Shown here: piece by piece, positions 1 to 64,000 of the stretch
Layout: every line of letters starts with the position of its first letter
Position numbering within the stretch: the first letter of the stretch is position 1
Source of the DNA: Pseudodesulfovibrio sp.
GTDB taxonomy: Bacteria > Desulfobacterota > Desulfovibrionia > Desulfovibrionales > Desulfovibrionaceae
Length of the DNA: 64,000 nucleotides
Reading direction: 5' to 3'
Assembly (NCBI RefSeq): GCF_028692895.1
Contig: NZ_JAQUWN010000007.1
Location: 20,819-84,818, forward strand
Translations under genes and position numbers: made by a program
The notes under the pieces: generated by a model
What the model was told of the DNA's origin: nothing
The model's input: the letters and a program-made list of their open reading frames with translations, nothing else
The model's database searches: none

Positions 1-1044
1 ACGGTGAGCATCTTCCTCATCCTGGAGGACAACTTCGCCTCCCTCGGGCTGCTTCTCTCGCTCGGCCTGTTCTGCGTCTGGTTCGGCTTCCCGGCCGTGA
101 AGGGACTGGCCTACCTGGCCGCCGGGCCCGAGCTCTCGGGCACGCGGGAAAAGGCCGTGCTTCGCTTCGGGGCGCTTTGCGCGGTCCTGGCCGTGCTGCT
201 CCTCGGGGTCCCGGTGGAGAGCGCGGTGACCGTGGAGGGCGTGGTGGAGAGCCGCGACCGCCAACTGATCTTCGCCGAGGTGGAGGGCACCCTGGCCTCC
301 TACGCGGCCACGGACACGCGGGTGGCGCGCGGCAAGTCCGTCATCGTGACCATCCGCAACCCCGGCCTGGTGGCGGAGTGCAACCGCATGGCCCTTTCCG
401 TGGCCGTGGACCGGGCCAGGCTGGAATACGCCCGCGAGCGGGGAGACATGGACCGGGCGGGCATGGAGGCCCTGGCGTACCGCGCCTCCCGCCGCCAGTT
501 GGCCATCCTGCGCGCCCAGGTGGCCCGCCAGGCGATCCGCTCCCCGGTGGACGGGGTATGGGTGGCCCCGGAGCTCTCCCGCCGCGACGGCGAGTGGATC
601 GGCAAGGGCGACATGCTCGGCAGCATCTATTCCCCGGACAAGCTGCGGCTGCGCGCCGTGGTGGACCAGTTCGACGCGGCCCGGCTCTTTGCCGAGCCCA
701 TCGTCCGGGCCGAGTTCTGCGTCTCGGGCCGGATGGACGTTCGCGGGCGGGACGGCGGGCTGTTCCCGGCCACGCCCGAGGGCCCGCCCACCCCGGCGGG
801 CCGCCGGGAGCTGATCCATCCCTCCCTGTCCATGCGGGCCGGGGGGGACATCCTTACGGTGGAGGGGCAGGGCGGCGAGGAGATGGCGGCCAGCCGCTTC
901 TTCGAGCTGCGGCTGCTTCCGGCGGCGGGGGCCGCGTCCATGCTCCGGCCCGGCGGGCGGGTCCTGGTCCGGCTGGTCTTCGGGGAGCGGCCCATGGCCA
1001 TGCAGTGGATGCGCCGCGCGCGCCAATTCTTCACGGCCCGGTAG
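1..1044 (+). CDS. Partial (5' end outside window) membrane protein with HlyD-like/biotinyl-lipoyl adaptor region; resembles the C-terminal part of M50 peptidase-HlyD hybrid proteins
   Basis: Frame open from base 1 (listed start is GTG at 4); two hydrophobic segments (FASLGLLLSLGLFCVWFGF, LRFGALCAVLAVLLLGVPV) followed by VEGVVESRDRQLIFAEVEGTLASYAATDTRVARGKSVIVTI and AIRSPVDGVWVAPELSRRDGEWIGKGDMLGSIY, typical of HlyD adaptor halves. M50 identity is inferred; no HExxH is visible in this window. Confidence 0.7.
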   Translation, partial: TVSIFLILEDNFASLGLLLSLGLFCVWFGFPAVKGLAYLAAGPELSGTREKAVLRFGALCAVLAVLLLGVPVESAVTVEGVVESRDRQLIFAEVEGTLASYAATDTRVARGKSVIVTIRNPGLVAECNRMALSVAVDRARLEYARERGDMDRAGMEALAYRASRRQLAILRAQVARQAIRSPVDGVWVAPELSRRDGEWIGKGDMLGSIYSPDKLRLRAVVDQFDAARLFAEPIVRAEFCVSGRMDVRGRDGGLFPATPEGPPTPAGRRELIHPSLSMRAGGDILTVEGQGGEEMAASRFFELRLLPAAGAASMLRPGGRVLVRLVFGERPMAMQWMRRARQFFTAR

Positions 1045-1059
1045 GGCGAGGCGGTCAAC

Positions 1060-3039
1060 ATGGGTTTTGCGGACGGCTATCTTTTCGACCAGGTCTTCGC
1101 GGGGCGGGACAGGCCCCGGTTCATCCCCCTGGGGTGGGACTGGCTCGTGGCGCGCACGGAGCTCTTCTTCGCGCCCAGGCCCGAGACCGCCCGGCTGCTG
1201 GAGCAGGCCGGGGCCGTGCTCGCCCTGGAGGCGGAGACGGCGGCCCTGTCCGGCCGGGAGCTCACGGCAGGCCTGGAGGAGATGCGCGCCGTGTTCCGCC
1301 TGGGCCGCGAGGGGGAGGACGACCTGCTCCGGGCCATGGCCCTGGTCCGGGAGACGGCCTGGCGGACCCGGCGCGAGCTGCCGTACCTGCCGCAGGTGGC
1401 CGGGGCCCTGGGCATCCTCCAGCACTGCATCGTGGAGATGGCCACCGGCGAGGGCAAGACCCTGACCGCCGCCCTGGCCGCCGCGGTGGCGGGCTGGCGG
1501 GGCAAGGGGTGCCACGTGGTCACCTCCAACGACTACCTGGCCGCGCGCGACGCCGAGACCATGACCGGCTTCTACGCCGCCTGCCTGGTCTCCTGCGGCT
1601 CGGTCTCCCAGGACAGCACGCCCGACGAGCGCCGCGCGGCCTACGCGAAGGACGTCACCTACCTGACCAGCAAGGAGGCCACGGCCGACTTCCTGCGCGA
1701 CCAGATGGCCCTGGGCACGGTCCGCACCCACGCCCGGGTCCTGGCCCGCGCCCTCGCCGGCGGGGAGGTGCCGGTTCTTGTCCAGCGCGGGCTTTCCTGC
1801 GCCATCGTGGACGAGGCGGACTCGGTGCTGTGCGACGGCGGCAGCACGCCGCTCATCATCTCCGTGCCCAAAGACAACGCCCCGAGCGCGGAGCAGTACC
1901 TGGCCGCATCGGCCCTGGCCGAGACGCTCCGGATCGGCGTGCACTACCGCGTGAACCGGCGGTTCCGCGAGGCGAGCCTGACCGACGCGGGCCGCCGCAA
2001 GGTGGCGGAGAGCCTCAAGGGGCCGCGGCCCTGGGCCAGGCGCAACCGGGCCGTGGAGCTGGCGCTCCAGGCCGTGGAGGCGCGCGAGTTCTTCCAGGCG
2101 TCGGTCCAGTACGTGGTCCGCGACGGCAAGGTGGTCATCGTGGACGAGGCCACGGGCCGGACCATGCCGGACCACGAGTGGCGCGACGGGCTGCACCAGG
2201 CCGTGTCCGCCAAGGAAGGGGTGGAGGTCGTGCCCCCGCGCGCCACCAGCGCCCAGACCACCTTCCAGGACTTCTTCCTGCGCTACCGGAGCCTGGGCGG
2301 CATGACCGGCACGGCCTGGGAGGCCAGGGGGGAGTTCCTGCAATTTTTCCGGCTCGCCGTGGTGCGCATTCCGACCCACCGCCCCTGCATACGCCGCGTG
2401 TGCTACAGGGCCTTCCATGTGACGAACGATGAAAAGATCCGCGACATCGTCGCCAACGTCGCACAGGAACACGAAAAGGGAAGGGCCGTGCTGGTGGGCA
2501 CCAAGTCCATCAGCGCCTCGGAACAGGTCTCGAAGGCCCTGCGGCAAGCCGGAATATTCCACGAGGTGCTCAACGCCGTGCAGCACGGGCGGGAGGCGGA
2601 GATCGTGGCCCTGGCGGGCCGCGAGGGGGCCGTCACCGTGGCCACCAACATGGCCGGCCGGGGCACGGACATCAAGCTGGACGATCGGGTGCGCGAGAGC
2701 GGCGGGCTGCATGTCATCCTGACCGAGCTGCACGGATCGGTCCGCGTGGACCGCCAGCTCCACGGCCGGGCCGGACGCCAGGGCGACCCCGGCTCCGTGG
2801 CCGAGATCATCGGCCTGGAGGACGACCTCTTCGCCACGCTGCCCCGCTGGGCCCGCCGCGCCCTCACCGCGCTGCTCCGGACCGGCCGGGCGGAGCGGCA
2901 GGCGCGCCGCGCGGCCTGGATCGTGGCCCGGCTGCTGCAACGGCTCGGCGACTACAAGGCCTTCCGGATGCGCCGGCGGATGGTGCGCAGCAAGCGCCAG
3001 TTCGCGGACATGATCAGCTACAGCGGCGGGGAGCGCTGA
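1060..3039 (+). CDS. SecA-like accessory translocase ATPase (short, 659 aa)
   Basis: SecA motifs: EMATGEGKT (Walker A), IVDEADSVLCDGGSTPLIIS (Walker B region, divergent from canonical DEVDSILIDEARTPLIIS), GGMTGTAWEARGEF, ATNMAGRGTDIKL, GGLHVILTELHGSVRVDRQLHGRAGRQGDPGS. Shorter than housekeeping SecA; no C-terminal Zn-binding tail. Confidence 0.9.
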   Translation: MGFADGYLFDQVFAGRDRPRFIPLGWDWLVARTELFFAPRPETARLLEQAGAVLALEAETAALSGRELTAGLEEMRAVFRLGREGEDDLLRAMALVRETAWRTRRELPYLPQVAGALGILQHCIVEMATGEGKTLTAALAAAVAGWRGKGCHVVTSNDYLAARDAETMTGFYAACLVSCGSVSQDSTPDERRAAYAKDVTYLTSKEATADFLRDQMALGTVRTHARVLARALAGGEVPVLVQRGLSCAIVDEADSVLCDGGSTPLIISVPKDNAPSAEQYLAASALAETLRIGVHYRVNRRFREASLTDAGRRKVAESLKGPRPWARRNRAVELALQAVEAREFFQASVQYVVRDGKVVIVDEATGRTMPDHEWRDGLHQAVSAKEGVEVVPPRATSAQTTFQDFFLRYRSLGGMTGTAWEARGEFLQFFRLAVVRIPTHRPCIRRVCYRAFHVTNDEKIRDIVANVAQEHEKGRAVLVGTKSISASEQVSKALRQAGIFHEVLNAVQHGREAEIVALAGREGAVTVATNMAGRGTDIKLDDRVRESGGLHVILTELHGSVRVDRQLHGRAGRQGDPGSVAEIIGLEDDLFATLPRWARRALTALLRTGRAERQARRAAWIVARLLQRLGDYKAFRMRRRMVRSKRQFADMISYSGGER

Positions 3040-3070
3040 AACCCCGGCCACGGCCGGGCAGGAGTGAACC

Positions 3071-3688
3071 ATGAACGGAAACAACCGGGAAACCGAACGC
3101 AAGAAGATCCGGGCGGACCGCCTCAACATCGGGGCGTGCATCTATACCCCGCAGGTGCCCAAGCGCGGCCTGCCGGAATACGTGGCTCCCTCCCGGGCCG
3201 AAGCGCCCGTGGCCGCCGGGGGCGAGTGCATCGCCTCGCGCGCCGTACTGCCGCTGGGCCCCTCCGGCGGGGACTGGGAGTCCCTGGTCCGCACCGCCCT
3301 GGGCAGGGGCGGGGATGGGGACGCGGACACCCGGCTCGACGCCCTGATCCAAGCCATCGCCGAGAACGGGCAGGACGCGGAGCCGCTCCTGCGCGTCCTG
3401 CGAGAGAAGGGGGCCAGCGACCCTCGCCTCTCCGGAGTGGCCGACGCCCTCCAGGCCCGCCTGGGTTGCACGGCCGAGATTCCCTGCGTCGCCGCCCTGG
3501 CCCCGCGCGAGCGGGAGGTGCTGGAGCTGGCGGCCAGGGGCGAGAGCAACGCGGACATCGCGCGCGGCCTGAACCTGCGGACCATCACCGTGGCCAAGGC
3601 CCTGTCCCGCGCCTATCGCAAGCTGGACGCCAGGAACCGCACCGACGCGGTGCACAAGTGGATGCTCCTGCGCGGCCCGGAACGCTGA
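3071..3688 (+). CDS. LuxR-family (C-terminal HTH) transcriptional regulator
   Basis: C-terminal LAPREREVLELAARGESNADIARGLNLRTITVAKALSRAYRKLDARNRTDAV is a LuxR-type HTH; ATG preceded by aggagtga. Confidence 0.8.
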   Translation: MNGNNRETERKKIRADRLNIGACIYTPQVPKRGLPEYVAPSRAEAPVAAGGECIASRAVLPLGPSGGDWESLVRTALGRGGDGDADTRLDALIQAIAENGQDAEPLLRVLREKGASDPRLSGVADALQARLGCTAEIPCVAALAPREREVLELAARGESNADIARGLNLRTITVAKALSRAYRKLDARNRTDAVHKWMLLRGPER

Positions 3689-3774
3689 CCCGCCCCCCCC
3701 TGGCCGGGGGGCGGCCGCCCGCCCCGTTTGCCGCCCGTTTTTTCCCGTCCCGTCCCGCCCCCTTTCCCCAGTGA

Positions 3775-3961
3775 GAAAAAACGCAACTATTTTTTGATAA
3801 AAATCCTGTTATGTCGGGATGATGTGACCAATGTATACGTTCGTATATCTTGATTCGCGGACCGTTTTCCCGCCTATTGTCGCCTAGTATTCCAAAATAG
3901 CGATCGATCACCCGGAACCGCAGCCGCGCGGACCCCCCCGCCGGCGCGTTACCCGACAGAG
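3775..3961 (+). promoter_or_regulatory. AT-rich intergenic regulatory region upstream of giant gene, containing palindrome TATACG-TT-CGTATA (3834-3847)
   Basis: Abrupt AT-rich stretch (aaaaaacgcaactattttttgataaaaatcctgttatg...) in a very GC-rich context, directly upstream of the 24-kb gene; perfect 6-2-6 inverted repeat. Confidence 0.5.
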
Positions 3962-3973
3962 TTGGAGACCGTC

Positions 3974-6900
3974 ATGTCCGCCATTCGCAAGTTGTTCAGG
4001 AAGAGCTCCCAGGTCATCACCGATTCCGGCGTCAGCACCTGTTATTCCGCGCCCCAGGCTCGCCAGAACCGGATTCCTTCCTATTTCGAGCAGTTGGAGC
4101 CGCGCCAGCTCCTCTCCGGCACCCAGGTGGACGCCGCCGAGAACCTGGCCGGCGCCCCGGTGGTGGCGGAGTCGTTCTCGTCCGCCGCGTCGAACCCGCT
4201 CGGCTCCGTCTCCGACCTCGCCGATCTCCTGAAGCAGGCGGCCCTGCCCGATTTCTCGGACATCACCAGCGCCATCCGGAACGTGCCCGGCCTGGAGAAT
4301 CTGGACCTGGACAACCTCGATCTCTCGGCCATCGGCCAGGAGATCAGCGACGCCCTGCCCAGGGGCGGGTTCTTCGAGGGTTCGCTGGACGGCGACCACG
4401 ACCTGGCCAACAGCGCGGGCCTCTGGGTCTCGCTGTGGAGCGAGAACGTCACGGTCTCCGGCTCGTTCCATTCCGACACCGGCTTCGACTACAACGCGGT
4501 GGCCATCATGGCCTCGGGCAACGTCACCCTCCAGGACGTGAGCTTCTCGGGCGTCGAGTACATCACCATCCGGGCCGCGTCCGTGACCTTCGACTCCGGC
4601 ACATCCCTGACCCTGAACGGCGGCGAACTGACCATCTCTGCCATGGACTACGCCAACTTCACCTCGGGCTCCACGGTGACGGGCGACGGCCAGGGCGACC
4701 TGACCGTGACCGCCTCCAACTCCATCACGGTCTCGGCCGGGGCGGACCTCGACGGGCTGAACAACCTGACCCTGAGCGCGTCCTCCATCGACATCGGCGA
4801 GGCGGGCGCGGGCGCCACCACCATCGACGTGGGCGGCGACTTCAAGGCCGAGGCCACGGTGAACGCGCACCTGAACACGCTCTTCAGTTGCCTGCCCATC
4901 AAGATCGCCTCGGGCTCGGCCCATGTCAGCGTGGCCGACGCCGTCATCAACGCGAAAAGCGTGACCATCACGGCCACGGCCACCACCGAGACCACCAAGC
5001 AGCTCCCCTCCCTGGGCGAACTGACCGACAACCAGTACCTCTCCCTGGTGGACACCTTCCTGACCACGTCGGCGGCCGACCTGTTCAAGACCTACCTGGG
5101 CATCGACATCAAGCAGGTCCAGGACCCGCTGACCTCGGTCTCGTCCCTCAGCTTCCTGCCCGCCGGGCTGGGCACGGCCAACTCGTATCTCGACACCCTC
5201 TCCAGCCCGCTCTCCGACACCCTGAACGAGCTGTACCAGAGCCTGGAGATCAGCGCCCCGGTGCTCATCACCTACGGCTCGGCCACGGCCGACGTGGTCA
5301 TCGAGGGCGACACCTCCATCACCGCCACCGGGGACGTAACCATCACCGCCTCCAGCTCGGTCTCCAACTCCCAGACCAAGGACGCGAAGCTGTTCGGCTT
5401 CGTCCTGGCCATCAACAAGGCCAACGCCTCGGTCACGGTGCAGGGGAACACGGCCATCGACGCGGGCGGCGACGCCGTTGTCGGGGCCACCAGCAAGAAC
5501 ACCAACTCGGTCACCCTGACCAGCACCTACGACGCGGCCACGGCCAACCAGGCGTCCAGGATATTCGCCTCCAAGACGAGCCCCGCCACCAAGACCACCA
5601 CCAAGGCCACGGCCAAGAAGAACACCTACGCCATGGCCATCGCCATCGGCGTCAACGAGGCCCAGGCCTCGGTCCTCATCGGCGAGAACGTGACCATCGA
5701 CGCGGGGCGCGACATCGTCGTCACCAGCAAGACCACCGAGTCCCTGACCCTCTCCGCCCTGGCCAACGCCACCTCGGCGGGCAACCTGGCCATCGGCCTG
5801 GCCCTCAATTTCGGCGGGGCCAAGAGCTACGCCACCATCAACGGCGAGCTCACCGCCCAAGGCTCGATCAAGGGGACCTCGGACGTGGAGTCCAAGGTCA
5901 ATACGACCAGCACCACCAACATCCCCTCGGCCGTGGGCGCGGCCGCCCCGGTCGCCCCGCCGCAGGAGGAGACCCAGGACATGGTCTCCAAGGTCAAGGG
6001 CGTGTCCAGCCAGGTCAGCTCCAAGCTGACGAACTTCATCCTGGCCGCGCTGCCCACCAGCTTCGCCACCGCCAAGCTCCAGGAAGCCAAGATGGGGCTC
6101 GGCATCGCCCTCGGGTTCGCCCTGCACGACGCCGAGGCCAAGACCACGGTGGGCGGAACCGCGACCATCACCGCCCTCGGCAAGGTCGAGTCCGGCCCGG
6201 TCACGGAAGGGCGCGGCGCGGTCGTCCTCGACTCGGTGTCCAACACCACGCCGGTGCTCAAGGTCAGCGCGTCGTCCATCGCCGACCCGGTCAGCCAGTC
6301 CGCCACCCAGTCGCCCACCACCTCGACCACCAACCCCCCGGCCGCCACCACGACCCCGGCCACGACCCCGGCCACGGTGGCGGGGGTCACGGGGGTCGGC
6401 GTCGTCACCACCACGGCGGACCACAATTTCCAGACCGGCGACCAGGTCGTCTACCACAGCTCCGACCCGGCCAAGGCCATCGCCGGGCTGGTGGACGGCC
6501 AGGCCTACACCGTCACCGTGTACAACGGCGAGACCAAGCAGTTCGTGCTCCGCTCGGCGGACGGGGCGACGGTCCTCCACTTCCGCAACCTCTCGTCCAC
6601 GGACTGGGCGTCGGCCACCCACACCTTCACCAAGGTGGCCGCGACCCAGGACAACGGCGTGATCTCGGTCACGGCGGACGCCGCCGAGGTCAAGGCCGCC
6701 AACCTGGTGAACGGCGGGGTGACCTGCGCCGGGCACAACTTCAAGATCGGCGACGTGGTCACCTACACCTCGGCCGGCGCGGCCGCCGGGCTGGCCAGCG
6801 GCACGAAGTACAAGGTCTTCGCGGCGACCGCTGACACCTTCACCCTGGCCGACATGACGGGCAAGAAGATCACCGTCGGCGCGGCCGCGGCGGGCTCGCA

Positions 6901-9900
6901 GCATACCTTCACCCGCTACGTGGAGCCGGTCGCCGGCGCGGCGTTGACGGTGACCAAGGCCGACATCGGCATGGGCCAGGTCAACGTGGCCAACACCTTC
7001 GCCGTGGGCGACATCCTGACCTACACCAGCTCCGACCCGGCGGACGCCGTTTCCGGCCTGACCAGCGGCCAGAAGTACACCGTGGCGGCCCGCGGCGCGT
7101 CCTTCTTCACCCTCAAGGGCGCGGACGGCAAGGTCATCACCCTGGCGCAGAACGCCGACGCGGCCACGGTCCACACCTTCACCCGCACGGCTCCGGCCAC
7201 CACCGGGGCCACGGTGATCGTCAACGGCTCCAAGATCGAGGGCGGCAACAAGTTCACGGCCGCCTCCATCCCGTTCAAGGTCAACGACAAGGTCACCTAT
7301 TCCGTGGCCGCGGGCGGCACGGCCCTGACCGGCATGACGGTGGGCCAGGCCTACACGGTCAAGGCCGTGGGCCAGGGCTATTTCCAACTGGCCGACAGCA
7401 ACGGGAACCTGGTCAACGTCTCCACCGCCGGCGCGGCGGCGACCACGGACCACATCTTCACCCGGGCCGCCAGCCCGGCCTCGCGTCTGGAAAAGGGCGT
7501 CAGCATCGCGGCGGGCGTCACCGTGTTCACCAACACGGCCTCCACCACCGTGGCCAGCGGCGCGCGCATCGTGCACAACACCCTGGTCGAGATCACCTCG
7601 GACGCCAACTACAAGGTCCCCACCAGCTCGCGCACCCTGCTGGCCAACTCCGGGGCCATGACCAAGGTCTCGGGCGCGGTCTCCCAGGTGCCCGTCGACT
7701 TTCTCCAGGAGGCCGTCGGCTCCGTGAAGGAGCTGGCCTCGTCCATCGACGACGCCTACCTCGACGCCCAGCAGTCCCTCGGCTCCCTCTTCGGCGTTGA
7801 CGCCATCAACTTCCAGAACACTGACTCGGCCTTCTTCATGCCCAACTCCTACGTGTATGCGGTGACCCAGGGGGCCAAGACGAGCTCCACGGCCGCGAGC
7901 TTCGCGTACATCGGGCAGGACAACACCTCCACGGCCGTGGTGGACGACGGCGTGTCCATCGTCCGCACCGGCGGCGTCACCGACGCGGCGGTGAACACCG
8001 CTTCCGGCACGGTGCGCCTTAACGGCGACTATAACGGGTACAGCGGCTACGTGACCTACGAGGCTGGCAACGCCAGCACGGACCTGGCCGGGCTCGACTC
8101 CGGCGCGACCTACTGGGGCGTGGTGGACGCGGGCGGCAACCTGAGCCTGTACGCCGACCAGGGCGGCTCGCGGATAACCGTGGGCAAGAGCGGCGACGCG
8201 GCCGTGGCGCACTATTTCCTCTTCCAGCAGCAGCCCGCGGGCGGCGGGACGGCGGCGGCCATCGAGGCCGACCTCACCGAGGAGACGTCCACCATCCTGC
8301 GGCTCAACGACGCCCACGGCTTCTCCACCGGCGACGTGGTCACCGTGGGCGACGGCCTCGGCCTGGACGCCGACGCCCTGTACATGGTCTTCGTCCAGGG
8401 CGACACCGAGCTCGCGTTCAAGAAGATCACGGGCGGCCAGGTGGAGGCCGGTTTCGCCACCCTGGCCCCGACCGCGCGGGACAGCTACGCCATCACCCTG
8501 GCCACGGACGGAGAGCGCACCGACGCGGGCCTGTCCGTGACCATGACCACCGCCGACTACCAGGCGGCCAACGCGGAGACGCACAATCCCTTCGCGGGTT
8601 TCGCCAGCGGCGACGTCGTCACCTACGAGGCCGCCGACCCGGCGTCCGCCCTGACCGGCCTGACCTCGGGCCGGACCTACACCCTGATCCTGACCTCCCG
8701 GTCCACCTTCGCCCTCAAGAGCGGCGACACCCTGGTCTCCTTCGGCATGAACGACCTGGCTGCCGCGACCACCCACAGCTTCGGCAAGGCCGGGGCCACG
8801 GCCGTCCTGGACGGCGGCGAACTGACGGTCTCCACCTCCAGCGGCGTTTCCGTGGGCACGGCCGCCACGGGCGGGCGGACCGTCACCCTGGCGGCCGAGG
8901 CGGGCTACGCCTTCCGCAGCGGCGACATCCTGACCTACACCTGCTCGGGCGAGGCCATCGACGGCCTGGAGAACGGCAAGGAATACGTGGTGGAGGAGGT
9001 CTCCGCCGGGACCCTGGCCCTCTACGCCTACGAGAACGGCGAGGCCACGGGCGACGCCGTCTCCGTGGACTACCGCTGCGCAGGGCTCGACGGATCGGCC
9101 ACCCACACCTTCACCCTGACCGAGGGCAACGCCAACGCGCCCCTGGCCATCGAAGCCGACTCCCAGGTCTCGGACGGGAACGCGCTCCACATCGGCGCGA
9201 ACGACTTTCAGACCGGCGACGCCGTGGAGCTGGCGGGCCTGGCCCTGGACGCCGACGGCGGGGCCATGCTCAACGCGGACGGCACGCCCATGTACAACGC
9301 GGTGGGCGTCTTCACCCTGGTCCGCCTCTCGGACAGCAGCGTGAAGCTCCTCGACGCCCAGGGCAACGCCTACGCCGTGCCCACGGGCGAGAGCTCGGGC
9401 CTGGACGACTACCGGCTGACCCGTGTCTCCTCCGGCTCCCCCATGGCGGCTGACACCGACCATGGCGGGGTCCTGACCGTCCTTTCCGACACCTTCGAGA
9501 CGGGCGACGCCGTGGTCTACCGGGCCGTGGACGGCCAGGCCGCCATGGGCCTGGTCAGCGGGGCGACCTATTACGTTTCGGGCGTCATGGACAACGGCGA
9601 CGGCACGTCCGCCATCGCCCTTTCCGCCTCCAGGGGCGGCCCGGCCATTTCCGTGGCCCTGACCGACGCCGCGCACCTGCTGACCCTGGCCTCCGCCCGG
9701 ACCTACGCGGCCCAGGCCGACGGCAGCGGCGGGGTGGCGGCCGACACGACCACCGGCATTTACGACGGCATGGCCGTGACCGTGGACGCGCCGGTCACCG
9801 TGCGCCTTTCCGACGGCTCCGAGGAAGTCCTGGCGCGCGGCTCCGTGCTCTACGCGAGCGTGGACGGCAACGGCTCGGTCCGCCTGGCGGGCAGCGAGGA

Positions 9901-12900
9901 GGACTACCTGGCCGGAGCCTGCCTCTACGTCACCGGTTTTTCCGGCGCCCTGGCCCAGGTGGGCGCGACCCAGACCTTCAACCAGAATACCGTCACCCTC
10001 GGGGCCTACGTCTTCGAGACCGCCGGGGCCCACGACCTGATCGACGGCAGCGTGGTCACCATCGAGCGCGCCGACGGCTCGGTGGAGTGCTACACCGTCA
10101 CCACCTACGGCGAGAAGGCCTTCACCCTCACGGACCTGGAGACCGGGCTGCGGGCCGACCGCGCCTACGTCTTCGACGGCGAAGCCGCCATCTCCCTGAG
10201 CCGGCCGGTGGAGTCCATCACCTTCGCGGCCGACAACATGGTGGACAACCCGGTCTACGTGACCGAGGCGGGCCACGGGTTCGTCACCGGCCAGGCCCTG
10301 GAATACAAGGACAAGGACACCGGGGAAACGACCACCTGCTACGTCATCGCGCGCGACGCGGACACCTTCTACCTGGCCGACTCCCTGGAGGACGCCTACG
10401 CGGGCGACGCCCGGACCGAAGCCATCTCCGCGTCCGGCGGCACGCTGCAGAAGACGGCGCAGCGGTACGGCATCTTCATCCAGGCCACCAGCTCGGACAA
10501 GACCGTGAACCTGACGGGCAAGATGGGCACCGGCAAGGGGGCCATCCGCACCACCACGGCCACGGCGAGCAAGAAGGCCGCCTTCTCCAGCGACAAGATC
10601 ACCCAGGCCGTGAAGAGCAAAATCTCCCCGCAGCGCAGCCCGGACTCCGGCTCGGGCGCTGGCGGCTCGCTCCAGATCCTCAACCTGGACAGCACCACCA
10701 CGGCCCGCCTCGGCACCGCGGCCAACACGGCCGATACCCTGGTCATGGGCCACGGCCTGTCCATCACCGCCGACTCGGACAACGGGGTCATCGCCATCGT
10801 CCAGGCCGGGTCGAGCGGCCAGCTCGACGCCATCTCCGGCACCGGGAGCGTGCTCCTGCTCGACAACGTCACCACGGCCGCCCTTGGCGTGGGCTCGGGC
10901 CGCGTCGCCCTGGGCGACGCCCTGGGCGCGGACGGGGTGAACAGCCTGCTCGTCCGGGCCACGGACAACACCATCTACACCCAGCTCTCCGCCGCCATAT
11001 CCTCGGGCCAGAGCGCCATCGGCGGCACGGTCTTCGTGGACGTGGTGAACCGCTCCACCACCGCCACCATCGACGGGTCCGCCGACCTCTCGGGCCGCGT
11101 CCTGGTCCTGGGCTCGGCCGAGGTCAACGCCCTGAACACCGGGCGCGGCGTGTCCGTGCTCATCGGCGGCAGCCACGCCTCGCCCGCCCAGCAGCAGGCC
11201 TCCACCGCCACGACCTCGACCCAGACGTCCGGCACCACCTCCGGCCAGTCCGGCGCGACCTCGCCCCTGGCGGGCCTCCAGACGGTCCAGTCCACGGTCC
11301 AGAACGTGCTGCCTCAGGGCACGGACGACGACTCGGCCCTGACCGAGGAGGAAAAGCAGAAGCGCGACGCGCAGAAGCAGGGCGGCAACTACCTGAGCCT
11401 GCTCACCGGCAGCGCGGACAAGGCGGCCTCCATCGGCACCGCCCTGGACTCCGGCCTGACCCAGGCCAACACCAACGTCAACGGCCTGACCCAGGGCACC
11501 AGCGAGAGCGGCCAGACCCAGCCGGCCCAGCAGAGCGACGCCCCGGCGGTCAGCGAGGCCTACACGGGCGAGATCTTCGTGGGCTATTCCTCCGAGGAGA
11601 CCAAGGCCATGGTCCGCAACCTCTCCAGCCTGGTGGTGGCGGGGTTTGTGGCCAAGGCCCTGGACGACACCAAGCAGATCACGGTGGCCGGGGCATTCTC
11701 GGTGACCACGAAGAGCAAGACCAAGTCCACCGACGCGCGCGGCAAGGCGACCTTCGCCGAGAACGAGAGCTCCAGCTCATCCAAGGCGGGCGCGGGCAGC
11801 GTGGTGGTCTCGGTCACCGACCGCGACACCGAGGCGCGCGTGGACCACGTGGCCACCCTGCGGGCCACGGACGGCGACGTGGACGTGAGCGCCACGGACG
11901 ACGGCTTCGCCCTGGTGGCGGCCGCAGGCCTGGCGGGCAGCACCACGGGCTCGGGCTACGGCGGCACGCTGCTGGTCAACGCCCGCCTCTCGGACGTCAC
12001 GGCCTGCGTGGCCGACTGCGACCTCACGGTGGAGCAGGGCGCGCTCTCGGTTTCGGCCCTCAAGGACGTGACCATGATAACGGTGGCCGGCGGCGGCGGG
12101 TTCGGCGACGCCAAGGGCGTGGGCCTCTCCCTGGGCGTGAACGTCCTCGCCGGCGACGCCACGGCCTACATCAACCACGGCGTCATCTCCGTCTCCGATT
12201 CCGTGTCCGTCACCGCCATGAGCGGCGCGGGCACGGACAGAAACGGCATCGACATCGACGACGACAATCCCGAGGCGTCCGTCTCGGGCATCGACTCCAT
12301 CGACGGCGGGTACAACCTCATCGCCATCGGGGCCAGCGCGGGCATCGGCCTGAGCGGCAGCTCCCTGGCCGGAACCCTGGTGACGAACATCGTCAGCAGC
12401 GAGACCTCGGCCTACATCGGCGACGCGGCCAAGCCGACCACGATCCTGGCCGACGGCTCCGTTTCCGTGCTGGCGGCAGACAAGTTCGGCATCCTGTCCA
12501 TCGGCGGCTCCCTCGGCCTCTCGGGCAAGGCCAAGGCGGACCCGGCCAACAGCGGGAACACCACGGCCCGGAAGTCCACCTCCGTGGGCGCGGTCCTGGC
12601 CGTCAACGTCATCCACTCCACCGGCGCGGCCTACGCCCGCAACCTCACCGTGGGCAAGCGGACGGCGGGCCCGGGCCCTGACGTCTCGGTGACCTCGCTC
12701 TCCAGCCAGCAGATCCTCGCCATAGCCGGGGCGGCCGCGGCTGCTCAGGGCGACGCCGTGGCCGTGACCCTGGCCGTCAACGTCATTTCGGCGGGCGCGG
12801 CCGCGTCCGTGGCCGACGCGGACATCACCGGCCGGACCCTGGCCGTGCGCGCGGGCAACGAGTCCACCATCCTGTCCATCGCGGGCGGGATCGGGCTCTC

Positions 12901-15900
12901 CACCGGCAACAACAAGGCGGCGGCCATCGCGGCCAACGTCATCGCCGGGGCGGACATCCCGGCCCTGGGCCCGGACTCGGACACGGCGGACATCAAGGCC
13001 GCCCGGGGCGCCGGCGCCGGCAACCTGGACGTCACGGCCTCGGTCTCCGGCTCGTCCATCAATCTTTCGGGCGACGTGGACGACTGCATGCGGGTCCTGG
13101 CCGAGACCTCCAGCTCCATCCTTTCCATTGCGGCGGGCATCAGCGTCTCCACCGGTTCGGAGACGGACGCGTCCCAGAAGACGAACCTGGCGGGCGCGGC
13201 GACCATCAACATCATCGCCCGCAACGTCTCGGCCACGGTGACGGACAGCGACATTCTGGCGGCGGGCAAGGTCAGCATCGTGGCCCGCGACTACATCATG
13301 AGCGGCGGTTCGCAGCAGGGCAGCCGCATCCTGTCCATCGCCGGGCAGGTGGGCGTGGGCCTGGGCGGCTCCCAGGCGGGCGCGGCCCTGGCCGTGAACG
13401 TCATCGCAAGCGACGTGAAGGCCGGGCTGACCGGCTCCGACCTGACCCAGACCGGCGTCAGCGGCGGGCTGGACGTCATGGCCGACTCCATCGCCCAGAT
13501 CCTGAGCATCACCGGGTCCGTGGCCGTGTCCCTCAACTCCGGCGGGTCCGCCTCGGCCAAGAGCGTCTCCGTCGCGGTCAACGTCATCGACAAGGACGTG
13601 GCCGCCACCATCGGCGGCGGCAAGACCGCCGCGGCCAAGACCGTCACCGGGCCGGTCACGGTCCGGGCCACCGACTCCTCGCAAATCCTCGGGATTTCGG
13701 CCACCGTGGCCTTCGCCATCGGTTCGGTGGACGCCTCCACCCTGGGCGGCGCCGTGGCCGTGAACGTGGTGAATTCGGACCAGACCGTCACCATCAGCGA
13801 CGTCGTCCTGAACGCGGACGGGCTCTTCACCATCAGGGCCGAGGGCAGGAACAGCATCAGCGCCATCAACCTGGGTCTTTCCGGGACGAGCCTGACGGTC
13901 AACCCCAACATCATCGTCAACGACACGGCCGTGAACATCGTGCGCAGCAGCCTGAACGCCGGGGGCTTCGCCGTGCTGGCGCAGCAGGCCGCCGCCGGGT
14001 CCGCCGTGGCCCAGTCCTGGACCAGGAAGTACACGGACAACGACGCAACCCTGGACCAGTACCTCGACACAACGGACGTCGACTTCAACACCAACATCCT
14101 GTCGCTGAACCTGAACGTGGCCGGGACCATGGGCGAGGGAAGCTCCGCCCTGGCCGGCGCCGTGGCCGTCAACGTCGTCACCTCCACGGCCAGGGCGGCC
14201 GTGGAGAGCTCCTCCCTGTACGCCTCGGGCGCGGACGGCCTCCACCTCTCGGCCGTGAACAGCGCCGTGATCCGGGCCGTGGCCATCGGCGCGGCCGTCA
14301 GCGTGGGGACCGGCTCGGCCATTTCCGGCGGCCTGGCCTCCAACACCATCACCGGCGGGGCCTACGCCACGGTCGCGGCCGGCACCCTCGCGGCCCCGCT
14401 GGGCGAGGTCTCCGTCTCCGCCCTGGACAATGCGGACATACTGGCCCTGGCCGTCAATGCGGCGGTCTCCACCGGCGGCAAGGCCGTGGGCCTCTATGCG
14501 AGCGTCAACGTCATCGCAGTGGATTCCATCGCCACCGTGTCCGGCAGCTACAACTCGTCCGGGACCTTCGTCTCCGGCGGCAACTTCAGCGTCACCGCGC
14601 GCGACACCTCCTCCATCTGGGCCTTCACCGTGGCCGCGTCCGTGGGCACCGGCACGGCGGCCAGCCTGGCCAACAACACCAACGTCATCGTCGGCACGGT
14701 GGAGGCGAGCATCACCTCGCTCCTGGACGGCGACGGCAACCTGGTCAGCGCGCTTCCCGCCATGCAGGTGGGCGGCGGCCTGACCGTGGAGGCCTCCTCC
14801 TCCACCCAGATCGTCAACGTGGCCATCGGCGCGGCCGTGGGTATGGGCAGCGGCGCGGCCATCCAGGCCACGGCCAGCGAGAACGTCATCACCCGCTCGG
14901 TCAACGCGGGCATCTCCGGGGTGGGCGACATCCTGGTGGGCGGCGACCTGGTGGTGCGCGGATTCGAGGCCCAGCCCGCCGCCATCGGCGATTGGCGGCT
15001 CAAGAGCTACGCGGCGAACACGGGCGTCGGCGACGTGAACACGTCCGTGTTCCAGGGCGCCAGCGACAACGACACCGGCGTGGGCGTGGCCGACGGCGGG
15101 CAGCACAGCGTTGACCCCAACGCCGCGCTCTTCAATCCCCAGAGCGGCATCTTCTCCCTGGTGGTCTCGGTGGCGGCCGCTGCCGGCGGCGGGGCCTCCG
15201 TTTCCGGCGCGCTGAACTTCAACTGGCTGGAGCGCGAGGTCAACGCCACGGTGCGCAACGTGGGGGCCATCAAGTTCACGGGCGGCGGGTCCATGACCGT
15301 GTCGGCCCAGTCCTCGGCCTCGGCCTTCGGCGGCGTGCTCTCCGTGGGCGCGGGCACCGGCTCGGCGGCAGTGGGCGCGGCGGCGGCCATCAACGTCCTG
15401 AACAACAAGACCCAGGCCATCCTGGCAGACTGCACCGTGGGCGGCTGGTCCGGCGGGGCGTGGAACGACGCCCGGCTGCGCAACGTCACCGTGAAGGCCG
15501 ACAACACCTCCGGGGCCATCGCCCTGGCCGTGGGCGTGGGCGCGACCGCGGGCTCGGCGGGCGTGGGCGCGTCCATGACGCTGAACCTGGGCCTGAGCGC
15601 GGGCAAGCCGGGCTTCACCTCCACCAGCGCGTCCGATCGCAACAGCCAGCTCTCCGGCGTCGCCGACCAGTACTATTCAGACCTGCTGACCAACGGCTCC
15701 GGCTCCTACACCTCGGATTCCTCGGCCCTGGGCGGCGAATCGGCCGAGGCCGGGGTCCGGAACACCGACATCCACTCCAGCGGAGCGCTGGTGGTGGAGG
15801 CGCTCCAGAACAGCGCGTTCCTTTCCGTCGACCTGGCCGTGGGCGCGGGCTCCACGGCGGGCGTGGCCGGGGCCGTGGCCCTGAACCTGCTTTCCATCAA

Positions 15901-18900
15901 CTCCGCCGCCTACATCGTCAACACGGCAGGGACCGGCGTCACCGCCGGATCGGCCAGGGTCAACGCCGAGAGCGGCGGCAAGGCGTGGGCCTTCCTCATC
16001 GGCGTGGGCGCGGGCGGCACCGTGGGCGTCACGGGCCTGCTCTCCGTGTCCCGCGTGGGCGGCACGGCCCAGGCCTACACCGACGGCGGTTCCATAACGA
16101 CCCTCTCGGGCGGGCTGACCGTCTCGGCCTACGGCGGCACGGACATGCTGACCGTGGGCGTGGGCGTGGGCGCGGGCGGCACGGTCGCGGCCAGCGGCTC
16201 GGTGGTCCTGGCCCTGGGCGGCAACACTGTCACGGCCGACGTGACCGGCGCCACCCTCGACCTGGCGGGCGACCTGGCCGTGACGGCCGAGAACACCACC
16301 TCGGTCATCACCACCTCGCTCGGCGTGTCCGGCTCGGGCTCGGCCGCCGGGGCGGGCGGGCTGGCCATCAACCTGGCCACCTGGGGCGAGGCGGCCGCCT
16401 ACGACCCGGCCAACTCCGGCTCCACGGCCAAGTCCAGCTCCTACGACGCGCTGGAGTTCGCCGGAACCAACGCGGCCGACGCCGGGTTCGTCACCCGCGC
16501 GCGGGTCGAGAGCCCGGGCATCGACGCCGGGAACATCACGGTCCGCGCACTGAACAAGTCTTCCTACGTGGCCGCCCTTATCATGGTGGCCGGTTCGGGC
16601 GCGGCCGCCGGAGCGGGCGGGCTGGTCCTCAACATGATGGATTCCGCCGCCTCGGCGACCCTGGCCGTGGAGGGCAACGCCACGGCTTCCGGCGCGGTCT
16701 CGGTCACGTCCGAGAACACCACAAGGCTGTGGGCCACCATGGCCTCGGTGGCCGGTTCGGGCGCGGCGGCGGGCGCTGGCTCCCTGGCCCTCAACCTTTC
16801 GGACGTCAGCAGCACCGCGGAGATCGCGGGCATCGCGGGCGCGGCCCTGCGCGCGGGCGGCGTGACGGTTTCGGCCTCGTCCGACGCGGACCTGTACGCC
16901 CTGGCCCTGGCCGTGGCGGCCTCGGGCGCGGCGGCGGGCGCTGGCTCCCTGGCCATCAACGCCTCCACCAACCCGACCAAGGCCTCCATCGCCGGTCCCG
17001 GTCCGAGCTTCGTGCTCACCGTGGACGGCGGCGGCTCGGTCAAGGTGCTGAGCCGGAACAACTCCACCCTGGTGGCGGGCTCCGTGGGCGTGGCCGCTTC
17101 CGGCACGGCGGCGGGCGGCGGCTCCATCTCCATCAACATCTCCTCCAAGGAGGGCCTGGCCGACACGGCCCGGCAGATCCGCCTGACCGACGCGGGCGCG
17201 ACCCGGCTGCGCACCGGCGGCAGGCAGGTGGATGAGAACGCCAGCTTCTCCGGCCGCGTCGTTAACGGGGTCCTGTACCTCTTCGACAACTTCAACTCGG
17301 TGGTTCCCCTGTCCGGCAACGGCGTGACCAACGGCACGCACTATCTGTCCCTGACCGACGAGGACGGCGGCGAGACCCTCTACTCCTTCACCCTGGCGGA
17401 CCTCCTCCCGGACGGCGGCATCAACGCGGCCGCCCTGGTCGACACGGAGACCGGCGCGCGAGGCCTGGCCTCCGTGCCCGAGGACGCGACCTTCCTCTAT
17501 CGCAGCAATCCCTACGGCGCGCCGATCTATACCTCCGACGCGGTGGCCGAAGTGGCCTCCTCCACGGCCGTGGTTGACGGCGCGACCATCACCGGCGAGA
17601 ACATCGGCGGCGTAGTGGGCGACGTGGACCTTGATGTGGCGGCGAGCTCCGGCCGGACCACGGTCTCGGTGGCGGCTGGCGTGGCGGCCTCCGGCGGCGC
17701 GTCGGGCTACGGCTCGGTCAACGTGGCGGTGAGCAACAACCTCACCCAGGCCGTGGTGCAGAATTCCGTTCTCGCCCTGGGCGGGGGCGACCTATCGGTG
17801 ACCGCCGACAACGTGGGCGGCTCCTACGGCGTGGGCGTGGCCGTGGCGGCCGGGGCCTTCGGCGCGGGCGGGGCCGTTGTATCGGTCGGCGTGGACTCCG
17901 GCGACACCAACGCGGAACTGCTGGACACCCGCGTGACCAGCGTGCGCAACGTGACCGTCGCGGCCGACACGACCCTCACGGCCTTCAACCTCAACCTGGC
18001 GGCCGCTGGAGCCATCGGGGCGGGCGCGGCCACCGTGGCCGTCACCTCGATCAAGGGCGGCACCCTGGCCCGGATCTCCGGCGAGAGCATCACCGCCACC
18101 GGCGACGTGGCGGTCCACGCCGTCATGGGCAAGTCCTCCGCCACCACGAACATCGCCACCCTGGCGAGCGGCAAGAGCGGTCTTTCCGGCACCCTCGGCA
18201 CGGCCAGCGAGCGCTACCAGGCGGCCGAGCTGGAGGCCAACTCCACCCACGCGGACACCCCGGACGAGGACACCCAGGCCACCAGTTTCGCGGGCAGCCT
18301 TTCGGCCACGGGCATCCTCTCGGTGTCCATCGCCGCCTCGGGCGGCCTCGTGGCCGCCTCCGGCGCGCTGGCCATCAACAACATCTCCGGCAGCGTCCGG
18401 GCCGTGGTCAAGGACGCCAGCATCCGGTCCAACGGCTTCACCGTGGAATCGGGCATGGCCTCCTCGGTCCAGTCCTACGTGGTCTCGGCCGCCGTGGGCG
18501 GAATCGGCCTGGCCGGCTCCCTGGGCATCAACGCCATCACCGGCAAGACCACCGCCGAGGTGAGCAACGTCTCCCAGGTGGTGACCACCTCCTCGGTGGC
18601 GGCCATCCAGAACCTGACCATCACCGGCCTGGCCGTGGTAGTGGCGGCGGGCGCGGGCGCGGGCGGGTTCGGCCTGGTCGTCAACTCCCTCTCCGGCGAC
18701 GTCAGCGCCCTGATCCGGGGCGGCAGCGTGCAGGCGGCGGGCGGCCTGGCTGTCACGGCCGACCGCGCCAGCAAGATCAACGCCTACGCCATCGGCGTCT
18801 CCCTGGGCCTGGCCGGGGCGGTCTCCGGCGGCGTGGCCGTCAACAGGCTGACCGGCAGCACCACGGCGGGCCTCTCCGGCGGCGCCGGACGCCTCTCGGT

Positions 18901-21900
18901 GTCCAACACCGGCGCGGTCCTGGTGCGCGCGCACGAAACCACCATCGCCACCACCCTGGGCGTGCAGGCGGCGGGCGGCGTCGGCATTTCCCTGGCCGCG
19001 GGCGTGGCCGTGACCACGGCCACCGGCACCGTGAAGGCGTACGCGGAAAAGGCGGACTTCACCACGGTGGCCAGCCTGACCGTGGACGCCCAGTCCACGG
19101 CGGACCTGACCATCAAGGGCATCGGCGCGGCCGTGGGCGCGATCGCGGGCGGCGTCGTGGTCTCGACCATCTCCCTGACCAACCCCATCGCCGCCTACGT
19201 CAAGGACTCCACCCTGAGCAGGGTCGGGTCCGTGGACATCCTGGGCAACGGCGACTGGCACCTCTACGGCCTGAGCGTGGCGGGCGCGGCGGGCATCGTC
19301 TCCGGCAGCGCGTCCGTGACCACGGTCTCGGTGAAGGGCTCCGTGGACGCCTACCTCTCCGGCGTCACCCTGGCCAACGTGGGCCGCGTGGACGTCAAGG
19401 CCACGGGCACGCCCCGCAACGTCCGGGCCCTCTCCATCTCCCCCGCCATCTCCATTCTCGGCTCGGTGGGCGCGGCGGATGCGGAAGTGAACATCTCCCC
19501 GACCATCCGGGCCTACGCCGACAACATCTCGGTCAAGACCTTCGATCCCTCCCTGTCGCCCACCGACGTCGCAATCTCGGCCGAGCTGAAGCGTCCCCCC
19601 CTCGGGTACAGCGCCGAGGCCATCGGCTATGCCCTGTCCGCCGGGCTCCTCCTGGGCGTGAGCGGCACCAGCGCCGTGGCCAACAACGCCTCGGTGGTCG
19701 AGGCTTACGTGCGCAACCTGGCGGTGGAGAGCCGCATGGGCTCGCTCGAAGTGCGCGCCAGGAACGAGGTCTCGCTGAACGCCGAGGGCCTCGGCGTCGG
19801 CGTCAGCCTCCTGGCGGGCGTGGGCGTGGCGGCCAGCTCCGTCAAGTCGCAGGGGATCACCCTGGCCTTCGTCACCGGCGCGGACAACCCCGCGGGCAAG
19901 CAGACCGCGTCCATCGCCGGGGACATGAGCGTGGTGGCCGAATCCGCCGTATACACCGACCAGAACACCACGGCGGGCGCGGGCGCGGTCGGCCTGGCCA
20001 TCGCTGCGGGCACGGCCCGGCAGAACCTGTCCGGCATCACCGCCAGCGCCATCGGCGCGGACCTGGAAAACGAGGCCGCCGCCTCGCACAAGGCGATCTT
20101 CGACGCCAAGACCTTGAACCTGCGGGCGCAAAACGCCTTCTACACCAACATGTACTTCACGGCCGACGCGGTCGCCCTCCTGGGCGGCGCGGGCGGCACC
20201 GGCGTCCTGAACATCGGGGCCGACACCCGGGCCGTGGTCGGGAACGGCACGGAGCTGACGGCCGAGGACCTCTCCATCCTGAGCGAGAACGTCATCGTGC
20301 GCGGCCAGGGCGGCCACGACAACGGCGCGGACAGCACGGCCGTGGGCATCATCACGGTCAACGCGGGCGGCTCCGCCACCAATATCGTCGCCAACAGCTC
20401 CGTGCTCATCGGCAGCGACGCGAAGCTGACGCACACCGGCGCCTCCACCAAGGACACCACCGGCATCCCCTCGGGCGAGCGGATGGCCATCCAGGCCTTC
20501 AACGTCCTCGACGTGAGCGATTCCCTCGCCTTCACGGCGGGCGGGGCGCTCAACCTGGCCGTGGTGGCGGGCTCGGTCAAGACCAAGCTGAACGCCACCG
20601 TGGACATCGGCGAGCGCGCCGTGGTGCGCACCTCCAACCCGCTGGGCGCGGATCTCGTCATCCACGCGGGCAGCTACGAGGCCGTGAACCTGGACGTCGG
20701 GTCCAGCCTCTGGGGCCTGGCCAGCGCCGGAGAGCTCAAGGCCAGGGCCGAGGTCACCTCCGCCAACAAGGTCAACGTCCACGCGGACGCGCTGCTCTAC
20801 AGCACCCTGGACCTGGCCGTCGGCACCGGCCGCATGGGCTACAAGTACGCCACGGACGAGAACGCCAACGCGGCCGGGACCGGCCACGAGATCGGCGACG
20901 CCGCGCTCTACATGTCCGGCGACATCTACGACCGGACGGTCCTGCCCATGTCCACGGGCGCGGGCAGCGCCCTGGTCTGGACCCAGTCCAACATCATCAC
21001 CGTGGACCAGGGCGCGGAGCTGATGTCGCGCGGGAACGCGGAGCTTTACGCCCAGCAGGGCTCCTTCACCGTCAAGAGCCACACCATGGCCCACAACTGG
21101 ACCACGGCGATCTTCGGCAAGACCGACTATACGAAGAAGGACTCCATCTTCACCAACCAGGTGGTCATGAACGGCGTCGTGACCGCCGGAGTGGACAACA
21201 TCGTCGCGGCAGCCATCAAGAAGCTGACCTCCGAGCAGGACTGGAACGACGCCGTGGCCTCCGGGATAGTGCCCGAGGCCGAGGTGGCGCGGGTCAAGGC
21301 GGCCCTGGCCACCTTCGAGAGCGCCTTCGGCTACAGCTACTTCGACTACCTGGCCGACCCGGACGGCAAGCTGTCCGAGCTCATGCAGTCGGGCCTGAAC
21401 CAGGCCCAGGGCTTCGACGACGCCAAGTGGACCGAGATCATCGGCTCCATGTCGGACAGCCTCGAATTCTTCGGCGTCACCTCCCTCATCTCCGACGTGT
21501 TCACCACCCTCTGCAACTCCTCCATGGAGGAGCTCAGGAACCTCCAGGCGAGCGCGGCCAGCTTCTCCGGCCTGTTTGACGGGCTGGACCTGACGGTGGC
21601 GGAGGCGCTGTACAAGGACGATGGCGGCAACGCGGCCCCGGCCCTCTTCTGGCAATCCATCCTGCATGGCGACGCCGACCTTCGGACCAAGATGAACTAC
21701 TTTGACGCCCTGGAGGCCGACGGCTACAACTTCGCGACCCTTCAGGCCGACGACCTGGCCGCGGCCAACGCCCTGGGCGCCATCGCGGCGAGCTTCGGCT
21801 ACGACGCCACGGCCGTGAGCGGCATGAGCGCGGCCGACTGGTCCACGCTGGCCACGGCCTACCGGAACGTCGCCGCGCTGAGCGCCGCGCAGGCGGACGC

Positions 21901-24900
21901 CATCAACATCCTGGTGGACGCCCTGGGCGGCAGCTACGCCCGGGCCAAGACCCTCTGGGCCGCCTACGGCCAACTCACCTCGGCCAACACCCTCAAGACG
22001 GGCTCGAACCTGACCGCCGCCGGCTGGCGGTGGATGCTGGACGCGGTCCGCGATTCGCACGTCACCACCGGGGCGGGGGGAATAGAGACCGTCTCCTACG
22101 ACGCGGACTGGACCGTCGACCTGGAGGACGCCTACCAGGCCATGGACGGCGAGAACTTCGACTACGGCCAGGCCTCGACGGCGGACAAGGCCGTGCTCGA
22201 CGCCTTCCTGTCCGGGCGCATCGACGACGGCGTCCGTCCGGCGGGCGGCGACTGGACCACGTACTACAAGGTCGCCGACATGACCTGGACCTCGGGCTCG
22301 GGCGAGGCCATCTCCCTGGCCACCGCGCTTCAGGCGGTTTCGGACGGGCTGTCCCAGTCCATGCTCGACGGGCTGGAGGCCGTGAAGGATCACCCGATGC
22401 TCTTTGACGACGGGTTCGTGGCCACGGTGCGCGAAGTCGGCGGACAGGCGGGCAACACCCTGCTGGGCGGGACGACGCTGACCCGGGAGCAACTGGTGCT
22501 GGTCGGCCTGATGCAGGTCACCATGGGCGACCCGGACCTGACGGCCCTGTATGGCGCGCACGCCTACGCCACCTACTGCAACGCCTACTCGCTGAACAGC
22601 CAGGTGAACGTGGTCGACGACAGCGTCAAGGCCTACCTGGAGACCGAGCTCGGCTACTACGTCACCGGACAGAACGCGGACCAACTGACCTACGAGGTCA
22701 GCAGGAACACCGAGGGGAACGCCCTTTACAACGAATACCGCCGCCTGCAGCGGATGGTGGAGATCTACGGCAAGTCCGACGCCTCCTCCCGGGTCATCCT
22801 GGCGCAGATGAAGTCCATGCAGGCCGATCTCGCGGCCTACGGCTTCGGAACCATCAGCGCCTCCGGGGCCTTTGTCCTGGGCGACGGCAGCTCCGTCAGC
22901 ATGGTCACGGTCAAGGACATGCTGGTCAGCAAGGGCAACGTGAACGTCTATGCCGACGTCGTGTCGGGCGGCGGCGTGCTGGAGGCCCTGGACGATGCCT
23001 CGCTGACCGTGAGCACCTCCATCTCCACCCTTTACGTGGACAACCTGACGATCAGCTCCAAGGAGGGCGGCAAGGTCAACATCTTCAATGGCGCGGCCGC
23101 CGGAACGGTGACGCTCCGGTCGCACTCCGGCTCCGCGGCGACCATGACGGTGCGGCAGGAGAACCAGCGCGGCACCTTGCTGGCCGGGAACCTGTACAAC
23201 CTCTCCGGGACCACGATCCTGACCAGCGAAGGCGACATGTCCATCGTCGGCGACGTCTTCGCCCGGACCATGTCGGTCACCGCCAAGGGCAACCTGACCA
23301 TCAATCTCTCCAAGGACGGCTCCCTGTACAACGCGGGCGGCCTGCCGATATCCATCGGCGGCGACATGAACAGGTACAACATCAATGGGCTGACCCTCAG
23401 CAGCCGGGGCAGCCTGCGCTCCCTGGGCGACATCAACATCAGCGCGACCTACATCAACGTCAACGGGCTGATCCAGTCCGGTCTCAAGTCCTACGACATC
23501 GACATCACGGGCTCCAAGACCACCGGGTACCTGGCCATCCGCGACGACGGCACCGCCTATTCCAACTCCTCGGTCACGGCGTCCACCAAGTACAGCGTCA
23601 AGCTCTACACCTACGACGGCACAACCGACACCTACACCCTCGACCCCATCTACGCGGGCGGCGGCCACGTCTACATCACCGGCGCCATGTTCAACACCAA
23701 CGCGGGCATGGGCGAGATCGCGGTCTACAACAACCCGGACGTCGACATCCGCAACACGACGCAGTCCACCCTGGTCGTCCAGGGCGTGGACACCGGCTCC
23801 ACCGAGGCCGGAGGGGTCTTCCGGCGCTCCACGTCCAGCCAGTCCTGGACCCGTCTGTCCGGCTCCTACAGGCAAACCAACGGGAATCTCAAGTACAACT
23901 TCCTGGTGGGCAGCTCCTCGGGCCTGATCAGCACCTACGAACTGACCGTCAAGAAGTGGCAGGGCTGGGACGCCTTCGACTGGCTCATCCCCGACTCGTC
24001 GGACATGAGCCTCACCCAGGAGAAGCGGACCAACAACACGCCTTTGGACGACACCGGCGGCTACATCACCGACGGCGTCAGCGCCCATAATCAGGTGGTC
24101 GCGGTGGGCGGCTACACGAGGCTAGACATCGGCGCCCTCACGAACAGGCTCATCGGCTTCAACATCACCATGGAGACCAACCAGGTCTCCGGCACCTATG
24201 CGCGCTACGTCGTCAACACGGGCGAAGCCGTGGTGCAGAACTACGATCCCCAGGTGTCCTGGCACGGCGCGTTCCTGTGGCGGTACCAGTCCGTCTACTA
24301 CAAGACCGTGATAACCCAGGCCCAGCAGACCGTGTTCTGGGTGCAACTGGATACCGACAAGGCCATCAACGTCTCCGCACCCGGACAGGGGACCGGCTCC
24401 ATCTCGATCAACAGCGTCGGAAGCGTGGTCCTCGACGGAGCGGTGAACGGCTCCGGCGACATCTCCATCACCAGCAGCCAGGGCGACGTCACCGACGCGG
24501 CGGAGAGCTGGATCAACAGCTCCTCGGGCTCCGTGTCCGTCACGGCGACCGTCGGCTCCGTGGGCCGGGAGTCGGGCCGCGCCGCGTCCGATTCCTCGAC
24601 GCTCAAGATTGTGGCGGGCGGCTCCGCCATCACCCTGAACGCGGGCGGCGACGTCCACGCCAGGTTCGCCGGCGGCGACGCCACAGTGGCGGTTCAGGCG
24701 GCCGGGACGGCCTCGCTGTCGTCCGACCGCGTGCTCTACGGCGAGATCGGCGCGGCCGAGATCACCCTCTCCGCCTTCGGCGGCATGGGCAGCGCGGCCA
24801 GCGCCCTCAAGCTCGGCAACCGAACCGATCCTTCGGCCGGCGCCCTGGTCACGGCGGCCGTGACCGGCCCCACGGGCGACATCTACCTCTCCGCCCCGTG

Positions 24901-27900
24901 GTCGGACCTGGGCATGGTCCAGGTCTCGGCCCCCGGCACGGTGGACATCCTCGCCACCGGCGCGCTGACCGACGCCAACACCCGGCAGACCGTGGACCAG
25001 CAGGACCTGGAGCGGCTCAAGGGCATGTGGGCCCGCCTGGGCATCCTGGCCTCGGACGACCCGGCGGTCTACGAGCAGCAGGTGCAGGACAGGATCGACG
25101 CGGAGTGCGCGCAGCTCACCAACGCCTATCACAGCCACCACGACTTCATGGAGACCATGGAGCAGGCGGGCGGGCGTGACGCCTACGCCGCGCGGCTCGC
25201 TGCCGATTCGTCCCGCGGATTCGCGGACGAGGCGGCGGCCGTCGCCTGGATCGACGAGTACCGGGCGAACCTGGAAGGCCAGCTCAACGACTTCGATTCC
25301 TCGCTCCTGGCCTCCCCCTACGACGCCGATCTGTCCGTGAACTGGGCGAACCTGACCGACGCGGGGCGGAAGGACGCCCTGCGGGCGCAGGCCGAGTCCT
25401 CCCTGTGGGACAAGGCGACCCTGACCTCCAAGATGACGGACGCCCTCTACGGCGGCACCACCACGACCCTGTACACGGAAGTGGCGAACATCCTGGCCCG
25501 CGACATCAACCTTCATGCCGGGTCCATCGGGCAGTGCGGAGTCGACCGGCAGTACGTCATCAGCGGCTACGCGGCCAAGCTGGCGGCGGACAGCTTCTCG
25601 GACGACGAGCGGTTCTACCTGGCTTACGCCACGGCCGGGGAGAAGCTCCTCGACACCGGCGCGGACACCATGACCATCCGGCTGCAACACTACGTGGTGG
25701 AGGATTACCAGGCCAAGCTGGGCGGGACCATGGACTTCACCGAGCGCGACCGCTTCTACATCTGGACCTCGGAATCCTCGGACCGCGGCTATGACGCGGC
25801 GACCGACGCCCTGACCATCCGGCTGAACGACGACCTGAACGTCCTGCTCGCGGGCGGCAAGCTCGACCTCTTCGCCCAGGCGGACGCCCTGATCGGCACC
25901 GGCGTGAAGAGCCTGAGCCTCAGCGGCGGGCAGGACCTGACCGTGGGAGCCGCCACGGCCCAGGCGGGCGAGCTGCGCATCAAGGCGGACGGCAACCTCT
26001 ACGCCACGGCCGACGGGGCCGGGCTCTCGGCGGGCACACTCCTGGTGGCCGAGGCCAGCAACGGCGTCCTGGGCGCGGCCGACGCCGCGTTCACCATCGG
26101 GTCCCACGCCCTGGCGGCCTTCCGCGCCTCGGGCGAGATCAATCTGAAGAACCGGGCCGGAACCGCGCTGAACCTGGAGTTGCTGAACACGGACACCGGC
26201 GGCGCGGTCCACTCCACCGAGAACGTTACCTTCATCAACGGAAATCTGACCCTGGACTCCAACCTCGCCATCACGAGCGACAAGGACGTGCTCCTCCAAG
26301 GCGGGACCATCGCGGTGAGCGACGGCGTCTCGCTGCAGGGCCGGACGGTGGCCTTCGACGGCGCCTCGCTGACCCTGGCCAACGGCGTGACCGTGCGGGG
26401 CGATACCGTGTCCCTGACGGGCTCCGGCCCGATCTCGGCCACGGACTCGACCCTGACCGCGACCACCACGCTGACCCTGGCCGGGGCGGACATCGCGCTG
26501 AACAACACGGCCCTGCACGGTGGCGCGGTGTCTTTGGGCGGCGCGGCCCTGACCCTGGTCAACGGCGCGACCGCGCAGGGCGACGCCGTGACCCTGACCG
26601 GGACCGGCCCGATTTCGGCCACGGGCTCGACCCTGACCGCGACCGACACGCTGGCCCTGACCGGAGGGAACATCGTCCTGGACGGCGCGACCCTGCACGG
26701 CGGCATCGTAAACCTGGACGGCGCGGCCCTGACCCTGACCAACGGCGCGACCGCGCAGGGCGACGCCGTGACCCTGACCGGGACCGGCCCGATCTCGGCC
26801 ACGGGCTCGACCCTGACCGCGACCACCGCGCTGACCCTGGCCGGGGCGGACATCATTCTGGACAACGCCAGCCTGCGGGGCGTCACGGTGTCCGTGGACG
26901 GCGCGGCCCTGACCCTGACCAACGGCGCTACCGTGCGGGGCGACACCGTGTCCCTGACCGGGACCGGGGCCGTGTCGACGAGCGGCGTCGTAAACCTGGA
27001 TGGCGACAACGGGCTGGCGCTGGAGGGCTCCACCATCGACCTGGCCGAGGGCGCGAGCCTGACGGGCTCGGACGTGCTCCTGCGGCTGAACGGCCTTGAC
27101 GCCGTCGGCGAGTCCTGGGTCAGGATCGCCGACGGGGCGTCCCTGCACACCTCGGACGGCCGTCCGGTGGTTCTGGTCGGCAGCGGCCTGGACAGCGACG
27201 TCCTCGACTTCGCGGACAGCGGACTGGCCGGGAACTGGACCCTGGACGGGCCCGGAAGCGGCCTGATGGGCAACGGCAACCTCGACCTCGCCTTTTCCGC
27301 CATCGAGAAGATCGCGGCGGGGAGCGGTGACGACGTGGTGGTCCTGACCGGGACCGGCGGCGTGAACACCCTGGCCCTGGGCGAAGGATACGGCGCAGTG
27401 GACGGCAGCGGCCTCGCCACGCGCTCCACCTGGAGCTTCGGCGGCGGGACCGGCAGCCTCACGGCCGAGGGCGGCGCAACGCGCATCGGCTCGATGACCG
27501 GCGTCAGCGAGATCTTCGGCTCCGAGGCGGGCGACGCGCTCTCCTACGACGACCCCCTGGTTCCGGCCGATTGGCTCGTGGAGCTGGACAACGACAACGG
27601 CGGCACCCTGAACGGCATCCGTTTCAGCAACATCTCCGCCACCACCCAGGTCTCGGCCAACAGCACCTTCGAACTGAAGTCCCACATGAACGTCATCGAC
27701 CTCCAGTCCGGCCCGGCCACGATCTTCATCTACTCCGGCGGTTACTTCGACAGTCTCACGGTGGGCGCTGGCGTGATCGTCGTGGACATGCGGCCTTCGC
27801 CGCGACCGGTGAACGTGATGACGCCCGTGGGCCCCGGCGGCGAGACCCCGGCTTCGGGCGGCGGGTCCCAGCCGGTCCTGCTGCCCCTTCCGGGCACGCG

Positions 27901-28303
27901 CGGGTCCCTGGCGGCCCAGTACAACGGCCATGAGCTTCCGCTCCTTCGCCCGATCGAGTTCCCGCCCATGTCGCTGACCGGTTTCGGCGGATCGTCGTCG
28001 GGCGAGGGGCCCGCGCCCAGCGACTCGGGGCGGCCCGCCGCGCCCGGCAATGAGGACCGGCCCGAGGACCAGCAGGGCCAGGCGGCGGACGGCGGCCAGA
28101 GTCAGGGCCAGAGTCAGGGCCAGGGCCAGAGCCAGGGCCAGGGCCAGGGCCAGCCCGGCGGCCAGGAACAGCCTCGGGAAAAGGGCGAGGCCGAGGGAGA
28201 GGACAATCCCGACGGCCAGGGCCAGCCCGGGGAAAAGGGCGACGGCGAGGCCCCGGATGCGCAGCCCCGGGCAGGGGAGCACGAACCCCCGGCCCAGGGA
28301 TAA
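3974..28303 (+). CDS. Giant (~8,109 aa) repetitive LEPR-XLL domain surface/secreted protein (adhesin-like)
   Basis: Uninterrupted ORF. ATG 3974 preceded by TTGGAG (the ORF track begins at TTG 3962). N-terminal YFEQLEPRQLLSGTQVDAAENL; Gly/Ala/Thr/Ser-rich beta-solenoid-like repeats throughout; stop TAA 28301-28303 followed by a strong terminator. Confidence 0.9.
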   Translation: MSAIRKLFRKSSQVITDSGVSTCYSAPQARQNRIPSYFEQLEPRQLLSGTQVDAAENLAGAPVVAESFSSAASNPLGSVSDLADLLKQAALPDFSDITSAIRNVPGLENLDLDNLDLSAIGQEISDALPRGGFFEGSLDGDHDLANSAGLWVSLWSENVTVSGSFHSDTGFDYNAVAIMASGNVTLQDVSFSGVEYITIRAASVTFDSGTSLTLNGGELTISAMDYANFTSGSTVTGDGQGDLTVTASNSITVSAGADLDGLNNLTLSASSIDIGEAGAGATTIDVGGDFKAEATVNAHLNTLFSCLPIKIASGSAHVSVADAVINAKSVTITATATTETTKQLPSLGELTDNQYLSLVDTFLTTSAADLFKTYLGIDIKQVQDPLTSVSSLSFLPAGLGTANSYLDTLSSPLSDTLNELYQSLEISAPVLITYGSATADVVIEGDTSITATGDVTITASSSVSNSQTKDAKLFGFVLAINKANASVTVQGNTAIDAGGDAVVGATSKNTNSVTLTSTYDAATANQASRIFASKTSPATKTTTKATAKKNTYAMAIAIGVNEAQASVLIGENVTIDAGRDIVVTSKTTESLTLSALANATSAGNLAIGLALNFGGAKSYATINGELTAQGSIKGTSDVESKVNTTSTTNIPSAVGAAAPVAPPQEETQDMVSKVKGVSSQVSSKLTNFILAALPTSFATAKLQEAKMGLGIALGFALHDAEAKTTVGGTATITALGKVESGPVTEGRGAVVLDSVSNTTPVLKVSASSIADPVSQSATQSPTTSTTNPPAATTTPATTPATVAGVTGVGVVTTTADHNFQTGDQVVYHSSDPAKAIAGLVDGQAYTVTVYNGETKQFVLRSADGATVLHFRNLSSTDWASATHTFTKVAATQDNGVISVTADAAEVKAANLVNGGVTCAGHNFKIGDVVTYTSAGAAAGLASGTKYKVFAATADTFTLADMTGKKITVGAAAAGSQHTFTRYVEPVAGAALTVTKADIGMGQVNVANTFAVGDILTYTSSDPADAVSGLTSGQKYTVAARGASFFTLKGADGKVITLAQNADAATVHTFTRTAPATTGATVIVNGSKIEGGNKFTAASIPFKVNDKVTYSVAAGGTALTGMTVGQAYTVKAVGQGYFQLADSNGNLVNVSTAGAAATTDHIFTRAASPASRLEKGVSIAAGVTVFTNTASTTVASGARIVHNTLVEITSDANYKVPTSSRTLLANSGAMTKVSGAVSQVPVDFLQEAVGSVKELASSIDDAYLDAQQSLGSLFGVDAINFQNTDSAFFMPNSYVYAVTQGAKTSSTAASFAYIGQDNTSTAVVDDGVSIVRTGGVTDAAVNTASGTVRLNGDYNGYSGYVTYEAGNASTDLAGLDSGATYWGVVDAGGNLSLYADQGGSRITVGKSGDAAVAHYFLFQQQPAGGGTAAAIEADLTEETSTILRLNDAHGFSTGDVVTVGDGLGLDADALYMVFVQGDTELAFKKITGGQVEAGFATLAPTARDSYAITLATDGERTDAGLSVTMTTADYQAANAETHNPFAGFASGDVVTYEAADPASALTGLTSGRTYTLILTSRSTFALKSGDTLVSFGMNDLAAATTHSFGKAGATAVLDGGELTVSTSSGVSVGTAATGGRTVTLAAEAGYAFRSGDILTYTCSGEAIDGLENGKEYVVEEVSAGTLALYAYENGEATGDAVSVDYRCAGLDGSATHTFTLTEGNANAPLAIEADSQVSDGNALHIGANDFQTGDAVELAGLALDADGGAMLNADGTPMYNAVGVFTLVRLSDSSVKLLDAQGNAYAVPTGESSGLDDYRLTRVSSGSPMAADTDHGGVLTVLSDTFETGDAVVYRAVDGQAAMGLVSGATYYVSGVMDNGDGTSAIALSASRGGPAISVALTDAAHLLTLASARTYAAQADGSGGVAADTTTGIYDGMAVTVDAPVTVRLSDGSEEVLARGSVLYASVDGNGSVRLAGSEEDYLAGACLYVTGFSGALAQVGATQTFNQNTVTLGAYVFETAGAHDLIDGSVVTIERADGSVECYTVTTYGEKAFTLTDLETGLRADRAYVFDGEAAISLSRPVESITFAADNMVDNPVYVTEAGHGFVTGQALEYKDKDTGETTTCYVIARDADTFYLADSLEDAYAGDARTEAISASGGTLQKTAQRYGIFIQATSSDKTVNLTGKMGTGKGAIRTTTATASKKAAFSSDKITQAVKSKISPQRSPDSGSGAGGSLQILNLDSTTTARLGTAANTADTLVMGHGLSITADSDNGVIAIVQAGSSGQLDAISGTGSVLLLDNVTTAALGVGSGRVALGDALGADGVNSLLVRATDNTIYTQLSAAISSGQSAIGGTVFVDVVNRSTTATIDGSADLSGRVLVLGSAEVNALNTGRGVSVLIGGSHASPAQQQASTATTSTQTSGTTSGQSGATSPLAGLQTVQSTVQNVLPQGTDDDSALTEEEKQKRDAQKQGGNYLSLLTGSADKAASIGTALDSGLTQANTNVNGLTQGTSESGQTQPAQQSDAPAVSEAYTGEIFVGYSSEETKAMVRNLSSLVVAGFVAKALDDTKQITVAGAFSVTTKSKTKSTDARGKATFAENESSSSSKAGAGSVVVSVTDRDTEARVDHVATLRATDGDVDVSATDDGFALVAAAGLAGSTTGSGYGGTLLVNARLSDVTACVADCDLTVEQGALSVSALKDVTMITVAGGGGFGDAKGVGLSLGVNVLAGDATAYINHGVISVSDSVSVTAMSGAGTDRNGIDIDDDNPEASVSGIDSIDGGYNLIAIGASAGIGLSGSSLAGTLVTNIVSSETSAYIGDAAKPTTILADGSVSVLAADKFGILSIGGSLGLSGKAKADPANSGNTTARKSTSVGAVLAVNVIHSTGAAYARNLTVGKRTAGPGPDVSVTSLSSQQILAIAGAAAAAQGDAVAVTLAVNVISAGAAASVADADITGRTLAVRAGNESTILSIAGGIGLSTGNNKAAAIAANVIAGADIPALGPDSDTADIKAARGAGAGNLDVTASVSGSSINLSGDVDDCMRVLAETSSSILSIAAGISVSTGSETDASQKTNLAGAATINIIARNVSATVTDSDILAAGKVSIVARDYIMSGGSQQGSRILSIAGQVGVGLGGSQAGAALAVNVIASDVKAGLTGSDLTQTGVSGGLDVMADSIAQILSITGSVAVSLNSGGSASAKSVSVAVNVIDKDVAATIGGGKTAAAKTVTGPVTVRATDSSQILGISATVAFAIGSVDASTLGGAVAVNVVNSDQTVTISDVVLNADGLFTIRAEGRNSISAINLGLSGTSLTVNPNIIVNDTAVNIVRSSLNAGGFAVLAQQAAAGSAVAQSWTRKYTDNDATLDQYLDTTDVDFNTNILSLNLNVAGTMGEGSSALAGAVAVNVVTSTARAAVESSSLYASGADGLHLSAVNSAVIRAVAIGAAVSVGTGSAISGGLASNTITGGAYATVAAGTLAAPLGEVSVSALDNADILALAVNAAVSTGGKAVGLYASVNVIAVDSIATVSGSYNSSGTFVSGGNFSVTARDTSSIWAFTVAASVGTGTAASLANNTNVIVGTVEASITSLLDGDGNLVSALPAMQVGGGLTVEASSSTQIVNVAIGAAVGMGSGAAIQATASENVITRSVNAGISGVGDILVGGDLVVRGFEAQPAAIGDWRLKSYAANTGVGDVNTSVFQGASDNDTGVGVADGGQHSVDPNAALFNPQSGIFSLVVSVAAAAGGGASVSGALNFNWLEREVNATVRNVGAIKFTGGGSMTVSAQSSASAFGGVLSVGAGTGSAAVGAAAAINVLNNKTQAILADCTVGGWSGGAWNDARLRNVTVKADNTSGAIALAVGVGATAGSAGVGASMTLNLGLSAGKPGFTSTSASDRNSQLSGVADQYYSDLLTNGSGSYTSDSSALGGESAEAGVRNTDIHSSGALVVEALQNSAFLSVDLAVGAGSTAGVAGAVALNLLSINSAAYIVNTAGTGVTAGSARVNAESGGKAWAFLIGVGAGGTVGVTGLLSVSRVGGTAQAYTDGGSITTLSGGLTVSAYGGTDMLTVGVGVGAGGTVAASGSVVLALGGNTVTADVTGATLDLAGDLAVTAENTTSVITTSLGVSGSGSAAGAGGLAINLATWGEAAAYDPANSGSTAKSSSYDALEFAGTNAADAGFVTRARVESPGIDAGNITVRALNKSSYVAALIMVAGSGAAAGAGGLVLNMMDSAASATLAVEGNATASGAVSVTSENTTRLWATMASVAGSGAAAGAGSLALNLSDVSSTAEIAGIAGAALRAGGVTVSASSDADLYALALAVAASGAAAGAGSLAINASTNPTKASIAGPGPSFVLTVDGGGSVKVLSRNNSTLVAGSVGVAASGTAAGGGSISINISSKEGLADTARQIRLTDAGATRLRTGGRQVDENASFSGRVVNGVLYLFDNFNSVVPLSGNGVTNGTHYLSLTDEDGGETLYSFTLADLLPDGGINAAALVDTETGARGLASVPEDATFLYRSNPYGAPIYTSDAVAEVASSTAVVDGATITGENIGGVVGDVDLDVAASSGRTTVSVAAGVAASGGASGYGSVNVAVSNNLTQAVVQNSVLALGGGDLSVTADNVGGSYGVGVAVAAGAFGAGGAVVSVGVDSGDTNAELLDTRVTSVRNVTVAADTTLTAFNLNLAAAGAIGAGAATVAVTSIKGGTLARISGESITATGDVAVHAVMGKSSATTNIATLASGKSGLSGTLGTASERYQAAELEANSTHADTPDEDTQATSFAGSLSATGILSVSIAASGGLVAASGALAINNISGSVRAVVKDASIRSNGFTVESGMASSVQSYVVSAAVGGIGLAGSLGINAITGKTTAEVSNVSQVVTTSSVAAIQNLTITGLAVVVAAGAGAGGFGLVVNSLSGDVSALIRGGSVQAAGGLAVTADRASKINAYAIGVSLGLAGAVSGGVAVNRLTGSTTAGLSGGAGRLSVSNTGAVLVRAHETTIATTLGVQAAGGVGISLAAGVAVTTATGTVKAYAEKADFTTVASLTVDAQSTADLTIKGIGAAVGAIAGGVVVSTISLTNPIAAYVKDSTLSRVGSVDILGNGDWHLYGLSVAGAAGIVSGSASVTTVSVKGSVDAYLSGVTLANVGRVDVKATGTPRNVRALSISPAISILGSVGAADAEVNISPTIRAYADNISVKTFDPSLSPTDVAISAELKRPPLGYSAEAIGYALSAGLLLGVSGTSAVANNASVVEAYVRNLAVESRMGSLEVRARNEVSLNAEGLGVGVSLLAGVGVAASSVKSQGITLAFVTGADNPAGKQTASIAGDMSVVAESAVYTDQNTTAGAGAVGLAIAAGTARQNLSGITASAIGADLENEAAASHKAIFDAKTLNLRAQNAFYTNMYFTADAVALLGGAGGTGVLNIGADTRAVVGNGTELTAEDLSILSENVIVRGQGGHDNGADSTAVGIITVNAGGSATNIVANSSVLIGSDAKLTHTGASTKDTTGIPSGERMAIQAFNVLDVSDSLAFTAGGALNLAVVAGSVKTKLNATVDIGERAVVRTSNPLGADLVIHAGSYEAVNLDVGSSLWGLASAGELKARAEVTSANKVNVHADALLYSTLDLAVGTGRMGYKYATDENANAAGTGHEIGDAALYMSGDIYDRTVLPMSTGAGSALVWTQSNIITVDQGAELMSRGNAELYAQQGSFTVKSHTMAHNWTTAIFGKTDYTKKDSIFTNQVVMNGVVTAGVDNIVAAAIKKLTSEQDWNDAVASGIVPEAEVARVKAALATFESAFGYSYFDYLADPDGKLSELMQSGLNQAQGFDDAKWTEIIGSMSDSLEFFGVTSLISDVFTTLCNSSMEELRNLQASAASFSGLFDGLDLTVAEALYKDDGGNAAPALFWQSILHGDADLRTKMNYFDALEADGYNFATLQADDLAAANALGAIAASFGYDATAVSGMSAADWSTLATAYRNVAALSAAQADAINILVDALGGSYARAKTLWAAYGQLTSANTLKTGSNLTAAGWRWMLDAVRDSHVTTGAGGIETVSYDADWTVDLEDAYQAMDGENFDYGQASTADKAVLDAFLSGRIDDGVRPAGGDWTTYYKVADMTWTSGSGEAISLATALQAVSDGLSQSMLDGLEAVKDHPMLFDDGFVATVREVGGQAGNTLLGGTTLTREQLVLVGLMQVTMGDPDLTALYGAHAYATYCNAYSLNSQVNVVDDSVKAYLETELGYYVTGQNADQLTYEVSRNTEGNALYNEYRRLQRMVEIYGKSDASSRVILAQMKSMQADLAAYGFGTISASGAFVLGDGSSVSMVTVKDMLVSKGNVNVYADVVSGGGVLEALDDASLTVSTSISTLYVDNLTISSKEGGKVNIFNGAAAGTVTLRSHSGSAATMTVRQENQRGTLLAGNLYNLSGTTILTSEGDMSIVGDVFARTMSVTAKGNLTINLSKDGSLYNAGGLPISIGGDMNRYNINGLTLSSRGSLRSLGDINISATYINVNGLIQSGLKSYDIDITGSKTTGYLAIRDDGTAYSNSSVTASTKYSVKLYTYDGTTDTYTLDPIYAGGGHVYITGAMFNTNAGMGEIAVYNNPDVDIRNTTQSTLVVQGVDTGSTEAGGVFRRSTSSQSWTRLSGSYRQTNGNLKYNFLVGSSSGLISTYELTVKKWQGWDAFDWLIPDSSDMSLTQEKRTNNTPLDDTGGYITDGVSAHNQVVAVGGYTRLDIGALTNRLIGFNITMETNQVSGTYARYVVNTGEAVVQNYDPQVSWHGAFLWRYQSVYYKTVITQAQQTVFWVQLDTDKAINVSAPGQGTGSISINSVGSVVLDGAVNGSGDISITSSQGDVTDAAESWINSSSGSVSVTATVGSVGRESGRAASDSSTLKIVAGGSAITLNAGGDVHARFAGGDATVAVQAAGTASLSSDRVLYGEIGAAEITLSAFGGMGSAASALKLGNRTDPSAGALVTAAVTGPTGDIYLSAPWSDLGMVQVSAPGTVDILATGALTDANTRQTVDQQDLERLKGMWARLGILASDDPAVYEQQVQDRIDAECAQLTNAYHSHHDFMETMEQAGGRDAYAARLAADSSRGFADEAAAVAWIDEYRANLEGQLNDFDSSLLASPYDADLSVNWANLTDAGRKDALRAQAESSLWDKATLTSKMTDALYGGTTTTLYTEVANILARDINLHAGSIGQCGVDRQYVISGYAAKLAADSFSDDERFYLAYATAGEKLLDTGADTMTIRLQHYVVEDYQAKLGGTMDFTERDRFYIWTSESSDRGYDAATDALTIRLNDDLNVLLAGGKLDLFAQADALIGTGVKSLSLSGGQDLTVGAATAQAGELRIKADGNLYATADGAGLSAGTLLVAEASNGVLGAADAAFTIGSHALAAFRASGEINLKNRAGTALNLELLNTDTGGAVHSTENVTFINGNLTLDSNLAITSDKDVLLQGGTIAVSDGVSLQGRTVAFDGASLTLANGVTVRGDTVSLTGSGPISATDSTLTATTTLTLAGADIALNNTALHGGAVSLGGAALTLVNGATAQGDAVTLTGTGPISATGSTLTATDTLALTGGNIVLDGATLHGGIVNLDGAALTLTNGATAQGDAVTLTGTGPISATGSTLTATTALTLAGADIILDNASLRGVTVSVDGAALTLTNGATVRGDTVSLTGTGAVSTSGVVNLDGDNGLALEGSTIDLAEGASLTGSDVLLRLNGLDAVGESWVRIADGASLHTSDGRPVVLVGSGLDSDVLDFADSGLAGNWTLDGPGSGLMGNGNLDLAFSAIEKIAAGSGDDVVVLTGTGGVNTLALGEGYGAVDGSGLATRSTWSFGGGTGSLTAEGGATRIGSMTGVSEIFGSEAGDALSYDDPLVPADWLVELDNDNGGTLNGIRFSNISATTQVSANSTFELKSHMNVIDLQSGPATIFIYSGGYFDSLTVGAGVIVVDMRPSPRPVNVMTPVGPGGETPASGGGSQPVLLPLPGTRGSLAAQYNGHELPLLRPIEFPPMSLTGFGGSSSGEGPAPSDSGRPAAPGNEDRPEDQQGQAADGGQSQGQSQGQGQSQGQGQGQPGGQEQPREKGEAEGEDNPDGQGQPGEKGDGEAPDAQPRAGEHEPPAQG
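4082..4117 (+). other. LEPR-XLL motif (YFEQLEPRQLLS) in giant protein
   Basis: Direct translation: tat ttc gag cag ttg gag ccg cgc cag ctc ctc tcc. Confidence 0.9.
6400..10450 (+). repeat. About ten divergent ~75-95-aa protein repeats, consensus HxFxTGDxVxY...GLxxGxxYxV...FxLxxxxG...ATxHTFT
   Basis: HNFQTGDQVVYHSSDPAKAIAGLVDGQAYTV...THTFT; HNFKIGDVVTYTSAGAAAGLASGTKYKV...QHTFT; NTFAVGDILTYTSSDPADAVSGLTSGQKYTV...VHTFT; FASGDVVTYEAADPASALTGLTSGRTYTL...THSF; FRSGDILTYTCSGEAIDGLENGKEYVV...THTFT and others. Confidence 0.85.
11580..20500 (+). repeat. Long array of degenerate beta-solenoid-like repeats (AAAINVIAxxxxAxIxxxxxxAxGxVxVxAxxxSxILSIAxGVxVSxGS)
   Basis: Recurring protein pattern such as 'SILSIAAGISVSTGS...GAATINIIARNVSATVTDSDILAAGKVSIVA', 'SQILGISATVAFAIGSVDASTLGGAVAVNVVNSDQTVTISDVVLNADGLFTIRA', 'ALIMVAGSGAAAGAGGLVLNMM', 'ATMASVAGSGAAAGAGSLALNL'. 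Confidence 0.8.
26341..26975 (+). repeat. 180-bp (60-aa) tandem repeat, about 3.5 copies, within 3' part of giant gene
   Basis: Lines beginning 26341/26521/26701/26881 and 26401/26581/26761/26941 are near-identical (e.g. 'cgacgccgtgaccctgaccgggaccggcccgat.tcggccacgggctcgaccctgaccgc' at 26581 and 26761). Protein unit ALTLTNGATAQGDAVTLTGTGPISATGSTLTATDTLALTGGNIVLDGATLHGGIVNLDGA. Confidence 0.95.
28097..28153 (+). repeat. Low-complexity (CAG GGC/AGT) codon repeat encoding a QSQGQSQGQGQSQGQGQGQ tail
   Basis: Direct reading of sequence: cag agt cag ggc cag agt cag ggc cag ggc cag agc cag ggc cag ggc cag ggc cag. Confidence 0.95.
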
Positions 28304-28315
28304 ACGACAGGCTAT

Positions 28316-28349
28316 GCGGGCGGACCGAACGGTCCGCCCGCTTTTTTTT
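28316..28349 (+). terminator. Rho-independent terminator of giant gene
   Basis: Perfect 11-bp stem GCGGGCGGACC-GAAC-GGTCCGCCCGC followed by TTTTTTTT. Confidence 0.95.
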
Positions 28350-28389
28350 GGGGGAGGAGCGTCCGGGAAGGGGATGCGCCGTGCGCGGC

Positions 28390-28932
28390 CTAGGGATCGA
28401 GGACGATGAGCGGAATGCGGTTGGCGAAGGTGCCCCATCCCTTTGGGGCGGACCGCCAGCCGAGGAGGGAAAGGGTGCGGGTGGCGTCGGGGCTGCCGGG
28501 GCGGCGCAGGACGAGCCAGGCGGTTTCGAAGGCGGGGCGGCCGGAGCGGTCGAGCCCCATGCGGATGGCGTGGGCCGCGCCGAGGCGGCCCCTGGCCCGG
28601 ACGAGAATGGCCCCGCCCGCGTCCGAAAGCCCCACGGCCGGGCCCACGGCGCCGGTGAAGATCCCGTCCTTGCCCAGGCGGCCGTGCTCCAGGCCCTCGC
28701 GCTCGAAGAGGGCGTCGCGCGCCGGGCCGTCGGATGGCGGCGGAGCCAGGAGCAGGGCTATCTCCACGCCGGGGATCGGGACGCCCCCGGCGTCGACCAC
28801 GCGGCCCACGGCCTGGTAGCGGACCGTCTCCCACTCGTTGACGCGCAGAAGCAGGAATATCACGGCCCCGCCCAGGGCGAGGGTCAGGGCCCCGAGGGCC
28901 AGGCGGTGTCGGCGGGCTGCGGATCGGCTCAT
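28390..28932 (-). CDS. Hypothetical N-terminally membrane-anchored protein with short carboxypeptidase-regulatory-like segment
   Basis: N-terminal TM (LALGALTLALGGAVIFLLL) then AVGRVVDAGGVPIPGVEIALL; convergent with the giant gene. Confidence 0.6.
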   Translation of the reverse strand: MSRSAARRHRLALGALTLALGGAVIFLLLRVNEWETVRYQAVGRVVDAGGVPIPGVEIALLLAPPPSDGPARDALFEREGLEHGRLGKDGIFTGAVGPAVGLSDAGGAILVRARGRLGAAHAIRMGLDRSGRPAFETAWLVLRRPGSPDATRTLSLLGWRSAPKGWGTFANRIPLIVLDP

Positions 28933-29039
28933 GCTTCGGCTATAGCACCCTGGGCGCGGGCCGGTCCAGTGCGGGAAATCATGGTGTGAAACCGCAGGAG
29001 AGGTTGCACTTTTTATTGACCGATGGCATTGATTTGATC

Positions 29040-30287
29040 GTGTCCAAAATCAGGCAGCTACTCTTTTCCTGCGCCCTTTGTGCGGCCCTGGTCGGTCTTT
29101 CGGCGTATCCCGCGCAATGCGAAAAGCCCGCGAAGGAGCTGGTGTTCGGCATGTCCGCGGCCTTCACGGGGGCCACGGGCGAGCTGGGCATCGAGTTTTA
29201 TCGCGGCTTCATGGCCTACATCGACCAGTTCAACGCCCAGGGCGGCGCGGGCGGCTGGACCATCCGCGTGGAGCCCGCCAACGACGGGTACAACCTGATT
29301 CCCTGTTTCCGCAACACGCTCAAGTTCATCGAGGACGACGAGGTCTTCGCCCTGTTCTCCTACGTGGGCACGCCGACCACCACGCACATCCTGCCGCTCC
29401 TCCAGAAATACGAGGACCGGCACGTCTACCTGCTCTTTCCCTTCACCGGGGCCATGCCGCTGAGGGCCGCGCCCTTCGGCCGCTACGTCTACAACCTGCG
29501 AGCCTCGTATTTCCAGGAGACGGCCGGGCTGGTGGACCACCTTGTCGGAATCGGGCGGAGCCGCATAGCGGTCTTCTACCAGAGCGACGCCTACGGCCGG
29601 ACGGGCTGGGACGGCGTGCGCCGGGCCCTGAGGCGCCACGGGCTGCCCCTCGTCTCCGAAGCGGCCTATCAACGGGGCGCGAGCTTCGACCAGGACTTCG
29701 GCCGCGAGGTAAAGCACATCATGGCGGCCGAGCCCGACGCCGTCATCGTGGTGGGCACCTACGCCTCCCAGGCGGCCTTCGTCCGCAACCTGCGTGACGC
29801 CGGGTACGCCATCCCCGTTGCCGGCCTCTCCTTTGCCGACAGCGACAAGATGCTGGAGCTGCTCATGCGGGCCGAGCGGGAGACCGGGCGCGGCTATACC
29901 TCCGGGCTGATCAATTCCCAGGTGGTCCCGAGCTACGAGGACACTTCGCTGCCCGGCGTGCGCCGCTACCGGGAGCTCATGGACGCCTACGCCGGCATCC
30001 CGGACCTCTCGGAACAGGGATACAAGCCGCGCCGGTTCAGTTTCGTCAGCTTCGAGGGCTTTCTGAACGGCGTGCTGCTGGGCGAGATGGTCCGGCGCAT
30101 GGCCGACAACCCGACGCGCGAGCGCATCCCCGAGGTCCTGGAGTCCATCCGCGACTTCGACCTGGGCATCGGGGTCAACGTGACCTTCGGGCCGGGCGAC
30201 CACCAGGGGCTCGACGTGGTCTACTACACCACCGTGGTGGAAGGCCGGTTCCAGCCCTTGGCCGACTGGGAGGGGTTGCGCCCGTGA
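29040..30287 (+). CDS. Periplasmic ABC-type (branched-chain amino-acid-like) substrate-binding protein
   Basis: Signal peptide-like VSKIRQLLFSCALCAALVGLSAYPAQC; KELVFGMSAAFTGATGELGIEFYRGFMAYIDQFNAQGGAGGWTIRVEPANDGYN is typical of Peripla_BP_6. GTG 29040 favoured over TTG/ATG 28986. Confidence 0.85.
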   Translation: MSKIRQLLFSCALCAALVGLSAYPAQCEKPAKELVFGMSAAFTGATGELGIEFYRGFMAYIDQFNAQGGAGGWTIRVEPANDGYNLIPCFRNTLKFIEDDEVFALFSYVGTPTTTHILPLLQKYEDRHVYLLFPFTGAMPLRAAPFGRYVYNLRASYFQETAGLVDHLVGIGRSRIAVFYQSDAYGRTGWDGVRRALRRHGLPLVSEAAYQRGASFDQDFGREVKHIMAAEPDAVIVVGTYASQAAFVRNLRDAGYAIPVAGLSFADSDKMLELLMRAERETGRGYTSGLINSQVVPSYEDTSLPGVRRYRELMDAYAGIPDLSEQGYKPRRFSFVSFEGFLNGVLLGEMVRRMADNPTRERIPEVLESIRDFDLGIGVNVTFGPGDHQGLDVVYYTTVVEGRFQPLADWEGLRP

Positions 30288-32863
30288 AGGCTCCCAGACT
30301 CTTTCTCAAGCCGATGCTCTTCATGGTCATCATCTTCGGCGTCATCTCCGTGGTCTCGTCCGCCACCTTCGGCAACCGCCTCAAGCAGGAGATGACCCGG
30401 GAGTACGAGTCCAAGGCCCTGGCCCTGGCCCGCAGCGTGGCCGAGTCGGACATCGTGACCATCCTGGACCAGGAGGCGGGCAGCGTCCAGGCGCGCATCA
30501 ACCAGTACCAGGCCATCGCCGGGGTCTCCTACGTGGCCGTGGCCGACGAGGACGGGCAGATCATCGCCCACACCTTCATCCCCGACGTGCCCCCCGAGGT
30601 GCGCGAGCTCATCCGCGAGACGGCCGGGACCCTGCTCGGCGACGAGCACCTGCTGCGCGACGTCCAGTTCGGCGGCGGCGAGTACCTGCACGTGGCCCAG
30701 CCCATCCTGACCGGCCTGGCCGGGTATGTGCACATCGGCATGGATTCCAGCATCATCGCCCGCCACATCCGCGACGCCGTGGTGGAGCAGCAGGTGCTGA
30801 TGGCCTTCCTGTTCGGCGGCAGTCTGGTCATCGCCTTCGTCTTCATCCTGAGCATCTCCAAACCCCTCTCCCTGCTTTCGGAGTATGCCCGGCGCGTGGC
30901 CAGCAACGATTTTTCCGGCGACGCGCCGGAGATCGACTCCAGGGACGAGGTCGGCGAGCTGGCCGGGGCCATGCGGACCATGGCCCGGCACATCGGCGAG
31001 CTGGTGAGCGGGCTGGAGGAGCGCGTTCGCCAAAAGACCAAGGAATTGCAGGAGGCGCGCGACGTACTCAAGCAGAAGGTGGAGGAGCGCACCGGCGAGC
31101 TGCTCAGGACCAACACCCAGCTCAAGATCGAGATCGCCGAGCGCCAGGTCATCGGCGAGGCGCTGCGCAAGGCGGAGCGGAAGTACCGCGCCATCTTCGA
31201 AAACGCGGTGGAGGGCATCTACCAGTCCTCGCCCGGCGGCCGCTTCCTGAGCGCCAACCCCGCCCTGGCCCGCATCCTGGGCTACAAGTCGCCCGACGAA
31301 CTGATGAACGGGGTCTACGACAGCGGCACCCAGCTCTACGTGGACCGGGGCCGACGCAAGGAGTACCTGCGGCTCATCAAGGAAAAGGGCGAACTCAAGA
31401 ATTTCGTCTCCAAGGTCCGCCGCCGCGACGGCCGGATCATCTGGGTCTCGGAGAACGCCCGGGCCATCCGGGACAAGGACGGGACCATCCTCTACCACGA
31501 GGGGTCCATCGAGGACATCACCCTGCGCAAGAAGGCCGAGGACCAGCTCAAGCGCCAGGCCTTCCACGACCCGCTGACCGGGCTGCCCAACCGGGCCCTG
31601 TTCCTGGACCACCTCCGCCTGGCCATGGAGCGCGGCAGACGCCGCAAGCACCTCTACGCGGTCATCTACATGGACCTGGACCGGTTCAAGGTCATCAACG
31701 ACTCCCTGGGCCACGAGACGGGCGACGAGTTGTTGCGCGGCGTGGCCCGCGTCCTGGAGTCCTGCGGCCGGTCCGTGGACACCCTGGCCCGGTTCGGCGG
31801 CGACGAGTTCGCCATCCTCCTGGAGGAAATCTCCGCCCCGCGCGACGCCATCACCATCGCCCGGCGCATCCTGGACGGCGTGCGCCAGCCCTTTGTCATC
31901 GGCGGCAACGAGGTCTTCACCTCCGCCTCCATGGGCATCGTGCTCAAGACCGAGGGCTACGACCGGCCCGAGGCCCTGCTGCGGGACGCGGACACGGCCA
32001 TGTACCGCGCCAAGGAGCTGGGCAAGTCCCGATTCAAGGTCTTCAACCGGAAGATGCACGATCAGGCCCTCAAGCTCATGGCCCTGGAGACGGACCTGCG
32101 GCGCGCCGTGGACCTGCGCGAGTTCGAGGTGGCCTACCAGCCCATCGTCTGCCTGGAGACGCGGCTGATCTGCGGGTTCGAGGCCCTGGTCCGCTGGCGG
32201 CACGCCGAGCACGGGATCATCATGCCCGGCGACTTCATCTCGCTGGCCGAGGATACCGGGCTGATCCACGCCATCGACAACATGGTCCTGGCCGACGCCT
32301 GCGCCCAGGTCCGCCAGTGGCAGGACTGCTACTGCGCCCACTTCAGCGACTCGCTGACCCTCAACGTCAACATCTCGGGCAAGCACCTGGGCCAGCCCAT
32401 GCTTCTCAACCAGGTCTCGCGCGTGCTGGAGGAGTCCGGCCTGCCCGCCGGGAGCCTGAACATCGAGATCACCGAGTCCGCGCTCATGGACAACCCGGCC
32501 ATGGCCGAGGAGGTGCTCCGCCAGTTCAAGGGGTTGGGCATTCAGGTCTGCATCGACGACTTCGGCACCGGCTATTCGTCCTTGTCCTACCTCCAGCGCT
32601 TCCCCATCGACGTGGTCAAGGTGGACCGCTCCTTCATCACTGGCGTGGAGCGCGACCAGGACAGCCAGGCCATCGTGCGCACCGTCTTTTCCCTGGGTTC
32701 GTCCCTGGGACTCAAGGTGGTCGCCGAGGGCGTGGAGACCCCGGCCCAGCTCGCCTTTTTGGAAAAGGAGGGGTGCCGGTACGTCCAAGGCTACCTGTTC
32801 TACCGTCCGCTGTCCGCCGCCGAGGTGGACGACATGCTCTTTTGCGGAAAAGCCGGTTCCTGA
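30284..32863 (+). CDS. Membrane sensor with HAMP-PAS-GGDEF-EAL domains (c-di-GMP cyclase/phosphodiesterase)
   Basis: N-terminal TM and second TM before HAMP; PAS (KYRAIFENAVEGIYQSSPGGRFLSANPALARILGY); LARFGGDEFAILLEE; EAL (FEALVRWRHAEHG, DDFGTGYSSLSYL, VVAEGVETPAQ). GTG start overlaps the upstream stop. Confidence 0.95.
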   Translation: MKAPRLFLKPMLFMVIIFGVISVVSSATFGNRLKQEMTREYESKALALARSVAESDIVTILDQEAGSVQARINQYQAIAGVSYVAVADEDGQIIAHTFIPDVPPEVRELIRETAGTLLGDEHLLRDVQFGGGEYLHVAQPILTGLAGYVHIGMDSSIIARHIRDAVVEQQVLMAFLFGGSLVIAFVFILSISKPLSLLSEYARRVASNDFSGDAPEIDSRDEVGELAGAMRTMARHIGELVSGLEERVRQKTKELQEARDVLKQKVEERTGELLRTNTQLKIEIAERQVIGEALRKAERKYRAIFENAVEGIYQSSPGGRFLSANPALARILGYKSPDELMNGVYDSGTQLYVDRGRRKEYLRLIKEKGELKNFVSKVRRRDGRIIWVSENARAIRDKDGTILYHEGSIEDITLRKKAEDQLKRQAFHDPLTGLPNRALFLDHLRLAMERGRRRKHLYAVIYMDLDRFKVINDSLGHETGDELLRGVARVLESCGRSVDTLARFGGDEFAILLEEISAPRDAITIARRILDGVRQPFVIGGNEVFTSASMGIVLKTEGYDRPEALLRDADTAMYRAKELGKSRFKVFNRKMHDQALKLMALETDLRRAVDLREFEVAYQPIVCLETRLICGFEALVRWRHAEHGIIMPGDFISLAEDTGLIHAIDNMVLADACAQVRQWQDCYCAHFSDSLTLNVNISGKHLGQPMLLNQVSRVLEESGLPAGSLNIEITESALMDNPAMAEEVLRQFKGLGIQVCIDDFGTGYSSLSYLQRFPIDVVKVDRSFITGVERDQDSQAIVRTVFSLGSSLGLKVVAEGVETPAQLAFLEKEGCRYVQGYLFYRPLSAAEVDDMLFCGKAGS

Positions 32864-32889
32864 CCGGGCCGTGAACCAGGGAGGAAATC

Positions 32890-34224
32890 ATGCCGAAGCT
32901 TATCAAATGCGGCCTCGACCCCATCGACCGGGTCCTGATGCCCTTCACCCGTTTTTTCAAGACCCAGTCGAGCGGCGGCGTCCTCCTCATCGGCTGCGCG
33001 GTCCTGGCGCTCCTGTGGGCCAATTCGCCCTGGGCCGGGAGCTACGAGAGGCTCTGGACCACCCCGTTCACCGTGGGCTACGGCCCGGCCATGCTGCAAA
33101 AGCCGCTGCTGCTGTGGGTCAATGACGGGCTGATGGCCCTGTTCTTCTTCGTGGTCGGCCTGGAGATCAAGCGCGAGTTCATGGTGGGCGAGCTCTCCAC
33201 CGTGAGCCAGGCTCTGCTGCCCATCGTGGCGGCTGCGGGCGGCATGGTCGCGCCCGCCGCCATCTATGCCCTTATCAACGGCTCCGGGCCCGGCGGCCAG
33301 GGCTGGGGCGTGCCCATGGCCACGGACATCGCCTTCGCCCTGGGCATCCTGGCCCTGCTGGGCGACCGCGTGCCCGTGCAGCTCAAGGTCTTTCTCACGG
33401 CCGTGGCCATCGTGGACGACATCGGCGCGGTGCTGGTCATCGCCCTGTTCTACACCTCATCCATCTCCACGTGGCTGCTGCTGGCGGCCGCCGCGGGGCT
33501 GGCCGTGGCCTTCGCCGGCAACCGCATGGGCGTGCGCACCCCGGTCTTCTACGCCGTGGTGGGGGCCGTGGTCTGGGTCCTGGTCCTCAAGAGCGGGGTC
33601 CATTCCACCGTGGCGGGCGTGCTCATGGCCTTCGCCATCCCGGCCCGGACCCGGTGCGAGCCCGAGGGGTTCATCACCGGGGCGGGCAGGCTGCTGGACG
33701 AGTACCGCTCCGCCCTGGAGCCGGGGAGCTCGGTCCTGACCAACGCGGGCATCCATTCGGCGCTCCTGTCCATCGACGACCTGGCCACCCGGGCCCAGAC
33801 GCCCCTGCAACGGCTGGAGCACTCCCTGCACCCGGTGGTGGAGTACGCCATCATGCCCGTTTTCGCCCTGGCCAACGCGGGCGTGGTCCTGGGCGGCGGC
33901 GCGGGACCGGTCCTGGCCAACCCCGTGAGCCTGGGCGTGGTGGCCGGGCTGGTGCTCGGCAAGCCGCTGGGAGTGGTCCTGGCGGTGTGGGGCGTGGCCG
34001 CGCTTTCGGGCGGGCTGCCCGCCGGGCTGCGCATGCGCCATTTCGCGGGCGTGGGGATGCTCGCGGGCATCGGCTTCACCATGTCCCTGTTCATCGCGGC
34101 CCTGGCCTTCGAGGGGGACCCGGCGCTGCTGGCCGGGGCCAAGATCGGCGTGCTCGGCGCCTCCTGCCTGGCGGGCGCGGCCGGATACCTGCTGCTGCGC
34201 GGGCTCCCGGCCGTGAAGGCGTGA
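32890..34224 (+). CDS. nhaA: Na+/H+ antiporter NhaA
   Basis: SSGGVLLIGCAVLALLWANSPW, WVNDGLMALFFFVVGLEIKREF, PMATDIAFALGILALLGDRVP, FLTAVAIVDDIGAVLVIALFY are NhaA hallmarks. Confidence 0.95.
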   Translation: MPKLIKCGLDPIDRVLMPFTRFFKTQSSGGVLLIGCAVLALLWANSPWAGSYERLWTTPFTVGYGPAMLQKPLLLWVNDGLMALFFFVVGLEIKREFMVGELSTVSQALLPIVAAAGGMVAPAAIYALINGSGPGGQGWGVPMATDIAFALGILALLGDRVPVQLKVFLTAVAIVDDIGAVLVIALFYTSSISTWLLLAAAAGLAVAFAGNRMGVRTPVFYAVVGAVVWVLVLKSGVHSTVAGVLMAFAIPARTRCEPEGFITGAGRLLDEYRSALEPGSSVLTNAGIHSALLSIDDLATRAQTPLQRLEHSLHPVVEYAIMPVFALANAGVVLGGGAGPVLANPVSLGVVAGLVLGKPLGVVLAVWGVAALSGGLPAGLRMRHFAGVGMLAGIGFTMSLFIAALAFEGDPALLAGAKIGVLGASCLAGAAGYLLLRGLPAVKA

Positions 34225-34306
34225 CGCGGGGCTTCTCATCCCGGCGCAAGCCGTGTAGTATCGGCCGAGCAACGTTCAACCGCATACTGGCGCGACAGGT
34301 GGCCAC

Positions 34307-35047
34307 ATGACGACGAGCAACTCCGAAGGACGTATCGAGGGCGTCTTCGCCGTGGAAAAGAGCGGCAAGATCGGCGCGGGCACCACGGCCCGGCGCGTCA
34401 CCCAGACCGCGCACTACTACTGTCGCGAGCGCGACGGCGGCCAGGTAGACGTCCAGCTCCTCAATCAGAAGAACGTGCCCTTCGGGCCGGTGGAGCAGGT
34501 CTCCAAGGACGACCTGCTGGAAAATTACCTGCCCATGCCCCAGCTCTACAAGGAGGTCATGGGGAACCTGCGCGAGATCCAGAAGTCCGTGGCGCGCGGC
34601 GAGAAGTTCCGCAAGCGGGGCGAGACCTTCACCGCCGAGTTCGAGTTCAACAAGGCGCTGGACCTGGACGTGGAGAACGTGCGCGCCAACTTCGGCGTGG
34701 GGCTGTGCCTGCTCGCCAGGGACGAAACCGACCGGGCCCAGGAGGTCTTCGAGCGCATCGTCCGCCTGGACTCGGCCTTTCAGGAGGAGCACAAGCACCT
34801 CTTCAACGAGTACGGCATCGAGTTGCGCAAGAAAAAGCTGCTGGACCAGGCCGCCGAATACTACGGCCGAGCCCTGGAGCTGACCCGCGACGACGAGAAC
34901 CTCTGGTACAACCTGGCCCGCGCCCGGTTCGAGCAGGAGGATTTCGCCGGGGCGGCCGACGCCGTGACCCACTGCCTCCAGCTCAATCCGAGCCACGAGC
35001 ACGGCCGGAAGATGCTCAACTATCTCAACAAGAAGGGCCTTATCTGA
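34307..35047 (+). CDS. TPR-repeat protein
   Basis: FEFNKALDLDVENVRANFGVGLCLLARDETDRAQEVFERIVRLDS... and AAEYYGRALELTRDDENLWYNLARARFEQEDFAGAADAVTHCLQLNP. Confidence 0.8.
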   Translation: MTTSNSEGRIEGVFAVEKSGKIGAGTTARRVTQTAHYYCRERDGGQVDVQLLNQKNVPFGPVEQVSKDDLLENYLPMPQLYKEVMGNLREIQKSVARGEKFRKRGETFTAEFEFNKALDLDVENVRANFGVGLCLLARDETDRAQEVFERIVRLDSAFQEEHKHLFNEYGIELRKKKLLDQAAEYYGRALELTRDDENLWYNLARARFEQEDFAGAADAVTHCLQLNPSHEHGRKMLNYLNKKGLI

Positions 35048-35068
35048 TCCGCCGGATCGGGGGGAGCC

Positions 35069-36472
35069 ATGAGCGCGATCAAGGCATGGGTGGTGGCCGG
35101 GACGCATAGCGGCTGCGGCAAGACCTCGGTCTCCCTGGGCCTCATGGCCGCGCTGGCCCGGCGCGGGCTGGCGGTCCAGCCCTACAAGTGCGGCCCGGAC
35201 TTCATCGATCCCGGACATCACGCCCTGGCCTGCGCGCGCGGCGGGCGGCCCGTGCCCAGCCACAACCTGGACGGCTGGATGCTCGACGCGCCGACCAACG
35301 CGGACATTTTCAACCGCTACGCGGCCAACTGCGACGTGGCCGTGGTCGAGGGGGTCATGGGCCTCTTCGACGGATTTTCGCCCACGGGCGACGCCGGGTC
35401 CACCAGCCAGTTGGCCAAGACCCTGGGGCTGCCGGTCATCCTGGTGGTGGACGCCCGGTCCATGGCCCGCTCCGCCGCCGCCCTGGTGGCCGGATACGCC
35501 GGGTTCGACCCGGGCCTGCACATCGCGGGCGTCATCCTCAACCGGGTCGGGAGCGACAGCCACGCCGAGCTGCTCCGCGAGGCCATGGCCCTGGTGCCCG
35601 GCGTGCCGGTCTTTGGCTGCCTGCGGCGCGACGAATCCCTGGCCGCGCCCTCGCGCCACCTCGGCCTGGTCACGGCCGGGGAGGACGGCCCGGACTCGGA
35701 CCGCTACCGGCGCCTGGCCGACTGGGTGGAGGCGGGCATCGACCTGGACGGGCTGCTCGCGGCCCTGCCGGACGTGGAGGCCGTGCCTCCCTTCGAGCCC
35801 GTGCCCGAGATCGCCAGCGTCTCCATCGGCCTGGCCCGCGACGCGGCCTTCAGCTTCTACTACGAGGAAAACCTGCGCCTGCTGCGCGCGGCCGGGGCGC
35901 GGCTGGTCGAGTTCTCGCCCATCGATGACCCGCACCTGCCCGGCGACCTGGCCGGGCTCTACCTGGGCGGGGGCTATCCCGAGCTCTACGCCTTCGAGCT
36001 GGGCCAGAACAACCGGCTCAGGCGCGAAATCCGCGAGTTCTGCGAGTCCGGTCGCCCGGTCTACGCCGAGTGCGGCGGGTTCATGTACCTGATGAACGAC
36101 ATCGTCACCGGGCGCGGCCGCTACGCCATGTCCGGGGTCTTTCCCCTGCGGGCCGAGATGGGCGGGAAGTTCCGCGCCCTGGGCTACCGCGAGGTGACCC
36201 TCCGGCGCGAATCTCCCTTGGGCCCGGCCGGGGCGGCGGTGCGCGGCCACGAATTCCACTACTCGTTCATCCAGGGCGAGCCGGGGCCCGGCGGGCCGCC
36301 GACGGCCTACGCCGTGTCCGGTCGCAAGGGCGTCATCGACGCGCCCGAGGGATTCCTGGCGGGCAACACGCTCGGCTCCTACATCCACCTCCACTTCGGC
36401 AGCAACCCGGCCGCGGCCCGCGCCTTTGTGGCGGCCTGCCGCGCAGCGGCGGACCTGCCGCCGATCCTCTAG
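35069..36472 (+). CDS. cobB: Cobyrinate a,c-diamide synthase (CobB/CbiA)
   Basis: VVAGTHSGCGKTSVSLGLMAALARRGLAVQPYKCGPDFIDPGHH; VAVVEGVMGLFDG; YLGGGYPELYA; YAECGGFMYLM. Confidence 0.95.
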   Translation: MSAIKAWVVAGTHSGCGKTSVSLGLMAALARRGLAVQPYKCGPDFIDPGHHALACARGGRPVPSHNLDGWMLDAPTNADIFNRYAANCDVAVVEGVMGLFDGFSPTGDAGSTSQLAKTLGLPVILVVDARSMARSAAALVAGYAGFDPGLHIAGVILNRVGSDSHAELLREAMALVPGVPVFGCLRRDESLAAPSRHLGLVTAGEDGPDSDRYRRLADWVEAGIDLDGLLAALPDVEAVPPFEPVPEIASVSIGLARDAAFSFYYEENLRLLRAAGARLVEFSPIDDPHLPGDLAGLYLGGGYPELYAFELGQNNRLRREIREFCESGRPVYAECGGFMYLMNDIVTGRGRYAMSGVFPLRAEMGGKFRALGYREVTLRRESPLGPAGAAVRGHEFHYSFIQGEPGPGGPPTAYAVSGRKGVIDAPEGFLAGNTLGSYIHLHFGSNPAAARAFVAACRAAADLPPIL

Positions 36473-36475
36473 CCC

Positions 36476-37747
36476 ATGCCCGCCCGGCCGGAGTCGGAAC
36501 GCCGCGCCCTTTGGTCCTGGGCCTTCTACGACTGGGCCAACTCCGGCTTCGCCGCCCTGGTCCAGACCTTCGTCTTCGCCGCCTACTTCACCCGCGCCGT
36601 GGCCGAGAGCGAGACCCTGGGCACGGCCCAGTGGGGCAACATGATGGGGGCGTGCGGCCTGGTCATCGGCCTGGGCGGCCCGCTGCTCGGGGCCGTGGCC
36701 GACCGCTCGGGTCGCCGCAAGCCGTGGCTTGCGGCCTTCACCGCCCTGTGCGTGGCGGCCACCGGGCTGCTCTGGTTCGTCCGGCCGGAGCCGTCCTTCG
36801 TCCCCCTGGCCCTGCTCCTGGCCGGGGCGGGCACCGTGGGCGCGGAGTACGCCAACATCTTCTACAACGCCATGCTCCCGGACCTTGCGCCGCCCGCCGC
36901 CGTGGGGCGCTGGTCGGGCTGGGGCTGGGGGCTGGGGTACGCGGGCGGGCTGGTCCTGCTGGTCCTGGCCCTGTACGGGTTCGTGGGGCAGGGGGCGTGG
37001 TTCGGCCTCCCGCGCGAGGCTGCGGTGAACGTGCGCGCGGTCATGCCGCTCACCGCCCTGTGGTACCTGGTCTTTTGCCTGCCGCTCTTTTGCTGGACCC
37101 CGGACGGGGCAGGGGAGCGCGTCCCGCTCGGCCAGGCCGTGGGCCAGGGGCTGGCCCAGATCCGCAGCTCCCTGCGGGAGGCGCGGCGCTACCGCGAGAT
37201 CGGCCTCTTCCTGCTGGCCCGCATGTTCTACAACGACGGGCTGACCACCATGTTCGCCTTCGGCGGCATCTACGCGGCCGGGACCTTCGGCATGTCGCCG
37301 AGCGAGGTCATCATCTTCGGCATCGGCCTGAACGTCACGGCCGGGCTGGGCGCGGCGGCCTTCGCCTGGATGGACGACGGGATCGGGCCGCGCCGGACCA
37401 TCCTCTGGGCCCTGGCCGGGCTCATCGTGCCGGGCTCGCTCATCCTGCTGGTCTCGTCCAAGACGCTGTTCTGGATTTTCGGGCTGGCGCTCGGTATATT
37501 CGTGGGGCCGGTCCAGGCGTCGAGCCGCTCCTACCTGGCGCGGGTCGCCCCGGACGAGGCGCGCGGCGAGCTCTTCGGGCTCTTCGCCCTTTCCGGGAAG
37601 CTGACCTCGTTCGCGGGGCCGCTCCTGGTGGGCTGGCTGACCCTGGCCACGGGCAGCCAGCGCGCGGGCATGGCCTCGGTCATCGCCCTGTTCGTCATCG
37701 GGTTCGCGGGCATGTTGCTCGCGCCGGCGGCCCGGCCAAAGGAGTGA
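36476..37747 (+). CDS. MFS transporter, UMF1/Atg22-like family
   Basis: LWSWAFYDWANSGFAALVQTFVFAAYFTRAVA, GPLLGAVADRSGRRKPWLAAF; ~12 hydrophobic segments. Confidence 0.85.
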   Translation: MPARPESERRALWSWAFYDWANSGFAALVQTFVFAAYFTRAVAESETLGTAQWGNMMGACGLVIGLGGPLLGAVADRSGRRKPWLAAFTALCVAATGLLWFVRPEPSFVPLALLLAGAGTVGAEYANIFYNAMLPDLAPPAAVGRWSGWGWGLGYAGGLVLLVLALYGFVGQGAWFGLPREAAVNVRAVMPLTALWYLVFCLPLFCWTPDGAGERVPLGQAVGQGLAQIRSSLREARRYREIGLFLLARMFYNDGLTTMFAFGGIYAAGTFGMSPSEVIIFGIGLNVTAGLGAAAFAWMDDGIGPRRTILWALAGLIVPGSLILLVSSKTLFWIFGLALGIFVGPVQASSRSYLARVAPDEARGELFGLFALSGKLTSFAGPLLVGWLTLATGSQRAGMASVIALFVIGFAGMLLAPAARPKE

Positions 37748-37750
37748 GCC

Positions 37751-38308
37751 ATGGAGACCTTCCGTTTCGACCTGACCGTCGAGGAAAAGACCTTTCTCAA
37801 GGACCTGGTGGTCCAGTCCGTCGCGTCCGGCCTGCGCCTGCCCGACGCCCCGGCCCGCCCGGCCGACCCGCCCACGGAAAAGCTGCGCGAGCCCCTGGGG
37901 GCCTTCGTGACCCTCAAGCTCGAGGGGCGGCTGCGCGGCTGCATCGGCATGATCCAGGGATCGGGAGAGCTCTGCCGGACCGTCTGGAAGATGGCCCGGA
38001 GCGCGGCCTTCGAGGACCCGCGCTTTCCGCCCGTTTCGGCGGGGGAGTTCGAGCGGCTGGAGTACGAGATATCCATCCTGAGCCCCATCGAGCCCTGCCC
38101 GGACCCGAAGCTGGTGGAGGTGGGCCGCCACGGGCTGATCATGATGCGTTCCGGCCGGTCCGGCCTGCTCCTGCCCCAGGTGCCGGTGGAGTGGGACTGG
38201 GACCGCGAGACCTTTCTCGGGCAGACCTGCCTCAAGGCCGGGCTGGACCGGAACGCTTGGCGCGATCCGTCCACCACGATCCTCTGGTTCGAGGCGGTGG
38301 TTTTTTAA
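37751..38308 (+). CDS. AMMECR1-domain protein (AmmeMemoRadiSam system protein A-like)
   Basis: LGAFVTLKLEGRLRGCIGMIQGSGELCRTVWKMARSAAFEDPRFPPVSAGEFERLEYEISILSP; GLLLPQVPVEWDWDRETFLGQTCLKAGL. Confidence 0.9.
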   Translation: METFRFDLTVEEKTFLKDLVVQSVASGLRLPDAPARPADPPTEKLREPLGAFVTLKLEGRLRGCIGMIQGSGELCRTVWKMARSAAFEDPRFPPVSAGEFERLEYEISILSPIEPCPDPKLVEVGRHGLIMMRSGRSGLLLPQVPVEWDWDRETFLGQTCLKAGLDRNAWRDPSTTILWFEAVVF

Positions 38309-38450
38309 CAGGTTGGCCCGTTTTTTCAGGTGTAATCACGCGCGGTTGTTTCTGATCGGGCGAGACCGGGACCTCCGCCTCGACAGGAGACGTTCCATGG
38401 AGTATGCTCTATAATCCAGGCGAATCGCAACGCGGGGGCTGCACCACGGC

Positions 38451-39668
38451 ATGCGCGGAATGATCAGGAAGGTGTCCGTAGAGGACCTTGAGCCCGGGAT
38501 GGAGGTCGTCCAGCTCTCCAGCGAGCTGTGGGAGCACATGCCCAATCTCTACACGCGCCCCGGGCCCATCGAGTCCCGCGAGCAGGTCGAGGTCCTGCTC
38601 CGGGAGGGGTTCAGCCATGCCTTCGTCCGCCTGGACGCCGGGGACGACCGCTCCGCCGAGGACCGGCTGGACCGGCTGGTGGCCGAGCGGACCTTCTCCC
38701 CGCCCATCCGTCCGAGGGTGGCCTTCGAGAAGGAGATCCAGGTGGCGGCCATGGCCTACGAGAACGCCATGGTCCACGCCCGCCGGATCATCACCGACGT
38801 CAAGATGGGCCGCAAGGTGGACTACGAGGCCTCGCTGGAGACCGTGGGCGACATCGTGGAAAGCGCCGTGCGCAATCCGGACACCCTGGTCTGCCTCTCC
38901 AAGCTCTCGACCTACGACGAATACACCTACGCCCATTGCATCAACGTGGCCACCATCTCCGTGGTCTTCGGCGAGTACCTGGGCATGGGCAACGACGAGC
39001 TGATAAACCTGGGCGTGGCAGGCATGATGCACGACCTGGGCAAGACGGCGGTCCCGTCCCGGATCATCAACAAGCGGGCCCGCCTGACCGATCAGGAGTT
39101 CGACGAGGTCAAGCGCCACCCGGAATACGGGTGCCGCATCCTGGAGAAGAACGGCGACGTGCCCGAGGAGGTCCTGGAGGCCGTCCGGCACCACCATGAG
39201 AAGTACAACGGCGCGGGCTATCCCGAGCACCGCGTCAAGCGCGACATCTCGCCCCTGGCCCGGATCATCAGCCTGGCCGACGTCTACGACGCCCTGACCA
39301 GCGACCGATCCTACAAGGACGCCATCCTGCCCAACAAGGCCCTGGCCATCATGTACGGCATGCGCGAGCAGGACTTCGACCCCATGGAGGTCCAGCTCTT
39401 CATCAAGTGCCTGGGCATCTTCCCGGCAGGCAGCCTGGTCAAGCTGAACAACGGGGCCTACGGCGTGGTCTACGAGTCCAACCCGGCCCTGCCGCTCCTG
39501 CCCAAGATCAAGATCATCCTGGACGAGGATCTGCACCCGATCCCCTCGGAACTGGTGGACCTTGCGGCCGAGCAGGCCCTGGGCCACGCCAACCTGGAAA
39601 TCCTCGAATGCGCCGACCCGTCGGCCTACAAGATCAATCTCAAGCCGTATCTCACACGCAAAAGGTAA
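38451..39668 (+). CDS. HD-GYP domain protein (c-di-GMP phosphodiesterase-like, DUF3391-type N-terminus)
   Basis: AGMMHDLGKTAVPSRIINKRARLTDQEFDEVKRHPEYG...AVRHHHEKYNGAGYP...ISLADVYDALTSDRSYK. Confidence 0.95.
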   Translation: MRGMIRKVSVEDLEPGMEVVQLSSELWEHMPNLYTRPGPIESREQVEVLLREGFSHAFVRLDAGDDRSAEDRLDRLVAERTFSPPIRPRVAFEKEIQVAAMAYENAMVHARRIITDVKMGRKVDYEASLETVGDIVESAVRNPDTLVCLSKLSTYDEYTYAHCINVATISVVFGEYLGMGNDELINLGVAGMMHDLGKTAVPSRIINKRARLTDQEFDEVKRHPEYGCRILEKNGDVPEEVLEAVRHHHEKYNGAGYPEHRVKRDISPLARIISLADVYDALTSDRSYKDAILPNKALAIMYGMREQDFDPMEVQLFIKCLGIFPAGSLVKLNNGAYGVVYESNPALPLLPKIKIILDEDLHPIPSELVDLAAEQALGHANLEILECADPSAYKINLKPYLTRKR

Positions 39669-39676
39669 TCCATTTC

Positions 39677-40138
39677 ATGTTCGACACCGAAGTATGGGTC
39701 GGTCTGTTTGCACTGACGGCCCTGCTCTATATGGTCAAGTGGTGGCAAGGGAGCCGCAAGGTCAAGGTCTATCGCATCAGTCCCCAGTCCCTGGAGCGGT
39801 CCAAGGAGGTCATGCTCAAGGTCCTGCCCCTGGTGGAGGACGAAAAGGAGTCCGTCCTGGACGCAGGCCGGCTTCCCTATCCCAAGGATACCGTCAAGAG
39901 CGCGGCCAAGATCCTGGCCTATTACTACTGGAAGGAAAACCGGCCCGAGGAGCTGGCCAGGGTCAAGCAATGCTTCATATCCCTCGCCCGCTTCCAGCCC
40001 AGGGGCGAGGACGAGGAGCTGATCGAGCGCCGGGCCCAGCGCGAGAAGAAGCGGCTGGTCCGCGAGCTGGACTACTACCTGACCCACTACCCCTTCAAGG
40101 CGCGCAAGCGGACCATCCCGGCCAAGAAGCAGGGCTAG
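39677..40138 (+). CDS. Hypothetical membrane-anchored protein
   Basis: ATG 39677 (inside the listed 39407 ORF); MFDTEVWVGLFALTALLYMVKWWQGSRKVKVYRIS. Confidence 0.6.
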   Translation: MFDTEVWVGLFALTALLYMVKWWQGSRKVKVYRISPQSLERSKEVMLKVLPLVEDEKESVLDAGRLPYPKDTVKSAAKILAYYYWKENRPEELARVKQCFISLARFQPRGEDEELIERRAQREKKRLVRELDYYLTHYPFKARKRTIPAKKQG

Positions 40139-40401
40139 TCGCCCGCTTCGCCGCGCAGGCGGGCGAACTCCGCCCTCAGCCGTTCCATGATCCGGTCGTA
40201 GCCCGCCGGGGTGTGGGGCAGCAGGCAGGGCGTGCAGTCCTTGACCCCGTTGTCCATGAGGTGCGGCGTGCCGCCGCAGTCCTTCAGGAAATAGAGCGGG
40301 CAGAAGCAGAACAGGCAATTGAAGTCGTCGGGCCGTTTGGTCTTGTGGCAGGGGAAGTAGCGGCAGTCGCGGTTGTTGAAGAAGCGGTGGCTGTTTTCCA
40401 T
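40135..40401 (-). CDS. Cysteine-rich small domain (putative metal-binding) protein
   Basis: MENSHRFFNNRDCRYFPCHKTKRPDDFNCLFCFCPLYFLKDCGGTP: Cys cluster typical of the 'cysteine-rich small domain' family; overlaps the preceding + strand stop. Confidence 0.8.
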   Translation of the reverse strand: MENSHRFFNNRDCRYFPCHKTKRPDDFNCLFCFCPLYFLKDCGGTPHLMDNGVKDCTPCLLPHTPAGYDRIMERLRAEFARLRGEAGD

Positions 40402-40496
40402 GGCGGCGGGTCGGCGCGGGGCCTTGGCTGGGGTTTTGTCGGGTCGTGTCCGGTCCGGCATACCCCGAAAGCCGCGCGTCCGGCAATGGGCGCGGC

Positions 40497-42413
40497 TCAG
40501 CGGACCACGATGCCCCGGATCTCTTCATCCCAGTATATGGTGGACGCCTCGGTGCGCGACTTGAAGGTGCGGGTGCGCTGGCCGAACTTGACCGTGGCGC
40601 CGGGGTAGAGGAAGCGCTTGACCCGGATGCGGACGCCCGACAGCTCGGCCTGGCGCTCCATGCCAAGCCGGTCGAGCTCGCGGCTTACCTCGGCGTATGC
40701 CGCAGCCAGCCGCTCCCGGTGGACGAGCAGCTCGGACACGGCCGTGAGCTTGTCCGGCCGGGTCCGGGCCAGAATGGCCTCGGGCGATCCCTTGCCCAGG
40801 GCGTCGTCGATCTTGCGCATGGCCTGCTTGAGGGAAATCCGCTCCCGCACCAGGTCCGAATCCTCCTCCCGGACCAGGAAGACGCCCACGGTGGTGGGCA
40901 CGCCGAGGTCCGAGCCGACCTCGTTGACCTCCATGCCCCTTGCCGCCAGCACCGCGCCGCCCTGGACGATGCCCTGGCCCCTGGTGGCCACGAATTCGCC
41001 GCCCGCCCGGATCAGGGAGTTGGTCGCCTCGTTGGCCACCAGGACGTCGCCTTCGGCGTGGATGATCGCGTTGATCGCGTAGCCCGCCGTGACGTCGCCT
41101 CCGGCCGTGACCCGGCCGCCTTCGGGCATGAGGATGCCCCCGGCCACCTCGACGTTGCCGCCCGCCGTGACCGTGGCGCTCTCCACAGAGCCGCTCACGA
41201 AGATGTGCCCCGGGGCCGTGACCCGGAACCCGGCCAGGATGTTGCCCCGGATCTTGACCGACCCCTCTTCCACGTCCACGTTGCCCGACCCCAGGTCCAC
41301 ATTGCCGTTGATGACCAGGCACTCGGTGACCGAGAGCACGCCGCGCTCCATGACCACCACCCCGGCGGCCCTGGCCTGGAAGGTGGCGCCGTCGTCCAGG
41401 CGGGTGACGTTGTCCCCGGCGTGGAGGACCAGCTCCCGCCCGGCGTGCGCGGGGATGGTCTTGCCGTAGAGGTCGATGCCGCCCTCGCCCTGGGTGGGCG
41501 GGTGCAGCCGGCCGATGGCCTGGCCGGGCGCGACCATGGGGAACGAGCCCCGGTCGCGGAAGTCCAGGCGGCCGTGCGCGTCCTCGATGCCCGCGGTCTC
41601 TCGGGTGGAGACCAGGTATTCCAGCCAGCCGTCGCGGCCCGGCACGGGGTAGCGGCCACGGGTCACCACCTGGTCGGGCAGGACGCCCTCGCGCGCGCCG
41701 GCTTCGGCCAGCAGTCTGGCCAGGCGGGCGGCGTCGATGCCGATGGCGACGCCCAGGTCGCGCAGCTCCTTTTCCAGCCGCTCGGGCGTGAGGGGATCGC
41801 CCCGGAAGTCGCGGGCGTGCACCGCGCCGGTGACGGTGATGGCGTCCTCGGAAATGTGCGGGATGGGGTCTACGCGCAGCTCGCCGTCGCGCAGCCGGGC
41901 CAGCCCCCAGACGCGGGAGACGAAGGCCTCTTCGGCCGCGTCGAAGTCCACGTTCTCGCCGGGCCGGACCTCCACGATCTCGGGCGTGAATTTTCCTTTG
42001 GGCTTCAGGACCCGGCCGTCGATGGTCCGGCCGTTTTCGGCGGACCGGGCCTTGCGCAGCCGGGCGAAGCGGTCGCCGGGAAAGACCGGGAAGTCCAGGT
42101 TGCCCAGGGCCGTGAGCGAACCGTCGCGCGGTTCCTGGGCGGGTATGCCCCGGACCAGGGTGATGCGCCTGATCTCGCCGTGGCGGCGGATGGCGTCCAC
42201 CACCTGGCGGGCCGCCTCCTCGTCCACGGGCAGGTCCACCCCTGCCTCGGCCACCTGGCGCACGAGCAGCGCGACCGAGGGCTCCTCGCCGCCCCGGGGC
42301 GGGAAGTAGCGGCTCACGCCGAGCTTCATGCCGTCCTCGGAGAGGGAAAAACGGAACCGGGCGTCCTCGGCGCCGGGGGTTGGGCTGTCTGGGGTCGGGG
42401 TTTCGTCGGCCAT
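40497..42413 (-). CDS. DUF342/FapA-like polymer-forming protein
   Basis: Starts MADETPTPDSPTPGAEDARF; VNGNVDLGSGNVDVEEGSVKIRGNILAGFRVTAPGHIFVSGSVESATVTAGGNVEVAGGI beta-helix and C-terminal coiled coil as in DUF342. Confidence 0.9.
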   Translation of the reverse strand: MADETPTPDSPTPGAEDARFRFSLSEDGMKLGVSRYFPPRGGEEPSVALLVRQVAEAGVDLPVDEEAARQVVDAIRRHGEIRRITLVRGIPAQEPRDGSLTALGNLDFPVFPGDRFARLRKARSAENGRTIDGRVLKPKGKFTPEIVEVRPGENVDFDAAEEAFVSRVWGLARLRDGELRVDPIPHISEDAITVTGAVHARDFRGDPLTPERLEKELRDLGVAIGIDAARLARLLAEAGAREGVLPDQVVTRGRYPVPGRDGWLEYLVSTRETAGIEDAHGRLDFRDRGSFPMVAPGQAIGRLHPPTQGEGGIDLYGKTIPAHAGRELVLHAGDNVTRLDDGATFQARAAGVVVMERGVLSVTECLVINGNVDLGSGNVDVEEGSVKIRGNILAGFRVTAPGHIFVSGSVESATVTAGGNVEVAGGILMPEGGRVTAGGDVTAGYAINAIIHAEGDVLVANEATNSLIRAGGEFVATRGQGIVQGGAVLAARGMEVNEVGSDLGVPTTVGVFLVREEDSDLVRERISLKQAMRKIDDALGKGSPEAILARTRPDKLTAVSELLVHRERLAAAYAEVSRELDRLGMERQAELSGVRIRVKRFLYPGATVKFGQRTRTFKSRTEASTIYWDEEIRGIVVR

Positions 42414-42529
42414 GGCTTCCTGGTGGCGAAAGGGTATGGCGAAACGGACGGCGGGCGGCGCGCCTCCGGTCTCATTCCGCCAGGAGGCGGAATAGCACAG
42501 GGGGGGGCCGCAAGGCAACTGACCGGGGG

Positions 42530-43783
42530 TCAGCCGTCGCGGCCGGGGGAGAGCCGCCAGAACAGCTCCTCGAGCAGGGCGGAGAGGTCGGCGGAGAGCC
42601 CGCCCGGCTCGGGCGGCACGCCGAACAGGGCGGCGCGCTGCTCCCTCAGCCCTTGCTGGGACACGGCCTCCGGGTCGGAGTGGAACACGGTCATGGCCAG
42701 GCGTTCGGCCAGCAGGTAGCCCGAGAGCCCGCCCGTGAAGAGCTCCATGAGCACCTTGAACCGGTCGCGGTGCCGGTGCCAGAAGGCCACGGCGTCGTCG
42801 CCGGGCCGGGCGGCCATGGCCTCGCAGACGAGCGAGTAGAGGGAGTTGATGCCCGCGCCGGGGATGCCGCGCCGCCAGCCCAACAGCCAGGGGTTGCGCC
42901 AGAAGAGCAGGAAGTGGCTGGTGCCGGTCTCGATGATCCGCTCCATGGCCGCCCGCGCCTCGGCCAGGACCGGATCGTCCCAGGACACGGGCCGCGCGGC
43001 CACGTCCCAGGCGGGCACCGGCCCGCCTTCGAGGGGCTCGTCCAGGGCGCGCTCCAGCAGGTGGAGCAGCCAGCGGTTGGCGTCCGGGGAGGCCGGGGTC
43101 TCCAGGTGGGCGTAGCTCAGGATGACGCGGCCCGCGCCGAAGCCGTTCTCGGCCACGCAGGGCTGGCCCCGCATGAAGTCGGGGCTGAGCTGGATGCCGT
43201 AGAGGTGCTCCCAGTCCGCGGTGGTTCCCTTGGGCAGGGACGCCAGGTGCAGGTCCGCCACCCAGAAGTCCGGGCCGGGCGCGCCGTAGCTGGCCAGGGT
43301 GGTGACGCCGTCCGCCGCCGGGTCGAACCGTCCGGGCCACCACACGGGCAGCATGGCCGTGGCCCCCAGGTCGTCCGGCACCAGGGGATGGCCCGCGGTC
43401 AGGGCGACCTCCACGTGGCCGGAGAGGAAATGGTGCAGCCGGTTTTGGTAGCCCTTGCGCGTCCAGGGGGAAAGGCCCAGGCCGGACCGGCCGGTCAGGG
43501 CCAGGCCCGCGCCGCCGCAAAATCCCAGGTAGGTCCCGCCCCTGTCCACGAAGTCGCGGATGGCTGCCATGCCCGCCGGGCCCAGCCGGTCCGCCTTGCC
43601 CCTGGCCCGGCCGCCGGGCACGATGAGCAGGGCCGGTGGCTCGCCGGACTTGCCTCCGAGCACGCCATCGGCTATCTCTGTGCCACGCACGAGACGATGC
43701 GGTATGGCCCACGCCGTCAGGGCGCGGGCGACCAGCAGTCCCCAGAAATGCGATTCGTCCCAATACACGTGGATGCTTGACAT
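42530..43783 (-). CDS. Biotin-protein-ligase N-terminal-like (BPL_N, GATase1-like) domain protein
   Basis: MSSIHVYWDESHFWGLLVARALTAWAIPHRLV...ALLIVPGGRARGKADRLG...VDRGGTYLGFCGGAGLAL; no ligase domain visible. Confidence 0.75.
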   Translation of the reverse strand: MSSIHVYWDESHFWGLLVARALTAWAIPHRLVRGTEIADGVLGGKSGEPPALLIVPGGRARGKADRLGPAGMAAIRDFVDRGGTYLGFCGGAGLALTGRSGLGLSPWTRKGYQNRLHHFLSGHVEVALTAGHPLVPDDLGATAMLPVWWPGRFDPAADGVTTLASYGAPGPDFWVADLHLASLPKGTTADWEHLYGIQLSPDFMRGQPCVAENGFGAGRVILSYAHLETPASPDANRWLLHLLERALDEPLEGGPVPAWDVAARPVSWDDPVLAEARAAMERIIETGTSHFLLFWRNPWLLGWRRGIPGAGINSLYSLVCEAMAARPGDDAVAFWHRHRDRFKVLMELFTGGLSGYLLAERLAMTVFHSDPEAVSQQGLREQRAALFGVPPEPGGLSADLSALLEELFWRLSPGRDG

Positions 43784-43926
43784 ACTCGGCTCTCTTGACA
43801 AGGGTAGTCCGACGCTATCAAAGGCTTGCGCCAAAGCGCAAGCGTAACCACACGAAATTTCAGGCCGTCGGGGGAGGCAGGGAGCCAACGCCCGCCGGAC
43901 GAGCCGATAAAAGGAAGGAAATCTCA

Positions 43927-46593
43927 ATGTCTCGCAAAGAGCTGGCCAAGGCCTACGAGCCCTGGGATGTCGAGGAAAAGTGGGAAACCCACTGGGAAGA
44001 GGAGAAGACGTTCACGCCCGACCCCGATGGTCCGGGCGAGCCCTATTCCATCGTCATCCCGCCGCCCAACGTCACCGGCGTCCTGCACATGGGCCACGCC
44101 CTGAACCAGACCCTGATGGACATCCTGTGCCGCTACAACCGGCAGAAGGGCAGGAACGTCCTGTGGGTGCCCGGCACGGACCACGCTGGCATCGCCACCC
44201 AGAACGTGGTTGAGCGCCAGCTCAAGGCCGAGGGCCTGACCCGCCACGACCTGGGCCGCGAGAAGTTCATCGAGCGCGTCTGGCAGTGGAAGCAGGAGAA
44301 GGGCGACCACATCTTCAAGCAGATCCGCCGCATCGGCGCGTCCGTGGACTGGACCCGCGAGTGCTTCACCTTTGACGAGCAGCGCGCCCGGGCCGTGCGC
44401 GAGGTCTTTGTCCGGCTCTACGAGCAGGGGCTGATCTACAAGGGCAACTACATCATCAACTGGTGCAACCGCTGCCACACCGCCCTGGCCGACGACGAGG
44501 TCGAGCACGAGCCGCGTCCCGGCCATCTCTACCACATCAAGTACCCCCTGGCCGACGGCTCGGGCGAGCTCGTGGTGGCCACCACCCGGCCCGAGACCAT
44601 GCTCGGCGACACGGCCATCGCCGTGAACCCCGAGGACGACCGCTTCAACCACCTCATCGGCAAGGAGGCGATCCTCCCGCTGGTGGGCCGCAAGCTGCCG
44701 ATCATCGGCGACAAGTACGTGGACATGGAGTTCGGCACCGGCTGCCTCAAGGTCACGCCCGCCCACGACATGAACGACTGGGAACTCGGGCGCAAGCACG
44801 GCCTGGAGGTGCTGCCCATCCTGGACGAGGACGGCAACGTCAACGAGAACGCGCCCGAGCGCTATCGCGGCCTGCACAAGGAAGAGGCGCGCACCGTCAT
44901 CTGCACCGACCTCAAGGAGCAGGGCTTCCTGGTGGACATCCAGGAGCACGACCACTCCGTGGGCGCGTGCTACCGCTGCAAGTCCGTCATCGAGCCCCAC
45001 GTCTCCACCCAGTGGTTCGTGTCCATGAAGCCCCTGGCCGAGAAGGCGCGGGCCGCCGTGCCGTCCAGGACCCAGATCTTTCCCGAGCACTGGACCAAGA
45101 CCTACTACGACTGGCTGGACAACATCCGCGACTGGTGCATCTCGCGCCAGATATGGTGGGGCCACCGCATCCCGGCCTGGACCTGCGAGAAGTGCGGGGC
45201 GCTGACCGTGTCCGTCGACGACCCGTCCGCCTGCTCCTCTTGCGGCTCCAAGAACATCGTCCAGGAAGAGGACGTGCTCGACACCTGGTTCTCCTCCGCC
45301 CTGTGGCCGTTCTCGACCATGGGCTGGCCGGACGACACCGCCGAGCTGCGCAAGTTCTACCCGACCTCCTGCCTGGTCACCGGGTTCGACATCCTGTTCT
45401 TCTGGGTGGCGCGCATGATGATGATGGGCCTCCAGTTCATGGAGGACGTCCCGTTCCATCACGTCTACATCCACGCCCTGGTCCGCGACGAGTTCGGCAA
45501 GAAGATGTCCAAGTCCACGGGCAACGTCATCGACCCGCTGGACATGGTGGACAAGTACGGGGCCGACGCCCTGCGCTTCACCCTGACCAGCTTCGCGGCC
45601 ATGGGCCGGGACATCAAGCTCTCGGAGCAGCGCATCGAGGGCTACAAGCACTTCATGAACAAGATATGGAACGCGGCCCGGTTCTCGCTGATGAACCTGC
45701 CCGACGTCATCCCGGCCGAGGACGTGACCAAGGCCGAGGGGCTGGCGGACCGCTGGATTCTGCACCGGCTGGAGGAGGTCAAGGCGGAGGTCGCCTCGGC
45801 CACCGAGGAGTATCGGTTCAACGAGATCGCCCAGATCCTCTACAAGTTCATCTGGTCCGAGTTCTGCGACTGGTACCTGGAGATGATAAAGCCCGCGCTC
45901 TACGGCGAGGACGAGGCCGCCAAGGCCCGGACCCAGGCCGTGCTCTGGACCGTGCTCTCCGAGACCCTGGTCCTGCTCCACCCGGTCACCCCGTTCATCA
46001 CCCAGGAGATCTGGTCCGTGCTGCCGCGCCCCGAGGGCGACGACCGCAGCGAGGACATCGCCACCCTGGCCTATCCCGGACGGCGCGAGGGCTGCCTCGA
46101 CCCGGCGGTCGTGGGCCAGATGGAGCTGTTCATGGGCGTGGTTTCCGGCATCCGCAACATCCGCACCGAGCTGCTCATCGAGCCCGCCAAGAAGCTCGAC
46201 CTGCTGGTGCGCACGGTCGGCCCGGAGGACGAGGCCGTGCTCACGGACAACGTGGGCCTGATCCGTGCCCTGGCCCGGGTGGAGAACGTGACCATCGGCC
46301 CGGACGTCAAGGGGCCGCACGCCTCGGGCGCGGCCGTGGTCCGGGGCAACGAGCTCTCGGTGCCGCTCAAGGGCGTGGTGGACTTCGAGTCCGAGATCGC
46401 CCGGCTGGACAAGAACCTGGCCAAGCTGGAGAAGACCATGAAGGGCGTCTCCGGCAAGCTGGGCAACCCCGGCTTCGTCAACAACGCCCCGGCCGAGGTG
46501 GTCGAGGGCGAGAAGAATAAGCTCGCCGGGATGGAAGAGGAAAAGGCCAAGCTCGCCCAGCTCAAGGCCCGGCTCGAGAGCGTGATGGAATAA
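43927..46593 (+). CDS. valS: Valyl-tRNA synthetase
   Basis: PPPNVTGVLHMGHALNQTLMDILCRY, VPGTDHAGIATQNVVE, KMSKSTGNVIDPLDMV; SD aaggaaggaaa before ATG 43927. Confidence 0.98.
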   Translation: MSRKELAKAYEPWDVEEKWETHWEEEKTFTPDPDGPGEPYSIVIPPPNVTGVLHMGHALNQTLMDILCRYNRQKGRNVLWVPGTDHAGIATQNVVERQLKAEGLTRHDLGREKFIERVWQWKQEKGDHIFKQIRRIGASVDWTRECFTFDEQRARAVREVFVRLYEQGLIYKGNYIINWCNRCHTALADDEVEHEPRPGHLYHIKYPLADGSGELVVATTRPETMLGDTAIAVNPEDDRFNHLIGKEAILPLVGRKLPIIGDKYVDMEFGTGCLKVTPAHDMNDWELGRKHGLEVLPILDEDGNVNENAPERYRGLHKEEARTVICTDLKEQGFLVDIQEHDHSVGACYRCKSVIEPHVSTQWFVSMKPLAEKARAAVPSRTQIFPEHWTKTYYDWLDNIRDWCISRQIWWGHRIPAWTCEKCGALTVSVDDPSACSSCGSKNIVQEEDVLDTWFSSALWPFSTMGWPDDTAELRKFYPTSCLVTGFDILFFWVARMMMMGLQFMEDVPFHHVYIHALVRDEFGKKMSKSTGNVIDPLDMVDKYGADALRFTLTSFAAMGRDIKLSEQRIEGYKHFMNKIWNAARFSLMNLPDVIPAEDVTKAEGLADRWILHRLEEVKAEVASATEEYRFNEIAQILYKFIWSEFCDWYLEMIKPALYGEDEAAKARTQAVLWTVLSETLVLLHPVTPFITQEIWSVLPRPEGDDRSEDIATLAYPGRREGCLDPAVVGQMELFMGVVSGIRNIRTELLIEPAKKLDLLVRTVGPEDEAVLTDNVGLIRALARVENVTIGPDVKGPHASGAAVVRGNELSVPLKGVVDFESEIARLDKNLAKLEKTMKGVSGKLGNPGFVNNAPAEVVEGEKNKLAGMEEEKAKLAQLKARLESVME

Positions 46594-46598
46594 AAAAA

Positions 46599-46624
46599 CG
46601 AAGCCCCTCCGGAGAGGGGCTTCG
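46599..46624. terminator. Hairpin after valS (CGAAGCCCCTC-CGGA-GAGGGGCTTCG) with A7 on its 5' side and no T-tract on its 3' side
   Basis: Perfect 11-bp stem immediately after the valS stop; the A-run makes it look like a terminator for minus-strand transcription. Confidence 0.6.
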
Positions 46625-46728
46625 CATTGAACCTTGAGGACGTCACCGGCTGGAACCGGGAGGGGTTTCTCTCAAGGACAGCAAGGCAGATATATACATC
46701 CCGGCGGGAAAAGGCAAGACGTTTGGGC

Positions 46729-47424
46729 ATGACGGGCGATTCCCCGGAATCGGGGCGGGTCGAGGAACTGGTGCGGAGTCTGTCCGTGGAGCGGCTCCAG
46801 CCGTACCGGTTGCCGAAGAAGGTGTCGCCGGACGAGGGCGACTACGACTGGCTGCTCCGTTACGTGTGGAACATCCGGCTTTGCGAGTCGCTGTATCCGG
46901 GCCTCCAGAATCTTGAGACAGCCCTGCGCAACGGCATGCACGGCGCGCTTTCCGCCGCCTACGGGACGGAGTTCTGGTTTCGCGAGGAAGGGCTGCTCGA
47001 CGGCCATGAACGGAAACTCCTGCTGCGGGCCGAGAGCCATATCCCCGCCAACCGGCGGAAGGTGGCCGGGAAGTACGTCGCCGAGCTGAATTTCGGGTTC
47101 TGGGCGTCCCTACTGCACCGGCGGTATCACGACTCGCTGGTGCCCAAGGTGATGAAGGCCGCCTTTCCCCGCAGGACGCAGCCGCTCAAGCGCTCCACCG
47201 TGGCCGGGGAGCCGGAGGCCATCCGCAAGCCTCGGAACAGGGTGTTCCATCACGAGCCGATCTGGAACAACCCGCAGCTTGCGGCCTTGCACAACCTTAT
47301 TTTGCAGTATATCGCTTGGCTCAATTATGAGCTGTTTCTCGTCACCAGGGGCGTGGATCGTTTTGAGGAAGTCCACGGGGCGGGAACCGCTCCCTACAAG
47401 GAAACCATTGCACAAATCGGCTAG
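46729..47424 (+). CDS. Abi-family protein (AbiD/F-like, HEPN-like)
   Basis: YDWLLRYVWNIRLCESLYPGLQNLETALRNGMHGALSAAYG, and RNRVFHHEPIWNNPQL containing RNxxxH; ATG 46729 preferred over the TTG-initiated longer ORF at 46627. Confidence 0.8.
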   Translation: MTGDSPESGRVEELVRSLSVERLQPYRLPKKVSPDEGDYDWLLRYVWNIRLCESLYPGLQNLETALRNGMHGALSAAYGTEFWFREEGLLDGHERKLLLRAESHIPANRRKVAGKYVAELNFGFWASLLHRRYHDSLVPKVMKAAFPRRTQPLKRSTVAGEPEAIRKPRNRVFHHEPIWNNPQLAALHNLILQYIAWLNYELFLVTRGVDRFEEVHGAGTAPYKETIAQIG

Positions 47425-47445
47425 GCCGTCGCCATAGGAGCAACC

Positions 47446-48969
47446 ATGACCACCGCACATACCGCAAACGTCTTTCTCGTCGGAGCCGGTCCGGGCGATC
47501 CGGGCATGCTCACCCTGCGCGCCAAGGAGATCATCGAGACCTGCGACATCATGATCTACGACTATCTGGCCAACGCCGACTTCCTGAAGTGGTGCAAGCC
47601 GGATTGCGAGATCCTCTACGTGGGCAAGAAGGGCGGGGCGCACACCCTGCCCCAGGACAAGATCAACGACCTGATCGTGGACAAGGCGCGCTCCGGCAAG
47701 ATCGTCTGCCGCCTCAAGGGCGGCGATCCCTACGTCTTCGGGCGCGGGGGCGAGGAGGGCGAGGAGCTGGTGGAGGCGGGCATCGACTTCGAGGTCGTGC
47801 CCGGCATCACCGCGGGCGTGGCCGCCGCCGCCTATGCGGGCATCCCGGTCACCCACCGCGACTTCACCACCTCGGTCTGCTTCATCACCGGGCACGAGGA
47901 CCCCACCAAGGAGGAGTCCGGCAACAACTGGTCGGTCTACGGCCGGTCCAACTCCACCCTGGTCTTCTACATGGGCGTGGGCAACCTGCCCATGATCGCC
48001 GAAAATTTGATGCAGAACGGCCGCGCCGCCGACACCCCGGTAGCCCTGGTCCGCTGGGGCACGCGCTGCAACCAGACCTCCATGGTCTCCACCCTCGCGA
48101 ACGTGGCGGCCGACGCCGAGGCCCGGGCCTGGAAGTCCCCGTCCATCATCGTGGTGGGCGGCGTCTGCTCCCTGCACGACAAGCTGAACTGGTTCGAGAA
48201 GCGGCCCATGCTCGGCAAGGGCGTGGTCGTGACCCGCGCCCGCGAGCAGGCCAGCGGACTGGTCGGCGCCTTGACCGGCCTGGGCGCGTGCGTGCACGAG
48301 TTCCCGACCATCGCGGTGGAGCCGCTCGACGACTACAACGAGGTCGAGACGGCCATCCTCCAGCTCGCCCGCTGCCAGTGGGTGGTCTTCACCTCGGTCA
48401 ACGGGGTCAAGTTCTTCTGGAACCAGCTCGCGGCCGTGGGCCTGGACTCCCGCATCTTCGGGGGCATGCAGATCGCGGCCATCGGGCCCGCCACGGCCGA
48501 CGCCCTGCGCGAGCGCGGCATCATCCCGGACTTCGTGCCCGACAAGTACGTGGCCGAACACGTGGTGGCCGGGCTGCTGGAGCGCGGCATCCAGGGCAAC
48601 GACGTGCTCATCCCGCGCGCCAAGGTCGCCCGTGAGGTCCTGCCCGAGGAGCTCAAGAAGGCGGGGTGCAACGTCACGGTCCTGCCGGTCTACGAGACCA
48701 AACTGGTCCAGTCGTCCGGCGAGGAGATCGAGGAGGCCATGAAGAACGAGGCCATCCAGTACGTGACCTTCACCTCCTCCTCCACGGTGGAGAACTTCTT
48801 CGAGCTCATTACCCCGGACACGCTCCGCTGCTGCCCGGACGTGAAGCTCGCCTCCATCGGCCCGGTGACCACGCGGACCATCGAGAAGTTCGGCTTCAAA
48901 CCGGCGGTGGAGGCCACGGACTACACCATCCCCGGACTGGTGGAGGCCCTGCTGGCCGACGGAAAGTAA
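47446..48969 (+). CDS. cobA: Fused uroporphyrinogen-III C-methyltransferase / uroporphyrinogen-III synthase (CobA-HemD)
   Basis: FLVGAGPGDPGMLTLRAKEIIETCDIMIYDYLAN, RLKGGDPYVFGRGGEEGEELVEAGIDFEVVPGITAG; second half GKGVVVTRAREQASGLVGALTGLG...VVFTSVNGVKFFW (HemD). Confidence 0.95.
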   Translation: MTTAHTANVFLVGAGPGDPGMLTLRAKEIIETCDIMIYDYLANADFLKWCKPDCEILYVGKKGGAHTLPQDKINDLIVDKARSGKIVCRLKGGDPYVFGRGGEEGEELVEAGIDFEVVPGITAGVAAAAYAGIPVTHRDFTTSVCFITGHEDPTKEESGNNWSVYGRSNSTLVFYMGVGNLPMIAENLMQNGRAADTPVALVRWGTRCNQTSMVSTLANVAADAEARAWKSPSIIVVGGVCSLHDKLNWFEKRPMLGKGVVVTRAREQASGLVGALTGLGACVHEFPTIAVEPLDDYNEVETAILQLARCQWVVFTSVNGVKFFWNQLAAVGLDSRIFGGMQIAAIGPATADALRERGIIPDFVPDKYVAEHVVAGLLERGIQGNDVLIPRAKVAREVLPEELKKAGCNVTVLPVYETKLVQSSGEEIEEAMKNEAIQYVTFTSSSTVENFFELITPDTLRCCPDVKLASIGPVTTRTIEKFGFKPAVEATDYTIPGLVEALLADGK

Positions 48970-49055
48970 CCGGTTCGTGACGCGCGGCCGTTGCCCGCGG
49001 CGGCCGCCATGGCGTATGCTCCGCCTCGGTCCGTGGACGGATCGGAGGAGCGGAC

Positions 49056-49448
49056 ATGCCCGTTGATTACACCTTGGAAGAGCGGGGAGGCTGCCTGCGC
49101 GTGACCGTCGTCGGCAACACGGACAGCCCGGACGAGCTGATCGGCTGCATCGACGCCGTGCTGGCCGACTGCGCGCGCATCGGCTGCGGCAACATCCTGT
49201 TCGACCATCGCGGCCTGCGGTTCGGCCGCGAATTCGTCGGTAATTACGACACGGCCCTCAGGCTCTCACGCCGCCTGTCCACGGAGCGGCCGATGCGGGT
49301 GGCCCTGGTCTCGCGTCCGGAACGGATGGAATTCGCCAGAATATACGAGCCGATAGGTGTTGGCCGGGGCGCGGAGATCAAGGCCTTTGACGGAGCGCCG
49401 ATGGCCGTCGTCTGGCTGACGGGCGGGCCGAAAACACCGCTTGATTAA
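49056..49448 (+). CDS. Hypothetical small protein, STAS/SpoIIAA-like appearance
   Basis: MPVDYTLEERGGCLRVTVVGNTDSPDELIGCIDAVLADCARIGCGNILFDHRGLRFG; family call tentative. Confidence 0.5.
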   Translation: MPVDYTLEERGGCLRVTVVGNTDSPDELIGCIDAVLADCARIGCGNILFDHRGLRFGREFVGNYDTALRLSRRLSTERPMRVALVSRPERMEFARIYEPIGVGRGAEIKAFDGAPMAVVWLTGGPKTPLD

Positions 49449-49470
49449 CGCGGCGGAATACGCCAAGAAG

Positions 49471-49509
49471 GCGCGGGGTACAAAAAAATCCCCGCGCTTT
49501 TTCTTTTTT
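49471..49509 (+). terminator. Rho-independent terminator abutting purN ribosome-binding site
   Basis: GCGCGGGG-tacaaaaaaat-CCCCGCGC followed by TTTTTCTTTTTT. Confidence 0.85.
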
Positions 49510-49522
49510 GAAAGGAGTCGCC

Positions 49523-50227
49523 ATGAAGCTGCCTGTCGCCGTTCTCGTTTCCGGGTCCGGGTCCAACCTGCAATCCATCATCGACCGCATCGAGCAGGGC
49601 GTACTGGACGCCGAGATCAAGCTGGTGGTTTCCAACCGGGCCGGAGTCTTCGGCATCGAGCGGGCCAAGCGGCACAACCTGCCCTACAAGGTTATGCTGC
49701 ATACCGACTACCGGTCCCGAGAGGCCTTCGATCAGGCCATGGTCGACGCCATCGTCGAGGCCGGAGTGGGCGACAACGGCCTGGTGGCCATGGCCGGTTT
49801 CATGCGCATCGTCACATCCGTGTTCTTGCGGGCCTTCGAGGGCCGGGTCATGAACATCCACCCCGCCCTGGTCCCGAGTTTTCCCGGCGTGAACGGCCAG
49901 GCGGACGCCGCCGACTACGGAGTCAAGATCGCCGGCTGCACCGTGCATTTCGTGGACGAGCAGATGGACCACGGCCCGGTCGTCATCCAGGCCGCCGTGC
50001 CCTGCCAGGCGGGCGAGGACGGCAACGTGCTCGCCCCGCGCATCCTCAAGCTGGAGCACCGCGTCTATCCCCAGGCTATCCAGTGGTACGCCGAGGACCG
50101 GCTGCGCATCGCGGGCCGCCACGTCGAGCTCAAGGTGGCGGGCCGTCCCTGCGCCCGCCAGCCCAAGGCCGACATCGAGCCCGAGACCTACGCCCTGGTC
50201 TGGCCCCCGCTGGAAGAAGGCTTCTAG
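49523..50227 (+). CDS. purN: Phosphoribosylglycinamide formyltransferase
   Basis: MKLPVAVLVSGSGSNLQSIIDRIEQGVLDAEIKLVVSN, MNIHPALVPSFPG, GCTVHFVDEQMDHGPVVIQAAVP; SD aaaggagt. Confidence 0.95.
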   Translation: MKLPVAVLVSGSGSNLQSIIDRIEQGVLDAEIKLVVSNRAGVFGIERAKRHNLPYKVMLHTDYRSREAFDQAMVDAIVEAGVGDNGLVAMAGFMRIVTSVFLRAFEGRVMNIHPALVPSFPGVNGQADAADYGVKIAGCTVHFVDEQMDHGPVVIQAAVPCQAGEDGNVLAPRILKLEHRVYPQAIQWYAEDRLRIAGRHVELKVAGRPCARQPKADIEPETYALVWPPLEEGF

Positions 50228-50265
50228 CATACTGCCCGAAAGCGGCGGCCTGCCGCTTGTTCGAA

Positions 50266-50314
50266 AAAGCCCAAGGCCGAAGCGCAAGTTGCCTGCGCTT
50301 CGGCCTTGGGCTTT
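50266..50314. terminator. 21-bp perfect inverted repeat between convergent genes; likely bidirectional terminator
   Basis: AAAGCCCAAGGCCGAAGCGCA-agttgcc-TGCGCTTCGGCCTTGGGCTTT. Confidence 0.9.
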
Positions 50315-50369
50315 CCGTGCGGTCGCCGCCGGGTTTGCCGGTGCGTTGCCGATAAGTTTCCGTGTCCGG

Positions 50370-51380
50370 CTATCCGGCCGAGAACCATTCGGGCGGGCCG
50401 TCCTCCGCGCCGTTCTCCTTGCCCTGCCAGACGTCGTGCGCGTCCAGGTGGTCGCGAATCCGGTTGTGGAGGCGGCGCATGTTGCCCGCCCAGTCGGGCG
50501 CGATCAGCTCGCCGGTGGCCGGGTTGGCGTTGAGCCGGTGGACCACCACGCGCGGGGACAGGCGCATGAGCGCGGCCGAGAGCTGGTCCAGGTATTCGTC
50601 CAGGGTCAGGGGGACGTAGCCGCCCCGCTCGAAGAGGCGGGCCAGCCCGGCGCCCCGGCAGACGTAGGTGTTGTGGAACTTGATGCCGCCAACGGGCAGC
50701 GCGTTGAGCAGGTCGACGGTGGTCAGGAGCTCGGCCCCGCCTTCGCGGCCGTACGGGGCGGGCAGCCCGGCCATGACGTGGGCGACCACGGTCAGGCCCC
50801 GGTCGGCCGCGGCCCGGGCCGCGGCCGCGAAGTCGGCGACGGTGTGGCCCCGGTTGATGCGGGCCAGGGTGGCGTCGCTCGCGGATTGCAGGCCGAGTTC
50901 GAGGAAGAGCTCGGGCAGCCCCAGGGCGTCGCGCCGGGCGGCCAGCAGGTCGAGCTTGGCCTCGTCCAGGCAGTCGGGCCGGGTGCCGATGGAGAGCGCG
51001 GCCAGGCCGGGCAGCCCGGCCAGTTGGTCCAGGGTGCCGGCCAGCTTTTCGATGGGCCCGTGGGTGTTGGAAAAGGACTGGAGGTAGGCGGTGAAGAGCC
51101 GGGCGCGGCGTTTCTTTTGGTGGATATCGCGCCAGAAGGCCCACTGCTCGGCCAGGGAGAGGCCCCGGCGCAGCAGGCCAGAGCCCGAGCCGTCCGGGTT
51201 GCAGAAGAGGCAGCCCGCGCGCGAGATGGTGCCGTCCCTGTTCGGGCAGGAGAAACCGGCGTCCAGGGGTATTTTCCTGACAGGCTCGCCGAAGCGGCGC
51301 AGGAGGTGGGCGGAGAGGGCGAAGGTGCGGTTCACAATTTTTTTAGAAAAACTTGAGAAAATATGCTCAAACCGGCTCAA
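50370..51380 (-). CDS. Radical SAM protein (TIGR01212/YhcC-type)
   Basis: FSCPNRDGTISRAGCLFCNPDGSG (CxxxxxxxxCxxC-type cluster), LSIGTRPDCLDE, ELGLQSASDATLARINRGHT, HVMAGLP, KFHNTYVCRGAGL. Start codon uncertain. Confidence 0.9.
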   Translation of the reverse strand: MSRFEHIFSSFSKKIVNRTFALSAHLLRRFGEPVRKIPLDAGFSCPNRDGTISRAGCLFCNPDGSGSGLLRRGLSLAEQWAFWRDIHQKKRRARLFTAYLQSFSNTHGPIEKLAGTLDQLAGLPGLAALSIGTRPDCLDEAKLDLLAARRDALGLPELFLELGLQSASDATLARINRGHTVADFAAAARAAADRGLTVVAHVMAGLPAPYGREGGAELLTTVDLLNALPVGGIKFHNTYVCRGAGLARLFERGGYVPLTLDEYLDQLSAALMRLSPRVVVHRLNANPATGELIAPDWAGNMRRLHNRIRDHLDAHDVWQGKENGAEDGPPEWFSAG

Positions 51381-51438
51381 GCGTATTGCCTGGGCGGGTG
51401 GGATTTGCTACCAATCATCCACAGAAAATGTACGCTAG

Positions 51439-52557
<1,119 letters not shown>

Positions 52558-52698
52558 CCGGTCCGCCCAAACAATCCGGACGTTGCCCATGGCCGAGCGC
52601 AAGGCGCACCTCACTTTCGGAACCGCGGCGGCCCGCCCGTGCGGAGGGCCGGGGCCTATGTCGTGGCCGCGCACACGGCGCGCGGCGGGCGGTCGGGC

Positions 52699-53586
52699 GT
52701 GAGAAGGCCGCAGAAGATCGCCATCGCGGTGGTGGCCGGCCTGTTCCTCTACCTGTCCATCTACACCTGGAACCTGCGCACCGGGCACCTGGACGCCCTG
52801 TCCAGCTATACCGGCCTGGACATCTCGGGCTTCATCCTCCGGCCGGGTCTGTGGGTCTCGGACCAGGTGGTCGGCTTCTGGGAGCGCTACATCTACCTTG
52901 TGGCGCTCAAGCAGCGGAACGACGACCTGCACGAGGAGGCGGACCGGCTCCGGCGCGAGAACATGCTCATGAGCGCACGGGCCCGATCGGCCGGGCGGCT
53001 GGAGAGCCTGCTCGGGTTCAGGGCCCCGGAACAGTGGAATTTCAGCGGCGCGCGGGTCATCGCCCAGCGCATGGGCCCGGCCGGAGTCCTGGCCACCCTC
53101 ACGGTGGACCGGGGCAGCGCGTCCGGGGTCCGGCCCGATATGCCCGTGGTCATGCCGGAAGGCGTGGTCGGCCGCGTGCTCGAGACCGGGGCCACCACCG
53201 CGTCGGTCCTGCTGCTCACCGACGCAAACAGCCGCATCGCGGTCATCGGCGACGAGAACCGCTCGCCCGGAATGCTCTCCGGGCAGGGCTACGGCCAGCC
53301 GCTGATCCTGCGCTTCGTCAACCTGAACGCGCTCATCGACTCGGGCGAGCTGCTGCTCTCCTCGGGCCTCTCCGGCCTCTATCCCAAGGGGCTGCCCGTG
53401 GCCCGCGTGACCAAGGTCCAGCGCTCGGACATCTCGCTCTTCCTCACCGTGGAGGCCGAGCCCCTGGTGGACGTGGCCGGGGTGGAGGAGGTCCTCCTGC
53501 TCGACCGCGCGGTCGGCGCGGGCCCGGAGGAGGGCAGGGACGCGCCCGTCGACGGGGAGGCCAAGGACCGTGTATCCGGGGAGTAA
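52699..53586 (+). CDS. mreC: Rod shape-determining protein MreC
   Basis: N-terminal TM, coiled coil, RVIAQRMGPAGVLATLTVDRGSASGVRPDMPVVMPEGVVGRVLETG; position after mreB. Start GTG 52699 likely. Confidence 0.92.
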   Translation: MRRPQKIAIAVVAGLFLYLSIYTWNLRTGHLDALSSYTGLDISGFILRPGLWVSDQVVGFWERYIYLVALKQRNDDLHEEADRLRRENMLMSARARSAGRLESLLGFRAPEQWNFSGARVIAQRMGPAGVLATLTVDRGSASGVRPDMPVVMPEGVVGRVLETGATTASVLLLTDANSRIAVIGDENRSPGMLSGQGYGQPLILRFVNLNALIDSGELLLSSGLSGLYPKGLPVARVTKVQRSDISLFLTVEAEPLVDVAGVEEVLLLDRAVGAGPEEGRDAPVDGEAKDRVSGE

Positions 53587-54055
53587 CGTCACCGCGATCC
53601 TCTGGTGGGGCGCGTATACCCTGATCGGCGTATGGGCCCAGCGGTTCGTGCCCGGCGTGGATTTCCTGGCGCCGGGCATCGTCCTGTCCATGCAGGAGCA
53701 GGGCGGGGCGCGCACGGTCTGGCTGGCCGTGATCTGGGTCCTGCTGCTGGAGGGCATGGGCAACCTGCCGTTCGGCTACGGCGTGGCCTGGTACGGGCTC
53801 CTGGCCGTGTTCTACATCATGGGGCGGTGGCTGTTCGAGGCCCGGTCGCTGCTCTTCGTGTGCCTGCTCGGCATCGGGCTCGGCGTGCTCCACCCGTTGC
53901 TCATCTATTTCCTGGCCTCCCTGGGCAACCTGGCCGTGCCCATGGAGACCTCCCTGGTGGAGGGCGCGCTCCAGGCCGCGACCTTCCCGGTGATCTGGCT
54001 GGCGGCGGACAAACTCTTCCCCAAGGGGCTCAGGCAGGATGCCAAACCTTTATGA
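53570..54055 (+). CDS. mreD: MreD-like membrane protein
   Basis: Small multi-TM protein between mreC and mrdA; GTG start overlapping mreC end. Confidence 0.8.
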   Translation: MYPGSNVTAILWWGAYTLIGVWAQRFVPGVDFLAPGIVLSMQEQGGARTVWLAVIWVLLLEGMGNLPFGYGVAWYGLLAVFYIMGRWLFEARSLLFVCLLGIGLGVLHPLLIYFLASLGNLAVPMETSLVEGALQAATFPVIWLAADKLFPKGLRQDAKPL

Positions 54056-55916
54056 CAACGGCGACCAGCAGCCCCCCAGAAGCGGGCTGATCCTCCTTCA
54101 GGCGCTCATCCTGGGGCTGTTCTGCCTGTTCGCCATCCGTCTCTGGTACCTGCAGATCCACCGGGGCGAGGAATACGCCCTCAAGGCCAAGGAGAACCAG
54201 CTTCGACAGGAGCCCGTCTTCTCGCCGCGCGGCCTGATTCGCGACCGCAACGGCGACCTCCTGGCCGTGAACGAGCCCGCCTACGCCCTGGGCCTGGTGC
54301 GCGAGGACTGCCCGGACGTGGACGCCACCCTGCGCCAGGTCTCCCTGTGGACCGGCCGCAACTTCGACGACCTCAAGCGCCTCTACGGCAAGACCCGCAA
54401 GCGGGTGAAGCCCTTCGAGCCGCTCATCCTGGTCCCGGACCTGACCTTCGGCCAGGTGGCCATCATCGACGCCAACCGCTTCCGCTGGCCCGGCCTGGAA
54501 ATCCAGGTCCGGCCGCGCCGCAAGTACCGCTACGGCAAGCTCCTGGCCCACGTCCTGGGCTACGTGGCCGAGGCGGACGAGTCGGACCTGGAGCAGCGCA
54601 AGGAACTGGACCTGGGCGACTATGTGGGCAAGCAGGGCCTTGAACTGGTCCTGGAGGACCGAATGCGCGGGGTCAAGGGGCTGACCCAGTTCGAGGTGGA
54701 CGTCAACGGCCGGCGCCTCAAGGAGCGGGTGCTCAAGCACCCACGGGCCGGGCACGAAATCTCTCTCTCCATCGACCTGGAGCTCCAGCAACTGGCCATG
54801 GACTGGCTGGACGAGGAGGCGGGCGCGGCCGTGGTCATGGACGCCGAAACCGGCCAGATATGGGCCCTGGCCACCGCGCCGTCCTACGACTCCAACGACT
54901 TTTCCTCGGGCCTGACGCCGGACCAATGGGCCCTGCTGCGCGACGACCCGCTCCACCCCATGCAGAACCGGGTCATCCAGTCCGTGTACCCGCCGGGCTC
55001 GGTCTTCAAGCACGTGGTGGCCGGGGCCGGGCTGCACTACGGCGCCATCGACCCGCGCGAGACGGTCAACTGCCTCGGGCAGATCAAGCTCGGGCGGCAC
55101 GTCTTCCGCTGCTGGCGCAAGGGCGGCCACGGCAAGGTGGACCTGGAGCGCGCCCTGGTGGAGTCCTGCGACGTCTATTTCTACAAGGCGGGCAAGAAGC
55201 TGACCGTGGACCGCATGAGCGAGTTCGCCAAGGCCTGCGGCTTCGGCGAACCCACCGGGATCATCCTGCCTCATGAAAAGGCCGGGAACATCCCCACCAG
55301 GGAATGGAAGCGCAAGCGGTTCGGCGAGCCCTGGCAGGGCGGCGACAACCTGAACATGGCCATCGGCCAGGGCTACACCCTGGTCACCCCGCTCCAGGTG
55401 GCCCGCTTCTTCGGGGCCATCCTCAACGGTGGCAAGCTGCTCAAGCCCTTGCTGCTCAAGGACGAGAAGACCGTGGTCCAGGGCGACATCCCCCTCACGC
55501 CCGAGCAGATCGCCCGGCTGCACGAGGCCCTGGTCCAGACCGTCGAGGGCGACCACGGCACCTGCCGGCGCATCCGCACCAAGGGGGTGACCGTGGGCGG
55601 CAAGACCGGCACGGCCCAGGTGGTCCGCCTTTCCGACGAACTCAAGGGGCTCAAGGACGACGAGATTCCCTACCGCTTCCGCGACCACGCCTGGATGGCC
55701 GCCACCGCCGAGAAGGACGGCCGCAAGTTCGCCATCGCCGTGCTGGTGGAGCACGGCCTGCACGGCGGCAGCGGCGCGGGCCCGGTGGTCAAGGCGATCA
55801 TCGACTACCTCTTCACGGGCAAGATCCGCCAGAAGCCAGAGGCCCAGAAGGCCAAGGCCAGGGCCGTGCGCCAGCTTTCCCTGAAACATGCGAGGACCAA
55901 CGCCGATGCCCATTGA
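54039..55916 (+). CDS. mrdA: Penicillin-binding protein 2
   Basis: RSGLILLQALILGLFCLFAIRLWYLQIHRGEEY; AVVMDAETGQIWALATAPSYDSNDF; YPPGSVFKHVVAGAGL; VGGKTGTAQVV. Confidence 0.96.
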   Translation: MPNLYDNGDQQPPRSGLILLQALILGLFCLFAIRLWYLQIHRGEEYALKAKENQLRQEPVFSPRGLIRDRNGDLLAVNEPAYALGLVREDCPDVDATLRQVSLWTGRNFDDLKRLYGKTRKRVKPFEPLILVPDLTFGQVAIIDANRFRWPGLEIQVRPRRKYRYGKLLAHVLGYVAEADESDLEQRKELDLGDYVGKQGLELVLEDRMRGVKGLTQFEVDVNGRRLKERVLKHPRAGHEISLSIDLELQQLAMDWLDEEAGAAVVMDAETGQIWALATAPSYDSNDFSSGLTPDQWALLRDDPLHPMQNRVIQSVYPPGSVFKHVVAGAGLHYGAIDPRETVNCLGQIKLGRHVFRCWRKGGHGKVDLERALVESCDVYFYKAGKKLTVDRMSEFAKACGFGEPTGIILPHEKAGNIPTREWKRKRFGEPWQGGDNLNMAIGQGYTLVTPLQVARFFGAILNGGKLLKPLLLKDEKTVVQGDIPLTPEQIARLHEALVQTVEGDHGTCRRIRTKGVTVGGKTGTAQVVRLSDELKGLKDDEIPYRFRDHAWMAATAEKDGRKFAIAVLVEHGLHGGSGAGPVVKAIIDYLFTGKIRQKPEAQKAKARAVRQLSLKHARTNADAH

Positions 55917-57015
55917 TCGCCGACTGCTCTTCTACATCAACTGGCCGCTCCTGGCCGTGGCCGTGATCCTCTTCCTGCTCGGGGTGCTCAATCTCTACTC
56001 CGCCAGCGGCTCCCGCCTGGAGGAGGGGATGAGCATTGCGCCGTTTTTTCACAAGCAGTTGCTGTGGGGCCTGATGGGCATGTTCGGCATGCTGGTCTTC
56101 ATGTTCTTCGACTACCGCCACCTCAAGACCCTGGCCTGGCCGCTTTTCTGGGTCACCGTGGCCCTGCTGCTCGGCGTCTTCGTAATGGGCAAGACCATCT
56201 ACGGCGCGCGGCGCTGGCTGGACCTCGGGTTCATGAACTTCCAGCCCTCGGAGCTGGCCAAGATCGCCGTGCTCATCGTGGGGGCGCGCATCCTCTCCCG
56301 CGAGCGGGAACCGCTTGATTTCCTGCGGCTCGGCTATACGCTCGGCGTGGGGCTGATCCTGGCCGCGCCCATCATCAGGCAGCCCGACCTGGGCTCGGGC
56401 CTTTCGGTCATCATGATCCTGGGCGGAATGATCCTCTACCGGGGCGTGACCCCGCGCGTGTTCAAGACCGCGCTCTTCGCCATCCCCTGCCTGCTGCCGC
56501 TCTCCTGGTTCTTCCTGCACGACTACCAGAAGAAACGGATCATGACCTTCCTGGACCCCACCACCGACCCGCTGGGCGCGGGCTACCACATCATCCAGTC
56601 CGAGATAGCCATCGGCTCGGGCGGGTTCTGGGGCAAGGGCTTCCTGGAGGGCACCCAGTCCCAGCTCCGGTTCCTGCCGGAGCGGCACACGGACTTCGCC
56701 GTGGCCGTGTTCGGGGAGGAATGGGGGTTTGTGGGGACCATGGTCCTGCTCAGCCTGTTCTGCCTGTTCCTTTACCAGATGGTGGTCATCGCGCGTGACG
56801 CGCGCGGCCTGTTCGGCAGCTACCTCGCCGCTGGCGTGTTCTTCTATTTCTTCTGGCAAATCCTCATAAATACAGGTATGGTCCTCGGGCTGATGCCGGT
56901 GGTGGGCATCCCGCTCCCGTTCATCAGCTACGGGGGCAGCGCCACCCTGGTCAATTTCTGCCTCGTCGGCCTGGTGCTCAACGTCTCCATGCGCAGGTTC
57001 TTGTTCAAACAGTAA
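55906..57015 (+). CDS. rodA: Rod shape-determining protein RodA (SEDS)
   Basis: INWPLLAVAVILFLLGVLNLYSASG; GARRWLDLGFMNFQPSELAKIAVL; MPVVGIPLPFISYGGSATLVN. ATG 55906 overlaps mrdA. Confidence 0.96.
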   Translation: MPIDRRLLFYINWPLLAVAVILFLLGVLNLYSASGSRLEEGMSIAPFFHKQLLWGLMGMFGMLVFMFFDYRHLKTLAWPLFWVTVALLLGVFVMGKTIYGARRWLDLGFMNFQPSELAKIAVLIVGARILSREREPLDFLRLGYTLGVGLILAAPIIRQPDLGSGLSVIMILGGMILYRGVTPRVFKTALFAIPCLLPLSWFFLHDYQKKRIMTFLDPTTDPLGAGYHIIQSEIAIGSGGFWGKGFLEGTQSQLRFLPERHTDFAVAVFGEEWGFVGTMVLLSLFCLFLYQMVVIARDARGLFGSYLAAGVFFYFFWQILINTGMVLGLMPVVGIPLPFISYGGSATLVNFCLVGLVLNVSMRRFLFKQ

Positions 57016-57077
57016 CAAGCGCTGTCGGAAAGGGTTCCTGGCCTGGGTCGTAAACCGGAGTCTTGAGGAGCGCTTTC

Positions 57078-57446
57078 ATGGCTAGAGACGAGATCAACGC
57101 GTTTTTGGGCGCTGGGACCAACTACCAGGGAAAATTGCATTTCCAGGGCGCGGTGCGCATCGACGGCAATTTCCAGGGCGAGGTCGTCTCGGATGGGACG
57201 CTGGTGGTCGGCCAGGAGGCCGTGGTGGAGGGCCAGATCAAGGTCGGCCAGCTCGTGCTTTCCGGCAACATCCAGGGCGAGGTGGAGGCAAAGAGCAAGG
57301 TCGTGCTGCACAAGACGGCCAATCTACAGGGAAACATCAGGACTCCGGTCCTGGTTGTCGAAGAGGGCGCGGTGCTTGAGGGGCAACTGCTGATGGGCAG
57401 TCTGGAGACCGCGTCCAAAGAGTCGTCCAAGACGGACTCCGACTAG
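57078..57446 (+). CDS. Bactofilin family polymer-forming cytoskeletal protein
   Basis: INAFLGAGTNYQGKLHFQGAVRIDGNFQGEVVSDGTLVVGQEAVVEGQIKVGQLVLSGNIQGEVEAKSKVVL. Confidence 0.92.
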   Translation: MARDEINAFLGAGTNYQGKLHFQGAVRIDGNFQGEVVSDGTLVVGQEAVVEGQIKVGQLVLSGNIQGEVEAKSKVVLHKTANLQGNIRTPVLVVEEGAVLEGQLLMGSLETASKESSKTDSD

Positions 57447-57473
57447 TGGCGCGCAGGGTCGCCGAATAACGTT

Positions 57474-57531
57474 CCGAGAGCCTGGCCGAAGGCAAAAAGC
57501 CTTTGACACAGGCTCGGAAATTGCGTAATTG
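57474..57531 (+). promoter_or_regulatory. Structured leader/possible promoter for atp operon (nested inverted repeat; TTGACA at 57503)
   Basis: CCGAGAGCCTG...CAGGCTCGG enclosing AAGGC-aaaaa-GCCTT; consensus -35 TTGACA, 17-nt spacer, weak -10 taattg. Confidence 0.35.
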
Positions 57532-57577
57532 GCAGTGACTTTGCGCATAAATTCACAACCTCTTGGGGGCATTTGGT

Positions 57578-58000
57578 ATGGTTATACCTGACGGAACACT
57601 TTTTATCCAAGCGGCGAATTTCATCGTCACGGTCTTCGTGCTGAATGTGCTGCTGATCAAGCCGATCCGGGAGATCATCAAGAAACGCAAGGACTTGATG
57701 GCCGACCAGATGGGCAAGATCGAGGGCTTCAACAGCACGGCCGAGAAGAAGGTCGCCGACTATGAGGCACAGCTCGCCGAAGCGCGCAAGGAAGCCAATG
57801 GGATCCGTTCTTCCATGAAGGACGAGGGCACCGCCGAGGAGCACAAGATTCTCGCAGTTGCGGGCGAGGCCGCTTCCGGCACCATCCAGTCCGCCCGGGC
57901 CGAGATCGAGGCCGAGGTCGAGACCGCCATGGCGCAACTGGCCAAGGACGTCGACAAGTACGCCGCGGCCGCCACGGCCAAGATCCTGGGCCAGGCCTAG
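57578..58000 (+). CDS. F0F1 ATP synthase subunit b'
   Basis: MVIPDGTLFIQAANFIVTVFVLNVLLIKPIREIIKKRKDLMADQMGKIEGFN; directly upstream of the second b subunit. Confidence 0.9.
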   Translation: MVIPDGTLFIQAANFIVTVFVLNVLLIKPIREIIKKRKDLMADQMGKIEGFNSTAEKKVADYEAQLAEARKEANGIRSSMKDEGTAEEHKILAVAGEAASGTIQSARAEIEAEVETAMAQLAKDVDKYAAAATAKILGQA

Positions 58001-58021
58001 GCAAGGGAAGGAGGGTTCATT

Positions 58022-58599
58022 TTGAAAAAAACTCTGTTTTTTACGACGCTTCTGGCCTGCCTGGTGATCGCGACCGTCGCTTTCGCCAACGAGCCCGAGG
58101 GCGCGCATCACGCCGTCTTCACGGCCGAGAACGTGAAGAACTACGGCCTGCGCATGGTCAACTTCGTGATCTTCGCCTTCCTGCTGTACAAGTTCGGCGG
58201 CGCCAAGATCAAAGACTTCTTCGTGGGACGCCGTGACGGCATCAAGAAGGACCTGGACGACCTGCAGTCCCGCCAGGCCGCGGCCGAGAAGAAGCTGAAG
58301 GAAGTCGAGTCCGGCATCGCCAACATGGCCAAGGAGAAGGAAGCCATCCTTGCCCAGGCCAGGGAACAGGGCGAGGCCATCAAGACCGCCATCATCGAGA
58401 AGGCCAGGAAGGATGCCGACGCGCTGACCGAGCAGGCCAAGCGCACCGCTTCCAACGAGGCCCAGGCCGCCATCGACCGCATCCGCGGCGAGATGGCCGA
58501 CCTGGTCGTGGCCGCCGCCGAGAAAGTGGTCGCCGAGAAGCTCAGTGCTGCGGACCACGACAAGCTCGTGGATGAATACTTAACAAAGGTGGTGCTCAA

Positions 58600-58603
<4 letters not shown>
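58022..58603 (+). CDS. atpF: F0F1 ATP synthase subunit b
   Basis: NYGLRMVNFVIFAFLLYKFGGAKIKDFFVGRRDGIKKDLDDLQ; TTG start with aaggaggg SD. Confidence 0.93.
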
Positions 58604-60664
<2,061 letters not shown>

Positions 60665-60680
60665 CCCAAGGGGAAGTTGA

Positions 60681-61568
60681 ATGGCTTCGTTAAAAGACGT
60701 CCAGAATCAGATCACTGGCGTCAAGAAAACCAAGCAGATCACCAAGGCCATGAACATGGTGGCCTCGGCAAAACTGCGCAACGCGCAGGAGCGCATTGAG
60801 CGCTTCCGCCCGTATGCGGACAAGTTTTACGAGATGCTGGGCGACTTGGCGGCCGGTGCTGACGAATCGGTACATCCGCTGCTGGAGGTTCGTGACGAAG
60901 TGAAGACCGTGGGTATCATGGTTTGTACTTCGGATCGCGGCCTGTGCGGCGCGTTCAATGTGAACATCATCAACACGGCCCGTAAGCTTGCGAAGCAAAA
61001 GGCCGACGAGGGCAAGACGGTCAAGTTCTGGTGCATCGGCAAGAAGGCGCGCGACGCCTTCCGCAAGATGGACTATGAAATCGTGCGCGCCGAGCCCGAC
61101 GCCATGAGCAAGTTCGACTTCACCCTGGCCGCCAGCGTGGGCAACGAGCTCATCGCCGGTTACGTGGCGGGTGACCTCGACGAGGTTCACGTCGTCTACG
61201 GCGAGTTCCAGAGCATGGCCAAGCAGCCTCCCGTCTCCCTGTCCGTGCTGCCCATGGCTGCTCAGGGCGAGGAAGGCGAGAAGGCCGAAAAGGCGACCGG
61301 CGGCAGCGGCGACTACGTCTACGAGCCGTCCGTCGAAGGCCTGCTCGCGGAACTGCTGCCTCGTTTCGTCAAGGTCCAGGTTTATCGCGGGCTGCTCGAC
61401 ACGGCTTGTTCCGAGCATGCCGCCCGCATGGCCGCCATGGACAACGCGACCAAGGCGTGCGACGAGCTCACGAACACTCTGACCTTGCTCTACAACAAGA
61501 CAAGGCAGGCCGCGATCACCGGCGATCTCATGGACATCGTCGGCGGCGTGGAAGCGCTGAAAGGATAA
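60681..61568 (+). CDS. atpG: F0F1 ATP synthase subunit gamma
   Basis: MASLKDVQNQITGVKKTKQITKAMNMVASAKLRNAQ; SDRGLCGAFNVNII. Confidence 0.98.
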   Translation: MASLKDVQNQITGVKKTKQITKAMNMVASAKLRNAQERIERFRPYADKFYEMLGDLAAGADESVHPLLEVRDEVKTVGIMVCTSDRGLCGAFNVNIINTARKLAKQKADEGKTVKFWCIGKKARDAFRKMDYEIVRAEPDAMSKFDFTLAASVGNELIAGYVAGDLDEVHVVYGEFQSMAKQPPVSLSVLPMAAQGEEGEKAEKATGGSGDYVYEPSVEGLLAELLPRFVKVQVYRGLLDTACSEHAARMAAMDNATKACDELTNTLTLLYNKTRQAAITGDLMDIVGGVEALKG

Positions 61569-61581
61569 AAGGGGGCTATGA

Positions 61582-62982
<1,401 letters not shown>

Positions 62983-62994
62983 GCGAGGTACCCC

Positions 62995-63417
62995 ATGGCC
63001 AATACTCTGAAGCTTGAGATTGTCACCCCTGATCGGAAAGTGCTTTCCGAGGAAGTGGAATACGTGGGTGCCCCCGGCATCCTCGGCGAATTCGGCGTGC
63101 TGCCGAAACACGTCCCGTTCCTTTCCGCTCTGGGTGTGGGCAACCTCCACTACAAGCAAAACGGCAAGGCGTACTATGTGTTCGTCGCCGGTGGCTTCGC
63201 CGAAGTCAGCAACGACCAGGTGACCATCCTGGCCGAGGTTGCCGAGAAGGCCACGGAGATCGACACCGACCGCGCCTCGAAAGCCAAGGCCCGCGCCGAA
63301 GAGCGTGCGACCAAGGCCAAGGAGAGGATCGACGGAGCCCGCAACCAGGCTGCCTTGCGCCGGGCCATCTCCCGGATCAACTGCAAGACCAGCGGCAAGA
63401 ACGCCGGCACCTGCTAG
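62995..63417 (+). CDS. atpC: F0F1 ATP synthase subunit epsilon
   Basis: [49 protein letters not shown]. Confidence 0.97.
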
Positions 63418-63440
63418 ATCACATCCGCATCCTGATACCA

Positions 63441-63471
63441 AAGGGCGAACCCGCAAGGGTTCGCCCTTTTT
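63441..63471 (+). terminator. Rho-independent terminator of atp operon
   Basis: AAGGGCGAACCC-GCAA-GGGTTCGCCCTTTTT. Confidence 0.95.
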
Positions 63472-63537
63472 CTATGAAATTTGCCGTGATTTCAGGACAA
63501 GGCGGATGACAAGGCCAAGTTAAGGCGGAGGATAAAA

Positions 63538-64000
63538 ATGTTAGATGACTTATTGCCGATTTTTGCTACAGGCATTTTTACATTGGCAGGATTTTGGCTC
63601 TCGGCATACATCGAAGCTAAAAAGAATAAGCAGCAACTTTTACAAATTGTTTTTAAAAAGCGTATTGAAGTATATACCGCGTTGGTAGAAATGACACATG
63701 AGACACTGTTGGTGGCGTTGGTTAAAAACTCCAATCAAGATGTCATGAGTGGTGGCGTAAGTATATTGAATAAATTTGGTGGCTGTGCTCTCTTCGCAAG
63801 TAATGAAGTTAGTGAGGTGGCGGTAACGTATGGAACAACTGCCGCCAATAGTGAAATTGAGTTCGAAGAAAAGAAAAATGAGTTGGCAAGTCTTCATGGA
63901 AAACTTCGTACATTATGCCAGCAAGAAATTGGAATGGAAGACCTTCAATGTGAACTATCAAAAAATGACAATGGATCTTTTCTAGATTTCAAAAGGTTTG
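63538..64000 (+). CDS. Partial (3' end outside window) AT-rich ORF: N-terminal TM helix plus charged helical/coiled-coil region; function unknown
   Basis: Not in ORF track because no stop before the window end. My translation: MLDDLLPIFATGIFTLAGFWLSAYIEAKKNKQQLLQIVFKKRIEVYTALVEMTHETLLVALVKNSNQDVMSGGVSILNKFGG...; SD aggcggagga; much lower GC than the rest. Confidence 0.75.
   Translation, partial: MLDDLLPIFATGIFTLAGFWLSAYIEAKKNKQQLLQIVFKKRIEVYTALVEMTHETLLVALVKNSNQDVMSGGVSILNKFGGCALFASNEVSEVAVTYGTTAANSEIEFEEKKNELASLHGKLRTLCQQEIGMEDLQCELSKNDNGSFLDFKRF

Follow-up and report, generated by a model that had tools for sequence, protein, structure and literature searches.

A HEPN Abi gene at the valS/cobA junction of Pseudodesulfovibrio and its divergent candidate RNA antitoxin

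The stretch of DNA analysed here (the window) covers 64,000 nucleotides of a Pseudodesulfovibrio contig and carries a gene of the abortive infection type, abi, in the gap between valS and a cobA-hemD fusion (Table 1). Translation of the abi ORF is free of stops and the gene is present once in the genome. abi is a real gene, given that orthologs occupy the same junction in related species, that dN/dS lies at about 0.09-0.13 and that residues R169 and H174 are invariant. An earlier note on this DNA, made from the letters alone, had placed abi between valS and cobA-hemD and an RNRVFH motif within it, and both placements agree exactly with the ORF limits and residue numbers found here. Elsewhere in the window a single plus strand ORF of about 8113 aa (3962-28303), with an N-terminal SYFEQLEPRQLLSG-like motif, resembles a giant repetitive surface or secreted protein.

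Table 1 Features of the abi locus, with positions counted along the window
Feature	Positions	Strand	Basis or remark
valS	43636-46593	+	ORF limits, start codon not assigned; valS-cobA synteny in the genus
Candidate RNA antitoxin: predicted ncRNA of about 90 nt, divergent from abi	46592-46682	-	Four-species conservation, fold z -4.7, R1/R2/R3 matches, covariation
Intrinsic terminator ending the RNA, with a 12-bp stem and T run, abutting the valS stop	46592-46625	-	
RNA core: stem A (46671-46677 with 46632-46638), internal loops CCCCUCC / GUGACG, stem B	46625-46681	-	R2 match (E 2.8e-14), A4 pair counts
Promoter-like site of the RNA: -35 TTGCCT (46712-46717), 17-nt spacer, -10 TATATC (46689-46694)	46689-46717	-	Four-species alignment; match weak in the window, stronger in relatives, which lie above control
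abi, 231-aa HEPN protein, PD-T4-5-like branch of AbiD/F (Abi_2)	46729-47424	+	
RNRVFH (R169-H174), HEPN RNase motif	47233-47250	+	Residues 169-174
cobA-hemD fusion (TP_methylase-HEM4)	47446-48969	+	Domain search

The assignment of the protein to the HEPN and AbiD/F families, which had been made in the earlier note, is backed by a match to the PADLOC PD-T4-5 profile (E 3.5e-16, with the best stretch in the N-terminal part), by the conserved RNxxxH motif and by the fold match described below. In Pfam, Abi_2 (PF07751) scores 14.0 bits against a gathering cut-off of 25.6, a cut-off which relatives from E. coli and Klebsiella (L175, L176) exceed. A profile from the AbiD/F side matched with an E of 0.0066, NCBIfam returned no match, PHROGs returned an unnamed family only, and no relatives were found in the viral contigs searched. 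Of 80 homologs 75 carry RNxxxH, and neither R169 nor H174 varies across the 53 proteins of alignment A7. An AlphaFold2 model built from 53 homologs reached a pLDDT of 93 and has RNRVFH closing a helix at residues 155-173, in keeping with the R-x4-6-H motif of the HEPN superfamily. The best Foldseek match of this model was 8vz6, the structure of PbAbiF with its ncRNA (probability 1.00, TM 0.68/0.54), at an E of just 0.012; the remaining listed PDB matches have probabilities below 0.1 and are noise, leaving PbAbiF as the sole meaningful PDB match of the predicted fold. PbAbiF binds the RNA AbiFr, and AbiFr neutralises AbiF (PMC12737573). From profile and model together we assign Abi to the PD-T4-5-like branch of the AbiD/F HEPN proteins.

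Within the genus abi is carried by 4 of 36 genomes, each time at the valS/cobA junction. The orthologs of the three other species are 69-73% identical to the window's protein, and the named relative is Pseudodesulfovibrio pelocollis. Wherever both genes could be located valS and cobA are syntenic, and at other junctions of the genus the gap between them shrinks to as little as 12-15 nt (L098, L102, L115), which suggests an operon. One genome (G008) is the sister of two carriers yet lacks abi, and the tree requires at least two changes. Third-position GC of abi is 0.82 in the window and 0.55-0.66 in the other carriers, as compared with 0.95-0.96 for valS and cobA, and dN/dS by NG86 is 0.13 and 0.09 for the two estimable pairs (0.14 by YN00 for one of the two). 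The codon composition of abi is foreign and purifying selection acts on the gene, a pattern that marks it as an accessory gene of sporadic occurrence, kept under selection. The universal, housekeeping-like conservation that the earlier note had set against a defence role was not found, with presence being patchy and the codons atypical. Two further junctions hold other sequence. In G020 (L114) the place of abi is taken by a gene whose product, of 302 aa, has a restriction endonuclease domain (Mrr_cat), and the junction may be a small hotspot for defence genes. In G031 (L116) 1.25 kb separates valS from cobA, and as its reading frames repeat identical peptide stretches it looks like duplicated sequence rather than a gene.

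Within the 135 nt 5' of abi lies a block that is nearly identical among the four species and missing from empty sites. The block folds stably on both strands (z-scores of -4.7 for the minus and -4.8 for the plus strand). Between it and abi the minus strand letters TTGCYT, a 17-nt spacer and TATATC/TATGTA are kept in all four species. A strict consensus promoter scan of the window gave no promoter for the RNA; its -10 box there is poor, and the four Pseudodesulfovibrio loci fall short of a strict sigma70 pattern. The predicted RNA would start some 48 nt ahead of the abi start codon. A terminator scan found no plus strand terminator between valS and abi. The earlier note had described abi as solitary, with no antitoxin in sight, and as either acting alone or autoregulated, possibly by an RNA to be sought at 46600-46728. 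The first of these descriptions gives way to the structured RNA partner found on the opposite strand; the guess of control by an RNA is strongly supported, but the RNA is read from the minus strand, away from abi. The idea that the CCUCUCC loop occludes a Shine-Dalgarno sequence was given up because GGAGG is missing at the abi start.

We built a covariance model (R1) from the four Pseudodesulfovibrio minus strand sequences and searched 738 kb of distant Abi loci. Apart from the window's own matches, 14 more scored E<1, every one of them on the minus strand just upstream of abi, the best being in Methylococcaceae (3e-6), Phycisphaeraceae (2e-5) and Massilia (3.5e-5). R1 also matched weakly in other genomes of the genus (L122-L125, E 0.001-0.06); no abi was detected within 1.5 kb of these matches, and they were taken as chance. 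The final RNA set spans about ten phyla as named in record titles, many of the records being metagenome bins: Desulfobacterota, Pseudomonadota, Planctomycetota, Verrucomicrobia, Bacteroidota, Bdellovibrionota, Vampirovibrio, Chloroflexota, Armatimonadota and Cyanobacteria. Its core reads, in order, G-N-stem A, YCCUCUCC, stem B with its loop, GUGAUG(AA), stem A' and usually a T run. The pairing was assessed on an alignment of 12 sequences (A4) made with MAFFT blind to structure, the structure then being assigned by hand. Here 93.8% of cells form pairs, covariation reaches 0.683, a value attained by 0 of 500 shuffled alignments, which give 0.312, double-change cells number 33 against 12 in shuffles, and sliding the partners by one column halves the pairing. 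A second alignment (A5), which is fitted to the structure through a covariance model, has double changes at all 12 of 12 pairs.

In the 150 nt upstream of abi, 48 of 77 loci have a terminator-like stem (at least 6 bp, span 25-80 nt, T tail) on the minus strand and 9 of 77 have one on the plus strand, against 10.7% of controls, and directly before the RNA 5' end a TAnnTTTG box is found at 17 of 19 Bacteroidota loci (1.4% of controls) and a sigma70 pattern at 8 of 16 non-Bacteroidota loci (1.0% of controls), all of these being counts that include near-copies and are not independent. Every abi-linked copy of the RNA lies on the strand opposite abi. Some copies are found at the other end of the gene, again on the opposite strand: at the abi 3' end in L039 (2187-2248), L078 (5625-5682, a weak match at E 0.6) and L183, and also downstream in L160.

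Starting from the RNA rather than the gene, R3 gave 19 matches in 17 of 30 whole genomes with Abi homologs, including two previously unseen ones that are both divergent from and adjoining a second abi gene. Among 297 Bacteroidota and 399 Pseudomonadota genomes there were 17 and 6 matches respectively, 21 of them new. R2 over 247 Desulfobacterota genomes matched only the window's genome. An abi gene lies within 1.5 kb of 8 of the 21 new matches, on the opposite strand, with two matches flanking one gene, one (L183) overlapping the abi 3' end and one (L182) about 425 nt from abi; another (L155) adjoins, again on the opposite strand, an abi fragment with a stop. Around the other 12, called orphans, no abi was detected to a distance of 1.5 kb. 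Among the orphan copies L147, L148, L153, L154, L180 and L181 retain intact loops, and several are near toxin-antitoxin-like genes. Read from sequence without a domain search, the orphans inspected in Chlorobia-like genomes are near BrnT/BrnA-, HigBA-, VapC- or HsdM-like genes, and L181 is near a type IV antitoxin-like gene. It is possible that orphans are anti-addiction RNAs or remnants. At the alphaproteobacterial, actinobacterial, campylobacterial and many of the Verrucomicrobia homolog loci R3 found no match, and only analogous minus strand hairpins are seen. Such clade-specific hairpins upstream of abi (L054-L065, L034, L040, L024, L073, L031) come from alphaproteobacteria, actinobacteria, Verrucomicrobia, Campylobacterota and cyanobacteria, and could represent additional RNA families belonging to this system.

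A comparison of 29 Abi-homolog loci with Rfam 15 gave nothing above gathering cut-offs except tRNAs. On the minus strand of the window, rnk_pseudo, STnc100 and istR were centred on the terminator hairpin and fell far under their cut-offs, and were set aside. For the abiF RNA (RF03085), a search as far as E 10 of the regions from the window, L015 and L034 gave no match. Its sequence differs (CCCGCCAAGCCUCU...GCUCAAAUC-GGCGGG), and in a reference locus (L126, one example) it lies on the abi gene strand, as opposed to the window-type RNA; by the covariance-model search of these three regions, by sequence and by strand the RNA is not RF03085. In the loci compared the RNA has no Rfam family, and the main limit on its novelty is the further AbiF covariance models made in the Cas13-origin study of Zilberzwige-Tal et al. 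2025 (named in PMC12804078), which may already include it. We tentatively propose, at somewhat less than even odds, that HEPN Abi genes of about ten phyla are counter-transcribed by RNA antitoxins of a family not catalogued before, with clade-specific variants and with orphans that, kept in defence or toxin-antitoxin islands of other genomes, may be anti-addiction RNAs.

We read the locus, with a probability of about 0.62, as a two-part toxin/RNA-antitoxin defence module similar to AbiF/AbiFr, with the RNA counter-transcribed and probably keeping the Abi toxin silent. abi would encode a dimerising HEPN endoribonuclease that is weakly expressed by read-through from valS, which is likely because no plus strand terminator was found and valS and cobA are nearly contiguous in some relatives. 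Counter-transcription of the RNA would restrain abi further. The short, self-terminating RNA would fold as a two-stem hairpin whose invariant internal loops bind the Abi dimer in the manner of AbiFr and inactivate it. Upon phage infection or stress, RNA synthesis would halt or the short-lived RNA would be removed, and the stable Abi protein, once freed, would cut RNA and bring the cell to arrest. Counting against such a module, known AbiF RNAs are on the gene strand, so that a promoter or antisense role of a divergent RNA could suffice. Also on that side are the 12 of 21 RNA-first matches with no abi detected, the clades with no R3 match and the poor -10 box of the window.

A type I-like arrangement, where the divergent RNA pairs with the leader of the abi mRNA and blocks its translation or stability without any protein binding, is in our view unlikely. 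Divergent and antisense RNAs are usual in type I systems, and an abi message arising upstream of 46682, by an overlapping promoter or by read-through from valS, after which no plus strand terminator was found, would carry the perfect complement of the RNA. However, pairing with its own complement needs neither internal-loop letters kept across phyla nor compensating stems. RNA copies also exist away from any abi and, on the opposite strand, downstream of abi (L039, L078, L183, L160), and in PbAbiF, the relative by fold, it is the protein that binds the RNA. Loop conservation, orphan copies and copies downstream of abi favour a trans-acting RNA over a pure antisense or a pure terminator. It is less probable still that abi acts alone as a defence RNase and that the divergent hairpin is a mere terminator or insulator carried along with it. 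Many RNA copies do end in a T run and are terminators by sequence, and orphan copies occur near other toxin-antitoxin genes, but a terminator needs no conserved unpaired loops, no covariation in a second stem and no 5' promoter boxes, and every linked copy is opposite to abi. A structured, riboswitch-like 5' leader of abi on the plus strand is highly improbable and was dropped on the strand signals: the plus strand folds about equally well and RCd22 of C. difficile acts partly as a leader (PMC12373285), but terminator and promoter signals lie on the minus strand, copies are found downstream of abi or without it, and the distance to the start codon varies.

The proposed toxin/RNA-antitoxin module shares its logic, an RNA that inhibits an RNase by binding it, with the type III toxin-antitoxin systems ToxIN, CptIN and TenpIN. 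The toxins of these systems have a fold unrelated to that of the window's Abi, and their RNA consists of tandem repeats encoded upstream of the toxin and on its strand, whereas the window's RNA is a single copy on the minus strand. In the type I system IstR/TisB the RNA gene is divergent from the toxin gene, as in the window, but the toxin is a small membrane peptide, unlike Abi, and the RNA acts by base-pairing.

PD-T4-5, the best family match of the window's protein, is a plasmid-borne E. coli gene for which abortive-infection defence was shown by experiment, and it is described as a distant AbiF/D relative (passages of PMC9519451). Those passages treat PD-T4-5 as a protein and mention no RNA partner, whereas the window locus has a candidate one. 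Plasmid loci of the PD-T4-5 type from E. coli and Klebsiella have a minus strand hairpin with a CCUC-rich loop and no R3 match. The window's protein matched 552 plasmid records; PD-T4-5-type Abi proteins are widespread on plasmids and, in the parts of the literature consulted, are handled as single-protein defence genes. If each has a divergent RNA, these systems would consist of two components, and how they are cloned, annotated and triggered would need re-reading.

The closest likeness is to AbiF/AbiFr, which shares with the window a HEPN protein of Abi_2 type, the RNxxxH motif, the PbAbiF fold and a short, self-terminating two-stem RNA with an internal loop beside the gene. The AbiF of C. 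difficile is a toxin that depends on R202/H207, and RCd22 neutralises it by binding it directly (PMC12373285); R/H mutants of AbiF lose toxicity (PMC12373285, PMC12737573). The window differs in that its protein falls under the Abi_2 cut-off and its RNA has another sequence on the opposite strand; AbiF RNAs are on the gene strand, co-transcribed and carry two motifs, and the window's RNA is divergent and single copy. Since AbiF is the proposed Cas13 ancestor (PMC12737573), an RNA family of another kind on a sister branch would make it testable how HEPN toxins acquired, exchanged or re-oriented their RNA partners. If the proposed family is real, the AbiF side of Cas13 ancestry would have arrived at an RNA solution for the second time.
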